Shown one piece after another: positions 1 to 64,000 of a stretch of DNA of 64,000 nucleotides. The stretch is taken from assembly GCF_000371805.1 (NCBI RefSeq), contig NZ_AQUK01000001.1, positions 756,268 through 820,267 on the forward strand, given 5' to 3'. Position numbers and translations under genes: made by a program. The notes beneath the pieces were generated by a model. That model saw nothing but the letters and a program-made list of their open reading frames with translations. It had not been told where the DNA came from and did not search any database. This stretch comes from Methanocaldococcus villosus KIN24-T80. Lineage in GTDB: Archaea > AGJL01 > Methanococci > Methanococcales > Methanocaldococcaceae. The first letter of the stretch is position 1. Each line of letters begins with the position of its first letter.

Positions 1-186
1 ATTTGTAACTACAATGTCTCCTAACTCATCAACTAACATTTTGTCCATTCCTTTTGGTCCTAATGTAGTTCTAACGGTTTCAGCAATTATTCTCCCTGCT
101 AATATGTTCATTCTTTGAGCATCTCTTCCAACGTATCTCTTTACATTTTGTGGTAATACTACTATTGGAGTTCCTGCCATGCTCAT
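1..186 (-). CDS. Thermosome (group II chaperonin) subunit, N-terminal part
   Basis: Only the first 62 codons are present; the gene runs off the left edge. The translation has the group II chaperonin N-terminus: a [18 protein letters not shown]-type start, then [20 protein letters not shown], which forms part of the nucleotide-binding region. The product is an ATP-driven double-ring chaperonin that refolds cytosolic proteins and is abundant in hyperthermophiles. The ATG at 186 is preceded by GGTGAG at 5 bases. A second ATG two codons later is possible. It is divergent from hdrA. The family call is safe, but which paralog it is cannot be told from this fragment. Confidence 0.95.
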
Positions 187-240
187 ACATCTCACCTTTT
201 TTTTGTTCTACAACTTCGGTATGTATATGTTATTAAAATT

Positions 241-250
241 CTATATATAA
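241..250 (-). promoter_or_regulatory. TATA box of the thermosome gene
   Basis: Read on the minus strand, CCAAAAA (BRE-like) is followed by TTATATATAG. Initiation about 25 bases downstream would give a leader of roughly 30 bases before the ATG at 186. Inferred from consensus only. Confidence 0.55.
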
Positions 251-315
251 TTTTTGGTTTTGTGTAAATTATAGTCACAATTTTGAACATAAAAAATGTT
301 AATAACCAATATTAA

Positions 316-343
316 ATATCTTAAGGATATAGCTTTTTATATA
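316..343 (+). promoter_or_regulatory. hdrA-vhu-fwuB promoter with adjacent palindrome
   Basis: An interrupted palindrome ATATC-TTAAG-GATAT (316-330) sits just upstream of a TATA box TTTATATA (336-343). Initiation would fall near 368, ahead of the GGAGG ribosome site at 382. The palindrome overlaps the BRE position, so a factor bound there would compete with TFB. That regulatory reading is inference. Confidence 0.5.
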
Positions 344-393
344 CTCCTGCATAATAAATTATTAGGTGTTCTATTTTATTTGGAGGGATGATT

Positions 394-2364
394 ATGGTTA
401 GAGTTGGAGTTTTTGTCTGTTATTGTGGAGCTAACATTAATGGTGTAGTTGATTGTGAAGCTGTAAGAGATTTTGCTGAAAAATTAGATGGAGTTGTAGT
501 AGCTAAAACTTATCCATTTATGTGTGCAGATCCTGGACAGAATTTGATAAAAGAGTGTATTAAAAAATACAATTTAGATAGAGTAGTTGTTGCCGCCTGT
601 ACTCCAAAAATACATGAACCAACATTTAGAAAGTGTCTGCAAGAGGCAGGATTATCCCCATATTACTTAGAGTTTGTTAATATTAGAGAACAGTGCTCTT
701 TTGTTCACATGTTTGATAAAGAAGCAGCAACAAAAAAGGCAATGGAGCTTGTTGCTGGGGGTGTTGAAAGAGCTAAGAGATTAGAAGATGTTCCACAAAA
801 AGTTGTTAAAGTTGATAAATCTTGTCTTATTATTGGAGGAGGTATTGCTGGAATTCAGGCTGCATTAGATTTAGGAGATCAAGGTTATAAAGTCTATTTA
901 GTTGAAAAGGAACCATCTATTGGAGGAAGAATGGCTCAACTTGCTAAGACATTCCCAACTGATGACTGTGCGCTGTGAATTCTCGCCCCAAAGATGGTTA
1001 GCGTTGCAAACCACCCCAATATCGAATTAATCACTTACGCTGAAATAAAAAAAGTTGAAGGATTCATAGGAAACTTTGAAGTTACTATTGAGAAAAAACC
1101 AAGATATGTTGATGAAAATATTTGTACAGGTTGTGGAGCTTGTGCTAAAGTGTGTCCTATTGAAGTACCAAATGAGTTTGATTTAGGTTTAGGTATGAGA
1201 AAAGCTATTTATGTTCCATTCCCACAGGCAGTTCCATTAGTTTATACAATAGATATGGAACACTGTATTAGATGTGGATTGTGTGCCAAAGCTTGTGGTC
1301 CAGGAGCTATAAGATATGATCAAAAACCTGAAGAAATTAAGTTGAAAGTTGGAACTATAATCTGTGCTGTAGGTTATGATGAATTTGACTGTACACTAAA
1401 AGAAGAGTATGGATATGGAATTTATGACAATGTGATAACAACATTAGAATTAGAAAGAATGTTAAACCCTGCTGGGCCTACAGGAGGGCATGAAATAAGG
1501 CCAAGTGATGGAAAACATCCAAAGAGAGTTGTATTTATTCAGTGTGTAGGGTCAAGAGATGCTAAAGTAGGAAAACCATACTGTTCAAGAATATGTTGTA
1601 TGTTTGCCTTAAAGAATGCTCAATTAATTAAGCAACATGATCCTAACACTGAAGTTTATATTTGTTACATGGACATTAGGGCATTTGGTAAAGGTTATGA
1701 AGAATATTATAGAAGAGCTCAAGAGCAGTTTGGAGTTAAATTCATAAGAGGAAGGCCAGCATGTATATTGGAAGATCCCGAAACTAAGAATTTAATTGTT
1801 AGAGTAGAAGATACATTATTAGGAGAGATAATTGAAATAGAGGCAGATTTAGTTGTATTATCTGCTGGATTATCTCCAAGAAAAGATAATCCAAAATTAG
1901 CTAAGATGTTAGGATTAGAATTAAGTCCAGATGGGTTCTTTAAAGAATTACATCCAAAATTAGCCCCAGTTAATACAAAAGTTGATGGTATTGCTATTGC
2001 AGGAGTTGCACAAGGGCCAAAAGATATTCCTGACACTGTAGCTCAAGCTAAAGGAGCTGCTTCTGCAGTATCCATACCAATGGCTCAAGGAGAGTTCAAG
2101 ATTGAGATGATAAGGGCTACAGTTAATGAAGATATTTGTGGTGGATGTGAGGCATGTGGTAAAGTTTGCCCATACAATGCGATTTCTTATGTAGAAAAAG
2201 AAGGGCATCTTGTAGCAAAAGTTAATGATGTTGCATGTAAAGGTTGTGGATCTTGTGCAGGAGTTTGTCCTAGTGGAGCTATGGAGCTAAGGTATTATAG
2301 ACCAAAACAGATAATTGCCTTCATAGATGGAGTGTTGGAAGCACATAACAAGTTAGAAAGTTAG
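394..2364 (+). CDS. hdrA: Heterodisulfide reductase subunit A, selenoprotein (UGA at 976-978)
   Basis: The FAD and iron-sulfur core of soluble heterodisulfide reductase. With HdrBC and the Vhu hydrogenase it bifurcates electrons from H2 to CoM-S-S-CoB and ferredoxin. About 656 residues are read through one in-frame UGA. GGGIAGIQ near residue 147 is the flavin dinucleotide loop. The UGA (residue 195) falls in FPTDDCAL-U-ILAPK, exactly where other HdrA proteins have Cys. CxxCxxCxxxC motifs lie near residues 244, 291, 583 and 615. ATG 394 is preferred to ATG 388 because GGAGG (382-386) then has normal 7-base spacing. It is first in the operon and 65 bases before vhuD. Confidence 0.97.
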
Positions 2365-2396
2365 ATGAAGCACCCTTAAAAGGGTGCAGATAACTT
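2358..2396 (+). promoter_or_regulatory. SECIS-like hairpin overlapping the hdrA stop codon
   Basis: Lower stem AAGTTA (2358-2363) pairs with TAACTT (2391-2396). An internal loop holds GAA on the 5' side and A on the 3' side. The upper stem is GCACCCTT/AAGGGTGC. The GAA/A arrangement recalls the archaeal SECIS, but the internal loop is larger and the upper stem longer than in the two clear elements downstream, and the stop codon lies inside it. It may be a divergent SECIS for hdrA or just a hairpin. Confidence 0.35.
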
Positions 2397-2429
2397 TATT
2401 TATTTAAAAAAATTCTTAGGAGGGATAAG

Positions 2430-2843
2430 ATGAAGGATTATGTAATTATAGCATTTTGTTGCTACCAATGAGGGTATGGGGCCGCTGATCTTGCTGGGAC
2501 TAGTAGGATGCAATATCCTCCAACTGTTAGAATTGTAAGAATTCCATGTACTGGAACTTTTGATATTACATATGCATTAAGAGCTTTCCAAAAAGGGGCA
2601 GATGCTGTGTTTGTTGCTGGATGTAAAGTAGGAGAATGTGCATATGAAAGTGGGAACTTAAGAGCTATGGAAAGAGTTAAATTTGCTAAAATGATACTAG
2701 ATGAGTTAGGTATAGGTGGAGAAAGGTTGGAAATGTTCTTAATGTCAGCTGCTGAAGCAGATAAATTTGTTGCAGCTGTTAATGAAATGACTGAAAGGTT
2801 AAAAAAGCTCGGCCCCAACCCTCTAAAAGTTAAACAACAATAA
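2430..2843 (+). CDS. vhuD: F420-non-reducing hydrogenase iron-sulfur subunit D, selenoprotein (UGA at 2469-2471)
   Basis: VhuD (MvhD family) carries a [2Fe-2S] cluster and passes electrons from the hydrogenase to HdrA. The reading frame starts at ATG 2430, behind GGAGGGATA, and reads MKDYVIIAFCCYQ, then UGA, then GYGAADLAGTSRMQYPP. The UGA is residue 14, at a conserved Cys position of the family. The second pair of ligands is in GCKVGECAY. Total length is 137 residues, normal for MvhD. An annotation that stops at UGA would start the gene wrongly at the ATG at 2508. A SECIS follows 20 bases after the stop. Confidence 0.96.
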
Positions 2844-2863
2844 AAAGATAAATAAGGGATGAT

Positions 2864-2894
2864 CCCTCTGGGAACCCTAACAGGGACCAGAGGG
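2864..2894 (+). promoter_or_regulatory. Archaeal SECIS element (vhuD 3' UTR)
   Basis: Stem CCCTCTGG/CCAGAGGG (8 perfect pairs), internal loop GAA opposite a single A, then a short CCC/GGG stem with loop TAACA. This matches the known archaeal SECIS layout that directs Sec insertion at UGA from the 3' UTR. It could also serve hdrA on the same transcript. Confidence 0.93.
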
Positions 2895-2900
2895 AAGACC

Positions 2901-2926
2901 CCCCTCTAAGTGAGGGGCTCTTTTTT
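2901..2926 (+). terminator. GC hairpin plus T-run after the vhuD SECIS
   Basis: CCCCTC-TAAGT-GAGGGG followed by CTC and six T. It begins 6 bases after the SECIS. The hairpin plus T-run suggests partial termination or an mRNA end inside the operon. The element shares its TAAGTGAGG core with the hairpin after the vhuU SECIS, so a role tied to the SECIS is also possible. Confidence 0.5.
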
Positions 2927-2953
2927 AAATATTAAAAATTCTGAGGTGATAAT

Positions 2954-3805
2954 TTGGCAAAAATTGGAATGATTCAACTATGTGGATGTTCTGGATGCCA
3001 CATATCTTTATTAGACTTACATGATCAATTACTAGATCTTATACCAAACATTGAAATTGTTTATGCTCCTATAATTGCTGATCCTAAAGAAATACCTGAT
3101 GGAATAGATGTTTTCTTGGTTGAAGGGGGAGTAAGAAATGAACATGATGAACACTTATTAGAAGAGATTAGAGAAAAATCAAAAATTGTTGTAGCATTTG
3201 GAACATGTGCAGCTTATGGAGGAATTCCTGGGTTAGGAAATTTATATACTAAGGAAGATTTATTAAACACTGTTTATTCCACTGACACTACTGAAAATAA
3301 AGAGATACCCAATGAAGAAATCCCTGAATTAACTGAAGTAGTTAAACCAATTTCACATGTAATAAAAGTTGATTACATTTTACCTGGATGCCCTCCATGT
3401 CCAAATATAATAAAAGATGCTTTATTAGCTATATTAAATGGAGAAGAGCCAAAAATCCCTCAAAAAATTGTATGTGATGAATGTCCAAGAAAAAAAGAAA
3501 ATGTGTATCCAAAAGAGTTTAAAAGACCATTTGAAGGAAAACCAGATCCAGAAAGATGTTTATTTGAACAAGGATATCCATGCTTAGGATTTGCTACAAG
3601 AGCAGGATGTGGAGCAAAATGTCCAAAATCAGGTATGCCATGTAGAGGTTGTTATGGAAAAACTGATGCAGTGTTAGACTTTGGAGCTAAGGCAGCTAAT
3701 GTATTAGCAAACTCTGGAGAACATGCATTAAAACTCCCAGATAAGTTAGGGTTATTATATAGATTCTGCTTACCAGCTGCTTTAATTAATAGAAAGATAA
3801 AATAA
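2954..3805 (+). CDS. vhuG: F420-non-reducing hydrogenase small subunit
   Basis: The electron-transfer small subunit of the [NiFe(Se)] hydrogenase that feeds HdrABC. The start is TTG at 2954 behind GAGGTGAT. The 283 residues begin MAKIGMIQLCGCSGCH, carrying proximal-cluster cysteines. GTCAAYGG and LPGCPPCP follow as in MvhG, and further cysteines lie in CDECPRK, GCGAKCPKSGMPC and GCYGKTD. There is no Tat signal, so it is cytoplasmic. It lies between vhuD and vhuA in the order usual for Methanococcales. Confidence 0.96.
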   Translation: MAKIGMIQLCGCSGCHISLLDLHDQLLDLIPNIEIVYAPIIADPKEIPDGIDVFLVEGGVRNEHDEHLLEEIREKSKIVVAFGTCAAYGGIPGLGNLYTKEDLLNTVYSTDTTENKEIPNEEIPELTEVVKPISHVIKVDYILPGCPPCPNIIKDALLAILNGEEPKIPQKIVCDECPRKKENVYPKEFKRPFEGKPDPERCLFEQGYPCLGFATRAGCGAKCPKSGMPCRGCYGKTDAVLDFGAKAANVLANSGEHALKLPDKLGLLYRFCLPAALINRKIK

Positions 3806-3815
3806 AGGTGTTATT

Positions 3816-5066
3816 ATGAAAGTGACTATAGAGCCATTATCAAGATTGGAGGGGCATGGTAAGGTTACTTTAACAATAGAGGATGGTAAAGCAATAGATG
3901 TAAAATTACACATAACAGCTTTAAGAGGTTTTGAAAAATTTGTTGTAGGTAGGCCTGCTGAAGAAGTTCCAAGAATTGTTACAAGAATCTGTGGAATCTG
4001 CCAAACAGCTCACCATCTTGCAAGTGTAAAAGCTGTTGATATGGCTTGGGATGCAAAAATTCCTGAAACAGCTAAAAAACTTAGAGAGTTAATGTTATTA
4101 GGAAATATGATACACAGTCATGCTTTACATTTCTATTTCTTAGCATCACCTGACTTTATTTTAGGAGTAGATGCTGATCCTAAGATAAGAAATATTATAG
4201 GGGTAATAAATAAAGATCCAGAATTGGCCAAAAAAGCTATAGCTTTAAGAAGATTTGGGCAGAGGGTAGTTGAGATAGTTGGTGGAAAAGCCATTCATCC
4301 AATAACAGCTATTCCTGGAGGAATATCAAAACAGCTTTCTGAAGAAGAAAGAGATGAACTTTTAAAAGAAATTGATTTAATGATTGAATATTCAAAAGAA
4401 TCTATTGAAGTTGTTAAAAAACTAACAGAGCAGTATATGAATTATGTAAAAACTCTAGGGGTCATAGATACATGGTATTTAGGTATAGTTAATGATGGAA
4501 AACATGAATTTTATGATGGAAAATTAAGATTTTTGTCTCCTGATGGTAAAGAAAAAGATGAATTTGAGGCTAAAGATTATAAAGACTATATTGGAGAACA
4601 TGTTGTTAGCTATAACTATGTAAAACATCCATTCTATAAAAAAATAGGGTATCCTGATGGAATTTATAGAGTGGGGCCACTATCAATGCTAAATGTCTGT
4701 GATCACATGGGTACAGAGTTAGCTGAAGAATATAGAAAAGAGTTCTTTGACATTTTTGGATTTCCTGCAAATCAATCATTAGCATACCACTATGCCAGAA
4801 TGGTTGAAATGTTAAAAGCTTGTGAAAGGGTTAAAGAACTTTTAAATGATAATAATATAACCTCTGATGATATTAAAGCTGATGTTGAACCAAAAGCTGG
4901 AAATGGTGTGGGAGTTGTGGAAGCTCCTAGAGGGGTTTTAATACACAACTATGAAACTGATGATAATGGTATTGTAACAAAGGCTAACATGATTGTGGCC
5001 ACCACACATAATGTACCTACAATGGAAAAGGCCATACAACAGGCTGCTAAAGAAATATTCAAATAG
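3816..5066 (+). CDS. vhuA: F420-non-reducing hydrogenase large (nickel) subunit, lacking the C-terminal Ni motif
   Basis: Catalytic large subunit, 416 residues. The N-terminal nickel ligand motif RICGIC (near residue 57) is present. The usual C-terminal DPCxxCxxH motif is absent: the protein ends ...AIQQAAKEIFK. The missing piece is encoded separately by vhuU, 9 bases downstream. This split is known for selenium-containing Vhu hydrogenases, and the active site is built from both polypeptides. The ATG at 3816 has AGGTG 6 bases upstream. There is no peptide extension for a maturation protease to remove on VhuA itself. Confidence 0.96.
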   Translation: MKVTIEPLSRLEGHGKVTLTIEDGKAIDVKLHITALRGFEKFVVGRPAEEVPRIVTRICGICQTAHHLASVKAVDMAWDAKIPETAKKLRELMLLGNMIHSHALHFYFLASPDFILGVDADPKIRNIIGVINKDPELAKKAIALRRFGQRVVEIVGGKAIHPITAIPGGISKQLSEEERDELLKEIDLMIEYSKESIEVVKKLTEQYMNYVKTLGVIDTWYLGIVNDGKHEFYDGKLRFLSPDGKEKDEFEAKDYKDYIGEHVVSYNYVKHPFYKKIGYPDGIYRVGPLSMLNVCDHMGTELAEEYRKEFFDIFGFPANQSLAYHYARMVEMLKACERVKELLNDNNITSDDIKADVEPKAGNGVGVVEAPRGVLIHNYETDDNGIVTKANMIVATTHNVPTMEKAIQQAAKEIFK

Positions 5067-5075
5067 GTGAGAATT

Positions 5076-5207
5076 ATGAGTGAAAAGATAGATGAAGTTA
5101 AATTAAACTTAATAGAAGTAGTTTTAAGAGCTTATGATCCTTGATACTCATGTGCAGCACATATTATTATAAAGAGAGATAATAAAAAAGATGAAGATGA
5201 TGAATAA
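5076..5207 (+). CDS. vhuU: Hydrogenase subunit U, selenocysteine-containing C-terminal peptide (UGA at 5142-5144)
   Basis: A 43-residue protein: MSEKIDEVKLNLIEVVLRAY, then DP-U-YSCAAH, then a charged tail ending at TAA 5205-5207. DPUxxCxxH is the second nickel-binding motif of a [NiFeSe] hydrogenase, with Sec23 as a Ni ligand. It completes VhuA in trans. Residues after the His may be removed during maturation, as with other large-subunit tails. A GGTGAG ribosome site overlaps the vhuA stop. A textbook SECIS begins at the first base after the stop. Confidence 0.96.
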
Positions 5208-5242
5208 GCTCACAACCGAACCCTTTATGGGAGGTTGTGAGC
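5208..5242 (+). promoter_or_regulatory. Archaeal SECIS element (vhuU 3' UTR)
   Basis: Stem GCTCACAACC/GGTTGTGAGC (10 perfect pairs), internal loop GAA opposite A, apical CCC/GGG stem with loop TTTAT. It starts directly after the vhuU stop codon. It is the nearest clear SECIS to fwuB, whose own flanks show none. Confidence 0.95.
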
Positions 5243-5245
5243 AAT

Positions 5246-5265
5246 CCCTCCTTAAGTGAGGAGGG
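5246..5265 (+). other. Second hairpin after the vhuU SECIS
   Basis: CCCTCC-TTAAGTGA-GGAGGG, 3 bases after the SECIS. Unlike the hairpin at 2901 it has no following T-run, and the transcript should continue into vhuB. It shares the TAAGTGAGG core and its placement with that hairpin, so it is not simply a terminator. Confidence 0.55.
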
Positions 5266-5297
5266 TTAACTATTAATAATAACTTTTAGGTGAAATA

Positions 5298-6482
5298 ATG
5301 CCGATTAAAATACAAAAGGACGCTTGTTTGGTTTGCTATGCATGTCAGGCAGAGTGTCCTACAAAGGCAATAGATATTGATAGCTTTAAAGTTTGTACAT
5401 TATGTTTAAAATGTGCAGAAGTTTGCCCTACAGGAGCTTTAACTGTTGAAGAAACAGAAATAAATGGGAAAAAATTAAAAAGAATTAGTTATAATCCATC
5501 AAAATGTAAAAAATGTGGAGCTTGTGCAGAAGCTTGTAGTGTAGGGATAAAGAAGGTTGATGATGAGTTTCCATATTCAAAGGGACACTGTGTTTTATGT
5601 TTAAAATGTATTGAAACTTGCCCAATAGAGATCATCTCTTTACCAGGAGTTATAGATAAACCAGAAAGAAAAATTCCTGTGGTTAAAGAACCTATATATG
5701 TTACTGATGACTGTGTAGGATGCTCACTATGTGTTCCTGAATGTCCTGTGAATGCTATAACAATAGAAGATGGAAAAGCAGTAATAGATAAGAATAAATG
5801 TATTTACTGTAGCATCTGTGCTCAGACATGCCCATGGAATGCTATAATTGTTGCAGGAAAAATACCTAAAAAGAGAAGAAAAGAAATCAAAAGCTTTACA
5901 GTTGATAAAGAAAAATGTATTTACTGTTTAAAATGTGTTGAAGTTTGTCCTGGGAATAAAGATAAGATAAAACTTATAAAACCAAACCCTGAAGAGTTTG
6001 TTGTAGAACCTCCAAAGGCATGTCCAGCCTGTCAATTGTGTGTTAATATCTGCCCGGTAGATGCATTACATTTAGATGTTAAATTCAGTTCTCCACATCC
6101 TATAACTGATGAGGGTTTAGTTATTATAGAGGAGGATTATGATATATTAAAGAAGTGTGCTTCAGTATGCCCAACTGATGCTATAGTTGTAGACCCTGAA
6201 AAGAAAGAAGTAAGAATGTGTATAGTCTGTGGAGCCTGTACAGTGGCATGTCCAACAGGGGCATTGAAATTAGGTAAGATAGAACATAATGGTAAAGAAT
6301 ATAATAGAATTGAATACTCACCTTATCTATGTAATAAATGTGGAAAGTGTGTTGAAGTTTGTCCAATGAAAACTTTAAAATTAACTAAGAGTAGAATTCC
6401 TTTAAAAGGTTACTGTGTCATGTGTCTCTTATGCTTATCTGTAGCTGAAGCTGAGAAAAAGAAAGTTTTAATGCTAAAATAA
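5298..6482 (+). CDS. vhuB: Polyferredoxin of the Vhu hydrogenase
   Basis: A 394-residue chain of bacterial-type ferredoxin domains with about twelve CxxCxxCxxxC sets, such as [24 protein letters not shown] and [12 protein letters not shown]. This is the MvhB/VhuB polyferredoxin that connects hydrogenase and Hdr to low-potential acceptors, plausibly formylmethanofuran dehydrogenase. The last set, CVMCLLC, lacks the final Cys-Pro and is followed by an Ala/Glu/Lys-rich tail. The ATG at 5298 follows AGGTGAAATA. It is 18 bases ahead of fwuB, consistent with electron delivery to that enzyme. Confidence 0.95.
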
Positions 6483-6500
6483 AAACTTTTGGTGATGAAT

Positions 6501-7805
6501 ATGAAGGTAATTAGAAATGTAGTTTGTCCATTTTGTGGAACTCTTTGTGATGATTTAGAAGTCTTTGTTGAAAATAACCATATAGTAAAAGTTAGACATG
6601 CATGTAGAATTGGAACTGCTAAGTTTTTACACTTTGAAGGTTCAGTAAGATACACAGAACCATTAATGAGAGAAAATAAAAAAGAAGAGTTTAAAAAAGT
6701 AGATTGGGATACAGCTATAGAAGAATCTGCAAGAATATTAGTTGAAGCTAACTGGCCTCTACTATATGGTTGGAGTTCAACTGATACACATGCTCAAGCT
6801 TATGGTATTGAATTAGCCGAATTATTAGGGGCAGTGATAGATAATACAGCAACAGTTTGACACGGACCTTCTGTTCTTGCATTACAAGATGTAGGATACC
6901 CCATCTGTACATTAGGAGAAGTAAAAAATAGAGCTGATTTAGTTATTTACTGGGGATGCAATCCAATGCACGCCCACCCCAGACACATGTCAAGATATTC
7001 AATATTTGCAAGAGGTTATTTCAGAGAGAGAGGTAGAGAAGATAGAACAATGATTGTAGTTGATCCAAGAGAAACAGATACTGCTAAATTAGCAGATATC
7101 CATTTAAAAGTTGAACAGCATAAGGATTATGAATTGATATCAGCTATGAGAGCTATACTAAATGGCTTGGAAATAAATGCTGACAAAGTTGCTGGAGTTC
7201 CTGTAGATTTAATCTATGAAGCTGTAGAATTATGTAAAAATGCTCAATTTGGGCAGTTATTCTTTGGTATGGGAATGACAATGAGTAGAGGTAAGCATAG
7301 AAATATAGATAATGCTATTCAATTAGTTATTGATTTGAATAGATTTACAAAGTTTGGTTTAATGCCAATGAGAGGACATTACAATGTCAATGGATTTAAC
7401 CAAGTCTGTACATGGATAACAGGATATCCTTATGCTGTAGATTTCTCAAGAGGATATCCAAGATACAACCCTGGTGAATTTTCATCAGTTGATTTGTTAG
7501 TTAGAGGAGATGTTGATGCAATGCTTAACATAGCTTCAGATCCAGGAGCTCACTTCCCACAAAAAGCTGTTGAGCATATAGCTAAAATACCATTAATATG
7601 TATAGAACCACATAAAACTCCAACTACAGAGTTAGCAAATATTATCCTTCCACCAGCTTTAGCAGGAGTTGAGACAGAAGGTACTGCTTATAGAATGGAT
7701 GGAGTTCCAATAAAGTTAAGAAAGGTTATTGATCCACCAGAAGGAGTTTTACCAGATAGAGAAATCATTAAACTCTTAATTAAGAAAGTCAAAGAACTTA
7801 AATAA
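6501..7805 (+). CDS. fwuB: Tungsten formylmethanofuran dehydrogenase subunit B, selenoprotein (UGA at 6858-6860)
   Basis: The catalytic subunit, with tungstopterin and one [4Fe-4S] cluster, of the enzyme reducing CO2 in the first step of methanogenesis. It starts [18 protein letters not shown] with N-terminal cluster cysteines. In-frame UGA at residue 120, in NTATV-U-HGPSV, provides the Sec ligand to tungsten. It ends at 7805, 434 residues in all, normal for FwdB/FwuB. ATG 6501 is chosen over upstream TTG/ATG codons because GGTGAT (6491-6496) is then 4 bases away. No SECIS is visible in the 32 bases after the stop. The other Fwd subunits lie near 14-19 kb. Confidence 0.95.
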
Positions 7806-7837
7806 CTTTTTTCTAAATAATAAATTTTGTTGATATT

Positions 7838-9055
7838 ATGGAAGAGTTAGCTATTAAAATTGCATCAGATTTGATAAAAATAAACTCAGTAAATCCTGCA
7901 TTTGGAGGAAATGGGGAAAAAGAAAAAGCTGAATATGTTAAAAAAATTATAAATGATTTTATAAAGATATATAATATCCATAATTATTCTTTAAAAGAGT
8001 ATAATGTAAAAGATAAGAATGGTTTTGAAAGACCAAATATAGTTTTTAAGATAAATTTCAATAGGGAAAAGAGTTTACATATTATTTCCCATCTGGATAC
8101 AGTACCTGAAGGGGATATAAAATTATGGGAAACCCCTCCTTATGAACCAGTTATAAAAGATGGAAAAATTTATGGAAGAGGTGCTGAAGACAATCATAAA
8201 GCTATTGTTTCATCTCTCTTATTAATCCCTTTAATTTATGAAAGTGGATTAAATCCAAAATATAATTTGTCATTGATATTTGTATCTGATGAAGAAGCTG
8301 GAAGTGAATATGGATTAAAATATTTATTAAACTTTGAAAATGAGATATTTAAAAAAGATGATATTATCATTGTCCCAGATTTTAGTTCTAAAAATGGAGA
8401 ACTTATTGAAATTGGAGAAAAAGGAATCTTATGGGTGCTCTTCTCTTTTATAGGTAGTCAATGTCATGGTAGCACTCCAGAAGAAGGATTAAATTCTAAT
8501 CTTATAGCTTTTAACTTCTCTAATTTATTATATAATAAACTGTATAATAAATACAACAAAAGGGATGAAATCTTCCTCCCCCCTTATTCAACATTTGAAC
8601 CTACAATAGTTAAAAATAATGTAACAAATCCTAACACTATCCCAGGATATACTGAAGTAGCTTTTGATTGCAGAATTCTGCCATGTTATAAGATAGATGA
8701 TATATTAGAAGATATTAAAAAAGCTATAAATGAATTTGATTTTAAAAAATATATAAATTATTTCTCTGGAGAACCAAAAATTGAATATAAAATTCTACAG
8801 AGACAGGAACCAAATTACACTGATAAACAGTCTGAAACAATAGAAGAGCTAAAAAGGGCTATTAAAAATGTATTACATGTAGAACCAAAGCTTTGTGGTA
8901 TGGGAGGGGGAACAGTTGCAGCATTTTTAAGATATAAAGGATATAATGTTGCAGTTTGGGGTATTGGCGAAGGAACTGCACATCAACCTAATGAGCATAT
9001 AAAAATAGAGGATCTAATAAAGATGGCTAAAGTTTTCTATGAGATCTTGAAATGA
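7838..9055 (+). CDS. M20-family metallopeptidase/deacylase (DapE/ArgE-like)
   Basis: 405 residues with the M20 zinc-peptidase pattern: SHLDTVP (zinc ligand and catalytic Asp), GRGAEDNHKAI (bridging Asp), DEEAGSEYG (general-base and zinc Glu), and a C-terminal GTAHQPNEH zinc His. The family covers succinyl-diaminopimelate desuccinylase, acetylornithine deacetylase and carboxypeptidases. The substrate cannot be read from the sequence, and the methanogen DAP pathway does not obviously need DapE. It follows fwuB by 32 bases in the same direction but is unrelated in function. Its 3' end overlaps the convergent methyltransferase gene by 42 bases. Confidence 0.85.
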   Translation: MEELAIKIASDLIKINSVNPAFGGNGEKEKAEYVKKIINDFIKIYNIHNYSLKEYNVKDKNGFERPNIVFKINFNREKSLHIISHLDTVPEGDIKLWETPPYEPVIKDGKIYGRGAEDNHKAIVSSLLLIPLIYESGLNPKYNLSLIFVSDEEAGSEYGLKYLLNFENEIFKKDDIIIVPDFSSKNGELIEIGEKGILWVLFSFIGSQCHGSTPEEGLNSNLIAFNFSNLLYNKLYNKYNKRDEIFLPPYSTFEPTIVKNNVTNPNTIPGYTEVAFDCRILPCYKIDDILEDIKKAINEFDFKKYINYFSGEPKIEYKILQRQEPNYTDKQSETIEELKRAIKNVLHVEPKLCGMGGGTVAAFLRYKGYNVAVWGIGEGTAHQPNEHIKIEDLIKMAKVFYEILK

Positions 9056-10081
9056 GTAATAACCATAGTATGTTTTTCTCATCTTTTTTATAATTTCTGT
9101 TGAGTTTAAATTTTCTTTTTGTATATCTAACAATTCTTTTGGTATTTTTCCTTTTTTTATTTTTTTAGTTGATATATATTTTCCCTTTTTTGTTAAAATA
9201 TCTTTTAGAATCATTTTATTTTTTTCTCTTTCATTTATAATTTCCTCCTTTCTAGCATTTAATTTCTTATCTCTATATGGTAAAGCTGTTATGGATAATG
9301 CTATAACTCTCTCATCAACTTCATTTATCCTTTTACTCCATCTGTTCTTATAAGCTAAAGATATACACCTTTTTCTATCTAAACTCTCTTCTTCAGAAAT
9401 GATAAATGAGTTATCAACTAAAGCAGATCTAAATGGTATTGATGAGGAATAGGATAATAAAACCCCACCATTTTTTAATCTAAGATAAACCTCTCTTAAA
9501 AAATCATATGTATAGAGTGTAGGATCTCTCTTTGGAGAGAAAGCATCATGAAAAACTATATCATAACAAGATTGTGACTTTTTAATAAACTTCCTAGCAT
9601 CCTCTATATACAATTTTATATTTTCATGTTCAGATTTATAATTTGGTAGGAAATGCTCCCTTATTTTATCCTTTATTATCTCATGTTCTTCAAATGGTAT
9701 ATCTAAGAATAGAGATAGGAATAATACTTCTTCAGAAATTTCAACCATGTCTATTTTAGCTCTTTTATTAAAGTGTAAAGCTGCAACAGCATTATAACAA
9801 AGCCCACTACAGAGATCCAATATTTTTGGCTCTTTCATTTTTTCTAAGTTAGAAGGTTTAACAAATTTATAAATAGCTTCAGTCAAAGCTCCAATTCTGG
9901 AGTGCATCATCTCATTTATATCCTCTGAAACTAATGTTAAACTCCCGTCTTCTGTCTCCACTAACAAATTTTTCTCTTTTAATTCATTTATTATCTTACC
10001 CTTAATATAATCCTCATTTTCTAAATTATACTTCTTAATGTATTTTCTTATTATAGATAGAGCTTTACTATTTACTAACAA
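9014..10081 (-). CDS. MnmC-like SAM-dependent methyltransferase (DUF752)
   Basis: 355 residues. A Rossmann methyltransferase core has ILDLCSGLCYNA as the SAM-binding loop and DIVFHDAFSPKRDPTLYT as the DUF752/MnmC signature. About 80 extra N-terminal residues precede the core and a basic tail follows it. The bacterial relative MnmC methylates nm5s2U34 in tRNA. The TTG start at 10079-10081 abuts the SepSecS stop, with GTGAT just upstream, so the two are co-translated. A role in modifying the tRNA(Sec) or another U34 is inferred from this pairing. Confidence 0.8.
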   Translation of the reverse strand: MLVNSKALSIIRKYIKKYNLENEDYIKGKIINELKEKNLLVETEDGSLTLVSEDINEMMHSRIGALTEAIYKFVKPSNLEKMKEPKILDLCSGLCYNAVAALHFNKRAKIDMVEISEEVLFLSLFLDIPFEEHEIIKDKIREHFLPNYKSEHENIKLYIEDARKFIKKSQSCYDIVFHDAFSPKRDPTLYTYDFLREVYLRLKNGGVLLSYSSSIPFRSALVDNSFIISEEESLDRKRCISLAYKNRWSKRINEVDERVIALSITALPYRDKKLNARKEEIINEREKNKMILKDILTKKGKYISTKKIKKGKIPKELLDIQKENLNSTEIIKKMRKTYYGYYSFQDLIENFSHLY

Positions 10082-11389
10082 TTATATCACTCTTTCAAGT
10101 TTTTCAACTACCTTATATATGTCCTCTTCTTTAACCCCAATAGCGGAATTTACAACAATATAATCATAAGGGTATTCTCCTAAATAGCAGGTTCCAAATT
10201 TATCATTCTTTCTAACCCCTCTTGGGCCTGTTATTCTCAAATTATACAATTTTGCAGCAACTTCAACAGGATCTTTTTTTGTAGTTATAGCTGAAGAAAT
10301 TGGATTTTTTACATTTAAAACTTTTTCTCCTTTTTTCTCTGCAAGTTCATTTAATAAATTATCTAACAACTTCTTACACTCTTTTTGCTTTTTCATTAAA
10401 TCTAAATATTTATTCATACCTAAAGATAAGAAGGATATCAATATATTAACCACTGGTGTAGCACAAGCCCTTCCTGGATAACAGAGAGAGGTTTCTCTCA
10501 AAAATTCTTTATCTCTTGAATAAATAATACCCCCTCCAATGGGTGTGAATAGATTTTTATCTGAAGAACTAACAACAGCATCAACCCTATATTTAAATGC
10601 CTTATTTAATTTATCAATGTAGAATTTGTTTTGAATAGCATAAGCTCCATTAATTATATGAGGGATATTAAATTCCTCACAGATTTTTGAGATTTCTATA
10701 ACATCATCACTTTCTCTTGGAGGAAAAAATGTTAAAGTACTTAAAACACAGGGGTTATTATTTTCTTTTATCTCCTTTTTTATAGCATTCTCTATATCAG
10801 AAACATCAACTCTAACAGCATCTTCATAAAGTTTTGTCTCAACTAATCTCATTCTCATACCTATAAAAGAAGTAGCTTTTATTGGGCTTTTATGTGATGC
10901 ATATGGGTAAATAACAACATTTGAATAATATCTTTTCCTTGCTGCACTTAAGCATAATGCCAAAGACATTCCAGTTGCTACTGGAGTAGCTATTGCATTA
11001 ACTTTTAATCCCAAATTTTTCAAAAAATTTTCTAAAATCTTGTTAGTTAGGGCATACATTATACTTGCCCCTGGGGCTTTAGGTTGGGCATCAATTAAAT
11101 TTCCACTCCTACCAATACCATGACAAAACCCTGCAACAAGTTCATTTTGAATTCTTGAAGCAATTCTTGCTTCCCTTTCTCCTATTTGAATAACTTTAGG
11201 ATCTTTATCAGTATCCATTAAAGATAAGATTTTTAATAGAAGTTTTATTTTATCATCATCTAAACCTTCCTTTGGGATTTTTCTCTGATTAAAAATCTCC
11301 TCTATTATATTTAAATTATCTTTTAAAGTTAATTTTCCTCTTTTTTCCATATTTTCTGGAATGAGTCCAGTAAAATTTAAATTGAGCAT
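10082..11389 (-). CDS. spcS: O-phosphoseryl-tRNA(Sec):Sec-tRNA synthase (SepSecS)
   Basis: The PLP enzyme that converts Sep-tRNA(Sec) to Sec-tRNA(Sec) with selenophosphate, the last step of archaeal Sec synthesis. Its 435 residues match family length. Visible family landmarks are FCHGIGRSGNL, the P-loop-like ASHKSPIKA, STLTFFPPRESDD and VSSSDKNLFTPIGG, with the Schiff-base Lys near residue 278, then GPRGVRKND. It is needed for all four selenoproteins in this window. It has its own divergent promoter facing the molybdate/tungstate transporter and is followed immediately by the DUF752 methyltransferase. Confidence 0.96.
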   Translation of the reverse strand: MLNLNFTGLIPENMEKRGKLTLKDNLNIIEEIFNQRKIPKEGLDDDKIKLLLKILSLMDTDKDPKVIQIGEREARIASRIQNELVAGFCHGIGRSGNLIDAQPKAPGASIMYALTNKILENFLKNLGLKVNAIATPVATGMSLALCLSAARKRYYSNVVIYPYASHKSPIKATSFIGMRMRLVETKLYEDAVRVDVSDIENAIKKEIKENNNPCVLSTLTFFPPRESDDVIEISKICEEFNIPHIINGAYAIQNKFYIDKLNKAFKYRVDAVVSSSDKNLFTPIGGGIIYSRDKEFLRETSLCYPGRACATPVVNILISFLSLGMNKYLDLMKKQKECKKLLDNLLNELAEKKGEKVLNVKNPISSAITTKKDPVEVAAKLYNLRITGPRGVRKNDKFGTCYLGEYPYDYIVVNSAIGVKEEDIYKVVEKLERVI

Positions 11390-11439
11390 AATATCATCCT
11401 CAAAATAAAATTAATCAATCTTCATTATAATATGGAAAC

Positions 11440-11449
11440 TATATATAAA
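11440..11449 (-). promoter_or_regulatory. TATA box of spcS
   Basis: On the minus strand GAAAGAAG (BRE-like) precedes TTTATATATAG. Initiation about 25 bases on would leave a leader of about 28 bases before ATG 11389. Confidence 0.5.
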
Positions 11450-11457
11450 CTTCTTTC

Positions 11458-11499
11458 CTAACATTTTTGTTAATCTAATATAATTAACATAAAGGTTAA
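11458..11499 (+). promoter_or_regulatory. Two inverted repeats in the modA promoter region
   Basis: CTAAC-N6-GTTAA (11458-11473) and TTAAC-N6-GTTAA (11484-11499) have the same design, 26 bases centre to centre. They flank the AT-rich stretch AATATAAT (11477-11484), the likeliest TATA box for modA. A half site TTAAC lies at 11517. This fits a dimeric repressor of the transporter, perhaps ModE-like. The factor is not known from this window. Confidence 0.45.
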
Positions 11500-11546
11500 A
11501 TAGTAATGTATTATAATTAACACAATGAAAGATTTGAGGTGGAGGT

Positions 11547-12350
11547 ATGAAAAAATTTACCATTTTAATTTTAACTGTGGGGTTTCTACTTATAACACTA
11601 TGTGGATGTACAGAGAAAACACATGACTCTCAAAACAGTGCAAAAATCTACGAAGGGCATAGCATTATAGTCTTATGTGGGGCTGGTTTGATAAAACCTA
11701 TGGAAGAATTGAAAAGAAATTTTGAAAACAAAACTGGAGCAAAAGTAAATGTTCATTATGGAGGTAGTGCTGAATTATTTGGAATCTTAAAAACAACTGG
11801 TGGGGATGTGTTTATCCCAGGGGCATATAAATACACAAAAGATGCTATGGATATAGGGTTGATTTTAAATGACACTGTTAAAAACATAACTTACCATATC
11901 CCAGTTATTATAGTTCCAAAAGGAAATCCTAAGAATATTAAAGATTTAAATGACTTAACAAAACCAGGAGTTAGAATAGCAATAGGAGATCCTAAATCCT
12001 CTGCAATTGGAAAAGTATCTGTAAAAATATTTGAAAAGAACAAGATTTGGGAAAAGGTAAAACCAAATATTGTAGTATATGCTCCAACAGTTAATCAGCT
12101 TTTAATATATGTGGCAACTAAACAAGTTGATGCAGCCATCATTTGGGAGGATATGACTACATGGTCACAGGCAAAAGGAAAAATAGAGGTTATTGAGATT
12201 CCAAAAGATAAAAACATAATAAAAACAATCCCAACAGCAGTTACAACAAAAGCTAAGGATTTGGAAGTTGCAAAAGCATTTAACAATTACATTTCAAGTG
12301 ATGAGGCAAAAACAATATGGGAAAAATGGGGGTTTAAACCATGCAGGTAA
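11547..12350 (+). CDS. modA: Molybdate/tungstate ABC transporter, substrate-binding lipoprotein (ModA family)
   Basis: 267 residues. A hydrophobic signal peptide ends in the lipobox-like LCGC (Cys21), so the mature protein is tethered outside the membrane. The body is a type II periplasmic-binding fold of the ModA family: LCGAGLIKPMEEL, HYGGSAELFGIL, GDPKSSAIGK and KQVDAAIIWEDM. It is shorter than WtpA-type tungstate binders. The start ATG has a strong GAGGTGGAGG. First gene of modABC. It probably supplies tungsten or molybdenum for formylmethanofuran dehydrogenase. Which oxyanion it prefers cannot be told here. Confidence 0.88.
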   Translation: MKKFTILILTVGFLLITLCGCTEKTHDSQNSAKIYEGHSIIVLCGAGLIKPMEELKRNFENKTGAKVNVHYGGSAELFGILKTTGGDVFIPGAYKYTKDAMDIGLILNDTVKNITYHIPVIIVPKGNPKNIKDLNDLTKPGVRIAIGDPKSSAIGKVSVKIFEKNKIWEKVKPNIVVYAPTVNQLLIYVATKQVDAAIIWEDMTTWSQAKGKIEVIEIPKDKNIIKTIPTAVTTKAKDLEVAKAFNNYISSDEAKTIWEKWGFKPCR

Positions 12351-13141
12351 TTTCTTTTAGAAAATTCTGTATATTTATTGCGCTCTTACTAACATCACTA
12401 CTTTTCATAGCAATTATCTCACTGTTTTTAGTCCCAAATCCAAAAGATGTATTGTCCTCAATAAGAACTAAAGAAATGATTTACTCTTTAAAACTTTCAA
12501 TCATAACTTCTCTAATTTCAACTTTCACTGTAATGTTATTATCAATACCCGCAGGTTATGCATTATCAAGATATTCATTTAAAGGAAAAAATATGGTTAA
12601 ATCCATACTTGACTTACCTATAGCATTTCCAGAGTTGGTTTTAGGTTTAGCATTGTTACTCCTCTTTGGTCAAACCTATATTGGAAAGTTTCTTGAGAGC
12701 ATAGGAATACATGTGGTTTTTACAAAACTTGGTATAATTGTTGCTCAGGTATTTACAGCATTACCTTATGGTATAAGGATAATTTACTCCACATTTGAAG
12801 AGATAAGCCCAAGGTATGAATTTGTTTCAAGGGCTCTTGGATATAACGAACTTGAAACATTTATAAATGTAACACTGCCCTTAGCAAAGAATGGATTATT
12901 TGCCTCTACAATCATAACTTTTGCAAGGTGCATGGGAGCATTTGGAGCAGTTCTTATACTTGCAGGAGGTTCTTACTGTTATACAGAAACACTTCCAATA
13001 ACACTCTACTTAAACATATCCTATGGAAATATAGGGATGGCAATTACAAGTGGAATTGTTTTAGTTATAATATCATTCATTGCAATATTTGCATTTGAAA
13101 AATTGGAAAGTAGCATGAGAAAAGGAGAAAATAAAATTTAA
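12341..13141 (+). CDS. modB: Molybdate/tungstate ABC transporter permease
   Basis: 266 residues with about six hydrophobic membrane segments and the ABC permease EAA-type loop RALGYNELETFINVTLPLAKNG, which contacts the ATPase coupling helix. LPIAFPELVLGLALL is typical of the ModB/CysT group. The ATG overlaps the end of modA by 10 bases, giving translational coupling. Cytoplasmic membrane; it works with the neighbouring ModA and ModC. Confidence 0.9.
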   Translation: MQVISFRKFCIFIALLLTSLLFIAIISLFLVPNPKDVLSSIRTKEMIYSLKLSIITSLISTFTVMLLSIPAGYALSRYSFKGKNMVKSILDLPIAFPELVLGLALLLLFGQTYIGKFLESIGIHVVFTKLGIIVAQVFTALPYGIRIIYSTFEEISPRYEFVSRALGYNELETFINVTLPLAKNGLFASTIITFARCMGAFGAVLILAGGSYCYTETLPITLYLNISYGNIGMAITSGIVLVIISFIAIFAFEKLESSMRKGENKI

Positions 13142-13163
13142 TCCTTATTTAGGGTGAGAATAA

Positions 13164-14228
13164 ATGTCATTTATCCAATTAGAAAATGTGAATATTAAAT
13201 TAGGGGAATTTCATCTTAAAGATTGTAGTTTAAGTGTTGAAGAAGGAGATTATTTTACAATTATTGGTCCTACTGGGAGTGGTAAAACTATATTGTTGGA
13301 AACAATAGCAGGTTTTTATAAACCTGATAGTGGTAGAATAATTATGAATGGTATAGATATAACTGAACTTCCACCAGAAAAAAGAAATATAAGTATAGTT
13401 TATCAAGATTGTATGCTTTTTCCAAATATGAATGTTTTTGATAATATAGCATATGGTTTGAGGAAAAAAATTAAAGATAAAGAAACAATAAAAAATGAAG
13501 TCATCCATATCGCAAAAATTTTAGATATTGAACATCTCTTAGATAGATATCCAACAACACTTAGTGGTGGGGAGATTCAAAGAACTGCAATAGCAAGAGC
13601 TCTTATTGTTAAACCAAAACTCCTTCTTATGGATGAGCCTTTTAGTGCATTAGATGTGAAAACAAAAGAGAAATTAAGAAATCTCTTAAAGAAGGTTATT
13701 GATGAATATAACACCACAGTTATCCATGTAACCCATGATCTTGATGATGTTTGGAGTTTAGCTAATAAAGTTGCTGTTATGAGGTATGGAAAAATTCTTC
13801 AAATTGGTACGCCTGAGGAGATATTTAATAAACCTCTTCCAAATTTTGTAGCAGATTTTGTAGGAACAAATGTATTGACTGCTGAGGTTATTGGAAAAGA
13901 AGGAAATTTAACAGTTTTAAATGTTAATGGTTTAACTATTTATTCCACTGATAAATTGGATTTAAATGATAAACTTATAAAGATTTCAATTAGACCTGAA
14001 AAAATTATAATTTTAAATGGACATAATAATCCTAACAAGAAAAATATTTTCACTGGAAAAGTTAAACAAGTTATTAAAAAAGGGTATTTTATATGTTTAG
14101 TTGTAGATATAAATGGCATAAATATAAATATAACAATTACACCAAATACACATTTATTAGATTTTAAAGAAGGTGATGAGATAGATATACTAATCAAACC
14201 AGAAGATGTCCACATCATAAAATATTAA
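13164..14228 (+). CDS. modC: Molybdate/tungstate ABC transporter ATPase with TOBE domain
   Basis: 354 residues. The ATPase domain (about 1-235) has Walker A GPTGSGKT, signature LSGGEIQRTA, Walker B LLLMDEP and the switch HVTHD. The C-terminal 110 residues have TOBE-type oxyanion-sensing features (SIRPEKIIIL, FTGKVKQVIKKGYF). The start ATG follows GGGTGAG. The last 4 bases overlap the convergent fwdC gene. In ModC/WtpC relatives the TOBE domain binds the transported oxyanion and inhibits transport, so feedback control is likely. Confidence 0.92.
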   Translation: MSFIQLENVNIKLGEFHLKDCSLSVEEGDYFTIIGPTGSGKTILLETIAGFYKPDSGRIIMNGIDITELPPEKRNISIVYQDCMLFPNMNVFDNIAYGLRKKIKDKETIKNEVIHIAKILDIEHLLDRYPTTLSGGEIQRTAIARALIVKPKLLLMDEPFSALDVKTKEKLRNLLKKVIDEYNTTVIHVTHDLDDVWSLANKVAVMRYGKILQIGTPEEIFNKPLPNFVADFVGTNVLTAEVIGKEGNLTVLNVNGLTIYSTDKLDLNDKLIKISIRPEKIIILNGHNNPNKKNIFTGKVKQVIKKGYFICLVVDINGININITITPNTHLLDFKEGDEIDILIKPEDVHIIKY

Positions 14229-15046
14229 AATAGGTTAGGATTTTTATCTACTGAAATGTATAATTGCCCTTTTGGTTTCTCATTAACAAAATCTCCTGTT
14301 AATTTATAAAATTTACCTTCTACTTTAACTCCAGGATCTTTTTTCTTTAATTTTATTACAGGATTTTCTACAATACCTTCATATTTAAATGATGGTAATA
14401 AATCTTCTACCTCACCATAAACTACTATAGCCCCAGCTTTCATTTCTCCCCCTAACCTTGGCCCAACATTTCCATTAACAAATATAATTCCTCCATTTTG
14501 ATGTATTCCTAAATACATTCCTGCATTTCCTTTAATGTGTATTTCCCCTCCATTCATAAACTCTCCAGCTTCTGATCCAATATTTCCTTCAACAATTATT
14601 TTTCCTCCACTCATCCCTCTCCAATCTCCTCTATATGATGAACCTAAATAGTTTTTAGCATTACCTTTAATAATAAGCTCTCCTCCTTTTAAATTCATTC
14701 CAGCCCATGAATCTGCATTTCCTTCAACAATTATTTTTCCTCCTTTCATCTCTGCCCCTACACCTATTCCTGCATCACCTTCAACTACAATCTCTCCTTT
14801 TGTCATTTTAGCTCCAATATACTTTAACTTCATTGTTGAGTTTTTTATAATTATTCTTGGCTCACTATCTATCTCATTTAATTCAATATCGAAAATATCT
14901 TCTAATTTAACAATTTTTTTTCCACAGTAGAGTTTTATATCTTTTATTTCATCAATTTTCATACTTTCTATTTTTTCTGGTAATACAGGATCCATCTCTA
15001 CAGGAGAAACTAACTCTTTCTTTAGCTCCAATATCAACTCTTTCAT
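14225..15046 (-). CDS. fwdC: Formylmethanofuran dehydrogenase subunit C
   Basis: About 273 residues. The centre is a run of right-handed beta-helix repeats of the form GGxIxVxGNAGxxxG (GGKIIVEGNAD, GGELIIKGNAKNYLG and others), also found in glutamate synthase alpha. FwdC is the structural subunit that packs against FwdA and FwdB. Start ATG 15046 is chosen because GGTGA lies 4 bases before it. The longer frame would overlap the fwdA end. Last gene of the fwd operon. Confidence 0.95.
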   Translation of the reverse strand: MKELILELKKELVSPVEMDPVLPEKIESMKIDEIKDIKLYCGKKIVKLEDIFDIELNEIDSEPRIIIKNSTMKLKYIGAKMTKGEIVVEGDAGIGVGAEMKGGKIIVEGNADSWAGMNLKGGELIIKGNAKNYLGSSYRGDWRGMSGGKIIVEGNIGSEAGEFMNGGEIHIKGNAGMYLGIHQNGGIIFVNGNVGPRLGGEMKAGAIVVYGEVEDLLPSFKYEGIVENPVIKLKKKDPGVKVEGKFYKLTGDFVNEKPKGQLYISVDKNPNLF

Positions 15047-15065
15047 CATTTCACCAAAAAAGTTT

Positions 15066-16766
15066 TTAGTTAATATCTGTAGCATCTATTTTAATAACTC
15101 TCCAGCTTCTTGCATATTCATCAGAAACTGGATAGTTATCAAGATTTACTGAGTAATATCTCTTAAACTTCTCTTCTAGATCTTTTTCAACCTCTTTCAT
15201 TATATCTTCTCCAACTTGAACATCTAAGTAAATTGTATCTCCAAAGACCTCTTTAACAATTTCTCCATCTTTAACAACAATTTCTCCTCTCTTTAATACA
15301 TATTTAGCAAATCTGAAAGCTCTTTCAATTTTTTTACCATCCTTTTCTTCTGGATCTATTTTATATATAGCAATATCTGCCTCTGCCCCCACACCAAGAT
15401 GTCCTTTAAATTCACTAATTCCTAAAACCTTAGCTGGGTTAGCCCTTGTTACTTTAGCTATATCATATAAATCATACTCTTTATCAACATCTGCTATTCT
15501 TGCTCTCTCAACAGCCCATTTATGAACCTTATTTAACCATTCATCTCTATACTTCTTGCTCATCAACCATGCTATTATTCTTGGATATCTTGTAAATGGT
15601 CCTGCATTTGGATGATCTGTTGATAGAATTAACTTATCTACATCAGTGTAAAGGAACAATTCTAAACCAATAGCCCACTGTAATGCATAAACTGGACCTT
15701 TTGGAGAGTAAATAAATGGCACTACTCCTGAACCTGTTTCTAATTCAACATCACAGTTAGCCCACTTTAATTTATTTGTTCTATGTAAATCATATTCCAT
15801 AGGTCCATCAGCAGTCATAGTTGTAGTTTCATCCAATGTTATTTGCCCAACATCTATCATAATGTGTTTAGATTTATTAACATACTCAGCAATTTCCACC
15901 CCTCTTGCCTCAAAATCTTTCCAAGAAGTTCCACCATAAGAGTGGAATTGAGCATGAGTATTATAATAAGATGTTTCTCTCTCTCCAATCCTTGGTTTGG
16001 CTTTTACATCTTCTAATAATTTCATAGTTTCTATTGTTGTTTCCCAATTTCCTGGATGTCCTAAATTGTTTGGATGTACATGAATAGAGTGGGGTAAGCC
16101 AAGCATCTCATTTACAATTCCCAAACCTTTAACAATTTCTCTTGGAGTTATGTCAAACCCTGGAACTGGATCATCTAAGCTTGTAACATTTAGCCCCCAT
16201 CCCCAAGCTTCTGTTCCTCCTGGATTAACAATTTTTATAGCATAACCTCTTGTAGCTCTTAATACCCAAGCCACATAAGCTGCTAAAGCTTTATAATCTT
16301 TTTCTATTAAATACTGGAAAACAAACCAATTGTTTCCAAAAAGTGGATAAGCAGCTTTATCTATTTGTGGAGTGTCATAAAATTCTTCATGAACGTGCCT
16401 TGCTAATAATGGAGGCATTGCTGGCTCAAAAACTGTTGTATAACCCATTTCACAGTATTGATACCCTGTTTTATATGTTGATGGGACAGAAAACCCTGTT
16501 CCTGATTTTAATCCCTCTTTTTTATATACATCTTTAACACTATCCTCAGGTCTAAATATTCTACCAACATTAACTTTTGGTCCTGCAATGTGGCTATGGG
16601 GATCTACCCCCCCAGGCATTACTACACAGCCAGAAGCATCAATAACTTTAGCATTTTCAGAAACTTTTTCAACTATTTTTCCATCTTTAACACATATATC
16701 CATTTTTTCTCCATTAACACCATTTAAAGGATCATAAACAATTCCATTTTTTATTATGTATTCCAT
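15066..16766 (-). CDS. fwdA: Formylmethanofuran dehydrogenase subunit A (amidohydrolase)
   Basis: 566 residues, full family length. A metal-dependent amidohydrolase related to dihydroorotase. PGGVDPHSHIAG carries the first binuclear-metal histidines. HVHPNN, HAQFHSYGG and STDHPNAGPFTRYPR follow as further metal and active-site segments. FwdA condenses formate, made by FwdB/FwuB and channelled through the complex, with methanofuran. It sits between fwdD (10 bases) and fwdC. No fwdB lies between A and C or elsewhere in this operon. Confidence 0.96.
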   Translation of the reverse strand: MEYIIKNGIVYDPLNGVNGEKMDICVKDGKIVEKVSENAKVIDASGCVVMPGGVDPHSHIAGPKVNVGRIFRPEDSVKDVYKKEGLKSGTGFSVPSTYKTGYQYCEMGYTTVFEPAMPPLLARHVHEEFYDTPQIDKAAYPLFGNNWFVFQYLIEKDYKALAAYVAWVLRATRGYAIKIVNPGGTEAWGWGLNVTSLDDPVPGFDITPREIVKGLGIVNEMLGLPHSIHVHPNNLGHPGNWETTIETMKLLEDVKAKPRIGERETSYYNTHAQFHSYGGTSWKDFEARGVEIAEYVNKSKHIMIDVGQITLDETTTMTADGPMEYDLHRTNKLKWANCDVELETGSGVVPFIYSPKGPVYALQWAIGLELFLYTDVDKLILSTDHPNAGPFTRYPRIIAWLMSKKYRDEWLNKVHKWAVERARIADVDKEYDLYDIAKVTRANPAKVLGISEFKGHLGVGAEADIAIYKIDPEEKDGKKIERAFRFAKYVLKRGEIVVKDGEIVKEVFGDTIYLDVQVGEDIMKEVEKDLEEKFKRYYSVNLDNYPVSDEYARSWRVIKIDATDIN

Positions 16767-16776
16767 AATTTCACCT

Positions 16777-17169
16777 TTATTTTATGTAATATTTTTTCAT
16801 AAGCTCTTCCATACTTAACACTTCTTCATCAGTTTTTTCTACTTCAACATAATAGTCATAATCTCCTTTAAAATATGGCATTCCTGTACTATCAGTGTAA
16901 GGATGAACTACAAGATTAGCCCAAGGTCCCATAGGGATGTATATGCTTCCTTCAGGTAATCTTTCATTAGCTTTTTTAACATAAACAACAACTTCTCCAA
17001 ACTCAGATTTTACTTTAATTTTATCTCCTTCTTTAACATTAAGCTTTTTCATGTCTTCTTCATTCATATAGGCAATTGCAGCAGCTTTTCTATATAACTC
17101 TAAATTTTTTCCAGCCTCTATTCCCTGACCTTGCCAAATAGTTCTACCAGTGTTAAGCTTAAACTTCAT
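16777..17169 (-). CDS. fwdD: Formylmethanofuran dehydrogenase subunit D
   Basis: 130 residues forming a molybdopterin-dinucleotide-binding beta-barrel domain like the C-terminus of formate dehydrogenase alpha: TGRTIWQGQGIEAGK, MNEEDMKKLNVKEGDKIKV, YIPMGPWANLVV. It completes the active-site pocket of the B subunit, which is encoded 10 kb away by fwuB. The ATG follows AGGTGAAATA. It is spaced 10 bases from fwdA and 8 from fwdG. Confidence 0.95.
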   Translation of the reverse strand: MKFKLNTGRTIWQGQGIEAGKNLELYRKAAAIAYMNEEDMKKLNVKEGDKIKVKSEFGEVVVYVKKANERLPEGSIYIPMGPWANLVVHPYTDSTGMPYFKGDYDYYVEVEKTDEEVLSMEELMKKYYIK

Positions 17170-17177
17170 TATTTCAC

Positions 17178-17429
17178 CTAAATCAATTTAAATCTTAATT
17201 CTATAGCATTAACTGGGCAAGCTTCAACACATGCTCCACAACCCCCACATAGTTCAGGATTAACTACTTTAACAGTTCCATTTTCTACCAATATAACAAC
17301 ACTTTCCTCATTATAAGGCCCTTTGCCTCCCCATGTTTCTGGTAGTTTAGCATTTACAGGACATGAAACAACACAGTTACCACAGCCATGACACTTTTCT
17401 TCATGAACTATTAACTCATAAGCTTTCAT
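17178..17429 (-). CDS. fwdG: Formylmethanofuran dehydrogenase ferredoxin subunit G
   Basis: 83 residues with two CxxCxxCxxxCP sets (CHGCGNCVVSCP and CGGCGACVEACP), hence a 2x[4Fe-4S] ferredoxin. In the solved Fwd complex FwdG links the B-subunit cluster to the FwdF polyferredoxin. Tight operon spacing on both sides and the GGTGAGGAA ribosome site support the start. Confidence 0.93.
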   Translation of the reverse strand: MKAYELIVHEEKCHGCGNCVVSCPVNAKLPETWGGKGPYNEESVVILVENGTVKVVNPELCGGCGACVEACPVNAIELRFKLI

Positions 17430-17439
17430 TTCCTCACCT

Positions 17440-18576
17440 TTAATTTGTTGTTAATTTTTTGAAAGCTAATTTCCATGCTAATGCTTCTGGCTCTCTTTCA
17501 AAGTTAATTTTTGTTCTCTTTATTGTTATAGCATTTATTGGACATGCTTTTGAACACGCTCCACAAAGAACACAGAGATCTTGATTAACATAAATCTTTT
17601 CTGTTTTTTTAGGGATATCTTTTAAGCATATTCCACAGGTTTCACATATCTCTTTACTAACAGGATATTCACTTTTACCCTTTATTTTATCAGATTCTGG
17701 AAACTCTATAGCTGAACATGGACAGATAGCTACACAAGCCCCACAGGCATTACAAAGGTTTGTATCAATAATTACTTCTCCTTCAAATGGTTTTTCAACT
17801 TCTATAGCATCTGCTGGGCAAATTAAAGCACACCATCCACAGGTAACACATTTCTCTTTATCAACTTTAGTTTCTCCAGTAATGTCTTTATAAAGCTTAG
17901 CTTTTTTAACTCTCTTTATCATTGGACACTTATAACATATAACTTCAATAGCATCATGAGGACAGACAAATTCACAAACTTTACAGTAAACACATAAATC
18001 CTTATCAACTTTGATATCCAAAACAGGTTTTGGACAGACTGGTGATGGAGGGATATAGTCTAATATAATAGCATCAGCTGGACAGTAATCAGCACAGATT
18101 CCACAGAGAACACATCTATCTTTATTAATATTTATTTCTCCAATAACAAAATTCTTTCTTTCAGCTAACTCCCTATCAACTGTTATAGCATCCCTTGGAC
18201 AGACCATTTCACACTGCTCACACAACACACACTTATCTTGACTAATCTTTATAGATCTCTTTATTTTTGGATAATTCTCATCCTCTTTAATTGATTTTCC
18301 ATTTATTTTTAAGTCCATTGCATCAAATGGACATGCTGCTGCACAGAGACCACAGAGAGCACATGCATCTTTATCTATATCTAACTTTGGAGCATCTACA
18401 AGTCCTTTAGCTATTGCTCCTAAAGGACCAAGATGTATAGCTGAACATGGACAGATGTCATAACATATTCCACAGCCAACACATTTGCTATCTAACCAGA
18501 TTAACTCTCTTTCTTGTTTTCCTTCTCTCTTTATAATTAAACCATCTTCAAAATACTCTTTTATTTGCACTATCAT
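17440..18576 (-). CDS. fwdF: Formylmethanofuran dehydrogenase polyferredoxin subunit F
   Basis: 378 residues. Eight canonical CxxCxxCxxxCP sets (for example CVGCGICYDICP, CALCGLCAAACP, CVTCGWCALICP) plus one incomplete set, CETCGIC, before the last. FwdF forms the electron wire of the Fwd complex. The start ATG (18576) lies inside the upstream HTH-ferredoxin gene (29-base overlap), behind GAGGGAAAATT. Electrons presumably come from the Hdr/Vhu complex or ferredoxin. Confidence 0.94.
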   Translation of the reverse strand: MIVQIKEYFEDGLIIKREGKQERELIWLDSKCVGCGICYDICPCSAIHLGPLGAIAKGLVDAPKLDIDKDACALCGLCAAACPFDAMDLKINGKSIKEDENYPKIKRSIKISQDKCVLCEQCEMVCPRDAITVDRELAERKNFVIGEININKDRCVLCGICADYCPADAIILDYIPPSPVCPKPVLDIKVDKDLCVYCKVCEFVCPHDAIEVICYKCPMIKRVKKAKLYKDITGETKVDKEKCVTCGWCALICPADAIEVEKPFEGEVIIDTNLCNACGACVAICPCSAIEFPESDKIKGKSEYPVSKEICETCGICLKDIPKKTEKIYVNQDLCVLCGACSKACPINAITIKRTKINFEREPEALAWKLAFKKLTTN

Positions 18577-19015
18577 AATTTTCCCTCTTTAAGATTAATG
18601 CATTTGCAGGACAAAGTTCTAAGCATTTTAAACATAACCAACATTTATCTTTATCTATCTTTATTTTCATCCCTTCTTGAGATATTGCTTCACAAATTAA
18701 ACAAGATCCACAGAAGAGGCATTTATTTTCATCCCAATATATTTCAATATCATACAGATTTTTTATCAGATTTTTTATTAACTCTTTATCCTCAATTAAG
18801 TTCTTTATTATCTTAACTCCTTCTCTTGGGGAGAGACTTTCAATAGCTCTTGCTACTCTAATAACTTTCTCTTTTGGATATTTTCCAGTTAAATAGTGAG
18901 AGATAGCTGATCTATTACACTTTAATAACTCAGCTATCTCCTCCTGAGTTAGACCTTTTCTTCTTAATTTCATAGCTACTATAGCTTTTACACCAGAGAG
19001 TATATGTTCAGGCAT
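18548..19015 (-). CDS. HTH DNA-binding protein fused to a 2x[4Fe-4S] ferredoxin; first gene of the fwd operon
   Basis: About 155 residues. Residues 1-60 hold an XRE-type helix-turn-helix (RRKGLTQEEIAELL-CNRSAISHYLTGKYP). Residues 95-155 hold ferredoxin motifs CLFCGSCLIC and CWLCLKCLELCP. Comparable proteins head fwd operons in other methanogens and are sometimes called FwdH. The combination suggests a redox- or Fe-S-sensing regulator of fwd, acting at the palindromes at 19026 and 19093. ATG 19015 is preferred. An upstream TTG (19042) would put the palindrome in the coding sequence and lacks a ribosome site. Confidence 0.8.
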   Translation of the reverse strand: MPEHILSGVKAIVAMKLRRKGLTQEEIAELLKCNRSAISHYLTGKYPKEKVIRVARAIESLSPREGVKIIKNLIEDKELIKNLIKNLYDIEIYWDENKCLFCGSCLICEAISQEGMKIKIDKDKCWLCLKCLELCPANALILKRENYDSANKRVF

Positions 19016-19025
19016 GATTCCACAT

Positions 19026-19040
19026 GTTAGTATTGCTAAC
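19026..19040. promoter_or_regulatory. Palindrome GTTAG-TATTG-CTAAC (operator candidate 1)
   Basis: Perfect 5-base arms, 11 bases upstream of the HTH-ferredoxin ATG and downstream of the proximal TATA box. Binding here would block initiation. The same arms recur at 19093-19107. Confidence 0.65.
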
Positions 19041-19041
19041 A

Positions 19042-19054
19042 AAATATATAAAAA
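19042..19054 (-). promoter_or_regulatory. TATA box of the fwd operon
   Basis: Minus-strand TTTTTATATATTT. Initiation would be near 19022, just before ATG 19015. A second TATA-like TTATATATAA lies at 19079-19088, so two start sites are possible. Confidence 0.45.
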
Positions 19055-19092
19055 TATCTTCTTAAAATAGATGGAAAATTATATATAATAAT

Positions 19093-19107
19093 GTTAGTAA
19101 TGCTAAC
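19093..19107. promoter_or_regulatory. Palindrome GTTAG-TAATG-CTAAC (operator candidate 2)
   Basis: Same perfect arms and spacing as the 19026 site, 67 bases away centre to centre. It lies immediately beside the stop codon of the upstream DUF711 gene and just upstream of the distal TATA-like box. The pair brackets the whole promoter region. Confidence 0.65.
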
Positions 19108-20478
19108 TTAATTTGTAAATCCTTGGAGAGGAGCAGGTATTTTTCCTCCTCTATTAATAAACTTCTCAGAAGAAAATTTATTGACTTTCATAACAATAGC
19201 CTTTCCTAATAATCCACCATATTCAACAATATCTCCTTCTTTAGCTCCTGGAATTGGGATAATTCTAACAGCAGTTGTTTTATTATTTATAACTCCTATA
19301 GCCATTTCATCAGCAATTATAGCAGAGATTGTAGCTTCAGGAGTGTCTCCAGGAATAGCTATCATATCTAAACCAACAGAACACACACATGTCATAGCTT
19401 CTAATTTTTCTAAACTGAGTGCTCCAGCTTTAACAGCTTCGACCATTCCACTATCTTCACTTACAGGAATAAATGCTCCACTTAAACCTCCAGCATATGT
19501 TGTAGCCATTAACCCTCCCTTTTTAACAGCATCATTTAGTAATGCAAGAGCAGCAACACTTCCATGAGTTCCACATTTCTCTAAACCCATAGCTTCTAAA
19601 ATATTAGCAACACTATCTCCTTTAGCAGGTGTTGGAGCTAAGGAGAGGTCTACAATTCCAAATTTAATATTTAATTCTTTACAGATCTCCCTACCTATGA
19701 GCTCCCCAACTCTTGTTATTTTAAAAGCAGTCTTTTTAATTTCATTATGCAAAGTTCCAAAATCTGCATTCTTTAATTTCTCAACAACAGCTCTAACAAC
19801 TCCTGGTCCTGAAATACCAACATTAATAGCCTTATCCCCCTCTCCAACACCATGGAAAGCTCCAGCCATGAATGGGTTATCCTCTGGAGCATTTGCAAAT
19901 ACCACAAGTTTTGCACAGCCAATAGCCTTCTCAGTTTTGTAAGCAGTATCTTTAATAATCTTACCCATTAACTTAACAATATCCATATTAATTCCAGTCC
20001 TTGTTGAAGCTACATTAACAGAAGAACAGACCCTTTCAGTCATTTTCATCATATCAGGAATAGAGTTTATTAAACAGAGATCTGCTTCAGTAGCATCTTT
20101 ATGTACTAATGCCGAATATCCTCCTAAAAAATCAACTTTCACTTTTTTAGCAGCTTTATCTAAGGTTTTCCCAACTTCCACACAAGCTCCTATTTTATCA
20201 TCAATATTTTTTAAAGCTCCTCCTATCAGTAGAGCTATAGGAGTTACAGCCACTCTCTTATTAACAATAGGTACACCATATTTCTCTGAAATTCTATCAG
20301 CTGTTTCTACTAAATTTTCAGCTGAAGAAACTATTTTATTGTAAATATTTTCTTTTAGCTCATCCAAATCATTTGATACACAATCTAATAAGCTAATTCC
20401 CATAGTAACTGTTCTTAAATCTAAATTCTCCATTTTTATCATTTTTATTGTTTCAATTATTTCTTCTGGTAAGAACAT
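19108..20478 (-). CDS. PFL-family protein DUF711 (UPF0210)
   Basis: 456 residues matching UPF0210/DUF711 along its length: [15 protein letters not shown] near the start, then GVEA-type segments [31 protein letters not shown] and [18 protein letters not shown]. The family has a glycyl-radical-enzyme-like fold, but no glycyl radical activase partner is visible and no biochemical role is established. The start ATG overlaps the DUF167 gene by 22 bases, so translation is coupled. Downstream, within a few bases, the fwd promoter begins. Confidence 0.85.
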
Positions 20479-20750
20479 TTAATCACCCTTTCAACATCTT
20501 CTTTTTTAACTCCTTTAATTAGCACAGATTTTTTTGATGAAGTTGTACCTGAGAGGATCTCAATATCACTATTAAATAACTTTCTAAAAAACTTTATTAT
20601 TTCTTTATTAGCCTTCCCCTCTACAGGAGGAGCTTTTATTTTTACCATAACTCTTTTTCTCCATTCATTAATTCCAAAAATCTCATTTTTATTAGCATTT
20701 GGTTGTACCTCTATATCAACAATAACCCCATCTTTACATTCTCTTATCAT
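20457..20750 (-). CDS. DUF167 (YggU-type) protein
   Basis: 97 residues of the small conserved DUF167/UPF0235 family: [51 protein letters not shown]. Structures of relatives exist but their function is unknown. It is the middle gene of a three-gene set, overlapping the ACT gene by 4 bases (ATGA) and DUF711 by 22. Confidence 0.88.
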
Positions 20751-21394
20751 AATATCCTTCCTCTAACTTTATTTATATCAAATTTAGCAGTTTCAGCTAT
20801 AGCCATAACTGCTAAAACACCAGCTTGTAATGGGTCTCCAACCACTAAATCAGCTTCTTTTGGGACAGAACCAAACATTTTTAAACTTATAACTATAATT
20901 CCATTTTTCTTTAATTCCCTAACAGCTTCTGTTATCTTTCCTCCCATTAATGACCCTGCCAAAACTAAAACTCCAACTCTCGGAAGCTTAGCAACAGCTT
21001 TTACAGCTTCATATAAGTTCTCTTCTCCTACTAAAGGGATAGTATCAACACTTATTCTCTCTCCTCTTATATTATGCCTATCAGCTTCACTTATAGCCCC
21101 TCTAGCAACTTCAGCAACCTGTGCTCCACCACCAATAATAATAACTCTTTTACCAAAGATTTTCTTTAGTGTATTATGAATTTCAAAAGATTTTATAAAT
21201 TTACACTTCTTTAATTCATCTTCTAATTTTTTTACATCATCTATCTCAATTTCCATATAGATAAATCCCACATCATTATCCTTTAAAAACTGTTGTGTAT
21301 ATAATATATTTCCGCCTAACTCAAATATTATTCCTGTTATTTTGTGTAAAACTCCTATTTTGTTTTCAGCTTCTATACTTAGACCAATCTCCAT
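20747..21394 (-). CDS. ACT-domain protein (DUF5612-like)
   Basis: 215 residues. An N-terminal ACT domain (about 1-75; SIEAENKIGVLHKITGIIFELGG) is followed by a Rossmann-like region (VIIIGGGAQVAEVARGAISEADRHNI, GVLVLAGSLMGGKITEAV). ACT domains bind amino acids and related ligands; the rest is a methanogen-type domain of unknown activity. It is first of the ACT-DUF167-DUF711 operon, divergent from the CBS protein gene at 21476 across an 81-base gap. Confidence 0.75.
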   Translation of the reverse strand: MEIGLSIEAENKIGVLHKITGIIFELGGNILYTQQFLKDNDVGFIYMEIEIDDVKKLEDELKKCKFIKSFEIHNTLKKIFGKRVIIIGGGAQVAEVARGAISEADRHNIRGERISVDTIPLVGEENLYEAVKAVAKLPRVGVLVLAGSLMGGKITEAVRELKKNGIIVISLKMFGSVPKEADLVVGDPLQAGVLAVMAIAETAKFDINKVRGRIL

Positions 21395-21475
21395 GATCTC
21401 ACAACTTATTAATAAAATATAAATAATAATGCTTTAGATTATAATTACATTAAAATATTTACTGAGGGTGGAAAA

Positions 21476-22732
21476 ATGTTTGATGAACCAATAAAAGAGA
21501 TAATGACAAAAGATGTTGTAACAGTAACACCAGAAACACCAATATCAAAAGCCTTAGGAATTATGGAAGAGAATGGATTTCACCATTTAATTGTTGTAGA
21601 TGAAAAAGAAGGAGAAGAGGAGTATTATCTTATTTCAATGAGAGATCTTCTACTTGCCCACTCATGGGAAGAGGAAGTTAGATCATTAATGTATAAACCC
21701 CATTATATTCATCAAGAAACTCCAGTTTTAGATGCAGTATGTGAGATGTTTGAAAGTGGGCAGAGGGCAGCTCCAATAGTGGATGATAACAATAAACTTG
21801 TGGGGATTGTTACAGATTTTGATATAATGGCAAGAGCTGCAAGGTCAAAGATAATGAAAGATACTCCAGTAAAAAAAATAATGACAAGAAATGTAATAAC
21901 AATTAATGAAAATGACTCTATTGGTAAAGCTAGAGCATTGATGAGAGATCACAATATTGGTAGATTAGTTGTTGTTGATGATGAAGGAAAACCTGTAGGA
22001 ATTGTTACAGAGATGGATATATTAAACTTAATAGTAAAACCAAAAAGAAAAATGAGATATGGAGAGGTTAAAGGGGAAAAATATCCAAGAATGGGACAAC
22101 CTGTTAAATTAATTATGAGCACACCAATAATTTCTGTTGATTATGATGCTTCTGCAGCTGATGCTGCTAAATTGATGGAAGATTATGACATAAGAGGAGT
22201 GCCAGTTATAAAAATGGATGAGCTTAAGGGTATTGTGACAAGATATGACATAATGAAATATATTGCTGAGCTAAAGAAAGGAGCAATGGTTGAAGTCGAA
22301 ATTCATGGGATGTTAGATCCTGACTATAAAGACTTAGCTGAAAGAATAATAGCCACAGAAGTTAGAAAGATGGTCAAATTGTCTGGAAAGGTTCATTGGA
22401 TAAAAATAAATATTAAGAAAGAGAGAGATAAAGGGGGAGTGCCATATTATAGAATAACTACATATGTTAAAACTCCTCACAAATTGTATGTTGGAGAAGG
22501 TAAACCAAAGGCTTCATTGCCAAAGAGATTAGAAGAGATTGGAGAGGATGTAGATAAGATATCATTACATGAAAGATGGGAATTCATAGATATTTTAAAA
22601 GAATCCTTAGAATCAGTTTTAAGACAGATTGAAATTGATCATAAGAGATATGATCCAAAACATGATAAAAGAATTAGGAAAATATTAAAGCCTGAAGTAG
22701 AATTTAACCCAGAGGAATTTAAGAGAGAGTAA
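21476..22732 (+). CDS. Four-CBS-domain protein with a distinct C-terminal domain
   Basis: 418 residues. Four CBS motifs fill about 1-270 (IKEIMTKDVVTVTPETP, SLMYKPHYIHQETPV, VKKIMTRNVITINEND, VKLIMSTPIISVDYDA), forming two Bateman modules that usually bind adenine nucleotides. Residues about 275-418 are a separate charged domain (EVEIHGMLDP, MVKLSGKVHWIKINIKKERDKG, YYRITTYVKTPHKLYVGEG). Its alternating strands and helices could resemble a ribosome-hibernation-factor fold, but that is only an impression. It lies just upstream of L37e and aIF2-beta, which hints at translation. Confidence 0.8.
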   Translation: MFDEPIKEIMTKDVVTVTPETPISKALGIMEENGFHHLIVVDEKEGEEEYYLISMRDLLLAHSWEEEVRSLMYKPHYIHQETPVLDAVCEMFESGQRAAPIVDDNNKLVGIVTDFDIMARAARSKIMKDTPVKKIMTRNVITINENDSIGKARALMRDHNIGRLVVVDDEGKPVGIVTEMDILNLIVKPKRKMRYGEVKGEKYPRMGQPVKLIMSTPIISVDYDASAADAAKLMEDYDIRGVPVIKMDELKGIVTRYDIMKYIAELKKGAMVEVEIHGMLDPDYKDLAERIIATEVRKMVKLSGKVHWIKINIKKERDKGGVPYYRITTYVKTPHKLYVGEGKPKASLPKRLEEIGEDVDKISLHERWEFIDILKESLESVLRQIEIDHKRYDPKHDKRIRKILKPEVEFNPEEFKRE

Positions 22733-22735
22733 AAT

Positions 22736-22747
22736 TTATATATATTA
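22736..22747 (+). promoter_or_regulatory. TATA box of the L37e-aIF2-beta operon
   Basis: TTTATATATATT begins 4 bases after the CBS gene stop and 54 bases before the L37e ATG. Initiation near 22770 leaves a 20-base leader carrying GAGGTGAT. Confidence 0.55.
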
Positions 22748-22789
22748 ATTTTATATTTTTATTGCTTAATAATTTATGAGGTGATTTGT

Positions 22790-22975
22790 ATGTCTAAAGG
22801 AACTCCTTCAATGGGTAAGAGAAATAAAGGATCATATCATATAAGATGTAGAAGATGTGGAAGAAGGGCATATCATGTAAGAAAAAAGAGATGTGCTGCA
22901 TGTGGTTATCCAAATCCAAGAATGAGAAAATACTCATGGCAAAATAAAAAGGTTAATGGTAAAAGAGTAAGGTAG
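22790..22975 (+). CDS. rpl37e: Large ribosomal subunit protein eL37 (L37e)
   Basis: 61 basic residues: [20 protein letters not shown] start, zinc ribbon cysteines in CRRCG and CAACG, and a basic tail. Full-length match to archaeal L37e, a 23S rRNA-binding protein. ATG 22790 is preceded by GAGGTGATTTGT. An in-frame upstream GTG is part of that ribosome site. Co-transcribed with aIF2-beta 5 bases downstream. Confidence 0.97.
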
Positions 22976-22980
22976 ATAAT

Positions 22981-23400
22981 ATGGAAATAGACTATTATGA
23001 CTACAAAGCTTTACTAAAAAGAGCTAGAGAGCAAATACCTGAGTATGTTTATCAAAAAGATAGGTTTGAACTACCAGAGATAGAGTTGTTAATAGAAGGA
23101 AATAGAACAATAATAAGGAACTTTAAAGAACTTGCTAAAGCTATGAATAGAGATATGGAGATGTTAGCTAAGTATTTATTTAAAGAAACTGGTAGTGCTG
23201 GAAGTATTGAAGGAAATAGATTAATATTACAGAGAAGAATTAACCCTGAATTATTAAAAGCAAGGATAAATGATTTCTTAAGAGAATATGTTCTATGTAA
23301 GGAGTGTGGAAAACCAGATACAAAAATTATTAAAGAAGGTAGAATACATTTATTAAAATGTACAGCTTGTGGAGCTATAAGGCCTATAAGGATGATATAA
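22981..23400 (+). CDS. eif2b: Translation initiation factor aIF2 subunit beta
   Basis: 139 residues: an N-terminal helix that contacts aIF2-gamma, an alpha-beta core (PEIELLIEGNRTIIRNF, ETGSAGSIEGNRLILQ) and a C-terminal zinc ribbon (CKECGKPDT and CTACG). It is part of the heterotrimer that delivers initiator Met-tRNA to the small subunit. Directly downstream of L37e, a conserved archaeal pairing. Confidence 0.96.
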   Translation: MEIDYYDYKALLKRAREQIPEYVYQKDRFELPEIELLIEGNRTIIRNFKELAKAMNRDMEMLAKYLFKETGSAGSIEGNRLILQRRINPELLKARINDFLREYVLCKECGKPDTKIIKEGRIHLLKCTACGAIRPIRMI

Positions 23401-23401
23401 C

Positions 23402-24115
23402 ATGTTTAAAAAATTTTTATGTCTAAATTTAAAATATAAAATAACTTTAACTTATTTTTTAACTTGGTTAGGTTTTTTAATCTCATTCTCTTTTGGAAAA
23501 TTTTTAATCTTCCTATCAAATATCTTAAAATCTGAACCTATAAAAAAACCAGCTGAAATTGCTAAGACTTTTGGAGAAATGAAATTTTATGCAGTTTCTT
23601 CAGTAATATCTCAAAATGTTTCTATTCCATATCTCTCTTATGCTCTCTCTTATATAATAAACAATTCAATCTCTTGTATGATGATAATAGCTGTTTTTGC
23701 TTTAGCAGGTTATTTAAGTTCAAAAGAAAAAGCTGAAGAGAAGGAATATTTAAGATTTATATGTATTCTGTTTATCTTTGCCATAGCTAATCCAATAACA
23801 GCACTTATTGGAGTGAATTTAGAATTTAAAGATTTAATAGCTATTGTCCCACATGGTATTTTTGAATTTTTTGGATACTCCTTAGCTGTTGTTTTGGGTT
23901 TAGAATTGGCTAATATATTTTATCCAATTAAAGAGAAAGTGAGTATTAAAAGTATAGCTATATTATTAATGTCAATATTTACCTTTATTTCAATAGCAGG
24001 ATTTTTAGAACCAATAGATTGGTTAATTTACAACTATGCTAAGGCTAATAATTTAGATCTATTTAAAACATTTTTTACAGTTTATAAAAGCCTTATTTGG
24101 GGGTTAAATGGTTAA
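23402..24115 (+). CDS. SpoIIM-like (DUF95) integral membrane protein
   Basis: 237 residues with about five hydrophobic segments and the family landmark PHGIFEFFGYSLAVVLGLELAN. N-terminal FLTWLGFLISFSFGKFLIFL is a membrane helix. The family is widespread in archaea and bacteria, named after a sporulation protein, and its role in methanogens is not established. It begins 2 bases after aIF2-beta and overlaps the next gene by 8. Confidence 0.75.
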   Translation: MFKKFLCLNLKYKITLTYFLTWLGFLISFSFGKFLIFLSNILKSEPIKKPAEIAKTFGEMKFYAVSSVISQNVSIPYLSYALSYIINNSISCMMIIAVFALAGYLSSKEKAEEKEYLRFICILFIFAIANPITALIGVNLEFKDLIAIVPHGIFEFFGYSLAVVLGLELANIFYPIKEKVSIKSIAILLMSIFTFISIAGFLEPIDWLIYNYAKANNLDLFKTFFTVYKSLIWGLNG

Positions 24116-24494
24116 GGTATTGGCAATAGATATTTCAGGAAGACATCATGAGAATAAAGAGTTTTTTAGAGTATATGCTGGGGTTTTATTAGAGATAGAA
24201 GCAGATAGAATAGTGCATGTTGAAAAGATAGATGTGTTAATTAAAAAAGAGGAGTCTCAAAAATTGAGAGATATTTTAAAAGAGACTATTGAATTAATAA
24301 ATAAAATTGGTGGAGAGTTTGAATATATTCTATGTGAAAAAGGAGAATTTTTTAATCTTCCAAAAGAGCAAGTTTCATCAATATTAAAGAGGCATGTGAT
24401 ATATCCAAGAACAAGAGGGGAAAAAGAGGCTATTAACATAGCCCACCATGTTTCATACTCTGTTAGAAAGTTATTATTAAATGAGGGTTTTTAA
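24108..24494 (+). CDS. DUF2209 protein
   Basis: 128 residues. It begins VKVLAIDISGRHHENKEFFRVYAGV, with an Asp at the end of the first strand, and continues with CEKGEFFNLPKEQV and PRTRGEKEAINIAHHVSYSVR. This matches the archaeal DUF2209 family, whose first-strand acidic residue and layout suggest an RNase H-like fold. No activity is known. The start is coupled to the SpoIIM-like gene; the end overlaps the convergent fumarase gene by 18 bases. Confidence 0.7.
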   Translation: MVKVLAIDISGRHHENKEFFRVYAGVLLEIEADRIVHVEKIDVLIKKEESQKLRDILKETIELINKIGGEFEYILCEKGEFFNLPKEQVSSILKRHVIYPRTRGEKEAINIAHHVSYSVRKLLLNEGF

Positions 24495-25052
24495 TCTTTC
24501 ATAAACTCTTCTATTCACTTCTTCATATAAACTATTTCCATTAGCATCCATAGTTACAACTAAAGGTCCAAAATTCTTAACCCTAAGTTTCCAAACAGCC
24601 TCTGCCATACCTAACTCTTCTAAGAAATAAACATCTTCAACCTTTTCAACTGCATTAGCTAAAAGGGCTGCACAACCTCCAGGGGCGGAGAGGTATAAAA
24701 CATTATATTCATTAAAAATCTTTAGTAACTCCTTCTTCATTCCTCCTTTTCCAATAATTGCTGATATATTTGTTAATTTTATAAACTCTTCTTCTATATC
24801 ATCCATTCTTGCAGAGGTTGTAGGGCCTATAGATACAACATGCCATTCATCTCCTTCTTTTCTCATTATTGGGCCTGCATGGTAAATGATTGCTTCATTT
24901 AAATTAAATGGAAGATCTTCACCATTTTTTAATATATCTATTATTTTTAAATGAGCCTTATCTCTAGCAGTATATATTACCCCATTTAAATAAATAACAT
25001 CTCCAACTTTAAACTTTTTAACCTCCTTCTTACATATTCCATTTAGATTCAT
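24477..25052 (-). CDS. fumB: Fumarate hydratase class I, beta subunit
   Basis: 191 residues corresponding to the C-terminal domain of class I [4Fe-4S] fumarases: GDVIYLNGVIYTARDKAH, AIIYHAGPIM, SIGPTTSARMDD, GKGGMKKE, APGGCAALLA, ELGMAEAVWKLRVKNFGPL. It forms the two-subunit fumarase of the reductive partial TCA cycle; the alpha subunit is not in this window. ATG 25052 with GTGAT upstream is preferred to GTG 25061. Only 21 bases separate it from the divergent mfnF start. Confidence 0.93.
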   Translation of the reverse strand: MNLNGICKKEVKKFKVGDVIYLNGVIYTARDKAHLKIIDILKNGEDLPFNLNEAIIYHAGPIMRKEGDEWHVVSIGPTTSARMDDIEEEFIKLTNISAIIGKGGMKKELLKIFNEYNVLYLSAPGGCAALLANAVEKVEDVYFLEELGMAEAVWKLRVKNFGPLVVTMDANGNSLYEEVNRRVYERLKTLI

Positions 25053-25073
25053 AACTATCACAGGTTGATGTTT

Positions 25074-26033
25074 ATGTTAGGTATAGATATAGGAGGAGCT
25101 AACACAAAAATAGTTGATATAGATAATAATAAAGTTTATCATATCTACTTTCCAATATGGAAAATGAAAGATAGGTTAGTAGATTTGCTAAAAGATTTTT
25201 CAGATGATAAGGTAGCTCTAGTGATGACTGCTGAATTAGCTGACTGTTATAAAACTAAGAGAGAAGGGGTTGAGGATATATTAAATAAGGTAGGAAGTGT
25301 TTTTAAAGAAGTTTATGTTTTAGATGTTGATGGAAACTTTTTAACTTTAGATGAAGCTAAAAGGAATTATTTAAAAGTTTCAGCTTCAAATTGGATGGCA
25401 TCAGCTAAATTTATTAGCAAATTTTATGATAATTGCATATTTATAGACATGGGATCTACAACCACTGATATCATCCCAATAAAAGATAAAAAGATTTTAG
25501 CCAAAAAGACTGATTTGGAAAGGTTAATGGAGAATCAGCTGTTGTATGTTGGAGCTTTAAGAACAAATTTATCATTTCTAACAAATAGAGTATTATTTAG
25601 AGGTAAAGAGACAAATATTTCATCAGAGTATTTTGCAATAACAGCTGATATTTGTAGAATACTGGGTAAGATTGATGAAAACGACTACTCCTGTGAAACA
25701 CCTGATGGTGGTGGGAAAGATTTAGAAAGTTGTTATATTAGATTAGCAAGGGTTTTATGTGCTGATATTGAAATGGTTAGCAAGGATGAGTTGTATAGCT
25801 TAGCTGAACAGTTTTATAATAAGATATTAAATTTAATAAGAGAGAATGTTAATAAAGTTGCTAGTAGATATGGGATAAAAGATGTAGTCATATGTGGACA
25901 AGGAGAAGATATTATAAAAGATGCATTAAAAGATTATAATGTAATATCTATAAAGGAGAAATATGGTAAGGAGATATCTTTAGCTTTCCCAGCATTTGCT
26001 GTAGGGAAGCTTTTAGAGGTGGAAATATGCTAA
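25074..26033 (+). CDS. mfnF: Methanofuran biosynthesis enzyme MfnF (ASKHA superfamily)
   Basis: 319 residues with an actin-like ATPase fold: phosphate-1 loop [13 protein letters not shown], phosphate-2 [14 protein letters not shown] and adenosine-side VVICGQGED. MfnF condenses glutamyltyramine with the furan phosphate to form the methanofuran core, the cofactor used by the Fwd/Fwu enzyme in this window. ATG 25074 is preferred (AGGTTGAT upstream) over TTG 25065 and ATG 25068. It overlaps pgk by 7 bases. Confidence 0.9.
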
Positions 26034-27259
26034 CCTTAGATGATTTTGATTTTGATAATAGAAGTGTAATATTGAGGGTAGATATAAATTGTCCAATAAA
26101 TCCTGAAAGTGGAGAGATATTAGATGATAAAAGGATCAGAGAAGTGAAAGATACTATTAATGAGTTACAAGATGCTAAAGTAGTTATAATAGCTCATCAA
26201 AGTAGGCCAGGAAAGAAGGATTTTACATCATTAAAGAATCATGCTAAAAGGTTATCTGAGATTATAGGTAGAGATGTAAAATTTGTAGATGAGGTTATAG
26301 GGTCAAGAGCTAAGAAAGAGATAAGAGATATGGAAAAAGGAGATATAATAATGTTAGAAAATATAAGATTCTACTCTGAGGAAGTTTTAAGTGATTGGAA
26401 AAATTGGAAAGGAATTACTCCAAAAAAGCAGGCAAATACCTACATTATAAAAACACTTTATCCAATGTTTAACTATTTTGTAAATGATGCCTTTGCAGCA
26501 GCTCATAGAGCTCAGCCATCTTTAGTAGGTTTCTCTTACTATATGCCAATGATTGCTGGAAGATTGATGGAGAGGGAAATAAGAGTATTATCAAAGGTTT
26601 TAAATAATCCAGAGAAACCATGTGTATATGTTTTAGGTGGAGCTAAGGCAGATGATTCTATCAAGGTTATTAAAAATGTTTTGGAAAATGGTACAGCTGA
26701 TAAAGTTTTAACTTCAGGAATAGTAGCAAATATATTTTTAGCAGCAAAAGGCTATGATTTAGGTGTGAACTTAGAAATAATAAAAAATCTTAAGTTTGAA
26801 AAATTAATTGAAGTAGCTAAAGAGTTATTGGATAAGTATAGAGATAAAATAGTGTGTCCAATAGATATAGCCCTTAATGTGAATGGAAAAAGAGAAGAAA
26901 TGGAATTAAATGGAAAATGTATTAACTATCCCATAAATGATATTGGAGAAAAAACAATAGAGCTGTATAGAGAAATTATCTCCGAAGCTAAAACAGTTGT
27001 TGCTAATGGACCTGCTGGAGTTTTTGAGAATAAAGATTTTGCTAAAGGAACTATAGAAATTTTAAAAGCTATTGCAAATTCAAAAGCTTTCTCTGTTATA
27101 GGAGGAGGTCACCTATCAGCTGCAGTTGAGATGTTTGGACTCTCTGATAAGATAAGCTATATAAGCACTGGAGGAGGAGCTACATTAGAATTCTTGGCTG
27201 GAGAGGAATTACCTGTAATAGAAATGTTAAAGGAATCTTATAAAAGATATAAAAAATAA
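26027..27259 (+). CDS. pgk: Phosphoglycerate kinase
   Basis: 410 residues of archaeal [21 protein letters not shown] (substrate loop), [38 protein letters not shown] and [13 protein letters not shown] near the nucleotide site. It interconverts 1,3-bisphosphoglycerate and 3-phosphoglycerate, mainly in gluconeogenesis here. The ATG overlaps the mfnF end. Confidence 0.97.
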
Positions 27260-27286
27260 ATTTTCTTATTTTTTTGGGGATAATTT

Positions 27287-28258
27287 ATGTTAAAGAAAAT
27301 AATTGAAGAGATAAAGAACTTTGAAGGAGTAATTAGGAAAAGAGAGATTAAGGAAGTAGTGAATATAATAAATTTTATTGATAGTGATTATGAGTTTGAT
27401 ATCATTGTTGATTATGGAGATGATGCAGCAGTTATAGGGATAGATGGAAAAAATGCTATACTATTGGCTGCTGATGGAATTTGGGGTAAATTATTAGAAG
27501 CAGATCCATGGTGGGCAGGATATTGTTCAGTTTTAGTTAATTGTAAAGATATAGCTGCAATGGGTGGAAAAAGTATTGGAATGACAAATATTTTAAGTAT
27601 AAAAGATAAAGAAACTTGTAAAATGGTATTGAAAGGAGTAAAAGATGGAGTTAAAAAATTTGGAGTGCCAATGGTTGGAGGGCATACTCATCCAGATGCA
27701 CAGTGCAATGTTTTAGATGTTGCTATAACAGGAATAGCTAAGAGAGACAAGATATTGAGAAGTGATAATGCTAAAGTTGGAGATAGAATAATTTTTGCTT
27801 ATGATTTAGATGGAAGATTGTATGACAAATTTCCACTAAATTGGGACACAACTACAATGAAATCAAAAAAGATCGTTAGAGCACAGATGGATGTTCTAAT
27901 AGACATTGCAGAAAACAATTTAGCTAATTCTTGTAAAGACATTAGTAATCCTGGAGCTATTGGTACGTTGGGAATGTTACTTGAGGTCTCTAAAAAAGGT
28001 GGAGTAGTTGATTTATTAAAGATCCCTAAGCCTGATAATATAGATTTAAAACATTGGCTTAAAGTTTATCCAGGAAGTGGGTATGTATTAACAGCAAGGA
28101 AAGAAAATGTTAATGAAATAAAAAAACTCTTTGAAGATGTAGGAATGACAGCTGAAGACTGTGGAGAGATTATAAAAGATAGAAAACTTTATTTAAAATA
28201 TAAAGATGAAAAAGATATTGTTTTTGACTTTGAAAAGGAGTATATTTCAGGATGCTAA
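27287..28258 (+). CDS. Methanogenesis marker protein 2 (AIR synthase/ThiL/SelD-related)
   Basis: 323 residues with the PurM-like ATPase fold: VDYGDDAAVIGIDGKNAILLAADGI, GYCSVLVNCKDIAAMGGKS, GVPMVGGHTHPDAQ, YPGSGYVLTA. The family is confined to methanogens, where it is called marker protein 2. Its relatives ThiL, PurM and SelD bind ATP and phosphorylate or activate a small substrate. The substrate here is unknown. It follows pgk by 27 bases and overlaps the convergent hemC by 12. Confidence 0.87.
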   Translation: MLKKIIEEIKNFEGVIRKREIKEVVNIINFIDSDYEFDIIVDYGDDAAVIGIDGKNAILLAADGIWGKLLEADPWWAGYCSVLVNCKDIAAMGGKSIGMTNILSIKDKETCKMVLKGVKDGVKKFGVPMVGGHTHPDAQCNVLDVAITGIAKRDKILRSDNAKVGDRIIFAYDLDGRLYDKFPLNWDTTTMKSKKIVRAQMDVLIDIAENNLANSCKDISNPGAIGTLGMLLEVSKKGGVVDLLKIPKPDNIDLKHWLKVYPGSGYVLTARKENVNEIKKLFEDVGMTAEDCGEIIKDRKLYLKYKDEKDIVFDFEKEYISGC

Positions 28259-29092
28259 TATTCTTCCTATATCTTCACCCAACTGTCTAGCCATTTTAAT
28301 ATCATCAATTTTGCATCTAACCCTTCCAAGAGCCTCTTTTTTAATAGTTTTAGCTTTTAAATATAAAATATTATCCTTATATTCAGCTAAAGCTCCAAAA
28401 GGTTCTAAACATCCTCCACCAAATGCCCTTAATGCAGCTCTTTCACATTCAGCTAGTAGATAACTCTCCTCATGATTTATCTTTTTTAATATATTTATTA
28501 TCTCTCTATCTCCTTTTCTACATGCAACAGCTATTATCCCTTGAGCAGGAGCGGGAAGGATATTTAATCTCTTATAATTAAATTCACTTAAATCTATTTT
28601 TAACCTCTCAATTCCAGCTTCAGCTAAAACAATAGCATCATACATTTTATCTCTAAGCTTCCTTAACCTTGTATCCACATTCCCCCTTAATAGCTTAAAC
28701 TCTGCATTTGGATATAATTCCTTTAAAAAAGCTCTTCTTCTTTGACTAGAAGTTCCAATAACCTTAATATCTTTCACATCTTTTCTCCAGATCATTAAGT
28801 CATATGGGCTATCCCTCTTTAACACTGCAGCAACAGTTAATTCATCATGCCAAACTGTAGGAATATCCTTATAGCTATGAACAGCAATATCTATCTCATT
28901 ATTTAACAAAGCTAAGTCTAACTCTTTTGTAAAAACTCCAATACCAATATCTGAAAGTTTTTTATCCAATATTTTATCCCCTGTAGTTTTTATTATCTTT
29001 ATATTCACATCATATCCTAATTTTTTTAATTCATTAACTACTTTTTCAGTCTGACAAAGAGCTAATTTACTACCCCTTGTTCCAACAATCAT
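28247..29092 (-). CDS. hemC: Hydroxymethylbilane synthase (porphobilinogen deaminase)
   Basis: 281 residues: VGTRGSKLALCQTEKVVNEL start, DIAVHSYKDIPT with a catalytic Asp, IGTSSQRRRAFLKE, LRGNVDTRLRKL, LPAPAQGIIAVACR, and the cofactor-binding Cys in FGGGCLEPFG. It polymerises four porphobilinogens to hydroxymethylbilane for tetrapyrroles such as F430 and corrinoids. Last of the run hemD-rfcL-hemC. Confidence 0.96.
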   Translation of the reverse strand: MIVGTRGSKLALCQTEKVVNELKKLGYDVNIKIIKTTGDKILDKKLSDIGIGVFTKELDLALLNNEIDIAVHSYKDIPTVWHDELTVAAVLKRDSPYDLMIWRKDVKDIKVIGTSSQRRRAFLKELYPNAEFKLLRGNVDTRLRKLRDKMYDAIVLAEAGIERLKIDLSEFNYKRLNILPAPAQGIIAVACRKGDREIINILKKINHEESYLLAECERAALRAFGGGCLEPFGALAEYKDNILYLKAKTIKKEALGRVRCKIDDIKMARQLGEDIGRILAS

Positions 29093-29105
29093 TTAACCAC
29101 CAATC

Positions 29106-30503
29106 CTATTTAAAAAATACATCTAAAGTCATTTGCTTAGGTTTTTCCTTTTTCTCCTTTTCTTTTTTATTTTCTTCTTTTTTCTCTTCTTTAGTTTCTT
29201 TTTTAGCTTCTTTTTCCTTTTTAACTTCTTCTTTCTTTTTTATTTTCTTATCTTCCTTTTTTCTTTTTTTAATTATTTTTATAATTTCTGATGCAAGCTC
29301 TTCTCCTAATAATGCTTTTAATTCATCCTCTTTTATTTCAAAATATTTAACTAAATCAGCAGCTAACTCTTTATTTTCCTTAGCTATTATTTTTAGAGCT
29401 TCTAAGTCAAATCTAGCTCTTTTTGTTGAACAGTGTGTTTTTTCCCCTATCTTCTTTAATATCTTTTTAATAATTTCTCTATCAGCTTTTGTCTTAGATA
29501 ATAGCCTAAATATCTTTGGATAGCTGTAGGGTGTGAATTTTCTATATTTTTCATCTTTAGCTAAAGCCACACCAGCAGTCATTAAAGTTCCAGCATATTT
29601 CCAAAAACTATAATTTTGCTTTCTAACAGCTCTTCCTAAAAACATATCAGCCTTAGAAAGATAGTCAAAAGCTTTTTCAATCTCTTCTATCTTTTCATAT
29701 TCCTTTGGTACATTCTCAGCTATCCATTCAATAATAACATCAGGGGTTTCATCAACATTCATTAAAGCCATTGAAGCAATTCCATATTTTGTAGTTTTCA
29801 ATATTACCCTTAATGCATCAAAAATATTAGCTTCTCTATTTCTATCAGCCAATGTTTGTGCAGCTTCATATGATAAATCATTGGAAAGGGCTAAAGCTTC
29901 AAGGTCATTTATAGCTGATCTTAAATCTCCAGCAGATCTTTGTGCTATAAATCTTAAAGTTTTTTCATCAACATTTAAGTTTTCTTTTTCAGCTATCTTT
30001 TTTAAAACATTTAATATCTGTGTAGTGGTTAATGGCTTAAGTTCAATAACCTCTACATGTTGTAAAAGATTCCTTAAAGATGGAGCATAGGCATCATTGG
30101 CAGTCAGTATTATAGGATTTTTTGCCTTTTTTATTATCTTAATTATCTCTCCAACTCCACCAGCATCCTCTTTTCCAGAGATACCATCAACTTCATCTAA
30201 AATAACTAAAAATCTCTTACCAAATATAGAAGAAGAAACTGCTGATTGTCCAACAATCCTTTTTATTATAGATGCACTTCTATTATCACTTGCATTCAGC
30301 TCTATTACATCAAAGTTATAATCATTAGCTAAAGCATATGCCATAGTAGTTTTTCCACATCCAGGAGGGCCATATAATAATATAGGTTTTTGCTTTTCTC
30401 CTCTTATGTAGCTTTCAATCCAATTCCTAAGCCTTTCTTTAACTTTCTCATGTCCAACAACATCTTTTAAAGACTTTGGTCTATATTTTTCAATCCAGTT
30501 CAT
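29106..30503 (-). CDS. rfcL: Replication factor C large subunit
   Basis: 465 residues. AAA+ clamp loader: [15 protein letters not shown] start, Walker [13 protein letters not shown] near residue 43, Walker B ILDEVDG, sensor I LTANDAY and sensor [15 protein letters not shown]. The C-terminus is a long Lys/Glu tract (about 400-455) ending in the PCNA-binding box QMTLDVFF, then K. It loads PCNA at primer ends. There is no intein. The start overlaps hemD by 4 bases (ATGA). Confidence 0.97.
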
Positions 30504-31207
30504 AATCTCACATTCTTAATAACCTCCAGCATCCCTTCAATTGTATATTTTTTAGGAATTAAAGCTTTAAATCCAAATTCTTCTATAGTTTTAGCAGTTA
30601 TTGGCCCAATAGCTACTATATAATTCTTTTTAATTAATTCTCTAAACTCATTATCCACATATTTTAAAAAGTTCTTAGCTGTAAGGCTAGATGTGAAAGT
30701 TAAAATAAATTTCTCATTTTTTAATATTTCTTTTAACTGCTCCACTCTCTCTTTCAAACCTTCAGGTTCAATTGATTGATAAACATATATAAGATCAGCA
30801 TTTAGATTATTTTTTAGAACATCCCTTGTAGCTGGTGTTGTAGGGATAAGAAATTTTAAATTTTTGTATTTTCTAAGCTCTTCTAATAGGGCTTCAGCAG
30901 TGTATGTATTTGGCATTATATCAGGTTTTTTATTAAAATACTTCTCCACCTCCTTTCCAGTTTTTTCTCCTATAACAGCAACAATCTTATCTTTTAAAGC
31001 ATCTCTATTTTTAACTATTTTATACAACCCCCTAACACCACTTGGAGATGTGAAGATAACTCCATCATATCCTTTTATATCAACTTCTATATCTTCATTA
31101 TATTTTAACTCTAAAGTAGGAAAAATTATAGGTTCAAATCCAGAGTTTTCTAAAAGCTTTTTAAAATATTCAGCCCTCTCTTTAGGTCTTGTTATAACAA
31201 CTTTCAT
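30500..31207 (-). CDS. hemD: Uroporphyrinogen-III synthase
   Basis: 235 residues in two alpha-beta domains: [21 protein letters not shown] start, [43 protein letters not shown] and [16 protein letters not shown]. It closes and flips ring D of hydroxymethylbilane, the step after hemC. The two hem genes flank rfcL on one strand. It overlaps the upstream hypothetical gene by 4 bases. Confidence 0.93.
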
Positions 31208-31776
31208 AGTTTCACTAATCTACTTATATTTAAAATAACCCCTCTCTCTTCCCTTGTTATAACTGTCTTATTTCCAAATGGATAATTAAAAACATAATAA
31301 ATGAGGGTTTTATTATCTTTTACATCATACTTTATAGCAATAAGTGAATATCCATTGTAAATAACCACATCCTTATAATCTTTTGGAACATAATTTATTA
31401 GATCACTCTTGGGCTTTTTTAACAAACTTCGGTTGTTACATTTAATTAACAATCCATTATAATACTCAAAATCATCTATTGGGTAATATCTTGCTATAAA
31501 AGTTAATGGAGCTTTTATGGCTATATTATCTTCCCAAATATAAATACCATTAATAAATATTAGAAGTTCTTTATAAATAGAGTTATTATTGCTCTTCATT
31601 AGCATTAGGGCATTATGGTCAAAATAAATAAAATTTTCAAATGGAGAGTTTTTAAACACTTCTCCAATATCTTTAGCTCCACCAATATTTTCATACAAAT
31701 AAACCACAAAAGGTATTAGGGGTAATATATTAATTAAAATAAAAATTATTAATCCAATTTTAATATATTTTTTCAT
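31204..31776 (-). CDS. Membrane-anchored hypothetical protein
   Basis: 190 residues. One N-terminal hydrophobic segment (about 7-27, IGLIIFILINILPLIPFVVYL) with lysines before it suggests a signal anchor with the rest outside the cell. The remainder is mixed alpha-beta with no cysteines forming a recognisable motif except a single CNN. No family recognised. It overlaps hemD by 4 bases and follows the HIT gene by 3, so it is part of this operon. Confidence 0.6.
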   Translation of the reverse strand: MKKYIKIGLIIFILINILPLIPFVVYLYENIGGAKDIGEVFKNSPFENFIYFDHNALMLMKSNNNSIYKELLIFINGIYIWEDNIAIKAPLTFIARYYPIDDFEYYNGLLIKCNNRSLLKKPKSDLINYVPKDYKDVVIYNGYSLIAIKYDVKDNKTLIYYVFNYPFGNKTVITREERGVILNISRLVKL

Positions 31777-31779
31777 TCT

Positions 31780-32166
31780 TCACCCTATTAATATTTTATA
31801 AACCTCATCTAAATCTATCTTTTTAACTTCTCCAAATTTTATAGCTTCATCTCCCTCATACCTTGGAATTATGTGGATATGGACATGCTCTATCTCTTGC
31901 CCTGCAGCTCTTCCATTATTATTAACAATATTGTATCCATCAAAATTCAGTTTCTTTAGAATTTTTATAGTCTCTTTTACACCTTTCATTAAGTGGCAGA
32001 GATATTCATCATCCATCTCATCAAAGGTTTTATAATGCCTCTTTGGAATTACTAAAGTATGCCCTTTACTTCTTGGATTTATATCTAAGAAAGAAACAAC
32101 ATAGTCATCTTCATAAACTATCTTAGCAGGAATTTCTTTATTAGCTATTTTACAAAATATGCACAT
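31780..32166 (-). CDS. HIT-family nucleotide hydrolase/transferase
   Basis: 128 residues: MCIFCKIANKEIPAKIVYED start, DINPRSKGHTLVIPKRHYK and the catalytic histidine triad HVHIHIIPRY. Typical HINT/Hit-type protein that hydrolyses adenosine phosphoramidates or dinucleoside polyphosphates. CxxC at the N-terminus is common in the family and may bind zinc. The precise substrate is unknown. Confidence 0.92.
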   Translation of the reverse strand: MCIFCKIANKEIPAKIVYEDDYVVSFLDINPRSKGHTLVIPKRHYKTFDEMDDEYLCHLMKGVKETIKILKKLNFDGYNIVNNNGRAAGQEIEHVHIHIIPRYEGDEAIKFGEVKKIDLDEVYKILIG

Positions 32167-32168
32167 AT

Positions 32169-32474
32169 CTAATCACCTCTATAATACAATTTGTTATTTT
32201 CCTCTTCTATTTTTGGATGTAACTTAAGAAAAGATTTTATTGATATTGGCTTTACATCTGCTCCATATAAAAGTTCATCAAACAAATTTATAAATCTTTT
32301 TTTTGTTAATACATCATCTAACTTCCCACTCAATTTTTTGATGATTATTTTATCTTTAGTAAAACCTTTTATTTTATAAACCCCTCTTTTTGTTTTTGAG
32401 TAAAACTTTTTATCTTCATCATAGTAATCTTTAGCTATCTTCAACAACTCTTTCCAAATTTCCTTAGCTCTCAA
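32169..32474 (-). CDS. Small hypothetical protein
   Basis: 101 residues, rich in Lys and acidic residues, with predicted helix at the N-terminus (AKEIWKELLKIAKDYYDEDK) then strands. No family recognised. The start is an ATG (32474) divergent from truD, 27 bases away; the end is 2 bases before the HIT gene, so it probably heads that operon. Confidence 0.55.
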   Translation of the reverse strand: MRAKEIWKELLKIAKDYYDEDKKFYSKTKRGVYKIKGFTKDKIIIKKLSGKLDDVLTKKRFINLFDELLYGADVKPISIKSFLKLHPKIEEENNKLYYRGD

Positions 32475-32501
32475 ACTATCACCTAGGTAATAAGTGAAAG
32501 C

Positions 32502-33794
32502 ATGTTCAATATAATTAAAGAGAGAAAGAATGAAAGTAGAAAGAACCTGCTGGAGAAAGTTAAAAGATTTAGATTAAGGTTTAGAGATAAGAGGATAGAA
32601 AATTATCTTAAAAGCATGCCATTAAATATGAATAAGTATCTAACTAACTTATATACTGGAGGGGTTATAAAAAAGTATGTAGAAGATTTTATTGTTGAGG
32701 AAATTACAAAAGATGGGGTTATATTAGAGGTAGGAAAGAGTGTAGGGTTTAAGGATGTTGAAGATTGGAAGGGAAATTATATACACTTTACTTTAGAAAA
32801 AGTTAATTGGAGTACAATAGATGCTATAAGAGAGATAGCCAATAGGGTAAATAAACCAAGAAAACATTTTGGTTTTGCAGGAAATAAAGATAAATTTGCT
32901 ATAACAACCCAAAGAGTTGGCTGTTTTAATGTTAGATTAGAAGATTTAAAAAGAGTAAAAATTAAGGGAATTGTATTAAGAGATTTTCAAAAGGTTAATT
33001 GGAAAATAAAATTAGGAGACCTGTGGGGAAATAGATTTACAATAAGGGTTAGAGAACCAGAAGTTAAAGGAGAAAAGTTGAGAGAGACTTTAAAAAAAGC
33101 TAAAAATGAATATAAAATATTTTTAAACTATTATGGTATTCAAAGATTTGGGGATAAAAGACCAATAACTCATATAGTTGGCAGATTTATTATAGAGAGG
33201 GATTGGGAATCAGCTTTTCATCTATACTGTGGCACACCTTTACCATATGATGATGACAAATCAAAATTTGCTAGGAGGTTGATTGATGAAGGGGAATATA
33301 GGTTAGCATATAAAAAATTTCCAAAAGTATTTTTTTATGAAAGAAAAATGATAAAAGCTTATTTGGAAAGTGATAGTTATGAAAAAGCTTTTCTAATCTT
33401 ACCCCCATATTTAAGGTGTATGTTTATTAATGCATACCAATCTTATCTATTTAATGAGATAATAAATAGGAGATATGAATATGGGTTTGAAAAATTAGAG
33501 GGGGATATTTTAGTTGATAGTTATCCTTCAGGAGCACTTTTTGGATATAAAACAAAATTTGCTTCTGGTTTGCAAGGAGAAATTGAAAGAGAGATTTATG
33601 AAGAAGAAGGATTAAAACCAGAAGATTTTAAAATTGGAAAATTTGGATCATTTATTGGAGATAGAAGGGCAATGATTAGTAAGATATATAACTTAACATA
33701 TGAAATTGAAGATAATAGCTATATTTTAAAATTCTGCCTAAAAAAAGGATGTTATGCTACATCTGTTTTAAGAGAGTTTCTTGATAGAAGATAA
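32502..33794 (+). CDS. truD: tRNA pseudouridine synthase TruD
   Basis: 430 residues. Catalytic Asp motif in [18 protein letters not shown], followed by [31 protein letters not shown] and [13 protein letters not shown], all TruD landmarks. It converts U13 (and in archaea other positions such as U35 of tRNA-Tyr) to pseudouridine. The first 40 residues are basic and not part of the usual core, so an internal start at the later Met of [12 protein letters not shown] is possible. It overlaps the convergent rhodanese gene by 27 bases. Confidence 0.92.
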
Positions 33795-34427
33795 CTTATA
33801 AGCCTTATAACCACCTAATAACCTTTTAACTTTAAAACCCAAAAGTTTAAATATCAATGCCATAACCTGACTTCTTAAACCACCTCTTGCACAAAAAACA
33901 ACAATAGTTTTATCCCTATCTAACTTTTTTGCCTCATTTAATATTCTCTTTAAACCTTTTTCAACAATATTGATAGCTAGATCTATAGCCTTATCTTTAC
34001 CCATTTCTTTATAAGTTTTCCCAATAAGTTCATGCTCATCATCTAAGAATAGTGGTATATTTATTGCCCCTTCAATTGTCCCTTCTTTAAATTCTCTTGG
34101 AGATCTTACATCTACCAATATATAATTTTTTAATGTCATTAATTCACTAACATTAATAACATCTCTTAAAAAACTCTTGTCTAAACTACCTAAAAATTTA
34201 TCTATATTTATCTTCTCAAAATAGATTTTATGATTATTAAACTCCTTAACTGTTGGAGATTTTATATGTTTAGCTTCTTTTATTATAAAAGATGCTAAAT
34301 CTCCTCCAATTTTTCCAGCTAATATTTTTTCTCCATCAGTTATCATTTTCTTTCCACTATCTAATACTATTGCTAAAACCACATCTTTATCAAATGTTAT
34401 TAATCTCGCCAATATATCCTCATCCAT
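33768..34427 (-). CDS. selU: tRNA 2-selenouridine synthase, rhodanese subunit (split SelU)
   Basis: 219 residues. Residues about 100-215 form a rhodanese domain with VDVRSPREF and the active-site Cys near 178 in [12 protein letters not shown], close to bacterial SelU (CWRGGMRS). Residues 1-90 are an extra domain ([27 protein letters not shown]) resembling the XdhC/CoxI N-terminal domain. In Methanococcales SelU is known to be split into rhodanese and P-loop proteins. The partner follows with an 8-base overlap. Replaces S by Se at U34 of tRNAs using selenophosphate. Confidence 0.85.
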
Positions 34428-35076
34428 AAATTTCCCTTAGCTTCTTTTTGACAAAATCATCTATAATTTCAGCTGATTTTTTTACATCTTTATTATATAC
34501 AATAAGGTCAGGTGTGATTTTTTTAATAGCTCTTAAGTAATGAACCCTATATATTCTCTCTTCAGCTAATTTTACAGCTTCCAAATACTCTTCTCTATCT
34601 ATTAATTCAATTATTTTATCTATTGCCCCCAATATCTCTTCTTTTTTTAAACTGTTCTTTAATATTAAAAACCTACTTTTTAATATTTCCTTTTCCCATT
34701 CATTCTTTGGTTTGTATAATTCTAACAATCTTCTAATTTGACATTCATATGGACAATCTATTAAAATCTTATAATTGTAATTCTTAACTTCAGCAAATAT
34801 TTTTGGAATTTCTAACTTTTTTACCCCTCCTATCTTTCTTCCTTCATATTCAACTATCACATAACCTCTTTTTTCAGCTTTTTTTATTTCTTCATTAATT
34901 ATTTTATCAAACTCTTCTTGACTCCTCATTTTTAGATGATATAAATCTCCTAAAACACTTCCTTTAGTTTTAGCAATATCTTCTATATCAATAACACTAT
35001 GCCCCATTTTCTTTAATTCTCTCAATATCTCTGTCTTACCACAACCTGTTTTTCCAAAAAGTCCAAAGATTATCAT
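34420..35076 (-). CDS. selU: tRNA 2-selenouridine synthase, P-loop subunit (split SelU)
   Basis: 218 residues. Walker [15 protein letters not shown] near residue 5 and the SelU pattern [21 protein letters not shown], then [18 protein letters not shown]. This is the C-terminal half of bacterial SelU (MnmH) as a separate protein. It probably binds the tRNA and activates S2 by geranylation or selenation with its rhodanese partner, as in split archaeal SelU. It is translated first in the pair; the rhodanese start overlaps its end. Confidence 0.87.
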
Positions 35077-35097
35077 AACATATAACCTTTAATAAAT

Positions 35098-36576
35098 TTA
35101 TTCAAATGCATCATTATCAATATCATCATTTATCTCTTCCTTTTTCCAAAGTTTAACTAAATCTAAATCTTCTCCTCCATATTCTCCATTAAACTTATCT
35201 ATCTTTACTAGTGCAGGAATCTTAATACAAGGCCCAAGAATTATTGCCTCTCCAATATTTAAACTTGTCAAATGTTTCATAAGATCTTCACTTAAACTTT
35301 CAGAAGCCATTTGAACATGTTTTTGATCATGAGGTTCAATTAATTTAGATATTATTAAGTTAGAGCATTGTGATAATGTTTCAGGATCTAATGTTTTTGG
35401 TCGTTGGGAAACAAGGCATAATCCCACACCAAACTTTCTACCTTCCCTAGCTATTCTACTAAGGTAATATTTAGCTCTTGTCTCTCTATTGCTAGGGATT
35501 ATTAAATGGGCTTCTTCAAATATTAGAAATATTGGTTTGGCAAAATCTCTACCTTTTTCTATAATAATTCTCTTCCTATCCTCTAAAACTTGTTTAGCTA
35601 CATAGCTTATAATAATGTCAATATCATTCTCATCCAACTCTTCCATAGGCATTATATTGATACAGTGCTCTCTTATATGATTAACAGGATTGTAATGAAG
35701 GGTTATTATTTTCTTTTTAAAATTTAAAAAGTTTTCTAACCTGAATATGGCTGTTAATAGGCTTCCTTCATCTCTTTTATACTCTTCTGAACTTCTATAA
35801 TCTTCTAACCTTTCAATTATGGCTTTAATGTAATCTTTAGCATCTGAAAAATCATTTTCACTATTCTCTTCTTTAATTTCCTTTATAGCCCTTTTAATAT
35901 ATGCCCTCTGCTTTGTAGCTTTTGGATCTACATCAGCTAAGTCACAAAGCTCATCTTCTGAAATTTGGTAAATATTAACATAAGGACTTATAATATATTT
36001 ATCCATTTTAAATTCATAACATTCTAAATTTCTATATTCTCCATGAACATCAAAAACTAGAACAGTTGCATTTAGTTTATTAAGCTCTTTTAGTAAAACA
36101 GCCACAGTGTTTGATTTACCCATCCCTGTCATGGCAAGAATAGCAAGATGTCTTGAACATAGCTTATTTACATCTAGATATATATCAACATCATCCCTTG
36201 TTATAAGCTTTCCTATTTTTATATGTCCATTAGCAAAAACTCTTTTTAAAATTGAATTATCAGCTTTATATATTGCTAATCCAGGTTTTGGTGGAACTCT
36301 TGGTAGTTTTAGATCATTATTAATATCTCCCAAAATCTTTATTTTGCCCATAATGTAATTTGCCTCATCTCCAAACTCTTTAATCTTCTCTAAATGTTCA
36401 ACATCCCAAATATCTTTTAGAGCTAAATTTCCCTGTATTGTGCTTTCAATCATCCCTAAAAGCTCATAACCATCATAAACTATCTTAACATAATCCCCTA
36501 CTTCAGGAGTTTTTTTTGCTAAAAAAGTTATTTCATCAACTCTTGTTTCTCCAATAGTATAACCTATAATTTCCAT
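35098..36576 (-). CDS. herA: HerA DNA-end-resection helicase
   Basis: 492 residues. N-terminal HAS barrel (IIGYTIGETRVDEITFLAKKTPEVGDYV), Walker A AMTGMGKSNTVAVLL near residue 150, FDVHGEYR, Walker B IFLIFEEAHLIIP, and arginine finger SRIAREGRKFGVGLCLVSQRPK. A hexameric bipolar translocase that works with NurA, Mre11 and Rad50 at DNA ends; none of these partners is adjacent. Start ATG 36576 behind GGTGATTTTT is preferred to GTG 36588. Confidence 0.93.
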   Translation of the reverse strand: MEIIGYTIGETRVDEITFLAKKTPEVGDYVKIVYDGYELLGMIESTIQGNLALKDIWDVEHLEKIKEFGDEANYIMGKIKILGDINNDLKLPRVPPKPGLAIYKADNSILKRVFANGHIKIGKLITRDDVDIYLDVNKLCSRHLAILAMTGMGKSNTVAVLLKELNKLNATVLVFDVHGEYRNLECYEFKMDKYIISPYVNIYQISEDELCDLADVDPKATKQRAYIKRAIKEIKEENSENDFSDAKDYIKAIIERLEDYRSSEEYKRDEGSLLTAIFRLENFLNFKKKIITLHYNPVNHIREHCINIMPMEELDENDIDIIISYVAKQVLEDRKRIIIEKGRDFAKPIFLIFEEAHLIIPSNRETRAKYYLSRIAREGRKFGVGLCLVSQRPKTLDPETLSQCSNLIISKLIEPHDQKHVQMASESLSEDLMKHLTSLNIGEAIILGPCIKIPALVKIDKFNGEYGGEDLDLVKLWKKEEINDDIDNDAFE

Positions 36577-36600
36577 AAAAATCACCAAAAAAATAAAAAA

Positions 36601-37419
36601 TTATTTTCTAATCTCCTTTAATGCCTCATCTACATCAGCATTCTCATGGACAATTTTGCAAACAGCTCTTGTAATACCAACAACATCATCATGTTGGAAT
36701 ATATTTCTTCCAACAGCTACTCCCACGGCTCCAGCTTCCATAGCATCTTTTATCATCTGTAAAAATTCTTCATCTGTTCTAGTTTTTGGCCCTCCAGCAA
36801 CAACTATTGGAGCTGGACAGCCTTTAACAACCTCTCTAAATGAGTCAACATCTCCTGTGTAGCTTGTTTTTATTATATCAGCTCCTAACTCAGCTCCAAG
36901 TCTTGCAGCATGTGCCACTAATTCAGGATCTCTTTCATTTTTAATATGTTTTCCTCTTGGATACATCATAGCAATTAATGGCATTCCCCAGTATTCACAA
37001 GTTTCAGCTATTAAACCAAGATCTCTGTAAGCTTCCCAGTCTTCTTCAGAACCAACATTAACATGAACAGAGACAGCATCAGCACCCATTCTTATAGCTT
37101 CTTCAACTGTTGTAACTATAACCTTCTTTAGTGGATTTGGAGATATTGATGTTCCTGCAGACAAATGGATAATTAACCCTATATCTTTCCCATATCCCCT
37201 ATGCCCATGTCTAACAATTCCCTTGTGCAACAGCACAGCATTAGCCCCTCCTTCAGCAACATTATTAATTGTTTCTTTCATATTAATTAACCCTTTAATA
37301 GGCCCATTTGAGACTCCATGGTCCATAGGAACAATAACAGTTTTCTCTGTTTCTCTATTAAATATCCTCTCCAATCTAACTAACTTTCCAATATTCTTTA
37401 TATTATCAAACAACTTCAT
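36601..37419 (-). CDS. aroA': 2-amino-3,7-dideoxy-D-threo-hept-6-ulosonate synthase
   Basis: 272 residues, DeoC/FbaB aldolase-type TIM barrel: [34 protein letters not shown], Schiff-base Lys in [10 protein letters not shown], and [13 protein letters not shown]. Strong match to the methanogen ADH synthase, first step of the archaeal route to dehydroquinate and aromatic amino acids. It could be confused with archaeal FbaB aldolase, but the start and the [16 protein letters not shown] segment favour ADH synthase. It precedes herA with 24 bases between. Confidence 0.9.
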
Positions 37420-37428
37420 TCTATCACC

Positions 37429-38784
37429 TCAGTAAGTTTTTGCTATAGCTATATATTTCTTCCCTTTATATTCAGTTTCTCCTAACACTCTTGCCTCCAC
37501 TTTTTCCTCTAGCTCACTATTATATATACTTTCATCAAATGGTATTAAAATTATCCCTCTCTTATTATTTAGAGTTTCTTTTATCCTATCAACATCATAA
37601 TCCATAATGGTTATAAAATCTTCAAATTTCTTTATAGCTTTCTTTCTCATATTTTCCATAATATCATTTAATATCTCATCAATTTTCTCAAGTTCATCTT
37701 CACAAATTTGAAACTTTTCCATTGTATCTCTTCTAAATATAGTAATTTTTTTATTTTCAATATCTTTTGGGCCTATTTCTATCCTTAATGGCACTCCTCT
37801 AAGTTCCCACTCATTAAATTTTCTTCCTGGTCGAATATCTCTATCATCTAAATAAACCCTATAACTTTTTAATTTTTCTTTTAGTTCTTTAGCTTTATTT
37901 AATGGTTCCTTATTATCTTTGAATATTAGAGGAACAATAACTATTTGATATGGAGCTACAACTGGAGGTAGACATAATCCTTTTTCATCACCATGTATGG
38001 CTATTATTGAAGCTATAGCTCTATCTGATATACCATAACATGTTTGATAAGCATAATCCTTTCCTCCATCAGGAGTTTCAAAAACTATATCAAAAGTTTT
38101 TGAGAAATTTTGAGAAAGATTATGAACTGTTGCTATTTGAATAGCCCTACCATCTGGAAAAATTGTGTCAAATGCAAAAGTGTATTCTGCCCCAGGAAAC
38201 TTGTCCCAGCTGGGTCTTTTAGAAATTAAATATGGTATACCTAAAGTGTCAAAGAACTCTTTATATATTTCTATAGCTTCTTTAACTTGTTTTTCAGCAT
38301 CCTCTTTTGTAGAATGTGCTGTGTGTGCTTCTTTAAATGTCATTATTTCTCTCAATCTTATCAATGGCCTTGTATGTTTTGTTTCATATCTGAAAGTATT
38401 GACAACCTGATATATCTTTATAGGCATATCTGTATGAACCTTTATCCAAAGTTTAAACATATAATATATAGCAGTTTCTGATGTAGGTCTTAAAGCAAGC
38501 TTTTTTTCAAGCTTCTCTCTACCTCCATGTGTAACCCAAAAAACTTCATCCTCAAATCCTTTTATATGTTCTCCTTCTTTAGCTAACAAATCCTCTGGAA
38601 TTAATAGAGGGAATAAAACTTCATCATGCCCTCTTTCATCTAATAATTTTCTTATTATTTCAAATGTGTATTTTCTAATTTTAAATCCATATGGTAAATA
38701 AACCCCACAACCCTTTATTGGATATCTTACATCAAATATTTCAGCTCTCTCTAATATATCTGAATACCACTCTGAAAATTCCAT
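37429..38784 (-). CDS. proS: Prolyl-tRNA synthetase, archaeal type
   Basis: 451 residues. Class II synthetase: motif 1 region [38 protein letters not shown], motif 2 [19 protein letters not shown], and motif 3 in an ALPVVAP-like area. There is no bacterial editing insertion. The C-terminus ends in the aromatic KTY typical of archaeal ProRS, which reaches the active site. Methanogen enzymes of this type can also charge Cys. Downstream of pheS with 4 bases between. Confidence 0.95.
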
Positions 38785-38788
38785 AACT

Positions 38789-40216
38789 TTACACCCTCCT
38801 TAACCAGTTTAAGTCATTTTTATGTAGATCTCTTATATCTGTTAATCCATACTTCAACATAGCTAACCTACTAAACCCTATACCCCAAGCTAGAACTGGT
38901 TTTTTTATCCCCAATGGTTCTAATAATTCTGGCCTAAATATCCCTGCTCCTAATATCTCTAACCATCCTTTATTTTCTAAATATATTTCAGCTTCTAATG
39001 AAGGTTCTGTAAATGGGAAATATGCTGGTCTAAATCTAACTTTTTCAAAGCCTAATCTTTTTAAAAATTCTCTTAAAACACCTATTAAATTGTTGAAATT
39101 CACATTATCAGCCATTATTATGCCATCACATTGATAAAACTCTGGCAAGTGTTTGTAATCAATAGCTTCATTTCTAAATACCCTATCAATACAAAATACT
39201 TTATGTGGTTTAACTTTCTCATCTTCTTCTAGAGAGGCAAGATATCTTATAGTAGCTGCTGTTGTATGGGTTCTTAAAATCAATCTTTCAGATACACTTT
39301 TATCAAATATCCTCCAATACTTTAAATGTACTTCCTTAACTCTCTCCAATAGATCCTTTGGAACTTCTCCTTTACATGGGTATTTTAAGAAGAAAGTATC
39401 ATGCATCTCCCTTGCAGGGTGATCTTGAGGCTCAAATAGAACATCAAAATTCCAAAATTCTGTTTCTACTAATGGACTTTTAACCTCTTTAAAACCCATT
39501 GATAGTAATATTTCTTTAACCTCTCTAATGATTCTTGTTAATGGATGAAGTTTAGCAGGGTATATTTCTTTAGTTGGAGCTTTTATATCATACTCTCTTA
39601 TTTTAGCTTTCCTCCACTTTCCACTAATTATTATTTCCCTATTAAGTTGATTAATTTCTTCCTCAATAACAATTGGTTCTTTTATTAACTCCTTCCCTTT
39701 TTCAGTAAGCTTTAGTTTTATCTCTTTTTCTTCATCAATATCTAAATAACCTCTTTTTTTTAGTATATTTAAATATTTTTTCTCTTCTTCTGAAAGCTCA
39801 TCTAAATACTTACCCTCTAACCTCTTTAAAATCTCTTCTTCTTCATCATAATAATCTAAATTATCAAAAATTATTTTTCCTTTTTCAACTTTAGCTATCC
39901 CCTTTCTTTTTATAGCTCCCAGGGCAGCATTTATTTCTTCTTTATCTAAAATGTTCTTTAACTCTTTTATTTCAATTTCATTCTTTCCTATCTCCTTTAA
40001 ATAATTAGCTATTTTTCTTTCAGGAAATGGTTTTTTATTAACAACTTTAACCTTTTCTCTTTTTTTCTCTTCAATATCTAATAAATTTTTTCCTTTTAAC
40101 CATAGAGAAACTCTCATAATTTTTTCTTTTGGTAACTGTACCTCATTAATATCTAAAATCTCTTTTCCTTTATCTTGGAAAACCTTTAATAACCTTTTCT
40201 CATCAATATGGAGCAT
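38789..40216 (-). CDS. pheS: Phenylalanyl-tRNA synthetase alpha subunit
   Basis: 475 residues. The N-terminal winged-helix region (about 1-200) has repeated basic HTH-like units. The class II core holds [40 protein letters not shown], motif 2 [24 protein letters not shown]-type and motif 3 [17 protein letters not shown]. It pairs with PheT, not in this window. The ATG overlaps the hisA stop by one base (TAATG). Confidence 0.96.
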
Positions 40217-40920
40217 TATTTCACCTTTTTTAAATCTTCTAATTTTATTAAGCCTTTATAAATAGCTGATCCAATAACTGCTCCATAGACATTTAACCTC
40301 TTTAAATTTATAAGATCATCTAATTTTGTTATCCCACCAGAATAGATGATTGGTAATTTAGAATTATTTACAATATCTTCTATTTTTTTTAGATCTATTC
40401 CTTTTAATAGTCCTTCAACATTGACATTTGTATATAAAATATACCCTACCTTATTTTCAAACTCCTTTATAATTTCTAAAGGTGTTTTATCTATCTTCTC
40501 CTTCCAACCTTTTATAACAACCTTACCCTCTCTCTCCTCAACTGCTAAAACTATCTTCTTTTTTCCTAGCTCACTCTTTAACTCATCAATAAACTCTTTA
40601 TCTAATATTGCCCTTGTCCCAACAATTATTCTTTCTGCTCCAAAATCAATAATCTCTTTAGCTACATCAACATCCCTTATCCCCCCACCAACTTGTGCAG
40701 GAATTGATATGGAATTTATTATTTTCCTTATTAGCTCCCTATTATTCCCCATATTTAATGCTGCATTTAGATCAACTATGTGTAAGCAATCAGCAAACTT
40801 TTCAAATTTCTTAGCTATTCCTATAACATCATCACTCTCAAATAACTTCTTATTTGGATCTCCTTGGACAAGTTGGACACATTTTCCATCTTTTAAATCT
40901 ATAGCTGGCATTATTATCAA
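40216..40920 (-). CDS. hisA: ProFAR isomerase HisA
   Basis: 234 residues, TIM barrel: [55 protein letters not shown] and [12 protein letters not shown], with both phosphate-binding halves. Catalyses the fourth step of histidine synthesis. TTG 40920 is chosen: GGTGAG is 3 bases upstream and the protein then begins MIIMPAIDL as in relatives. A longer frame from TTG 40941 would overlap rimI and adds residues not found in the family. Confidence 0.94.
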
Positions 40921-40924
40921 TTTC

Positions 40925-41395
40925 TCACCATAAAGAGACAATTAATACACCTTTTGCATTTTTCCTCTTCTTTATCATTAAAATAGCATCTTCTCCATCT
41001 TCATAATATCTTGGTATAAGCTTTCTATCTCTATATCCCATCTTATAATAAAACTTTCTTGCAGCTATATTAGACACCCTAACTTCTAAAACAATATAGT
41101 TACATTTTGCCACATTGAAATAGTAGTTTTCCAAAGTTTTTAATAATAAACTACCTATCCCTCTTCTTCTATATTCCTTCTTTACAGCTAATGATACTAT
41201 ATGTCCATTCCCCCAATCCATCATACCTACTATGTATCCTACAACCTTATTATTAACTTCAGCTACATAGAAACAGTCAGGATAGTTTATCCATAAGCCT
41301 AATAAAAGTTGTGTGGGATAGGGATGTTTAAATGCTTCTTTTTCTATTGCTTCAACATCTTCCAAGTCCTTAGATGTGAATTTTCTAATTATCAT
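40925..41395 (-). CDS. rimI: GNAT N-terminal acetyltransferase (RimI/Ard1-like)
   Basis: 156 residues with the acetyl-CoA motif VKKEYRRRGIGSLLLKTL and VLEVRVSNIAARKFYYKMGYRDRKLIPRYYEDGEDAILM, which is close to archaeal Ard1/RimI. It probably acetylates protein N-termini. It is upstream of hisA in a run rimI-hisA-pheS-proS. Confidence 0.9.
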   Translation of the reverse strand: MIIRKFTSKDLEDVEAIEKEAFKHPYPTQLLLGLWINYPDCFYVAEVNNKVVGYIVGMMDWGNGHIVSLAVKKEYRRRGIGSLLLKTLENYYFNVAKCNYIVLEVRVSNIAARKFYYKMGYRDRKLIPRYYEDGEDAILMIKKRKNAKGVLIVSLW

Positions 41396-41447
41396 GATTT
41401 CACTTTAAAAATATTTATTTATAATACTTATTTGTTATTCCATAAAT

Positions 41448-42305
41448 ATGAGAGCCTATCCAATAAGGACAAGATATATTAAGAGGGGAGAAAATTTTAT
41501 TCCAATAGTCTTAGAAGCTATTAGGAAGAGTAATATAAGGTTGGAAGATGGTGATGTAATTATTCTAAGTGAAAAAATGGTTTCTACAGCTGAAGGTAAT
41601 TTTATAGATGAGGAACAATTTAAACCTTCTATATTAGCTTATCTCTGCTATTATTGGAGTAAATATATTTGGGGTTATTTGTTGGGTAAGATATTTTTAA
41701 AAGAGGAAAAAATAAAAAGTTTAAGAAAAATGCCAAAAAGAGAAAGTTTAAAGCATAAGCAAATGATTATAGAAACATTGGGGTTAAGATATGCATTAAA
41801 GCCTTATGCTGAGGGAGGAGTTGATTTAACAAATGTTCCATTAACTTATGCTAACCCTTTACCAAAAGAACCAAAAAAATGGGCAGAAATGCTTTATCAT
41901 GAAATAAAGAGAGAGTTTAATGTAAATGTATTAGTTATGATTGCTGACACAGATGCAACTTATAAGGTTTTAAATTTCTATGTTACAGCTTTACCTTATG
42001 CTATTGATGGAATTATCAGTGGATTGGGATTTTTTGGATTTTTACTAGGAAAAATTGCTGAAAAGCTGAAAATAGGTGGTTTTATAGGAGGAACTCCATT
42101 AGCTATTGCTGGAGAAATGAGATATGGGATAAAAGAGTTAGCAAGGATGGCTTATATAGCAGATAGGGTTCAAAACAATATTAAAAATGTTAATGAATTA
42201 TTAGAAAGATATAACACATATGTGATAACTGAAGATATTTTAGAAAAAATGGAGCATACCCCAATAGTGATAATAAAGGTTAGAGAAGAATGGAAGAGAG
42301 AATAA
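41448..42305 (+). CDS. CofE-like protein (F420-0:gamma-glutamyl ligase domain paralog)
   Basis: 285 residues. IRLEDGDVIILSEKMVSTAEG, YAEGGVDLTNVPLTYANPLP, VLVMIADTDATYKV and GGFIGGTPLAIAGEMRYG follow the pattern of the CofE/FbiB domain. An insertion (about 65-110) is basic and aromatic, and a hydrophobic stretch GIISGLGFFGFLLGKI interrupts the usual core. It is therefore a diverged paralog, likely with another substrate than F420-0. It overlaps the PP-loop gene by 16 bases, so the two probably act together. Confidence 0.7.
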   Translation: MRAYPIRTRYIKRGENFIPIVLEAIRKSNIRLEDGDVIILSEKMVSTAEGNFIDEEQFKPSILAYLCYYWSKYIWGYLLGKIFLKEEKIKSLRKMPKRESLKHKQMIIETLGLRYALKPYAEGGVDLTNVPLTYANPLPKEPKKWAEMLYHEIKREFNVNVLVMIADTDATYKVLNFYVTALPYAIDGIISGLGFFGFLLGKIAEKLKIGGFIGGTPLAIAGEMRYGIKELARMAYIADRVQNNIKNVNELLERYNTYVITEDILEKMEHTPIVIIKVREEWKRE

Positions 42306-43048
42306 ATAGAAAACTAATAGAAATAAGAATTAACAACCACATAGAAATTTTAGAAAAGTTGGATATAGATGAGAGTTTAAAGAAGTGTTTAAAAGAGATG
42401 TTAATAAATAGATTGGTTAATAAAGAATTCTATAAAATAAATTTTAATGAAAAAGAAAATGCCATATTAGCATATTCTGGTGGGGTAGATAGTTCTGTCT
42501 CTTTAATCATTGCTAAACACTTATTTAATGTTAAGCCAATAACATGCTATTCTCCCTATATAATAAAAGATAAAGATGTGATATTAAAAAGGGCTAAAAA
42601 ATTAGGATTCAATGTAGAATTTATTAATGTTGATTTAGAAGATGTTTATAAAGGCACTGTTGAAGGAAGATTTCATCCTTGTGGTAGGTGTCATAAAATA
42701 ATTGAAGAGGTTATTGTGGAGAAAGCTATTGAAGAGGGAATTGAATATATAATATTTGGAGATCTTTTAGCATTTGGACATTTATCATTTTATAAAGATA
42801 GAGTTTATAGATTAAACCTACCATCATTTTTTGCTCTTACAAAAAATGAAGAAAGAGAGATTTTAAAAAAATATGGAATTGAAATAAAAGATAAATATGG
42901 ATGTCCTATGCTTAATGAGTTTCATAAAATAAGAGGATGTAAATTCACTATTCAGAGAATTCTAAGAGAAGTTAGGGCAAGGGTTATAGATTACAAAGAG
43001 GGGGCAAGGATTATAGAAGAGATTTTAAATGACAGATTCCCAATTTAA
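42290..43048 (+). CDS. PP-loop ATP pyrophosphatase-family protein with conserved cysteines
   Basis: 252 residues. The PP-loop [12 protein letters not shown] (near residue 60) marks an adenylating N-type ATP pyrophosphatase. Downstream are [22 protein letters not shown] and [10 protein letters not shown], cysteines that could hold a zinc or iron-sulfur site, as in tRNA-thiolation enzymes TtuA/Ncs6. The specific substrate is unknown. Its start lies inside the CofE-like gene; its end overlaps the convergent mch by 24 bases. Confidence 0.7.
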
Positions 43049-43990
43049 TGACTTTTTTATAATTTCATAATTAACCTCTCCAGCCTCATAAACTTTACCT
43101 TTACTTATATCATTTATAATAACCTTAGCAGGAGCAAATATTCCTTTATCTATCTTGTAGAAATCATAATCAGCAGCTTTAAATATCTCTAAAAATGGTT
43201 TTCCATAGTCTTTAGAGGAGCATGATGGTAGAGCTTTACATAAGCTTAATAAGTCATCATCATCAGATTTTATGTAATAATAAACTATCCCTCCATACAT
43301 CACCATATCATTTGTAGCCCCCATCATTGTAAAATCATCTCCCACTATTGGAGCTATTGGGGCTAAACCTGCAGCAAATTCAACCTTATTAACATCAAAA
43401 CCTAAAACTTCCAACATCTTATATGTTCCATTTTCAACAACTCTACCACTTATCTGTATTGATCCTACTAAAGAGGCTGTTGGAGCTACTAGGAGATATA
43501 AATTTTCTGGTTCAACATTGCATTCTTTAGCTATATAATCAGCTACTTCTTCATTTGGTAATTTTGATGACTCTAAACATAAAACAGCTACATCTGCATT
43601 ATCTTCATAACCAATTTCTTCAAAAGTTTTCTTTGGTTTTTTAGCTAAAGCTCTTGCAGGTCCTGAACCCATTGCAAAATATTTCCCAACTTTAATAGCC
43701 CATCCTGCCTTTTGTGAAGCTAATGTTGCTATAGCAGGGTGAGAGGTTTTTACTTTAACATATGGTAAATTTAGCTCTTTATTGACTTGTAAAGAAATTC
43801 CTACTTTTGCAAGACCTCCTAAACAAACCCTTGTAAAGCGTTTTCCAGCTTCCCATGAACCTTTAACATTAACTCCACAGTCTAATACTGTTGTTCCATT
43901 TTCTAACTTTTTCACATCAATATTCAACTCTTCCTTTTTAGCTATCATCTCTTTTACTATTTTACATGCTCTCTTATTAATACTCAACAT
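43025..43990 (-). CDS. mch: Methenyltetrahydromethanopterin cyclohydrolase
   Basis: 321 residues, full family length: [70 protein letters not shown] and [10 protein letters not shown]. It interconverts formyl- and methenyl-H4MPT, the third step from CO2 in methanogenesis. Single gene with its own upstream AT-rich region (43991-44040). It encodes no visible redox or metal motif, as expected. Confidence 0.97.
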
Positions 43991-44040
43991 ACTATCACCA
44001 AATGAATTTTAAAGGATTTAAAATATTAATAATTTTTGTT

Positions 44041-44853
44041 TTAGTTTTTTTGAGTTATATATTCAACAGTACCTCTCTCTCTTAAAGGTTGTTTATAAAG
44101 TTCCATTAATTGATAAACTTCTTCAGGCACATCAGTTGATACATCTAACCCTAATTTTTTAGCCTCTTCAACAGTTATAGGATAGTCATGTGTCCATCTC
44201 CCTTCAGTTAAAATTTTAGATAATTCTTTAGCCTTATCTTCTCCATATTTATCTTTTAATAAATAGTAAATGAAATTCTGAACTTGATTAATAGCTTTTC
44301 TAGCAATATCTTCCAATATTAAGGTTTTATCATCTACTTTATCTACTCCTTTTCTTTCAACTGCTCTAACTATACTTGGTGCAGGATACTGTCCAAGTTG
44401 AGGATCAACTGGCCCAAGGACAGCATTTTTATCCATTATGATTTTATCTGCTGCTAATGCTATTAATGTTCCTCCACTCATAGCATAGTGAGGAATAATA
44501 ACCCTTGTCTCAGCAGGATGCTCTTTTAATGCCTTAGCTATTTGAGTAGCAGCTAAAACTAAACCACCAGGGGTGTGGATGATTAGATCTATAGGCTTAT
44601 CTTTTGGAGCAGATCTTATTGCTCTAAGTATATCTTCACTATCCTCTATAGAAATGAATTTATAAATAGGAATACCAAATAATCCTACAGATTCTTGCCT
44701 ATGAATTAGGGTTATTACTGTTGAGTTTCTCTTTTCAGATATTTTATTTAACAATTTTAATCTTATTAATTGCAACTGCTTATATTGAATCTGTGGAGCC
44801 ATTATTAAATAGAAAATGAAGAGCCACCAGAATAAGCTTATAATATCAAACAT
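44041..44853 (-). CDS. ClpP/crotonase-fold membrane-associated serine protease (SDH_sah family)
   Basis: 270 residues. One N-terminal membrane helix (FDIISLFWWLFIFYLIMA). The ClpP-like core has LIIHTPGGLVLAATQIA and the likely nucleophile Ser in YAMSGGTLIALAAD, followed by DKNAVLGPVDPQLGQYPAPS. This matches the serine dehydrogenase proteinase/SppA-like family common in archaea. It probably degrades membrane peptides. The catalytic partner residue (Lys or His) is not assigned. Confidence 0.82.
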   Translation of the reverse strand: MFDIISLFWWLFIFYLIMAPQIQYKQLQLIRLKLLNKISEKRNSTVITLIHRQESVGLFGIPIYKFISIEDSEDILRAIRSAPKDKPIDLIIHTPGGLVLAATQIAKALKEHPAETRVIIPHYAMSGGTLIALAADKIIMDKNAVLGPVDPQLGQYPAPSIVRAVERKGVDKVDDKTLILEDIARKAINQVQNFIYYLLKDKYGEDKAKELSKILTEGRWTHDYPITVEEAKKLGLDVSTDVPEEVYQLMELYKQPLRERGTVEYITQKN

Positions 44854-44901
44854 TCCTATCCCCAGTTATTTTTTATGTTTATTATTATATAATATCTTAA
44901 C

Positions 44902-45480
44902 TTATAATTTTACCTCTCCTTTTGTACTAACTATCCCCTTTCTACAATCTATTTGAGTTGCCATATCTAAAGCCACACCAAACGCCTTAAATAGGGATTC
45001 TAACTTATGATGCTCATTTTCCCCAATAACCTCATAATGGATATTTAGAAATCCATAATTTGCTACAGATGAGAAAAAGTGATTTATATTCTCTAAAGAC
45101 AATCCTCCAATAAATTCTCTCCTTGGCTTATATTTAGCTAAACAATAGCTTCTCCCACCTAAATCTAAAGCCATCATAGTTCTTGCATCATCCATAGGAA
45201 TTATTGCCCATCCAAACCTCTTTATATTCTTCCTTTCAATTTGATTTAAAGCTAAACCTAAACATATTCCAACATCTTCAACAGTGTGATGGTCATCCAC
45301 TTCCAAATCTCCTCTTGCTTTAACAATTAAGTCAAAACATCCATGTTTTGCAAATGCTGATAAAAGATGATCAAAAAACTCTATTCCAGTATCAATATTA
45401 TATTTCCCTCTACCATCTATGTTTATTTTTAAATATATGCATGTCTCTTTAGTCTCTCTTGCAACCTCAAAAACCCTCAT
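44902..45480 (-). CDS. hisB: Imidazoleglycerol-phosphate dehydratase
   Basis: 192 residues with duplicated manganese-binding motifs: [24 protein letters not shown], and the second-half [15 protein letters not shown]. Sixth step of histidine synthesis. ATG 45480 is preferred, 6 bases after GGAGGGG. The frame could be extended to 45495 but would then overlap flpA. It follows flpA with 2 bases between. Confidence 0.95.
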
Positions 45481-45482
45481 AT

Positions 45483-46151
45483 TTAACCCCTCCATTCCAA
45501 TAAAAACATAATATGATCTTTTTCAAATGGCTCTATATCTATCTCTTCCAAAACTTTAAATCCATTATTCTCTAAAATTTCTTTTTGTTCTTTAAATATC
45601 TCTTTTGGTTCTCTAACAACATCAATACTTCTTGCTTTTATAGCTATCATAGCATATCCATTCTCTTTTAAAAACCATTTAGCATTTTTTATTAATATTT
45701 CAGCTTGATTTGGCTGAGCTACATCTTCATATATTACATCCACTTTCTCAATATAGCTATACTCTTGTGGCTTGTTTGCATCTCCTAATATAGGAATTAT
45801 ATTTTTCCTATCTTCTGCAACATCCAAAAGTTCTCTAATTATTCTTGGTGAGTATTCTACAGCATAAACTATTCCATTTTCTACTATATCTGACACATGT
45901 GATGGTGTAGTTCCTGCTGACGCTCCTAGATATAACACCTTACTACCCTTTTTTATAGGAAGAAATTTAAGCCCTTTAATAATAGCTGCAGCTAATTTAC
46001 TCTTATTAGGATTCCAAACCCTATACTCAACATTATTAATTTTAATAAATCTCTCATCATACACCCTCTTGCTACTCAAAGCTTTTGTAGCTAATCTCTC
46101 TTCTCCATCTATCTCTATTTTATATACATTTTCAAATATTTCCTTAATCAT
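45483..46151 (-). CDS. flpA: Fibrillarin-like rRNA/tRNA 2'-O-methyltransferase
   Basis: 222 residues. SAM-binding loop [37 protein letters not shown], and [18 protein letters not shown] are diagnostic of archaeal fibrillarin. The catalytic subunit of the C/D-box sRNP with Nop5 and L7Ae. ATG 46151 is 5 bases after AGGTG; a GTG 9 bases upstream is part of that site. Confidence 0.97.
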
Positions 46152-46214
46152 CTTAAACACCTTAAAATATTATATAGATAATTAAATCTAAGATATATTA
46201 AAAGGTGATGTAAA

Positions 46215-47141
46215 ATGTTTAATCCAAAAGAATTCATTGAAGAAGCTGTAAAAGAGATTAAAGAAAAAGTTAAAGATAGGAAAGCTATAATTGCTTTAAG
46301 TGGTGGAGTTGATAGTTCTGTTGCTGCTATCTTGGCTTATAAAGCTATTGGTGATAATTTAACAGCTGTTTTTGTAGATACAGGATTAATGAGAAAGGGA
46401 GAAAGAGAAGAAGTAGAGAAAGTTTTTAAAAGCATAGGTTTAAATCTAATCATTGTTGATGCTAAAGAAAGGTTTTTAAAAGCCTTAAAAGGAGTAAGAG
46501 ATCCTGAAGAGAAAAGAAGGATTATTGGAAGACTATTTATAGAAGTTTTTGAAGAGGTGGCAAGAGACATAGGGGCTGAAGTTTTAATACAAGGAACAAT
46601 AGCCCCAGATTGGATAGAAACTGAGGGTAAGATTAAAAGTCATCACAATGTTTCTCTACCATCAGGTATGGTTTTGGAAGTGGTTGAGCCTATAAGAGAG
46701 CTTTATAAAGATGAAGTTAGAATATTAGCTAAAGAACTTGGGTTACCAGATTCTATTGTCTATAGACAACCCTTCCCTGGCCCAGGATTGGCTGTTAGAG
46801 TTCTTGGAGAAGTTACAGAAGAGAAGTTGGAGATATGTAGAGAAGCTAATGCTATAGTTGAAGAAGAGGTAAAGAAAGCAAATTTAGATAAAGAGCTATG
46901 GCAATATTTTGCTGCTGTTTTAGATTGTAAGGCTACAGGAGTTAAAGGAGATGAGAGGGAGTATAGTTGGGTAGTAGCTGTTAGGATGGTGAAGTCAATA
47001 GATGCAATGACTGCCCATGTTCCAGAGATTGATTTTAATATATTAAAGAGAATAGCTAAAAGGATAACATCTGAATTAAATGTCTCTAGAGTTTTGTTTG
47101 ATATAACTGATAAACCACCAGCTACAATTGAGTTTGAATAA
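46215..47141 (+). CDS. guaAB: GMP synthase subunit B (ATP pyrophosphatase)
   Basis: 308 residues. PP-loop [18 protein letters not shown] and the GuaA dimerisation region ([26 protein letters not shown] at the C-terminus). As in other methanogens the glutaminase domain is absent and supplied by a separate GuaAA subunit, not in this window. Makes GMP from XMP. ATG follows AGGTGATGTAAA. The end overlaps the convergent asparagine synthetase by 20 bases. Confidence 0.96.
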
Positions 47142-48579
47142 CCTTTTTTAAAAACTCTAAAAATTCTTTAATTTTTCTCTTAGAAAATCCATACTTCTTT
47201 GCTACATTATATATAATCTTCTCTCCTCCACTACCATATTGAGCTGCTTTCTTTTTTCTATATGCTATATAATCTGGAAGATAATTTTTTGCTATATCTC
47301 TTAAAATTCTTTTTCTCTCTTTTGATATTTTATATTCTATTGGTAAAGATAGGGAAAACTTTATAACATCTTCATCTAAATATGGAACTCTCAATTCAAC
47401 AGTATTTGCCATTGAACAGTGATCATCTCTTTCTAAATTCACTTTACTAATATTTATAACATCTTCTATCAACTTTTTTTCTAGCTCATTTTTATCCAAT
47501 TTCAAATATTTAGCATACCCAGCAAATAATTCATCAGCTCCCTGCCCAGCTAGTATAACTTTAATCCCATCTTTATTAGCCAATTCTGAGGCAATATATA
47601 TTGGCAAGCCTACACCAATCTTCATCAGGTCTAATTCATCTATTGCCTTAACCACTTTTAATAAATATTTTTCATACTCCTCTTCTCTAATGATTTTCTT
47701 TTTTAAAGGTAAATTTAGCTCTTTAGCTAATCTCTCAGCATAGTAAAGATCTTCACTACCTTCAATACCTACTGTATATAATACAACATCAGTATATTTT
47801 GAAGCAAGAACAGTTATTAATGAACTATCAACTCCACCAGAAAAAATTATTCCTACTTTTTTTAACCCTTTTACTCTTTTATATACAGCTCTTTTTATTT
47901 TATTTTCTAAAATATTTTTTGCTTCTTTATAATCAATATTTAAACTCTTTATATCAAAATCTTTTATTCTCTTTGAATTGTATTTATGGTTATTTATGTC
48001 ATAGATCAATATAGAGTTTGGCTCTACTCTATTTATCTTACTGTTAAGCTTATCAATATCTTTTTCAATTCCATCCAACTCTATTAATAATTTCCATAGA
48101 GCCTTTCTTTCTGAAGCAAATGCAAAATATTTCTCACTATTAACAAAAAATAAAGGTTTAACTCCAATAAAATCTCTTCCTAATATGAGTCTATTGTTAT
48201 CATAAATGGCAAAAGCAAAATCTCCATCTAACTCTTTTAACATCCCAATTTTATATAATGGTAAGATAACCTCTACATCAGTTCCAACATTTAAATTATA
48301 CCTTTTTTCCAAATCCTCATAGTTATAAATCTCTCCATTACACACCAAAACACAGTTATCCATAATAATAGGCTGTTCCCTATTCCCAACTATAGCCAAT
48401 CTACAATGAGCTAAGGCTATTTTATTTATATCTTTATTTGGATAGTTGTTATAATAAACATCTCCATCTATATAAAAACCATAACCATCCTTTCCTCTGT
48501 GTTCTATAGCTTTTAGCATCTCTACAATATAATTTCCTTCTATCTTCTCTTTAGCAACAATCCCTACTATCCCACACAT
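47122..48579 (-). CDS. asnB: Asparagine synthetase (glutamine-hydrolysing) family protein
   Basis: 485 residues. Met is followed by the glutaminase nucleophile Cys2 ([10 protein letters not shown]), with [12 protein letters not shown] and [12 protein letters not shown]-terminal PP-loop synthetase domain has [17 protein letters not shown] and [17 protein letters not shown]. Start ATG 48579 is forced by the need for N-terminal Cys; an upstream in-frame extension must be wrong. Makes Asn from Asp, though a related amidotransferase role cannot be excluded. Confidence 0.92.
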
Positions 48580-48589
48580 TATAAACCCA

Positions 48590-49030
48590 TTATAAGTTTT
48601 TATTAACAATTAACATATAATCTTCCTCTGGTATTTCTCTCATTGCCTTTCCCATTAAATGCCCACTCCACTTCTTTTTATTAGTTATAAATTTAAGTTT
48701 TGGAATTAAATCTTTAAAATTAATTGGTGGCTCAAAAACTTTCACTTCTTTTAATTTAACCCTCCAAGGGAATTTTTCATTTGGATTTCTTGGGGTTGGC
48801 TTGAAAACTTTTGTAGAATCTTTATACACCTCTGAAACTACCTCATAAACCCCTCTTATATATGGTGGCTTATAATTCTTTCCACTCCTTTGAATTTCAT
48901 AAATAATTAACTTATCCTCCACTTTAACCTTATTTATTGTGTTTTTATGCCTTTCAGCAACTCCCCAAATTTTCTTTTCTTTAATTATCTTCCAATTATC
49001 CTCATTTGTTATACAGAGCCAATATGCCAT
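48590..49030 (-). CDS. EVE-domain protein (UPF0310)
   Basis: 146 residues: [47 protein letters not shown] and a terminal YMLIVNKNL. This is the PUA-like EVE fold, proposed to read modified bases in nucleic acids. Its neighbour on one side is asparagine synthetase (10-base gap), on the other the divergent restriction operon after 192 bases. The location beside a modification system is suggestive only. Confidence 0.85.
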
Positions 49031-49107
49031 ATCTATCCCTCTGAAAATTATTCTATAATGTTTTCTTTCTCATTCTCTTCTTTAATATATTTTATTATTG
49101 CAAGACC

Positions 49108-49119
49108 AGATCTAGATCT
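49108..49119. repeat. Short palindrome AGATCTAGATCT in the EVE-hsdM gap
   Basis: A perfect 12-base palindrome (two abutting AGATCT) flanked by direct repeats CAAGAC (49101 and 49123). It lies in the otherwise plain AT-rich gap 49031-49222, which also holds a TATA-like TTTATAATAT near 49172 for hsdM. It may mark the edge of the acquired restriction module or be chance. Confidence 0.3.
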
Positions 49120-49222
49120 TAGTCAAGACTTATTATTGTAAAGCCATTGTTTCATAAAAATTTAATTAACTTTATAATATTATTAAGTTAGGATAAATTA
49201 TTTTTGATAGAGGTGAAAATTT

Positions 49223-50833
49223 ATGACAAAAATTGTAAAGTTAGATAATTTTATTGAAACTTCTTATGAGCTACCTCCTGACTTTGAAAATAAACTATGG
49301 AAGGCAGCAGATAAGTTAAGAAAGAAAGTTGAGGTTCATGAATATAAATATGTTGTATTGGGGTTAATTTTTTTGAGATATCTTTCATATGCATTTGAAG
49401 AAAGGAAAAATGAGCTTAAAAAACTTTTCTCAGATAAAAATAGCCCATACTATATTGAAGATGAAGAAATAAGGAAAGAGGCTTTAGAAGATAAGGATTA
49501 TTATTTAGAAGCTGGAGTTTTATATATCCCTGAAAAGGCAAGATGGGATTATATACATAAAAATGCAAACCAGCCAAATATTGCTGAAATTATAGAAAAT
49601 GCTATTGAAATACTTGAAAATGAATATCCAGAGGAATTAAAGGATGTTATACCAAAGGTTTATTTAAAATCAAATTTAGATTCATTAGATTTATCTTATT
49701 TAATTAATGTATTTTCAGAAATAGATTTTGGTTATAATCATAAAGCCAAAGATATTTTTGGTAGAATATATGAATATTTCTTAGGAAAATTTACAGAAGT
49801 TGAAGGAAAAAGAGGAGGGAAGTTTTACACACCAAGATGTTTAACAAGATTGATAGTAGAGATTTTAGATGTTAAAGAAGGGACAATTTTTGATCCAGCA
49901 TGTGGTAGTGGTGGATTCTTTGTATCTGCTATTGAAAAATTGGAAAGAGAAGATTTAGATAAATATAAACTCTCTATTTATGGGCAGGATGCAGATGTTA
50001 TGGCTTGGAGATTGACTAAGATGAACTTAGTTATTAGGGGGGTTTCTGGAGATATTAGAGTAGGAGATAGTTATCATGATGACAAATTCTTTGATATGAA
50101 GTTTGATTATGTGGTTTCAAATCCACCATTTAATGATAGTGAATGGGACTCTAAAAGGATAAAACCTGATGATCCAAGGTTGAAAGTTGGAGAATATAGG
50201 GTACCTGTTCCTCCTGAGAGTAATGCTAACTATATGTGGATATTACATTTTATCTATCATCTAAACCAAAATGGGAAAGCTGGATTTGTTATGGCTAATG
50301 GTGCTTTATCAGCTGGAGGTGTTGAAGGGAAGATTAGAGAAGCAATAATTAAGGCTGATTTAGTTTATGGGATTGTTTCCTGTCCTGCTAAGTTGTTTTA
50401 TAATGTTTCCCTGCCAGTTTCTTTGTGGTTTATTAGGAAAGAGAAACCAGAACATATGAAAGGGAAAATATTGTTTATCAATGCTAAGGATTTGTATAAA
50501 CAAGTTTCAAGAAGATTAAATGTTATGACTGATGAGCATATTAATAAGATAGTTGAAAAGTTTAGATTGTTTGAAAAGGGGGAGTTGGATAAAATTGATG
50601 AGGTTGGCTTTGCAAGAGTAGCCTCTATAGAAGATGTGGCTAAAAATAATTATGTATTAACACCTGGAAGGTATGTAGGAGTTAAGTTAGATATTGATGA
50701 TAGAGAGAGTTTTGAGGAGAAGATGAGAATTTATAGTGAAGAGTTGGAAAGGCTGTTAAAAGAGGAGGAAGATTTAACAAAGAAAGTTAGGGAAGTTTTT
50801 AAGGAAATTGGCTTCAAAATATGGGGTGAGTAG
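49223..50833 (+). CDS. hsdM: Type I restriction-modification methyltransferase subunit
   Basis: 536 residues. N-terminal HsdM helical domain (ELPPDFENKLWKAADKLRKKVEVHEYK), SAM motif FDPACGSGGFFVSAIEKLE near residue 223 and catalytic VSNPPFND near 297, typical N6-adenine methylase of the gamma type. The C-terminal coiled region (EKMRIYSEELERLLKEEEDLTKKVREVF) contacts HsdS. I see almost no CpG in this gene, like the host genome. The stop overlaps the ribosome site of the next gene. Confidence 0.95.
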   Translation: MTKIVKLDNFIETSYELPPDFENKLWKAADKLRKKVEVHEYKYVVLGLIFLRYLSYAFEERKNELKKLFSDKNSPYYIEDEEIRKEALEDKDYYLEAGVLYIPEKARWDYIHKNANQPNIAEIIENAIEILENEYPEELKDVIPKVYLKSNLDSLDLSYLINVFSEIDFGYNHKAKDIFGRIYEYFLGKFTEVEGKRGGKFYTPRCLTRLIVEILDVKEGTIFDPACGSGGFFVSAIEKLEREDLDKYKLSIYGQDADVMAWRLTKMNLVIRGVSGDIRVGDSYHDDKFFDMKFDYVVSNPPFNDSEWDSKRIKPDDPRLKVGEYRVPVPPESNANYMWILHFIYHLNQNGKAGFVMANGALSAGGVEGKIREAIIKADLVYGIVSCPAKLFYNVSLPVSLWFIRKEKPEHMKGKILFINAKDLYKQVSRRLNVMTDEHINKIVEKFRLFEKGELDKIDEVGFARVASIEDVAKNNYVLTPGRYVGVKLDIDDRESFEEKMRIYSEELERLLKEEEDLTKKVREVFKEIGFKIWGE

Positions 50834-50837
50834 CATT

Positions 50838-52493
50838 ATGCAGATCTACTTCTGGAGTAAGTCTGCAACAAAACCCCAAAACAAGATGGAGGATAAACTC
50901 TATTTTAATGAAGTTACTACCGACGAGGGAGGAGGAATACTGGATCTAATACAAGCATTAGAAAAGAAAATTGGAAATTGGAGAGATTTCAACAATGATG
51001 TTGATCCCGAAAATGCATCTGTAAAGAAATGGATCAAAAAGATACTTGAATCATATCCAGACCGGAGTGATGACGAGGTTGAATACCTAATAGATACATT
51101 TAGAGCTGCATTGAATACAAAATCAAAGGAAGCAGATAAATTCCTTATTGGAGTTCTCCAGATGGAGAACATTCTTGTAATAGTGCATTGTAGAAAAGAT
51201 CCATCCCTTGCAGAAATAAAGGACAAACTCTACGCTGTTAGGGTATTGTTACATCCAAAAAATATCATACGTGCAGATATTATCAAAAAAGATGGAGAAA
51301 ACATCATTCTTGGTGCATTTGAATACAGTAGAAGGATGAGTAAAGGTCATGCCAAGTTTTGGGGGATAGAACCAGAAGATGTCGGATGGGAGTCGATAGG
51401 TACAATACGATTAAATGTTGAGTTGGAAGAGTTCGACTTTCCTATACAGATACCTATAGAACAAGATGATCTTAAGAATTTGATAGATAAAGGGATTATA
51501 TCACCTACAGGGAGGATTAAGATTGGAAGAAGCGAGGGAAAAGTTACTAAAGTGTTTGTACACAATAAAGCATATGAATACAAGATGTTCTATGATATGT
51601 TTGTTGCATTAACAGAAAGGCTTACTGAATATCGCAGAAGATTTGAAAAACTTATCCCTACACAACAGAAAATTTCAATGTATTTTTCCAATGATAGAAA
51701 ATATCAGTATATGGAAGATGAAAAAGCCGTTTATTCATTTACACAAGATAGGGAGGAATTGAAATTTAAAAAAGAACATCCAAAATATATTGTCTGCTTC
51801 TTTACTAAATCAACACCTGGTATCGAGCCTAAGCATAGCTTTCTTTTAAAATTATACCAGAGCATATTTGAGGACACAAGAGAGTTAGAAATATTCCATG
51901 CTGGGGAAGAAATTTCTCTTGAACCTTTTAAAATTGGAGGATTAAAAATTTATAACCAAGTTGATATTTCAGAAGATGTTGTTAAGTTTTCAGAGAACCT
52001 CATGAAACAGATAAAAGATACACAAAGTAGGAAAGGGAAAGTTTTACTTGAGTACTTGTTTTGCAAGGTATATTCTGAGAATATAAGAAATCCCCATCTT
52101 AAAAGTCTATTTGAGTTCATTATAGAAAATATTATTAAAGCCGAAATTGAATATGAGTTCAGAAATTCTGGGATATTACAAGCAGAGAACATACTGGAGT
52201 TCAAATCAGCAGATGACGTTCTTGGAAATCCTAGTAAATTTGTAAAGAAAAAGCTCGTACCTACAATTAAGAAATATTTGGATGGTGAAGTACAAAGACA
52301 CTGTATTATCTATGGTATTGAAGATAATTTTGATATCAAACCAATTTATCATTTGAAGAATGACCAAATAACATGGATGGAGAAAAAGGCAAACGAAGAG
52401 CTAAATGAGGAAAATGTCAAGATTCACATTTTGCCAATTCCGTATAATAATGGATTGATACTAGCAGTGTATATGATTCCGATATATGGGTGA
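50838..52493 (+). CDS. Unrecognised 551-residue protein inside the type I R-M operon
   Basis: It lies between hsdM and hsdS and starts at ATG 50838, with GGTGAG (50824-50829) overlapping the hsdM stop. Nothing in it matches a family I know. It begins MQIYFWSKSATKPQNKMEDK and has mixed alpha-beta character, with KKDGENIILGAFEYSRRMSKGHAKFWGI, a charged centre (RIKIGRSEGKVTKVFVHNK) and a helical segment near 400-440. No Walker, HNH or PD-(D/E)xK motif is clear. It contains about 21 CpG dinucleotides against roughly none in hsdM, which suggests a separate origin. It could be an auxiliary defence effector or modulator. Confidence 0.75.
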   Translation: MQIYFWSKSATKPQNKMEDKLYFNEVTTDEGGGILDLIQALEKKIGNWRDFNNDVDPENASVKKWIKKILESYPDRSDDEVEYLIDTFRAALNTKSKEADKFLIGVLQMENILVIVHCRKDPSLAEIKDKLYAVRVLLHPKNIIRADIIKKDGENIILGAFEYSRRMSKGHAKFWGIEPEDVGWESIGTIRLNVELEEFDFPIQIPIEQDDLKNLIDKGIISPTGRIKIGRSEGKVTKVFVHNKAYEYKMFYDMFVALTERLTEYRRRFEKLIPTQQKISMYFSNDRKYQYMEDEKAVYSFTQDREELKFKKEHPKYIVCFFTKSTPGIEPKHSFLLKLYQSIFEDTRELEIFHAGEEISLEPFKIGGLKIYNQVDISEDVVKFSENLMKQIKDTQSRKGKVLLEYLFCKVYSENIRNPHLKSLFEFIIENIIKAEIEYEFRNSGILQAENILEFKSADDVLGNPSKFVKKKLVPTIKKYLDGEVQRHCIIYGIEDNFDIKPIYHLKNDQITWMEKKANEELNEENVKIHILPIPYNNGLILAVYMIPIYG

Positions 52494-52501
52494 GGATGAA
52501 T

Positions 52502-53809
52502 ATGGTTAAGTTTAGATGGGAAACCGAATTTAAGGAAACTGAAATTGGGAAGATTCCTAAGGATTGGGAAGTTAAGAGATTAGGGGAGATAGCTAATATT
52601 TCTACAGGAGGAACTCCTTCAAGAAAAAAGAAAGAATATTGGAATGGAAAAATAAACTGGTTAAAAAGCAAAGAGGTTCAAGATAACTATATTTATGATA
52701 CTGAGGAGAAAATAACGGAAAAAGGTATGAAAAATAGTAATGCAAAAAGACTATATCCTCCTGGGACTTTAATTCTCGCAATTTATGCAAGTCCTACAGC
52801 AGGAAGAGTAGCTATTTTAAAAATTCCTTCAACAATTAATCAAGCATTAGCCGCTATTGAAGGAAATAATAATAAGTTTTTGTTTTTTTCATTAATTGGT
52901 AATAGGGAAAGACTCTTATTAAGGGCTTCAGGTGCAGCACAACAAAATTTGAATTTAGAAATTGTTAAAAATTTTGAAATTCCATATCCTCAACCAGAAG
53001 AACAAACTCGCATCTCTACAGTTTTATCGTGGTTTGATGATTTAATAGAAAATAAGAAAAAGCAAAATGAAATTTTGGAAAAAATGGCAATGGCAATATT
53101 CAAAAGCTGGTTTATTGATTTTGAACCTTTTCAAGATGAAGAATTTGTTTATAATGAGGAGCTGGACATGGAGATTCCGAAAGGATGGGAGGTTAAGCCT
53201 ATTGGGGAGGTTGCAGATGCAACAAGTGGTTTCTCATATAAAAGTTCAGAAAAGCTCGAAAGCTCAGAACCTGAAAGTTACGTCTTCATAACACTAAACA
53301 ATACTGTAGAAGGTGGGGGATTTAAACCAGTTTATTCTTGGGTTAAAAGCGAGAGAATAAAGAAAAAACATTTGATAAAAGAAGGTGACTTAATCCTCCC
53401 AAATACTGAACAAACAAAAGATGCAAGATTATTAGGAAGTCCAGGCATTGTCGTTTTTCCTCCTGACTATAACAAAAACTATGGCGTTTACTCAATGGAT
53501 ATAGTTAAAGTAACTCCAATTAAAGATCATTACAAATATTACCTTTACTTTAATTTCAGATTTAATAGAGAAGAAATTGCCACATTTCATAGTGGTACTA
53601 ATATTTTACATTTTAAAATTCAGAACTTCAAAAAGAACTATTACCTCCTTATCCCACCAGAACCAATCCTCCAACGCTTCCACTCATTAGTAGAGCCACT
53701 CTTCAAAAAAATTATATTAAATCAAAAACAAATATTAACATTAAAGAAAATTAGAGATACCTTACTTCCTCAATTGGTATTTGGAAGATTAAGAATAGAA
53801 GAAATTTAA
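52502..53809 (+). CDS. hsdS: Type I restriction-modification specificity subunit
   Basis: About 435 residues with two target recognition domains, each opening with a matched boundary: IGKIPKDWEVKRLGEIANISTGGTP and MEIPKGWEVKPIGEVADATSGF. The spacer helices are EEQTRISTVLSWFDDLIENKKKQNEILEKM and the C-terminal LVEPLFKKIILNQKQILTLKK. It determines the bipartite DNA site recognised by HsdM and HsdR. The two domains differ strongly, so the site is asymmetric. ATG 52502 or 52496 are both possible after GGTGAG. CpG content is higher than in hsdM. Confidence 0.93.
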   Translation: MVKFRWETEFKETEIGKIPKDWEVKRLGEIANISTGGTPSRKKKEYWNGKINWLKSKEVQDNYIYDTEEKITEKGMKNSNAKRLYPPGTLILAIYASPTAGRVAILKIPSTINQALAAIEGNNNKFLFFSLIGNRERLLLRASGAAQQNLNLEIVKNFEIPYPQPEEQTRISTVLSWFDDLIENKKKQNEILEKMAMAIFKSWFIDFEPFQDEEFVYNEELDMEIPKGWEVKPIGEVADATSGFSYKSSEKLESSEPESYVFITLNNTVEGGGFKPVYSWVKSERIKKKHLIKEGDLILPNTEQTKDARLLGSPGIVVFPPDYNKNYGVYSMDIVKVTPIKDHYKYYLYFNFRFNREEIATFHSGTNILHFKIQNFKKNYYLLIPPEPILQRFHSLVEPLFKKIILNQKQILTLKKIRDTLLPQLVFGRLRIEEI

Positions 53810-53821
53810 AAGTGATTAGCT

Positions 53822-56800
53822 ATGGTTGAAGCTCTTAATGAACCACAAACAGTAGAAAATTTAGCAATAGAAATATTTAAAAAGTTGGGTTATAACTACA
53901 AACATGGTTCAAAACTAACTCCTGAAAATAAAGAAAGACCAACTTATAGAGATGTAATATTAAAAAATAGGTTCATCTCTGCAATAAAAAAACTAAATCC
54001 TTGGCTTAATGATAAATTAGCAGAGGAAGTTTATAAAATAGTATCAAATATAGATCATCCAGACCCTATAATAAGAGGAAAAATATTTTATGACATGCTA
54101 ATAAGTGGAGTTAAAATAACCTATAAAGAAAGCTCTAATGAAAAAACAAGGATTGTAAAACTTATAGACTTTTCAAATCCATATAATAATGATTTCTTAA
54201 TATCAAACCAATTTGAAGTTGAATACTATAAAGAAAACAACAAATACAGAATTCCTGATTTAGTGGTCTTTATAAATGGTATTCCAATAGCAATATTTGA
54301 ATTTAAAGGATTTAAATCTGATTATACAGCAAAAGATGCATTTGAAGATCATAAAATAAAAAAGGAAGATATACCACAACTTTATCAATATGCACAAATA
54401 TTAGTAGCAAGTGATGGATTAGAAACAAGATATGGCTCTCCAACTTCAGATTGGGAAAGATTCTTTGTTTGGGAAGGTATAGAAAGTGATGATGATGTTA
54501 TTGTTATAGAAACAGAAGAAAAGACTATATATGAGTATAAATGTAAAACTTTAACAAGTTTAGAAGTCCTACTCCTTGGTTTATTTGACAAAAGAAGATT
54601 AATTGAATACATAGAAGACTTTATAATATATGATAAAAGTGGTAAAGAATATATCAAAAAGATAGCCACTTACTACCAATTCTATACTGTAAAAAAAGCT
54701 ATTGAAAGAACTATAAAGGCAGTAAAAGGAAAAGATAAAAGGATTGGTGTAGTTTGGCATACTCAAGGTTCTGGAAAATCATTAACAATGCTATTTTATG
54801 CAAAAAAAGCATTAAAGGTTAAAGAACTTGAGAACCCAATTTTATTATTTATAACTGACAGAAGAGAACTTGATGAACAGTTATATGGAATATTTAAAAA
54901 TGTATTTCCTACTGCAAAACATATTGAAACAATAAAAGAACTACAAGAAACATTAAAAAAGGCTAAATCTGGAATATTTTTTGCCACAATACAAAAATTT
55001 GGAAGGAAAAATAAAGAAGAATATCCTTTTTTAACAGACAAAAACAACATTATTGTAGTTGTTGATGAAGCACACAGAAGCCAATATAGGCAATTAGCTC
55101 AAAACTTAAGAAAAGCCATTCCAAATGCATCATTTATAGGATTTACAGCTACACCAATAGATTATAGGGATAGATCAACAACTTTAGTATTTGGGGATTA
55201 TATAAGTATTTATTCAATAGACAAAGCAAAAAGACATGGAGTTGTTGTTCCAATATACTATGAAGCAAGATGCATAGAATTACATTTAACCAATGAATTT
55301 ATAGATCTTGAATTTGAAGAAATTTCTGAAAATTTAATTCCTGAAGAAAAAGAAGAGATAAAAAGAGCCTTTGCAAAGCTTGAAAGAATAATGCTAACTG
55401 ATGAATACCTTGACAAAATATCAAAAGATATAGTAGAACATTTTAACAAAAGAGTTACAGATCTTGATGGTAAAGCAATGGTGGTCACAATAAGTAGAAA
55501 GGTTGCTGTAGAATTATATAAAAGAATTACAAAACATCCTAATGCTCCTTCTGTTGCAGTAGTAATATCTGGAAACAAAAGTAAAGATCCTAAAGAATTT
55601 CATGATCATATAAGATCAAAAAAAGAGTTGGAAGAGTTAGCAAGGAAATTTAAAGATCCTAATTCTGATCCCAAGATGGTTATTGTTGTAGATATGTGGT
55701 TAACAGGTTTTGATGTTCCATGCTTACATACAATGTATTTCTGGAAACCTATGAAAAACCATTCCTTAGTTCAGGCTATAGCAAGAGTTAATAGGGTGTT
55801 CAAAAACAAGCCGGGGGGTTTAATTGTTGATTATATTGGAATATCAGATGACCTAAAAAAATCACTATCTAAATATACAAGTGAGCAAATTAAGGAAGTT
55901 TTAACAAATATTGAAGAAATTGTGGCATTATTAAAAGAGAAATACAAAATAGTTTCTTTATACTTTAAAGATTTAAACTATAAAAATTGGAAACACTTGA
56001 GTTCAGAGGAGTTAGCACATCTAACAGCAAAGGCTTATGAAATGATAGCAAAAGATGAAAAAATTAAGGAAGAATTTTTAAAGAATTTCATAGCTTTAAA
56101 AAAGCTTTATCTATTAGCATCTCCACATCCAGAAGCTATAAAGATAAGAGAAGATCTGGCCTTCTTTGAAATGATTAAAAAAATGTTAGTTAAGTATTCA
56201 ATAAGGAAAATTAAAGAATTGTCAAAAGAAATAGAAAAAGATATGTCAAGATTAATATCAAAAAGTGTTTCAGCAAGTGACCCAATAGATGTATTTGAAC
56301 TCTTAAATAAAGATAAACCAGATATTTCAATATTTTCTGATGAATTTTTAGATAAAATTAAAAATATAGAATATAAGAATCTTGCAGTAGATATGCTTAT
56401 TAAAATCCTAAATGATAATCTAAAAGTTAAAACAAGAACAAATCCTTGGAGATATAAAAGTTTGTATGATAGATTAAAAGAATTGATAGATAAACATAAC
56501 AGAAAGATAATAGAAACTTCAGAAATGATTTTAAAACTTATTGAAATAGCCAAAGACATTAAAAAGGCTGAAGATGAAGGAAAAAAGTTAAACCTAAATG
56601 AGGAGGAATATACATTCTATTCTTTATTATTATCATATCCAAATTTACCAATAGAAGAAAAGGAAAAGATTAAAGATATTGCAAAAGAAATTGCAAAAAC
56701 ATTGTCAGGATACATAAAAGTTTCAGATTGGAAAAGAAATAAATTTATAAAGTCTAAGATAAAAGCAGAGGTAAAAAGAATATTAATGAAAAAAGGTATT

Positions 56801-56866
56801 TTAGAATATTCTATACTAAATAAACTTTCAAATATTATTGTTGAGCATGCTAAAGTGATGGAATAA
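53822..56866 (+). CDS. hsdR: Type I restriction endonuclease/translocase subunit
   Basis: 1014 residues. An N-terminal PD-(D/E)xK nuclease (IPDLVVFINGIPIAIFEFKG, near 140-165) precedes the SF2 motor: WHTQGSGKSLTM (Walker A, near 317), VVVDEAHRSQYR (DEAH), FTATPID (motif III), DMWLTGFDVP (motif V) and ARVNRVF (motif VI). A helical C-terminal domain binds HsdMS. All motifs are intact, so the system is probably active. Directly downstream of hsdS (12 bases). Confidence 0.95.
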   Translation: MVEALNEPQTVENLAIEIFKKLGYNYKHGSKLTPENKERPTYRDVILKNRFISAIKKLNPWLNDKLAEEVYKIVSNIDHPDPIIRGKIFYDMLISGVKITYKESSNEKTRIVKLIDFSNPYNNDFLISNQFEVEYYKENNKYRIPDLVVFINGIPIAIFEFKGFKSDYTAKDAFEDHKIKKEDIPQLYQYAQILVASDGLETRYGSPTSDWERFFVWEGIESDDDVIVIETEEKTIYEYKCKTLTSLEVLLLGLFDKRRLIEYIEDFIIYDKSGKEYIKKIATYYQFYTVKKAIERTIKAVKGKDKRIGVVWHTQGSGKSLTMLFYAKKALKVKELENPILLFITDRRELDEQLYGIFKNVFPTAKHIETIKELQETLKKAKSGIFFATIQKFGRKNKEEYPFLTDKNNIIVVVDEAHRSQYRQLAQNLRKAIPNASFIGFTATPIDYRDRSTTLVFGDYISIYSIDKAKRHGVVVPIYYEARCIELHLTNEFIDLEFEEISENLIPEEKEEIKRAFAKLERIMLTDEYLDKISKDIVEHFNKRVTDLDGKAMVVTISRKVAVELYKRITKHPNAPSVAVVISGNKSKDPKEFHDHIRSKKELEELARKFKDPNSDPKMVIVVDMWLTGFDVPCLHTMYFWKPMKNHSLVQAIARVNRVFKNKPGGLIVDYIGISDDLKKSLSKYTSEQIKEVLTNIEEIVALLKEKYKIVSLYFKDLNYKNWKHLSSEELAHLTAKAYEMIAKDEKIKEEFLKNFIALKKLYLLASPHPEAIKIREDLAFFEMIKKMLVKYSIRKIKELSKEIEKDMSRLISKSVSASDPIDVFELLNKDKPDISIFSDEFLDKIKNIEYKNLAVDMLIKILNDNLKVKTRTNPWRYKSLYDRLKELIDKHNRKIIETSEMILKLIEIAKDIKKAEDEGKKLNLNEEEYTFYSLLLSYPNLPIEEKEKIKDIAKEIAKTLSGYIKVSDWKRNKFIKSKIKAEVKRILMKKGILEYSILNKLSNIIVEHAKVME

Positions 56867-56870
56867 TTTT

Positions 56871-57352
56871 CTATATATTACCCATACAATAATGCCAAAA
56901 CTCAAACATATCGAGTAATAACAATATTTTATTTTTATTAAACTCTTCTATAAACTTATTATGAAAGGTTTTTGGATCATTAACATCTTTTAAATCTTCT
57001 TTAACTTTTAGACTTATAACTTCTGAATCATTATTCTCTTTTAGAGAAATACCTTTATCTTTTAAATATTTTTAATCTCCTCTTTTGATGATAAAATACT
57101 GTTTAATTTTTCATTATCCTTGTTTTTTAACGCCTTTCTTATCTCTTCATTTCCAAATCTTTTAAGGAAATCTCTGATTGAAGAGATTAAATAGATTCTC
57201 GCTTTATTTCCTTGCTTTTCAGCCCAGAATAATAATCCTTCTCCTTCCAACTCCATAGATCTTTCTAATTTATTATTTTCATTTAGATCAACTTTCCAAA
57301 CTAATCTCTTCTTTCTCCATTTTGGAATACCTAAAATATTTTCTAAATCATG
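56871..57352 (-). pseudogene. Frameshifted relic of an unrecognised gene
   Basis: The only gene-free stretch over 300 bases (56867-57425) holds this. Minus-strand reading from 57352 gives HDLENILGIPKWRKKRLVWK, then LEGEGLLFWAEKQGNKARIY and SIRDFLKRFGNEEIRKALK. It stops at 57062, and continues in another frame as KYLKDKGISLKENN and ends DMFEFWHYCMGNI at 56871. One shift lies in an A-run. There is no start codon at the 5' end, so it is truncated as well. Family unknown. Confidence 0.6.
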
Positions 57353-57425
57353 TCAAAATTAATCAATTTATTAAGGAGGATAGTCTAATCCCAATCTACC
57401 CATTTATTTTTAAAGATATAAAATG

Positions 57426-58784
57426 TTAGTCACAAAAAGGAGGGTTTTTAATTGTTGAGAAGTATTTATCAAAATCATCCAAATCAAACACTAAACAATC
57501 CTTATCCTCTTTATTCTCGACTCTTCTCCCAATAATAGCATAATATTTCTCATAATCACCCAATTCTACAAGTTCTGATTTTCTTTTTAAATCATTAAGT
57601 ATTTTTTTAATATCTCTATCTTTTAAATTCTTCCATTTAACTTCAACAAATAATGCTTTTTTCTCATTTTTATTTAAAGCAATTAAATCTATCTCCTCCC
57701 CCTTTTTCCACCATCTCCCAATATTCAAAAATTTAAATGGTAATTTATTGTTTTTATTGAGTTCAATTAAAAATTCCTTAGCAACTTTTTCAAAAACAAA
57801 GCCCAAATATTGATTATAGTCATTCTTTATCTCCCCAATCTCAAAAATACCCTCTTCAATCGCAGACAAATTCGGGAAGATATATCTAAAATAAAAAGCA
57901 ATGAAATTATCCTTAATATAATACCTTCCCCTTTTTGTTTTTGGGCTTTCGGTTATTGGAATTTCCCTCTCAATGAACTCCGTCTCAATTAGATTCTTTA
58001 AATATGGCGTTATATCCGAATGCTTAACACCCAAATAATTCTTTATCTCCCCAAGTGAATGATTACCAAAGGAAATTGCTTCAAGTATCTTTTTGTAAGT
58101 TGTTGGTTCTTCAAATTCATACTTCATCAAAAAATCAACCTCATACCTCAAAAAACTATCAACTCTTTTAATTTCTTCCTCTAAATAATCCCAAAATGGT
58201 AGTTTGATTTTTTCAAGATAATAGGGAATTCCATCTGCAAAACCATAAATCTCAACAAGTTCCTTCCAAGTTGCATTGGGGAAAAATTCCTTTAAATGCT
58301 TAAATTTTAACGGTCTAATTTTTAAAACTCCTGTTTTCCTCCCATAAAGTGGGGATTTATAGCTTAAAATTTTCTCTCCCATCATGGATATTGATGAACC
58401 AAGAATAATAAGTTTTGTTTTTGTATCTTTCAAATGAACATCCACAATTCTTTGGAATAAAGATAGAATATTTGGGTTTTCTTTAATTAAATTTGGAAAC
58501 TCATCAATAATTATGATTTTATCCTTTAAAAAATTAAAATATGCTTCCCAATCCTCTTTGGCATATTCAATTGTTGGAACTACCTTTGATACGTATCTTT
58601 TAAAATGCTTTAAATTATCTCCTTCAACTGCTAAATAGTAAATATGCTCTCTGTTTTCTACACTTTTTAATGCTAATTTTGTTTTTCCTATCCTTCTTCT
58701 CCCATAAATAACTACAAATTCAAACGTATTACTATTAAGTTTTTCACTTAGTGCTTTAAGCTCTTCCTCTCTGTTGATAAACAT
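57426..58784 (-). CDS. Archaeal AAA ATPase with DUF234 domain
   Basis: 452 residues. ATPase_2 domain: FINREEELKALSEKLN, Walker A VVIYGRRRIGKTKLAL, Walker B IIIIDEFPNL. A winged-helix segment (FGNHSLGEIKNYLGVKHSDITPYLKNLIETEFIER-type) follows. The C-terminal DUF234 domain has a PD-(D/E)xK-like arrangement (GEEIDLIALN, then FVEVKWK). This family is multi-copy in methanocaldococci and often lies near mobile or decaying genes; its role is unknown. Start ATG 58784 is preferred. A decayed relative follows upstream at 59-60 kb. Confidence 0.88.
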   Translation of the reverse strand: MFINREEELKALSEKLNSNTFEFVVIYGRRRIGKTKLALKSVENREHIYYLAVEGDNLKHFKRYVSKVVPTIEYAKEDWEAYFNFLKDKIIIIDEFPNLIKENPNILSLFQRIVDVHLKDTKTKLIILGSSISMMGEKILSYKSPLYGRKTGVLKIRPLKFKHLKEFFPNATWKELVEIYGFADGIPYYLEKIKLPFWDYLEEEIKRVDSFLRYEVDFLMKYEFEEPTTYKKILEAISFGNHSLGEIKNYLGVKHSDITPYLKNLIETEFIEREIPITESPKTKRGRYYIKDNFIAFYFRYIFPNLSAIEEGIFEIGEIKNDYNQYLGFVFEKVAKEFLIELNKNNKLPFKFLNIGRWWKKGEEIDLIALNKNEKKALFVEVKWKNLKDRDIKKILNDLKRKSELVELGDYEKYYAIIGRRVENKEDKDCLVFDLDDFDKYFSTIKNPPFCD

Positions 58785-58964
58785 GATAACCACTTAATGA
58801 TAACTATAATTATAATAATTGAAATTATCATTTTTATAGGTTTTGATAAACAATAACATTAATTTTGAGAATAAACTAAAAAAGATAGAATCTGTCACTT
58901 ACATACTTTTTATATTACTTTCATAGATTAATTCTTGTGTAAAACTATCAAAAAACTTATAAAA

Positions 58965-59849
58965 TCATGATTTTAGTAGCTCTCTTATAGCATACCACTT
59001 CTTTACTGATGTAGGCTTTATTACACCATTAACAAGATCATAAAACAAAATCTCATTTTTTATTAGGAATTTAACATCTTCAAAGATTTCATCTTCAAAA
59101 TCATCAATATTTACTTTAATTTTTTCCTTAAATTTACTTAAAACTTTTAACAGATTCTCTTTTCTTTCTTTATTTGATTTTAGTAGATAAACTAACCTAT
59201 CTTTCTCAATATTTATCCACTGTCTTACTATCTCTTCAACAGACAAACCAAGTTTTTTTATTTTCAATTAAATCAACTATTTCATAAAGTAAAGACAGAT
59301 AATCTAAACAATAATTAATCTCTTTCTTATTAAAGTTTTCTTCTACTAATATCTTTTTAATATCTTCCCTCTTTAACTAATCAATTAAATAAAACTTTGA
59401 AGCTTCTGATAGTGATGAGTCCATTAAAATAGATATTTTTTAATTTTTGTAGTTCGTCTATTATTAATATTGGCTTTTTTCCTTCTTTGATAACAGCATT
59501 TATACTTTCGTTTATCTTAGCAAAGATATCATTTAGAGATAGATTATTAAAATCAAAATTCTTTTCAACTCCCAACTTGAATATTTTTAGGTTAATTTCT
59601 AATTTGTTTAATAAGTATTTTTTATCACCTTTTTCGAAAAATATTTCTAATAACTCCTTTTGTTGGAGTTGCATATTTTCTTAAATCATAATAGAAAAAT
59701 ATTATATCTTTCTCAGATAATTCTTCAATAACTCTAAGCATCACTGTAATTTTTCCTGACGATTTGGACCATAAACAAAGAGGATAGAGTTTGGTTCTAA
59801 TTAGCAATAGGTTTTTAAATAATTTACTTCTTCCTCTATAGAATTTCAA
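58965..59849 (-). pseudogene. Decayed copy of an archaeal AAA ATPase
   Basis: Three minus-strand fragments line up as one gene. The 59849-59625 piece has CLWSKSSGKITVMLRVIEEL (Walker A with frameshift before it). The 59674-59381 piece has NFDFNNLSLNDIFAKI and ILIIDELQKLKNIYFNG (Walker B). The 59267-58965 piece has LGLSVEEIVRQWINIEKD and IKPTSVKKWYAIREL (C-terminus). An additional fragment between them has lost its link, and the middle of the domain is missing. Several frame changes and a deletion show it is dead. It belongs to a different ATPase subfamily from the intact gene at 57426. Confidence 0.8.
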
Positions 59850-59905
59850 TTAAATCACCACGAATAGGTAAATTCTGAGCGTATCTATTTAATGTATCAA
59901 CTTAT

Positions 59906-60924
59906 TTATAGGAAAAAATCAAGTGTTGTTGATTTTTCTTCAATTTTATGTTTAACTTTTTTGATTTTTGGAATTATGTCTTTCATTTGTGATTTTGTTG
60001 ATACATATTGCTCAACTGTTGATTCTTCTTTAAGAAGATTTTGTAAATAATTGGCTTCATCAAACTGCTTCTTTATATTATGGATTTTTACAATATTTTT
60101 GGTTTGGTATTAATCTCAAATTTTGGAGAATATCCTCATTTACTTTATGATATCCATAAGTATTTTCATTAAATATTCTGTAAATTTTTTCTTTTTTTAT
60201 TCTTAATTTTGCCCAAGTTTCTGGGGGTAGCGGAGGAGGAACATGTTTCAAGCCTAATATATCAATTCCAAAACCAGAATTTATAAAATCATGTGCGGAA
60301 ATTACCTCAGCATTTTTTAAGAATTTACCTTCACTACCATTAACACAATATAACAAAGTCTCATCAAGAATTCTATTGTTATGGATCGTTCTAAATAACT
60401 TTATAGTCCAGGAAGTATTAGCTGAGATAGTTTTTCTATCAAGGTCTATAATGGTAATGAATGATATTTTTGTCAATGTAATTTTTTATAATATCTTCAA
60501 TAAATTGTCTTGGCATCTTTGCTGGAATTACACCAATAATAGTTTTATTATTTAAGGTATTTGCTATTTCTATACATTGATTTGTCAATTTAATGAATGT
60601 ATTTTTTAGTTTTTCCTCTCTAAGGGTCTTTATAAGTTTAGAGAAAATTGGGGTTATAGCTACATCTCCATTATGCTGTTCTAATAGTAAACATTTTCTT
60701 ATTTCCTGATTTATCTTTGTTTCCATAGAATTGTCAATATTACATTTTTCCAATTTATCAATAGAAAATTTTTTATATACCTCATTTACAGGACTTATTG
60801 GATATTCCGGAAGGCTAGCTTTTATTGGAGTGGTTGCTATTGTTTTAGAACCTACCTTTATATCTAAGCTTCTAAACATTAAATTTTCATCTATAGTGTT
60901 TATATGGACTTTCAACTTGCCCAT
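59906..60924 (-). pseudogene. Frameshifted gene of unrecognised family
   Basis: Read on the minus strand: N-terminus MGKLKVHINTIDENLMFRSL to IIGVIPAKMPRQFIEDIIKN. A one-base shift in an A-run near 60467 leads to SFITIIDLDRKTISAN and AHDFINSGFGIDILGLKHVP. A second shift near 60090 leads to IKKQFDEANYLQNLLKEEST and the C-terminus STTLDFFL at 59906. Together about 335 residues. The core might be a TIM barrel distantly like tRNA-guanine transglycosylase/DpdA, but I cannot confirm it. It begins 2 bases after the PIN relic. Confidence 0.6.
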
Positions 60925-60925
60925 G

Positions 60926-61503
60926 TCAATCCTCTCTTAATTTTTTTAGTAATTCAGGAGTTACCCCAAAAGAACTGTTTTCTAAATCATCAGCAATCTT
61001 TTTAGCTTCTTCTTTTGATATTAATCCCCTATATTTTAATCGTAAAATAAGTCCAATTGTCCCAGTTATATTAAAATTTTCTGGATTTATAGGATTTTTT
61101 AATTTTGATTTTAATACAGGGTCATTTAAAATTTAGGGATTTTATTTCTTATTCTGTTATCATCTGTTACATAGTAGTATGGCTTGCCCTTTTCAGCATA
61201 TTTTAATAAAGCTACTAAGAAGGATGAAAGTTCTCCTCTGTGTAAATATGGAAATCTCTTTTCTAAGTAATCTAAAAGAAAATTTAATGTCTCTTCATCG
61301 GTTTCATGGACTTTAATATCTGAATAGCAATTTTTGATTGTAGAGTTTGAAAAGCCCTTTAATGTCTCTTCAAATACATGTTTTGATGTAGCTAATTTAT
61401 ATCTTTTTAGACATCTCTCTATGAGGTCTATGGTTTTTATTTCTTTTAATCCAGCACTTATTACTGTATTATCAAGAATTTTAGTGGTTATATTTCTCTC
61501 CAC
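60926..61503 (-). pseudogene. Frameshifted PIN-domain (DUF3368-like) toxin
   Basis: Residues 1-125 are in one frame: ITTKILDNTVISAGLKEI (PIN Asp), HVFEETLKGF, LHRGELSSFLVAL and TDDNRIRNKIPKF, stopping at 61126. The missing C-terminus follows in another frame as ILNDPVLKSKL, GTIGLILRLKYRGLISKEEA and ends at 60926. It matches the DUF3368 PIN family, a usual partner of UPF0175. The frame change is in CCTAAATTTTAAATG and has no slippery motif, so a dead toxin or a sequencing error is likelier than recoding. Confidence 0.75.
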
Positions 61504-62086
61504 TTTATCCCTCTTTTTAAAAGCAATTCTTCAAAGTCTATAGGAGAGAATCCAGCTATTTGTGCAGCTTTTCCAAAACTAATTTTTTGTTTTTTTAATA
61601 ATGAAATAGCCAGGTTAGCTCTTCTTTTTTTCAATTCATCCCACTTTATAGACTCTTTAGTATATTTTGGATATGAGACATAGATAAATGCCAATATTTC
61701 ATCATCTGTTAAATCGTGTATAAATTCTTTAAAATCTTCTAAGACCTCTTTTAGTTCTGGTTTTGGTTTTAGTCGTTTATATATTTCCATACCTTTTTTA
61801 GTAAGTTTGTATTCGCTACCTTTTTTTCTACCAATCCCAAACTAATTAAATCATCGAGGATGTAGTTTATTTTTTCACTGTAAGGACCTAAAAAGTGCTC
61901 TTCAAATTCAAGTAATTCATTTAGTTGTGGAAATACATTAGAAACTAAGAATAACAATTTATGAAGTTTTATTTTGCTATTTAAAGGAGTGTTGTTTAAT
62001 GCTCCCAACGCATAGAGGATGATTTTTTCTTCTGGTTCTAATTCTTCAAATATTTTTTTAGATAATTTGACATTTTCATCCCTCAA
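61488..62086 (-). CDS. Winged-helix/UPF0175 antitoxin-like protein, possibly made by -1 frameshifting
   Basis: The first frame (62086-61769) encodes a winged-helix-like N-terminus, EEKIILYALGALNN to LLFLVSNVFPQLN and DDLISLGLVEKK. The -1 frame continues without a gap: GSEYKLTKKGMEIYKRL completes the wing and leads to the UPF0175 domain (SLLKKQKISFGKAAQIAGFSP, LLLKRGIKW). The join is at an A-AAA-AAG heptamer. Either one -1 frameshift yields a ~200-residue fusion or the gene lost a base. It overlaps the PIN toxin relic by 16 bases, a standard antitoxin-toxin order. Confidence 0.65.
61820..61826 (-). other. A-AAA-AAG slippery heptamer
   Basis: In the zero frame the codons are GAA AAA AAG GTA. 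A -1 slip re-pairs both lysine codons and the next codon is GGT, which opens exactly the frame that continues the domain. The zero frame ends about 16 codons further on. Confidence 0.5.
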
Positions 62087-62096
62087 AAGTTTGAAT

Positions 62097-64000
62097 TTAA
62101 AATGCTTTGCCTTCCAAAAATCTTACTAATCTTCTTATCAAATAAAGTTCATAAATTTTATCTTTTTTAAGTTGTTTATCAATCTCACTATCTTTTTTTC
62201 CTGAATACAATTTAGCAAACACACTCGTATAGTATTTGTTTATTAGTTTGGCAATGTTTATTGCCTCTTCAGTTTCTGTTGGGTATTTATTCCTCAATTC
62301 TTCAAGGTTAGATTTAAAGGTACTTATTGGATATGCAAAAGCATAATATTCAAGTAAGTGAAGGATATCTATTGATGTTTTTATTTCTGGATTTGTTGGG
62401 TTTATGTTCTTCTCAATTAAAAACTGATAGAGATATTTCTCATCAAGTTCTTTTATCAAATCTGGAGAGTTTAAAACAAAACCTTTATCATCCCTTTTTA
62501 TTAGTTTATATTCAACTGCATTTCTTGCATCAATTCCAGTTGAAATATTTAATAAGATTAAATCCCCACTGCCTAAGGTTTTATTACCAAATAAGATTTT
62601 ATAAGTTGTATAGAAAAGACCGGGTTTTGAAAGGATTTTTAAAGTTCCTTCTTTTTCTTTTGAAATAGCATCTATAATGCTGTATATTGTTAATGGATAA
62701 ATATATCTTTCAAGAATATCCTTTGTTGTTAGTTTTCCTTCTGGGCTTACAATTTCATTGTATTGGGTTACCTCTTCCAATATGCCTGCCATCACTCCAT
62801 ATAGCAAATCTAAATCATGCTGTCCATGTTTTATTAATAATTCTGCTGTTTCTTTCCCTTTCTCTCTTAGTTTTGGTATTAAATTTGAAATTAGGATTTT
62901 ATCTTTTAGAGTTTTCTTTTTCCAGACGGCAATTATTGAAGTATCTAAAGACAGTTTACCTCTTGATACAATACTCTGTTTTGATTCTGTTGATAGAGGG
63001 ATGGCTCTTGTTATTGTTAGTTTTGCCCTCTTCCACCCAGCCTCTAAGAGAGTTGCCCAAGATTCTGGATTTGTATGGGCATAGTAAGTGATTAATAAAC
63101 CATCATCCTTTAGATGGTTTTTCATAGATATAAATGCCTGTGAGAAGAGGTTTTCAAAATGTTTTTCTGCAACTTTATTTTTGTTATTTTCATTCATAAA
63201 TCTTCCTGAATTTTTAGAAACCTCCCTTTTAGCAAACTCTTGCCATTGGGTTTTTATTTCCTTGTATTTTTTACCAATCATCTTAAAGAATGCCTCTTTG
63301 TGGAACCTTGGAACCAACTTATTGTCTTCAACATCTGATAAAGCCCTTTTAAGCCACACATAGTAGAAGTCTGAAAGCTCAGTATATGGGACATCATCAG
63401 CATATGGTGGGTCTGTTACTATGAGGTCGAATTTTTCTCCGAGGTTCAAAGAGGTGGCGTCGCCCTGAAGGACCTTGATAGTATTCGTTTTCGTGAAGTC
63501 CGTAAGGGTCTTCTGGCTTGAGGGAGCGAGGGCGGAGGTGAGGTAATCAATCCCCCTTAGCTCTTTTTGGATAGACTTTACAAACGAACCTACGGCAAGG
63601 GCACTTGTGGGCACAACATCACACCAATTCCACATCATTGAAATTCCCCTAACTGCTATTGTTCTTTTATTCGTAAGCCAAACAACCTCCCAATATGTTT
63701 GCATTGAATTGAAATCCACATAGTTTATCAAAGCCACACTCAAGTACGTCGCTATTGCTTCAGCATACTCGAATGCCTTCTCTTTATCCCAACCTTCCTT
63801 GAGCTTTTCCTCCTCAACTCTTTTACCAACCTCTCTTATTAGCTTTACAATCTTTACCAGTGTGAGGAGCTGACGGGGGTTAAAGAGTTTATACCATTCA
63901 GTCATACCATATAGAATTGGAAACAGATACCTCACACTATAATATGAAATAGGCTCACTCGGAACATCTGGATCTCCCTTCTCAATTAGCTTTCTAACTT
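62097..64000 (-). CDS. DUF1156 adenine-specific DNA methylase, C-terminal two-thirds (partial)
   Basis: Open to the right edge. It contains SYYSVRYLFPILYGMTEWYK, LFNPRQLLTLVKIVKLIREV and the methylase motif VTDPPYADDVPYTELSDFYYVWLKRAL, all from the COG1743/DUF1156 family of large DNA methylases. The C-terminal 300 residues are more variable. In other archaea these enzymes sit with DUF499 ATPases in predicted defence systems. Composition is mosaic: 62.1-63.4 kb is AT-rich like the host, while 63.43-63.95 kb has clearly more G+C and many CpG. An internal GTG/ATG start is not needed; the frame has no stop to the edge. Confidence 0.88.
   Translation of the reverse strand, partial: VRKLIEKGDPDVPSEPISYYSVRYLFPILYGMTEWYKLFNPRQLLTLVKIVKLIREVGKRVEEEKLKEGWDKEKAFEYAEAIATYLSVALINYVDFNSMQTYWEVVWLTNKRTIAVRGISMMWNWCDVVPTSALAVGSFVKSIQKELRGIDYLTSALAPSSQKTLTDFTKTNTIKVLQGDATSLNLGEKFDLIVTDPPYADDVPYTELSDFYYVWLKRALSDVEDNKLVPRFHKEAFFKMIGKKYKEIKTQWQEFAKREVSKNSGRFMNENNKNKVAEKHFENLFSQAFISMKNHLKDDGLLITYYAHTNPESWATLLEAGWKRAKLTITRAIPLSTESKQSIVSRGKLSLDTSIIAVWKKKTLKDKILISNLIPKLREKGKETAELLIKHGQHDLDLLYGVMAGILEEVTQYNEIVSPEGKLTTKDILERYIYPLTIYSIIDAISKEKEGTLKILSKPGLFYTTYKILFGNKTLGSGDLILLNISTGIDARNAVEYKLIKRDDKGFVLNSPDLIKELDEKYLYQFLIEKNINPTNPEIKTSIDILHLLEYYAFAYPISTFKSNLEELRNKYPTETEEAINIAKLINKYYTSVFAKLYSGKKDSEIDKQLKKDKIYELYLIRRLVRFLEGKAF

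Follow-up and report, generated by a model that had tools for sequence, protein, structure and literature searches.

The window analysed here, a 64-kb stretch of the Methanocaldococcus villosus genome, carries on its minus strand the operon fwdHFGDAC for the tungsten formylmethanofuran dehydrogenase, the enzyme that opens the route from CO2 to methane. Judged by its sequence, the first gene of this operon, fwdH (18548–19015), is orthologous to Methanothermobacter FwdH. It is followed by fwdF, which encodes a polyferredoxin (17440–18576; NCBIfam NF042909 over cut-off) and overlaps the 3′ end of fwdH by 29 bp, by fwdG for a ferredoxin subunit (17178–17429; Fer4 matches and gene order), and by fwdD (16777–17169; NF042908 over cut-off), fwdA (15066–16766; NF042911 over cut-off) and finally fwdC (14225–15085; NF042910 over cut-off). 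Genes for a tungstate/molybdate-type ABC transporter (11547–14228) lie tail to tail with fwdC and likely serve the tungsten supply of Fwd. The catalytic subunit gene fwdB is located apart from fwdHFGDAC in Methanococcales. In the window, it lies at 6489–7805, contains an in-frame TGA (selenocysteine) and is preceded by a large polyferredoxin gene (5298–6482). A further TGA, likely also a selenocysteine codon, apparently splits an hdrA-like gene (388–2364) between positions 978 and 994. Two related genomes, G004 (L156 7773–8042) and G003 (L157 7909–8139), have an extra gene of 76–89 aa between fwdA and fwdC that is absent in the window.

The start codon of fwdH, assigned by homology, is the ATG at 19015, and the resulting protein has 155 aa. 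A start at TTG 19042 was rejected: the reading frame would then include the proximal palindrome described below, and homology favours the ATG, so the palindrome lies upstream of the gene. FwdH combines an XRE helix-turn-helix (HTH) domain (approximately residues 2–88) with a 2[4Fe-4S] ferredoxin fold (approximately residues 90–145). This fusion had been read from the letters alone in an earlier note on this DNA, and it is borne out by Pfam, where HTH_31 (29.6 against 27 bits), HTH_3 (27.7 against 23 bits) and Fer4 all exceed their curated cut-offs. The eight cysteines are conserved in most of the orthologs aligned, one of which has them at a slightly different spacing; the first motif of the window protein is CX2CX2CX2C without proline. 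The best of five AlphaFold2 models (pLDDT 86.5; the remaining four 62–68) consists of six helices, with the HTH formed by residues 24–31 and 35–43, and then of beta-alpha-beta twice. Fold matches of the C-terminal part in the PDB are 2[4Fe-4S] ferredoxins and FwdF, none of which reaches E 0.001; by target length, the TM scores are 0.75 for 1fdn and 0.70 for 1fca. The N-terminal part matches the XRE controller protein C.Esp1396I, also short of E 0.001. Among the PDB fold matches, there is no solved structure with the entire HTH and ferredoxin make-up. As modelled, FwdH shows the (beta-alpha-beta)2 fold of 2[4Fe-4S] bacterial ferredoxins along with their two four-cysteine motifs. Similarly, as in XRE (HTH_3) regulators, an HTH over its curated cut-off is accompanied by palindromic operators at the protein's own promoter. 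No Pfam match to an Rrf2, CRP/FNR or ArsR-like winged helix domain was found in FwdH, and membership of the Tfx family (TIGR00721) was rejected at 24.3 bits against a cut-off of 60.25.

The earlier note had described two GTTAG-N5-CTAAC palindromes within 82 bases, one of them between the TATA box and the start codon, and no other copy in the window. The first two statements are confirmed. The copies are GTTAGTATTGCTAAC at 19026–19040 and GTTAGTAATGCTAAC at 19093–19107, spanning 82 bases, with 10 bp between the half-site centres of each. The proximal operator, extended to TGTTAG-N5-CTAACA (19025–19041), is placed 3′ of the TATA box and 5′ of the ATG, and its position is conserved in relatives. 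The distal operator (19092–19108) is conserved as well; its centre is 67 bp from the proximal centre, and its final base falls within the stop codon of the DUF711 gene upstream. Over the whole window, three copies were observed against 0.05 expected from dinucleotide-preserving shuffles. The third statement fails, as an exact copy exists at 56011–56025, within an hsdR-type (type I restriction-type) gene. A fourth exact copy in the genome (698055) lies within an nrdD-type coding gene. As candidate operators, these two were set aside, because each falls within the coding sequence of an unrelated gene and appears to be a chance occurrence.

The stretch between the operators is conserved and holds two TATA boxes that point away from each other. 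The TATA box of the fwdH promoter reads TTTATATA (minus strand, 19045–19052), and together with the predicted BRE (AGAAGATATT TTTATATA) it occupies 19045–19062. The second TATA box, TATATATA at 19080–19087, faces backward on the plus strand and with a possible BRE (GGAAAA) covers 19070–19087; it is conserved in relatives. The proximal operator centre is 25.5–27.5 bp from the fwdH TATA box in most Methanococcaceae and Methanobacteriales, which places it over the predicted start site, and 15.5 bp from it in the window. The distance from the distal operator centre to the backward TATA box is 14.5–16.5 bp in nearly all promoters. The backward TATA/BRE also stands beside the distal operator in nearly all of them, though the upstream gene is often co-directional; an upstream RNA or a promoter decoy is a possible explanation.

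FwdH is widespread in two orders. An ortholog is encoded in all 36 Methanococcales genomes, with fwdF as the next gene in every case (after a gap of approximately 420–500 nt in three). A query of genome contigs with the single protein gave no match, and a query with the alignment did. Full-length homologs (profile E 1e-31 to 1e-37) occur in Methanobacteriales, as the first gene of fwdHFGDACB; in this order, 111 of 151 genomes have one, and 16 of 19 genera are represented. The window protein and Methanothermobacter FwdH, from a genome that we take to be M. thermautotrophicus delta H, are 33% identical over 156 columns (E 5e-32). Diverged paralogs occur in two Methanococcaceae, G033 and G022 (L153 5950–6459, L154 6394–6876), where they adjoin 2-oxoacid:ferredoxin oxidoreductase genes. 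Other ferredoxin enzymes may thus also be regulated by proteins of the HTH-ferredoxin architecture.

The operators were searched for with a palindromic PWM trained on the Methanococcales fwdH promoters themselves. In 35 of these 36 promoters, a first site exceeded the 99th percentile of shuffles, and in 25 a second was present at the expected distance. Since the training set consisted of the same promoters, a motif-free score, combining palindromy with outer GT/AC, was used as well. By this score, the sites of 22 Methanococcaceae pair best at 77 bp and those of 14 Methanobacteriales at 78 bp; both peaks exceed all 100 shuffled sets and the fwdB-promoter control. In 20 further Methanobacteriales genomes, the distance is again 78 and 77 bp. 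The operators are 64–67 bp apart in Methanocaldococcaceae, the family of the window, and the motif-free test does not single out these distances there. The distal operator is the better conserved of the pair. The proximal one is degenerate in about seven Methanocaldococcus genomes, roughly half of the Methanocaldococcaceae, and in three others. No operator was found in the fwdH promoter of G003, where the gene immediately preceding fwdH is of the LysR type (L157 3048–4464). An intragenic palindrome, TGTGAG-N5-CNCACA, is present at fwdH codons 107–112 in Methanocaldococcus genomes (L006–L017), approximately 422 bp from the distal operator. Neighbouring codons vary, but its codons TGT, CTC and ACA are the same in 11 genomes and also in G003. 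In genomes whose proximal operator has decayed, this palindrome may serve as a third operator. In one further promoter, L128, an extra GTGTA-N5-TACAC site (G226:C20:31991–32007) lies 335 bp upstream of fwdH, near a divergent mobB-like gene.

The half-site itself changes from clade to clade: GTTAG in the window and the E37 group, GTGAG, GTGTG in Methanothermobacter and its kin, and GTGTA in Methanobrevibacter-like genomes. Both sites of one promoter change jointly. The recognition helix of FwdH tracks the half-site, with TNRTE accompanying GTTAG, NRST accompanying GTGTG and DRST accompanying GTGTA. Such covariation is predicted if FwdH binds the sites, yet it is confounded with ancestry, the compared relatives not being independent of one another. 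Sequence comparison brings out the protein architecture, the operon, two conserved sites, their fixed spacing, their joint evolution and their restriction to this promoter.

The genes upstream of fwdH vary in identity and direction among relatives, and in several genomes, including that of the window, the distal site marks the end of a co-directional gene. Both sites are therefore taken to serve fwdH, and their assignment to a divergent neighbour was rejected, since the gene upstream is not constant and in many cases runs in the same direction. A wider regulon was rejected too. When 36 Methanococcales and 17 Methanobacteriales genomes were scanned with the strict pattern, the site was found almost only at the fwdH promoter, and nearly all non-fwd matches fell in coding regions. 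No site was found in the fwdB promoters of 30 genomes, none upstream of fwdB in the window, and no exact copy in viral contigs. A PWM match at position 996 of the window was discarded, since it sits at the start of the hdrA coding stretch. The varied upstream genes, the site-free fwdB promoters and the other copies, confined almost wholly to coding regions, argue for a local switch of one operon. The earlier proposal that FwdH controls step one of methanogenesis is consequently retained for fwdHFGDAC and not for fwdB, which in Methanococcales lies elsewhere and without a site. In Methanothermobacter genomes, TGTGTATGAGACACACA is conserved before a methyltransferase-like gene (L158 1485, L162 1467), which by sequence is a possible second target.

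The proposed autoregulation of FwdH, with control of the co-directional fwdF-G-D-A-C, is well supported by these comparisons. It had been put forward in the earlier note, which would have given it up if close relatives lacked the palindrome in front of fwd. The site pair passes this check, as nearly all relatives have it before fwd and so do members of a second order. We consider it reasonably probable that FwdH is a local transcriptional autoregulator with two operators and cluster-tuned repression and not, or not only, an enzyme subunit. We infer that FwdH itself binds the sites, that its dimers cooperate, that repression prevails over activation and that sensing depends on the clusters. A homodimer of the XRE domain would bind each 15–17 bp palindrome through half-sites 10 bp apart. 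The two operators would bracket the fwdHFGDAC promoter, with the proximal one between the TATA box and the start codon, covering or adjoining the transcription start, and the distal one 64–78 bp upstream of the proximal one, beside the oppositely facing TATA box. Two bound dimers, probably cooperating across 6–7 helical turns, would block RNA polymerase from the promoter, and the C-terminal 2[4Fe-4S] ferredoxin domain would tune the strength of DNA binding. Redox sensing is plausible given the predicted ferredoxin fold. With H2 and reduced ferredoxin plentiful, the clusters would be reduced and FwdH would repress; with the clusters oxidised or lost, it would release the DNA and Fwd would rise. 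In M. maripaludis under H2 limitation, FwdF, FwdD, FwdA and FwdC rise by 0.20 to 0.28 log2 (PMC2723118), a small change that agrees with FwdH leaving the DNA as the ferredoxin pool becomes oxidised. For Methanothermobacter, the tungsten enzyme was reported as constitutive (PMC3087415), for which reason homeostasis is favoured over on/off control, and the dynamic range of the switch may be small.

Other readings of the same features have to be weighed. FwdH could sense cluster occupancy, that is, iron or Fe-S supply or oxidative damage, instead of ferredoxin redox, and could match the output of an Fe-S-rich enzyme to cluster supply, as IscR and SufR do. The conservation of two cluster motifs and the richness of the controlled operon in 4Fe-4S proteins are consistent with this, but a bacterial-type 2[4Fe-4S] ferredoxin fold is suited to electron transfer and H2 limitation alone shifts Fwd levels (PMC2723118), which makes this alternative rather unlikely. 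The better conservation of the distal site and its fixed distance of 14.5–16.5 bp from the upstream TATA box would also agree with an activator that recruits TBP/TFB there, the proximal site providing feedback. The best-placed TATA/BRE for fwdH is, however, the downstream one, and a proximal site approximately 26 bp away in Methanococcaceae and Methanobacteriales is in a repressor position; activation is accordingly judged distinctly unlikely. It is improbable that FwdH is an electron-transfer subunit and that the palindromes belong to another regulator. FwdH is listed among the enzyme subunits (PMC3087415) and its ferredoxin part resembles FwdF, but the enzyme architecture has been described as A, B, C, D, F and G, without H (PMC11656701), and the HTH part has no convincing match among PDB chains. 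The sites, moreover, co-occur with fwdH and shift along with its recognition helix, and the 10 bp half-site spacing fits an XRE dimer. Leader RNA hairpins or chance are highly improbable: the proximal copy of the window folds weakly (−4.3 kcal/mol), but copies from other clades barely fold, the distal copy is upstream of the predicted promoter, and position and spacing are conserved across relatives.

The proposed autoregulator has several known counterparts. The Methanothermobacter FwdH (first gene of fwdHFGDACB, MTH1553 type) has the same HTH and ferredoxin make-up, the same place in the operon and likewise two operators, spaced by 78 bp; it differs in its half-site, GTGTG instead of the GTTAG of the window, and in an operon that ends with fwdB. 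The XRE autoregulators C.Esp1396I and the lambda and 434 repressors share the HTH_3-type domain and palindromic operators of about one turn at their own promoters, where two or more operators are present. They differ from FwdH in having no ferredoxin domain, other DNA sites and another biology. Like FwdH, Tfx is an HTH protein linked with an operon for a formylmethanofuran dehydrogenase, though a different operon, and to our knowledge it has no ferredoxin domain of the FwdH kind. This HTH regulator adjoins the molybdenum fmdECB operon of Methanothermobacter (PMC3087415). With IscR, SufR, FNR and the methanogen redox regulator MsvR, FwdH would share the logic that cofactor state sets DNA binding. 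These proteins use other DNA-binding folds, and we know of none among them in which an XRE domain is joined to a 2[4Fe-4S] ferredoxin.

The FwdH gene is already known by name and is usually listed as an enzyme subunit. In a search of the open literature, no description of FwdH as a regulator or of FwdH operators was found. What appears to be new is the proposed XRE autoregulation with a putative ferredoxin sensor domain. A broader proposal is offered tentatively, as somewhat short of probable: class I methanogens (Methanococcales and Methanobacteriales) would share an ancestral XRE-ferredoxin repressor that reads the reduction of the ferredoxin pool and exerts feedback on the opening step of methane formation from CO2, with operators that have stood 77–78 bp apart since before the orders split and that bracket back-to-back TATA/BRE elements. 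The subunit label would then be a long-standing misassignment.

Genetic tools exist for M. maripaludis and Methanothermobacter. The joint shift of operators and recognition helix offers a natural data set on the binding specificity of XRE proteins. Little is known of the ways in which hydrogenotrophic methanogens tune the entry into CO2 reduction, and FwdH had no clear role. If the proposed regulation is true, one small protein would tie the output of the CO2-fixing enzyme to the state of ferredoxin or of the FwdH clusters in most methanogens that use H2, gut and vent lineages among them.
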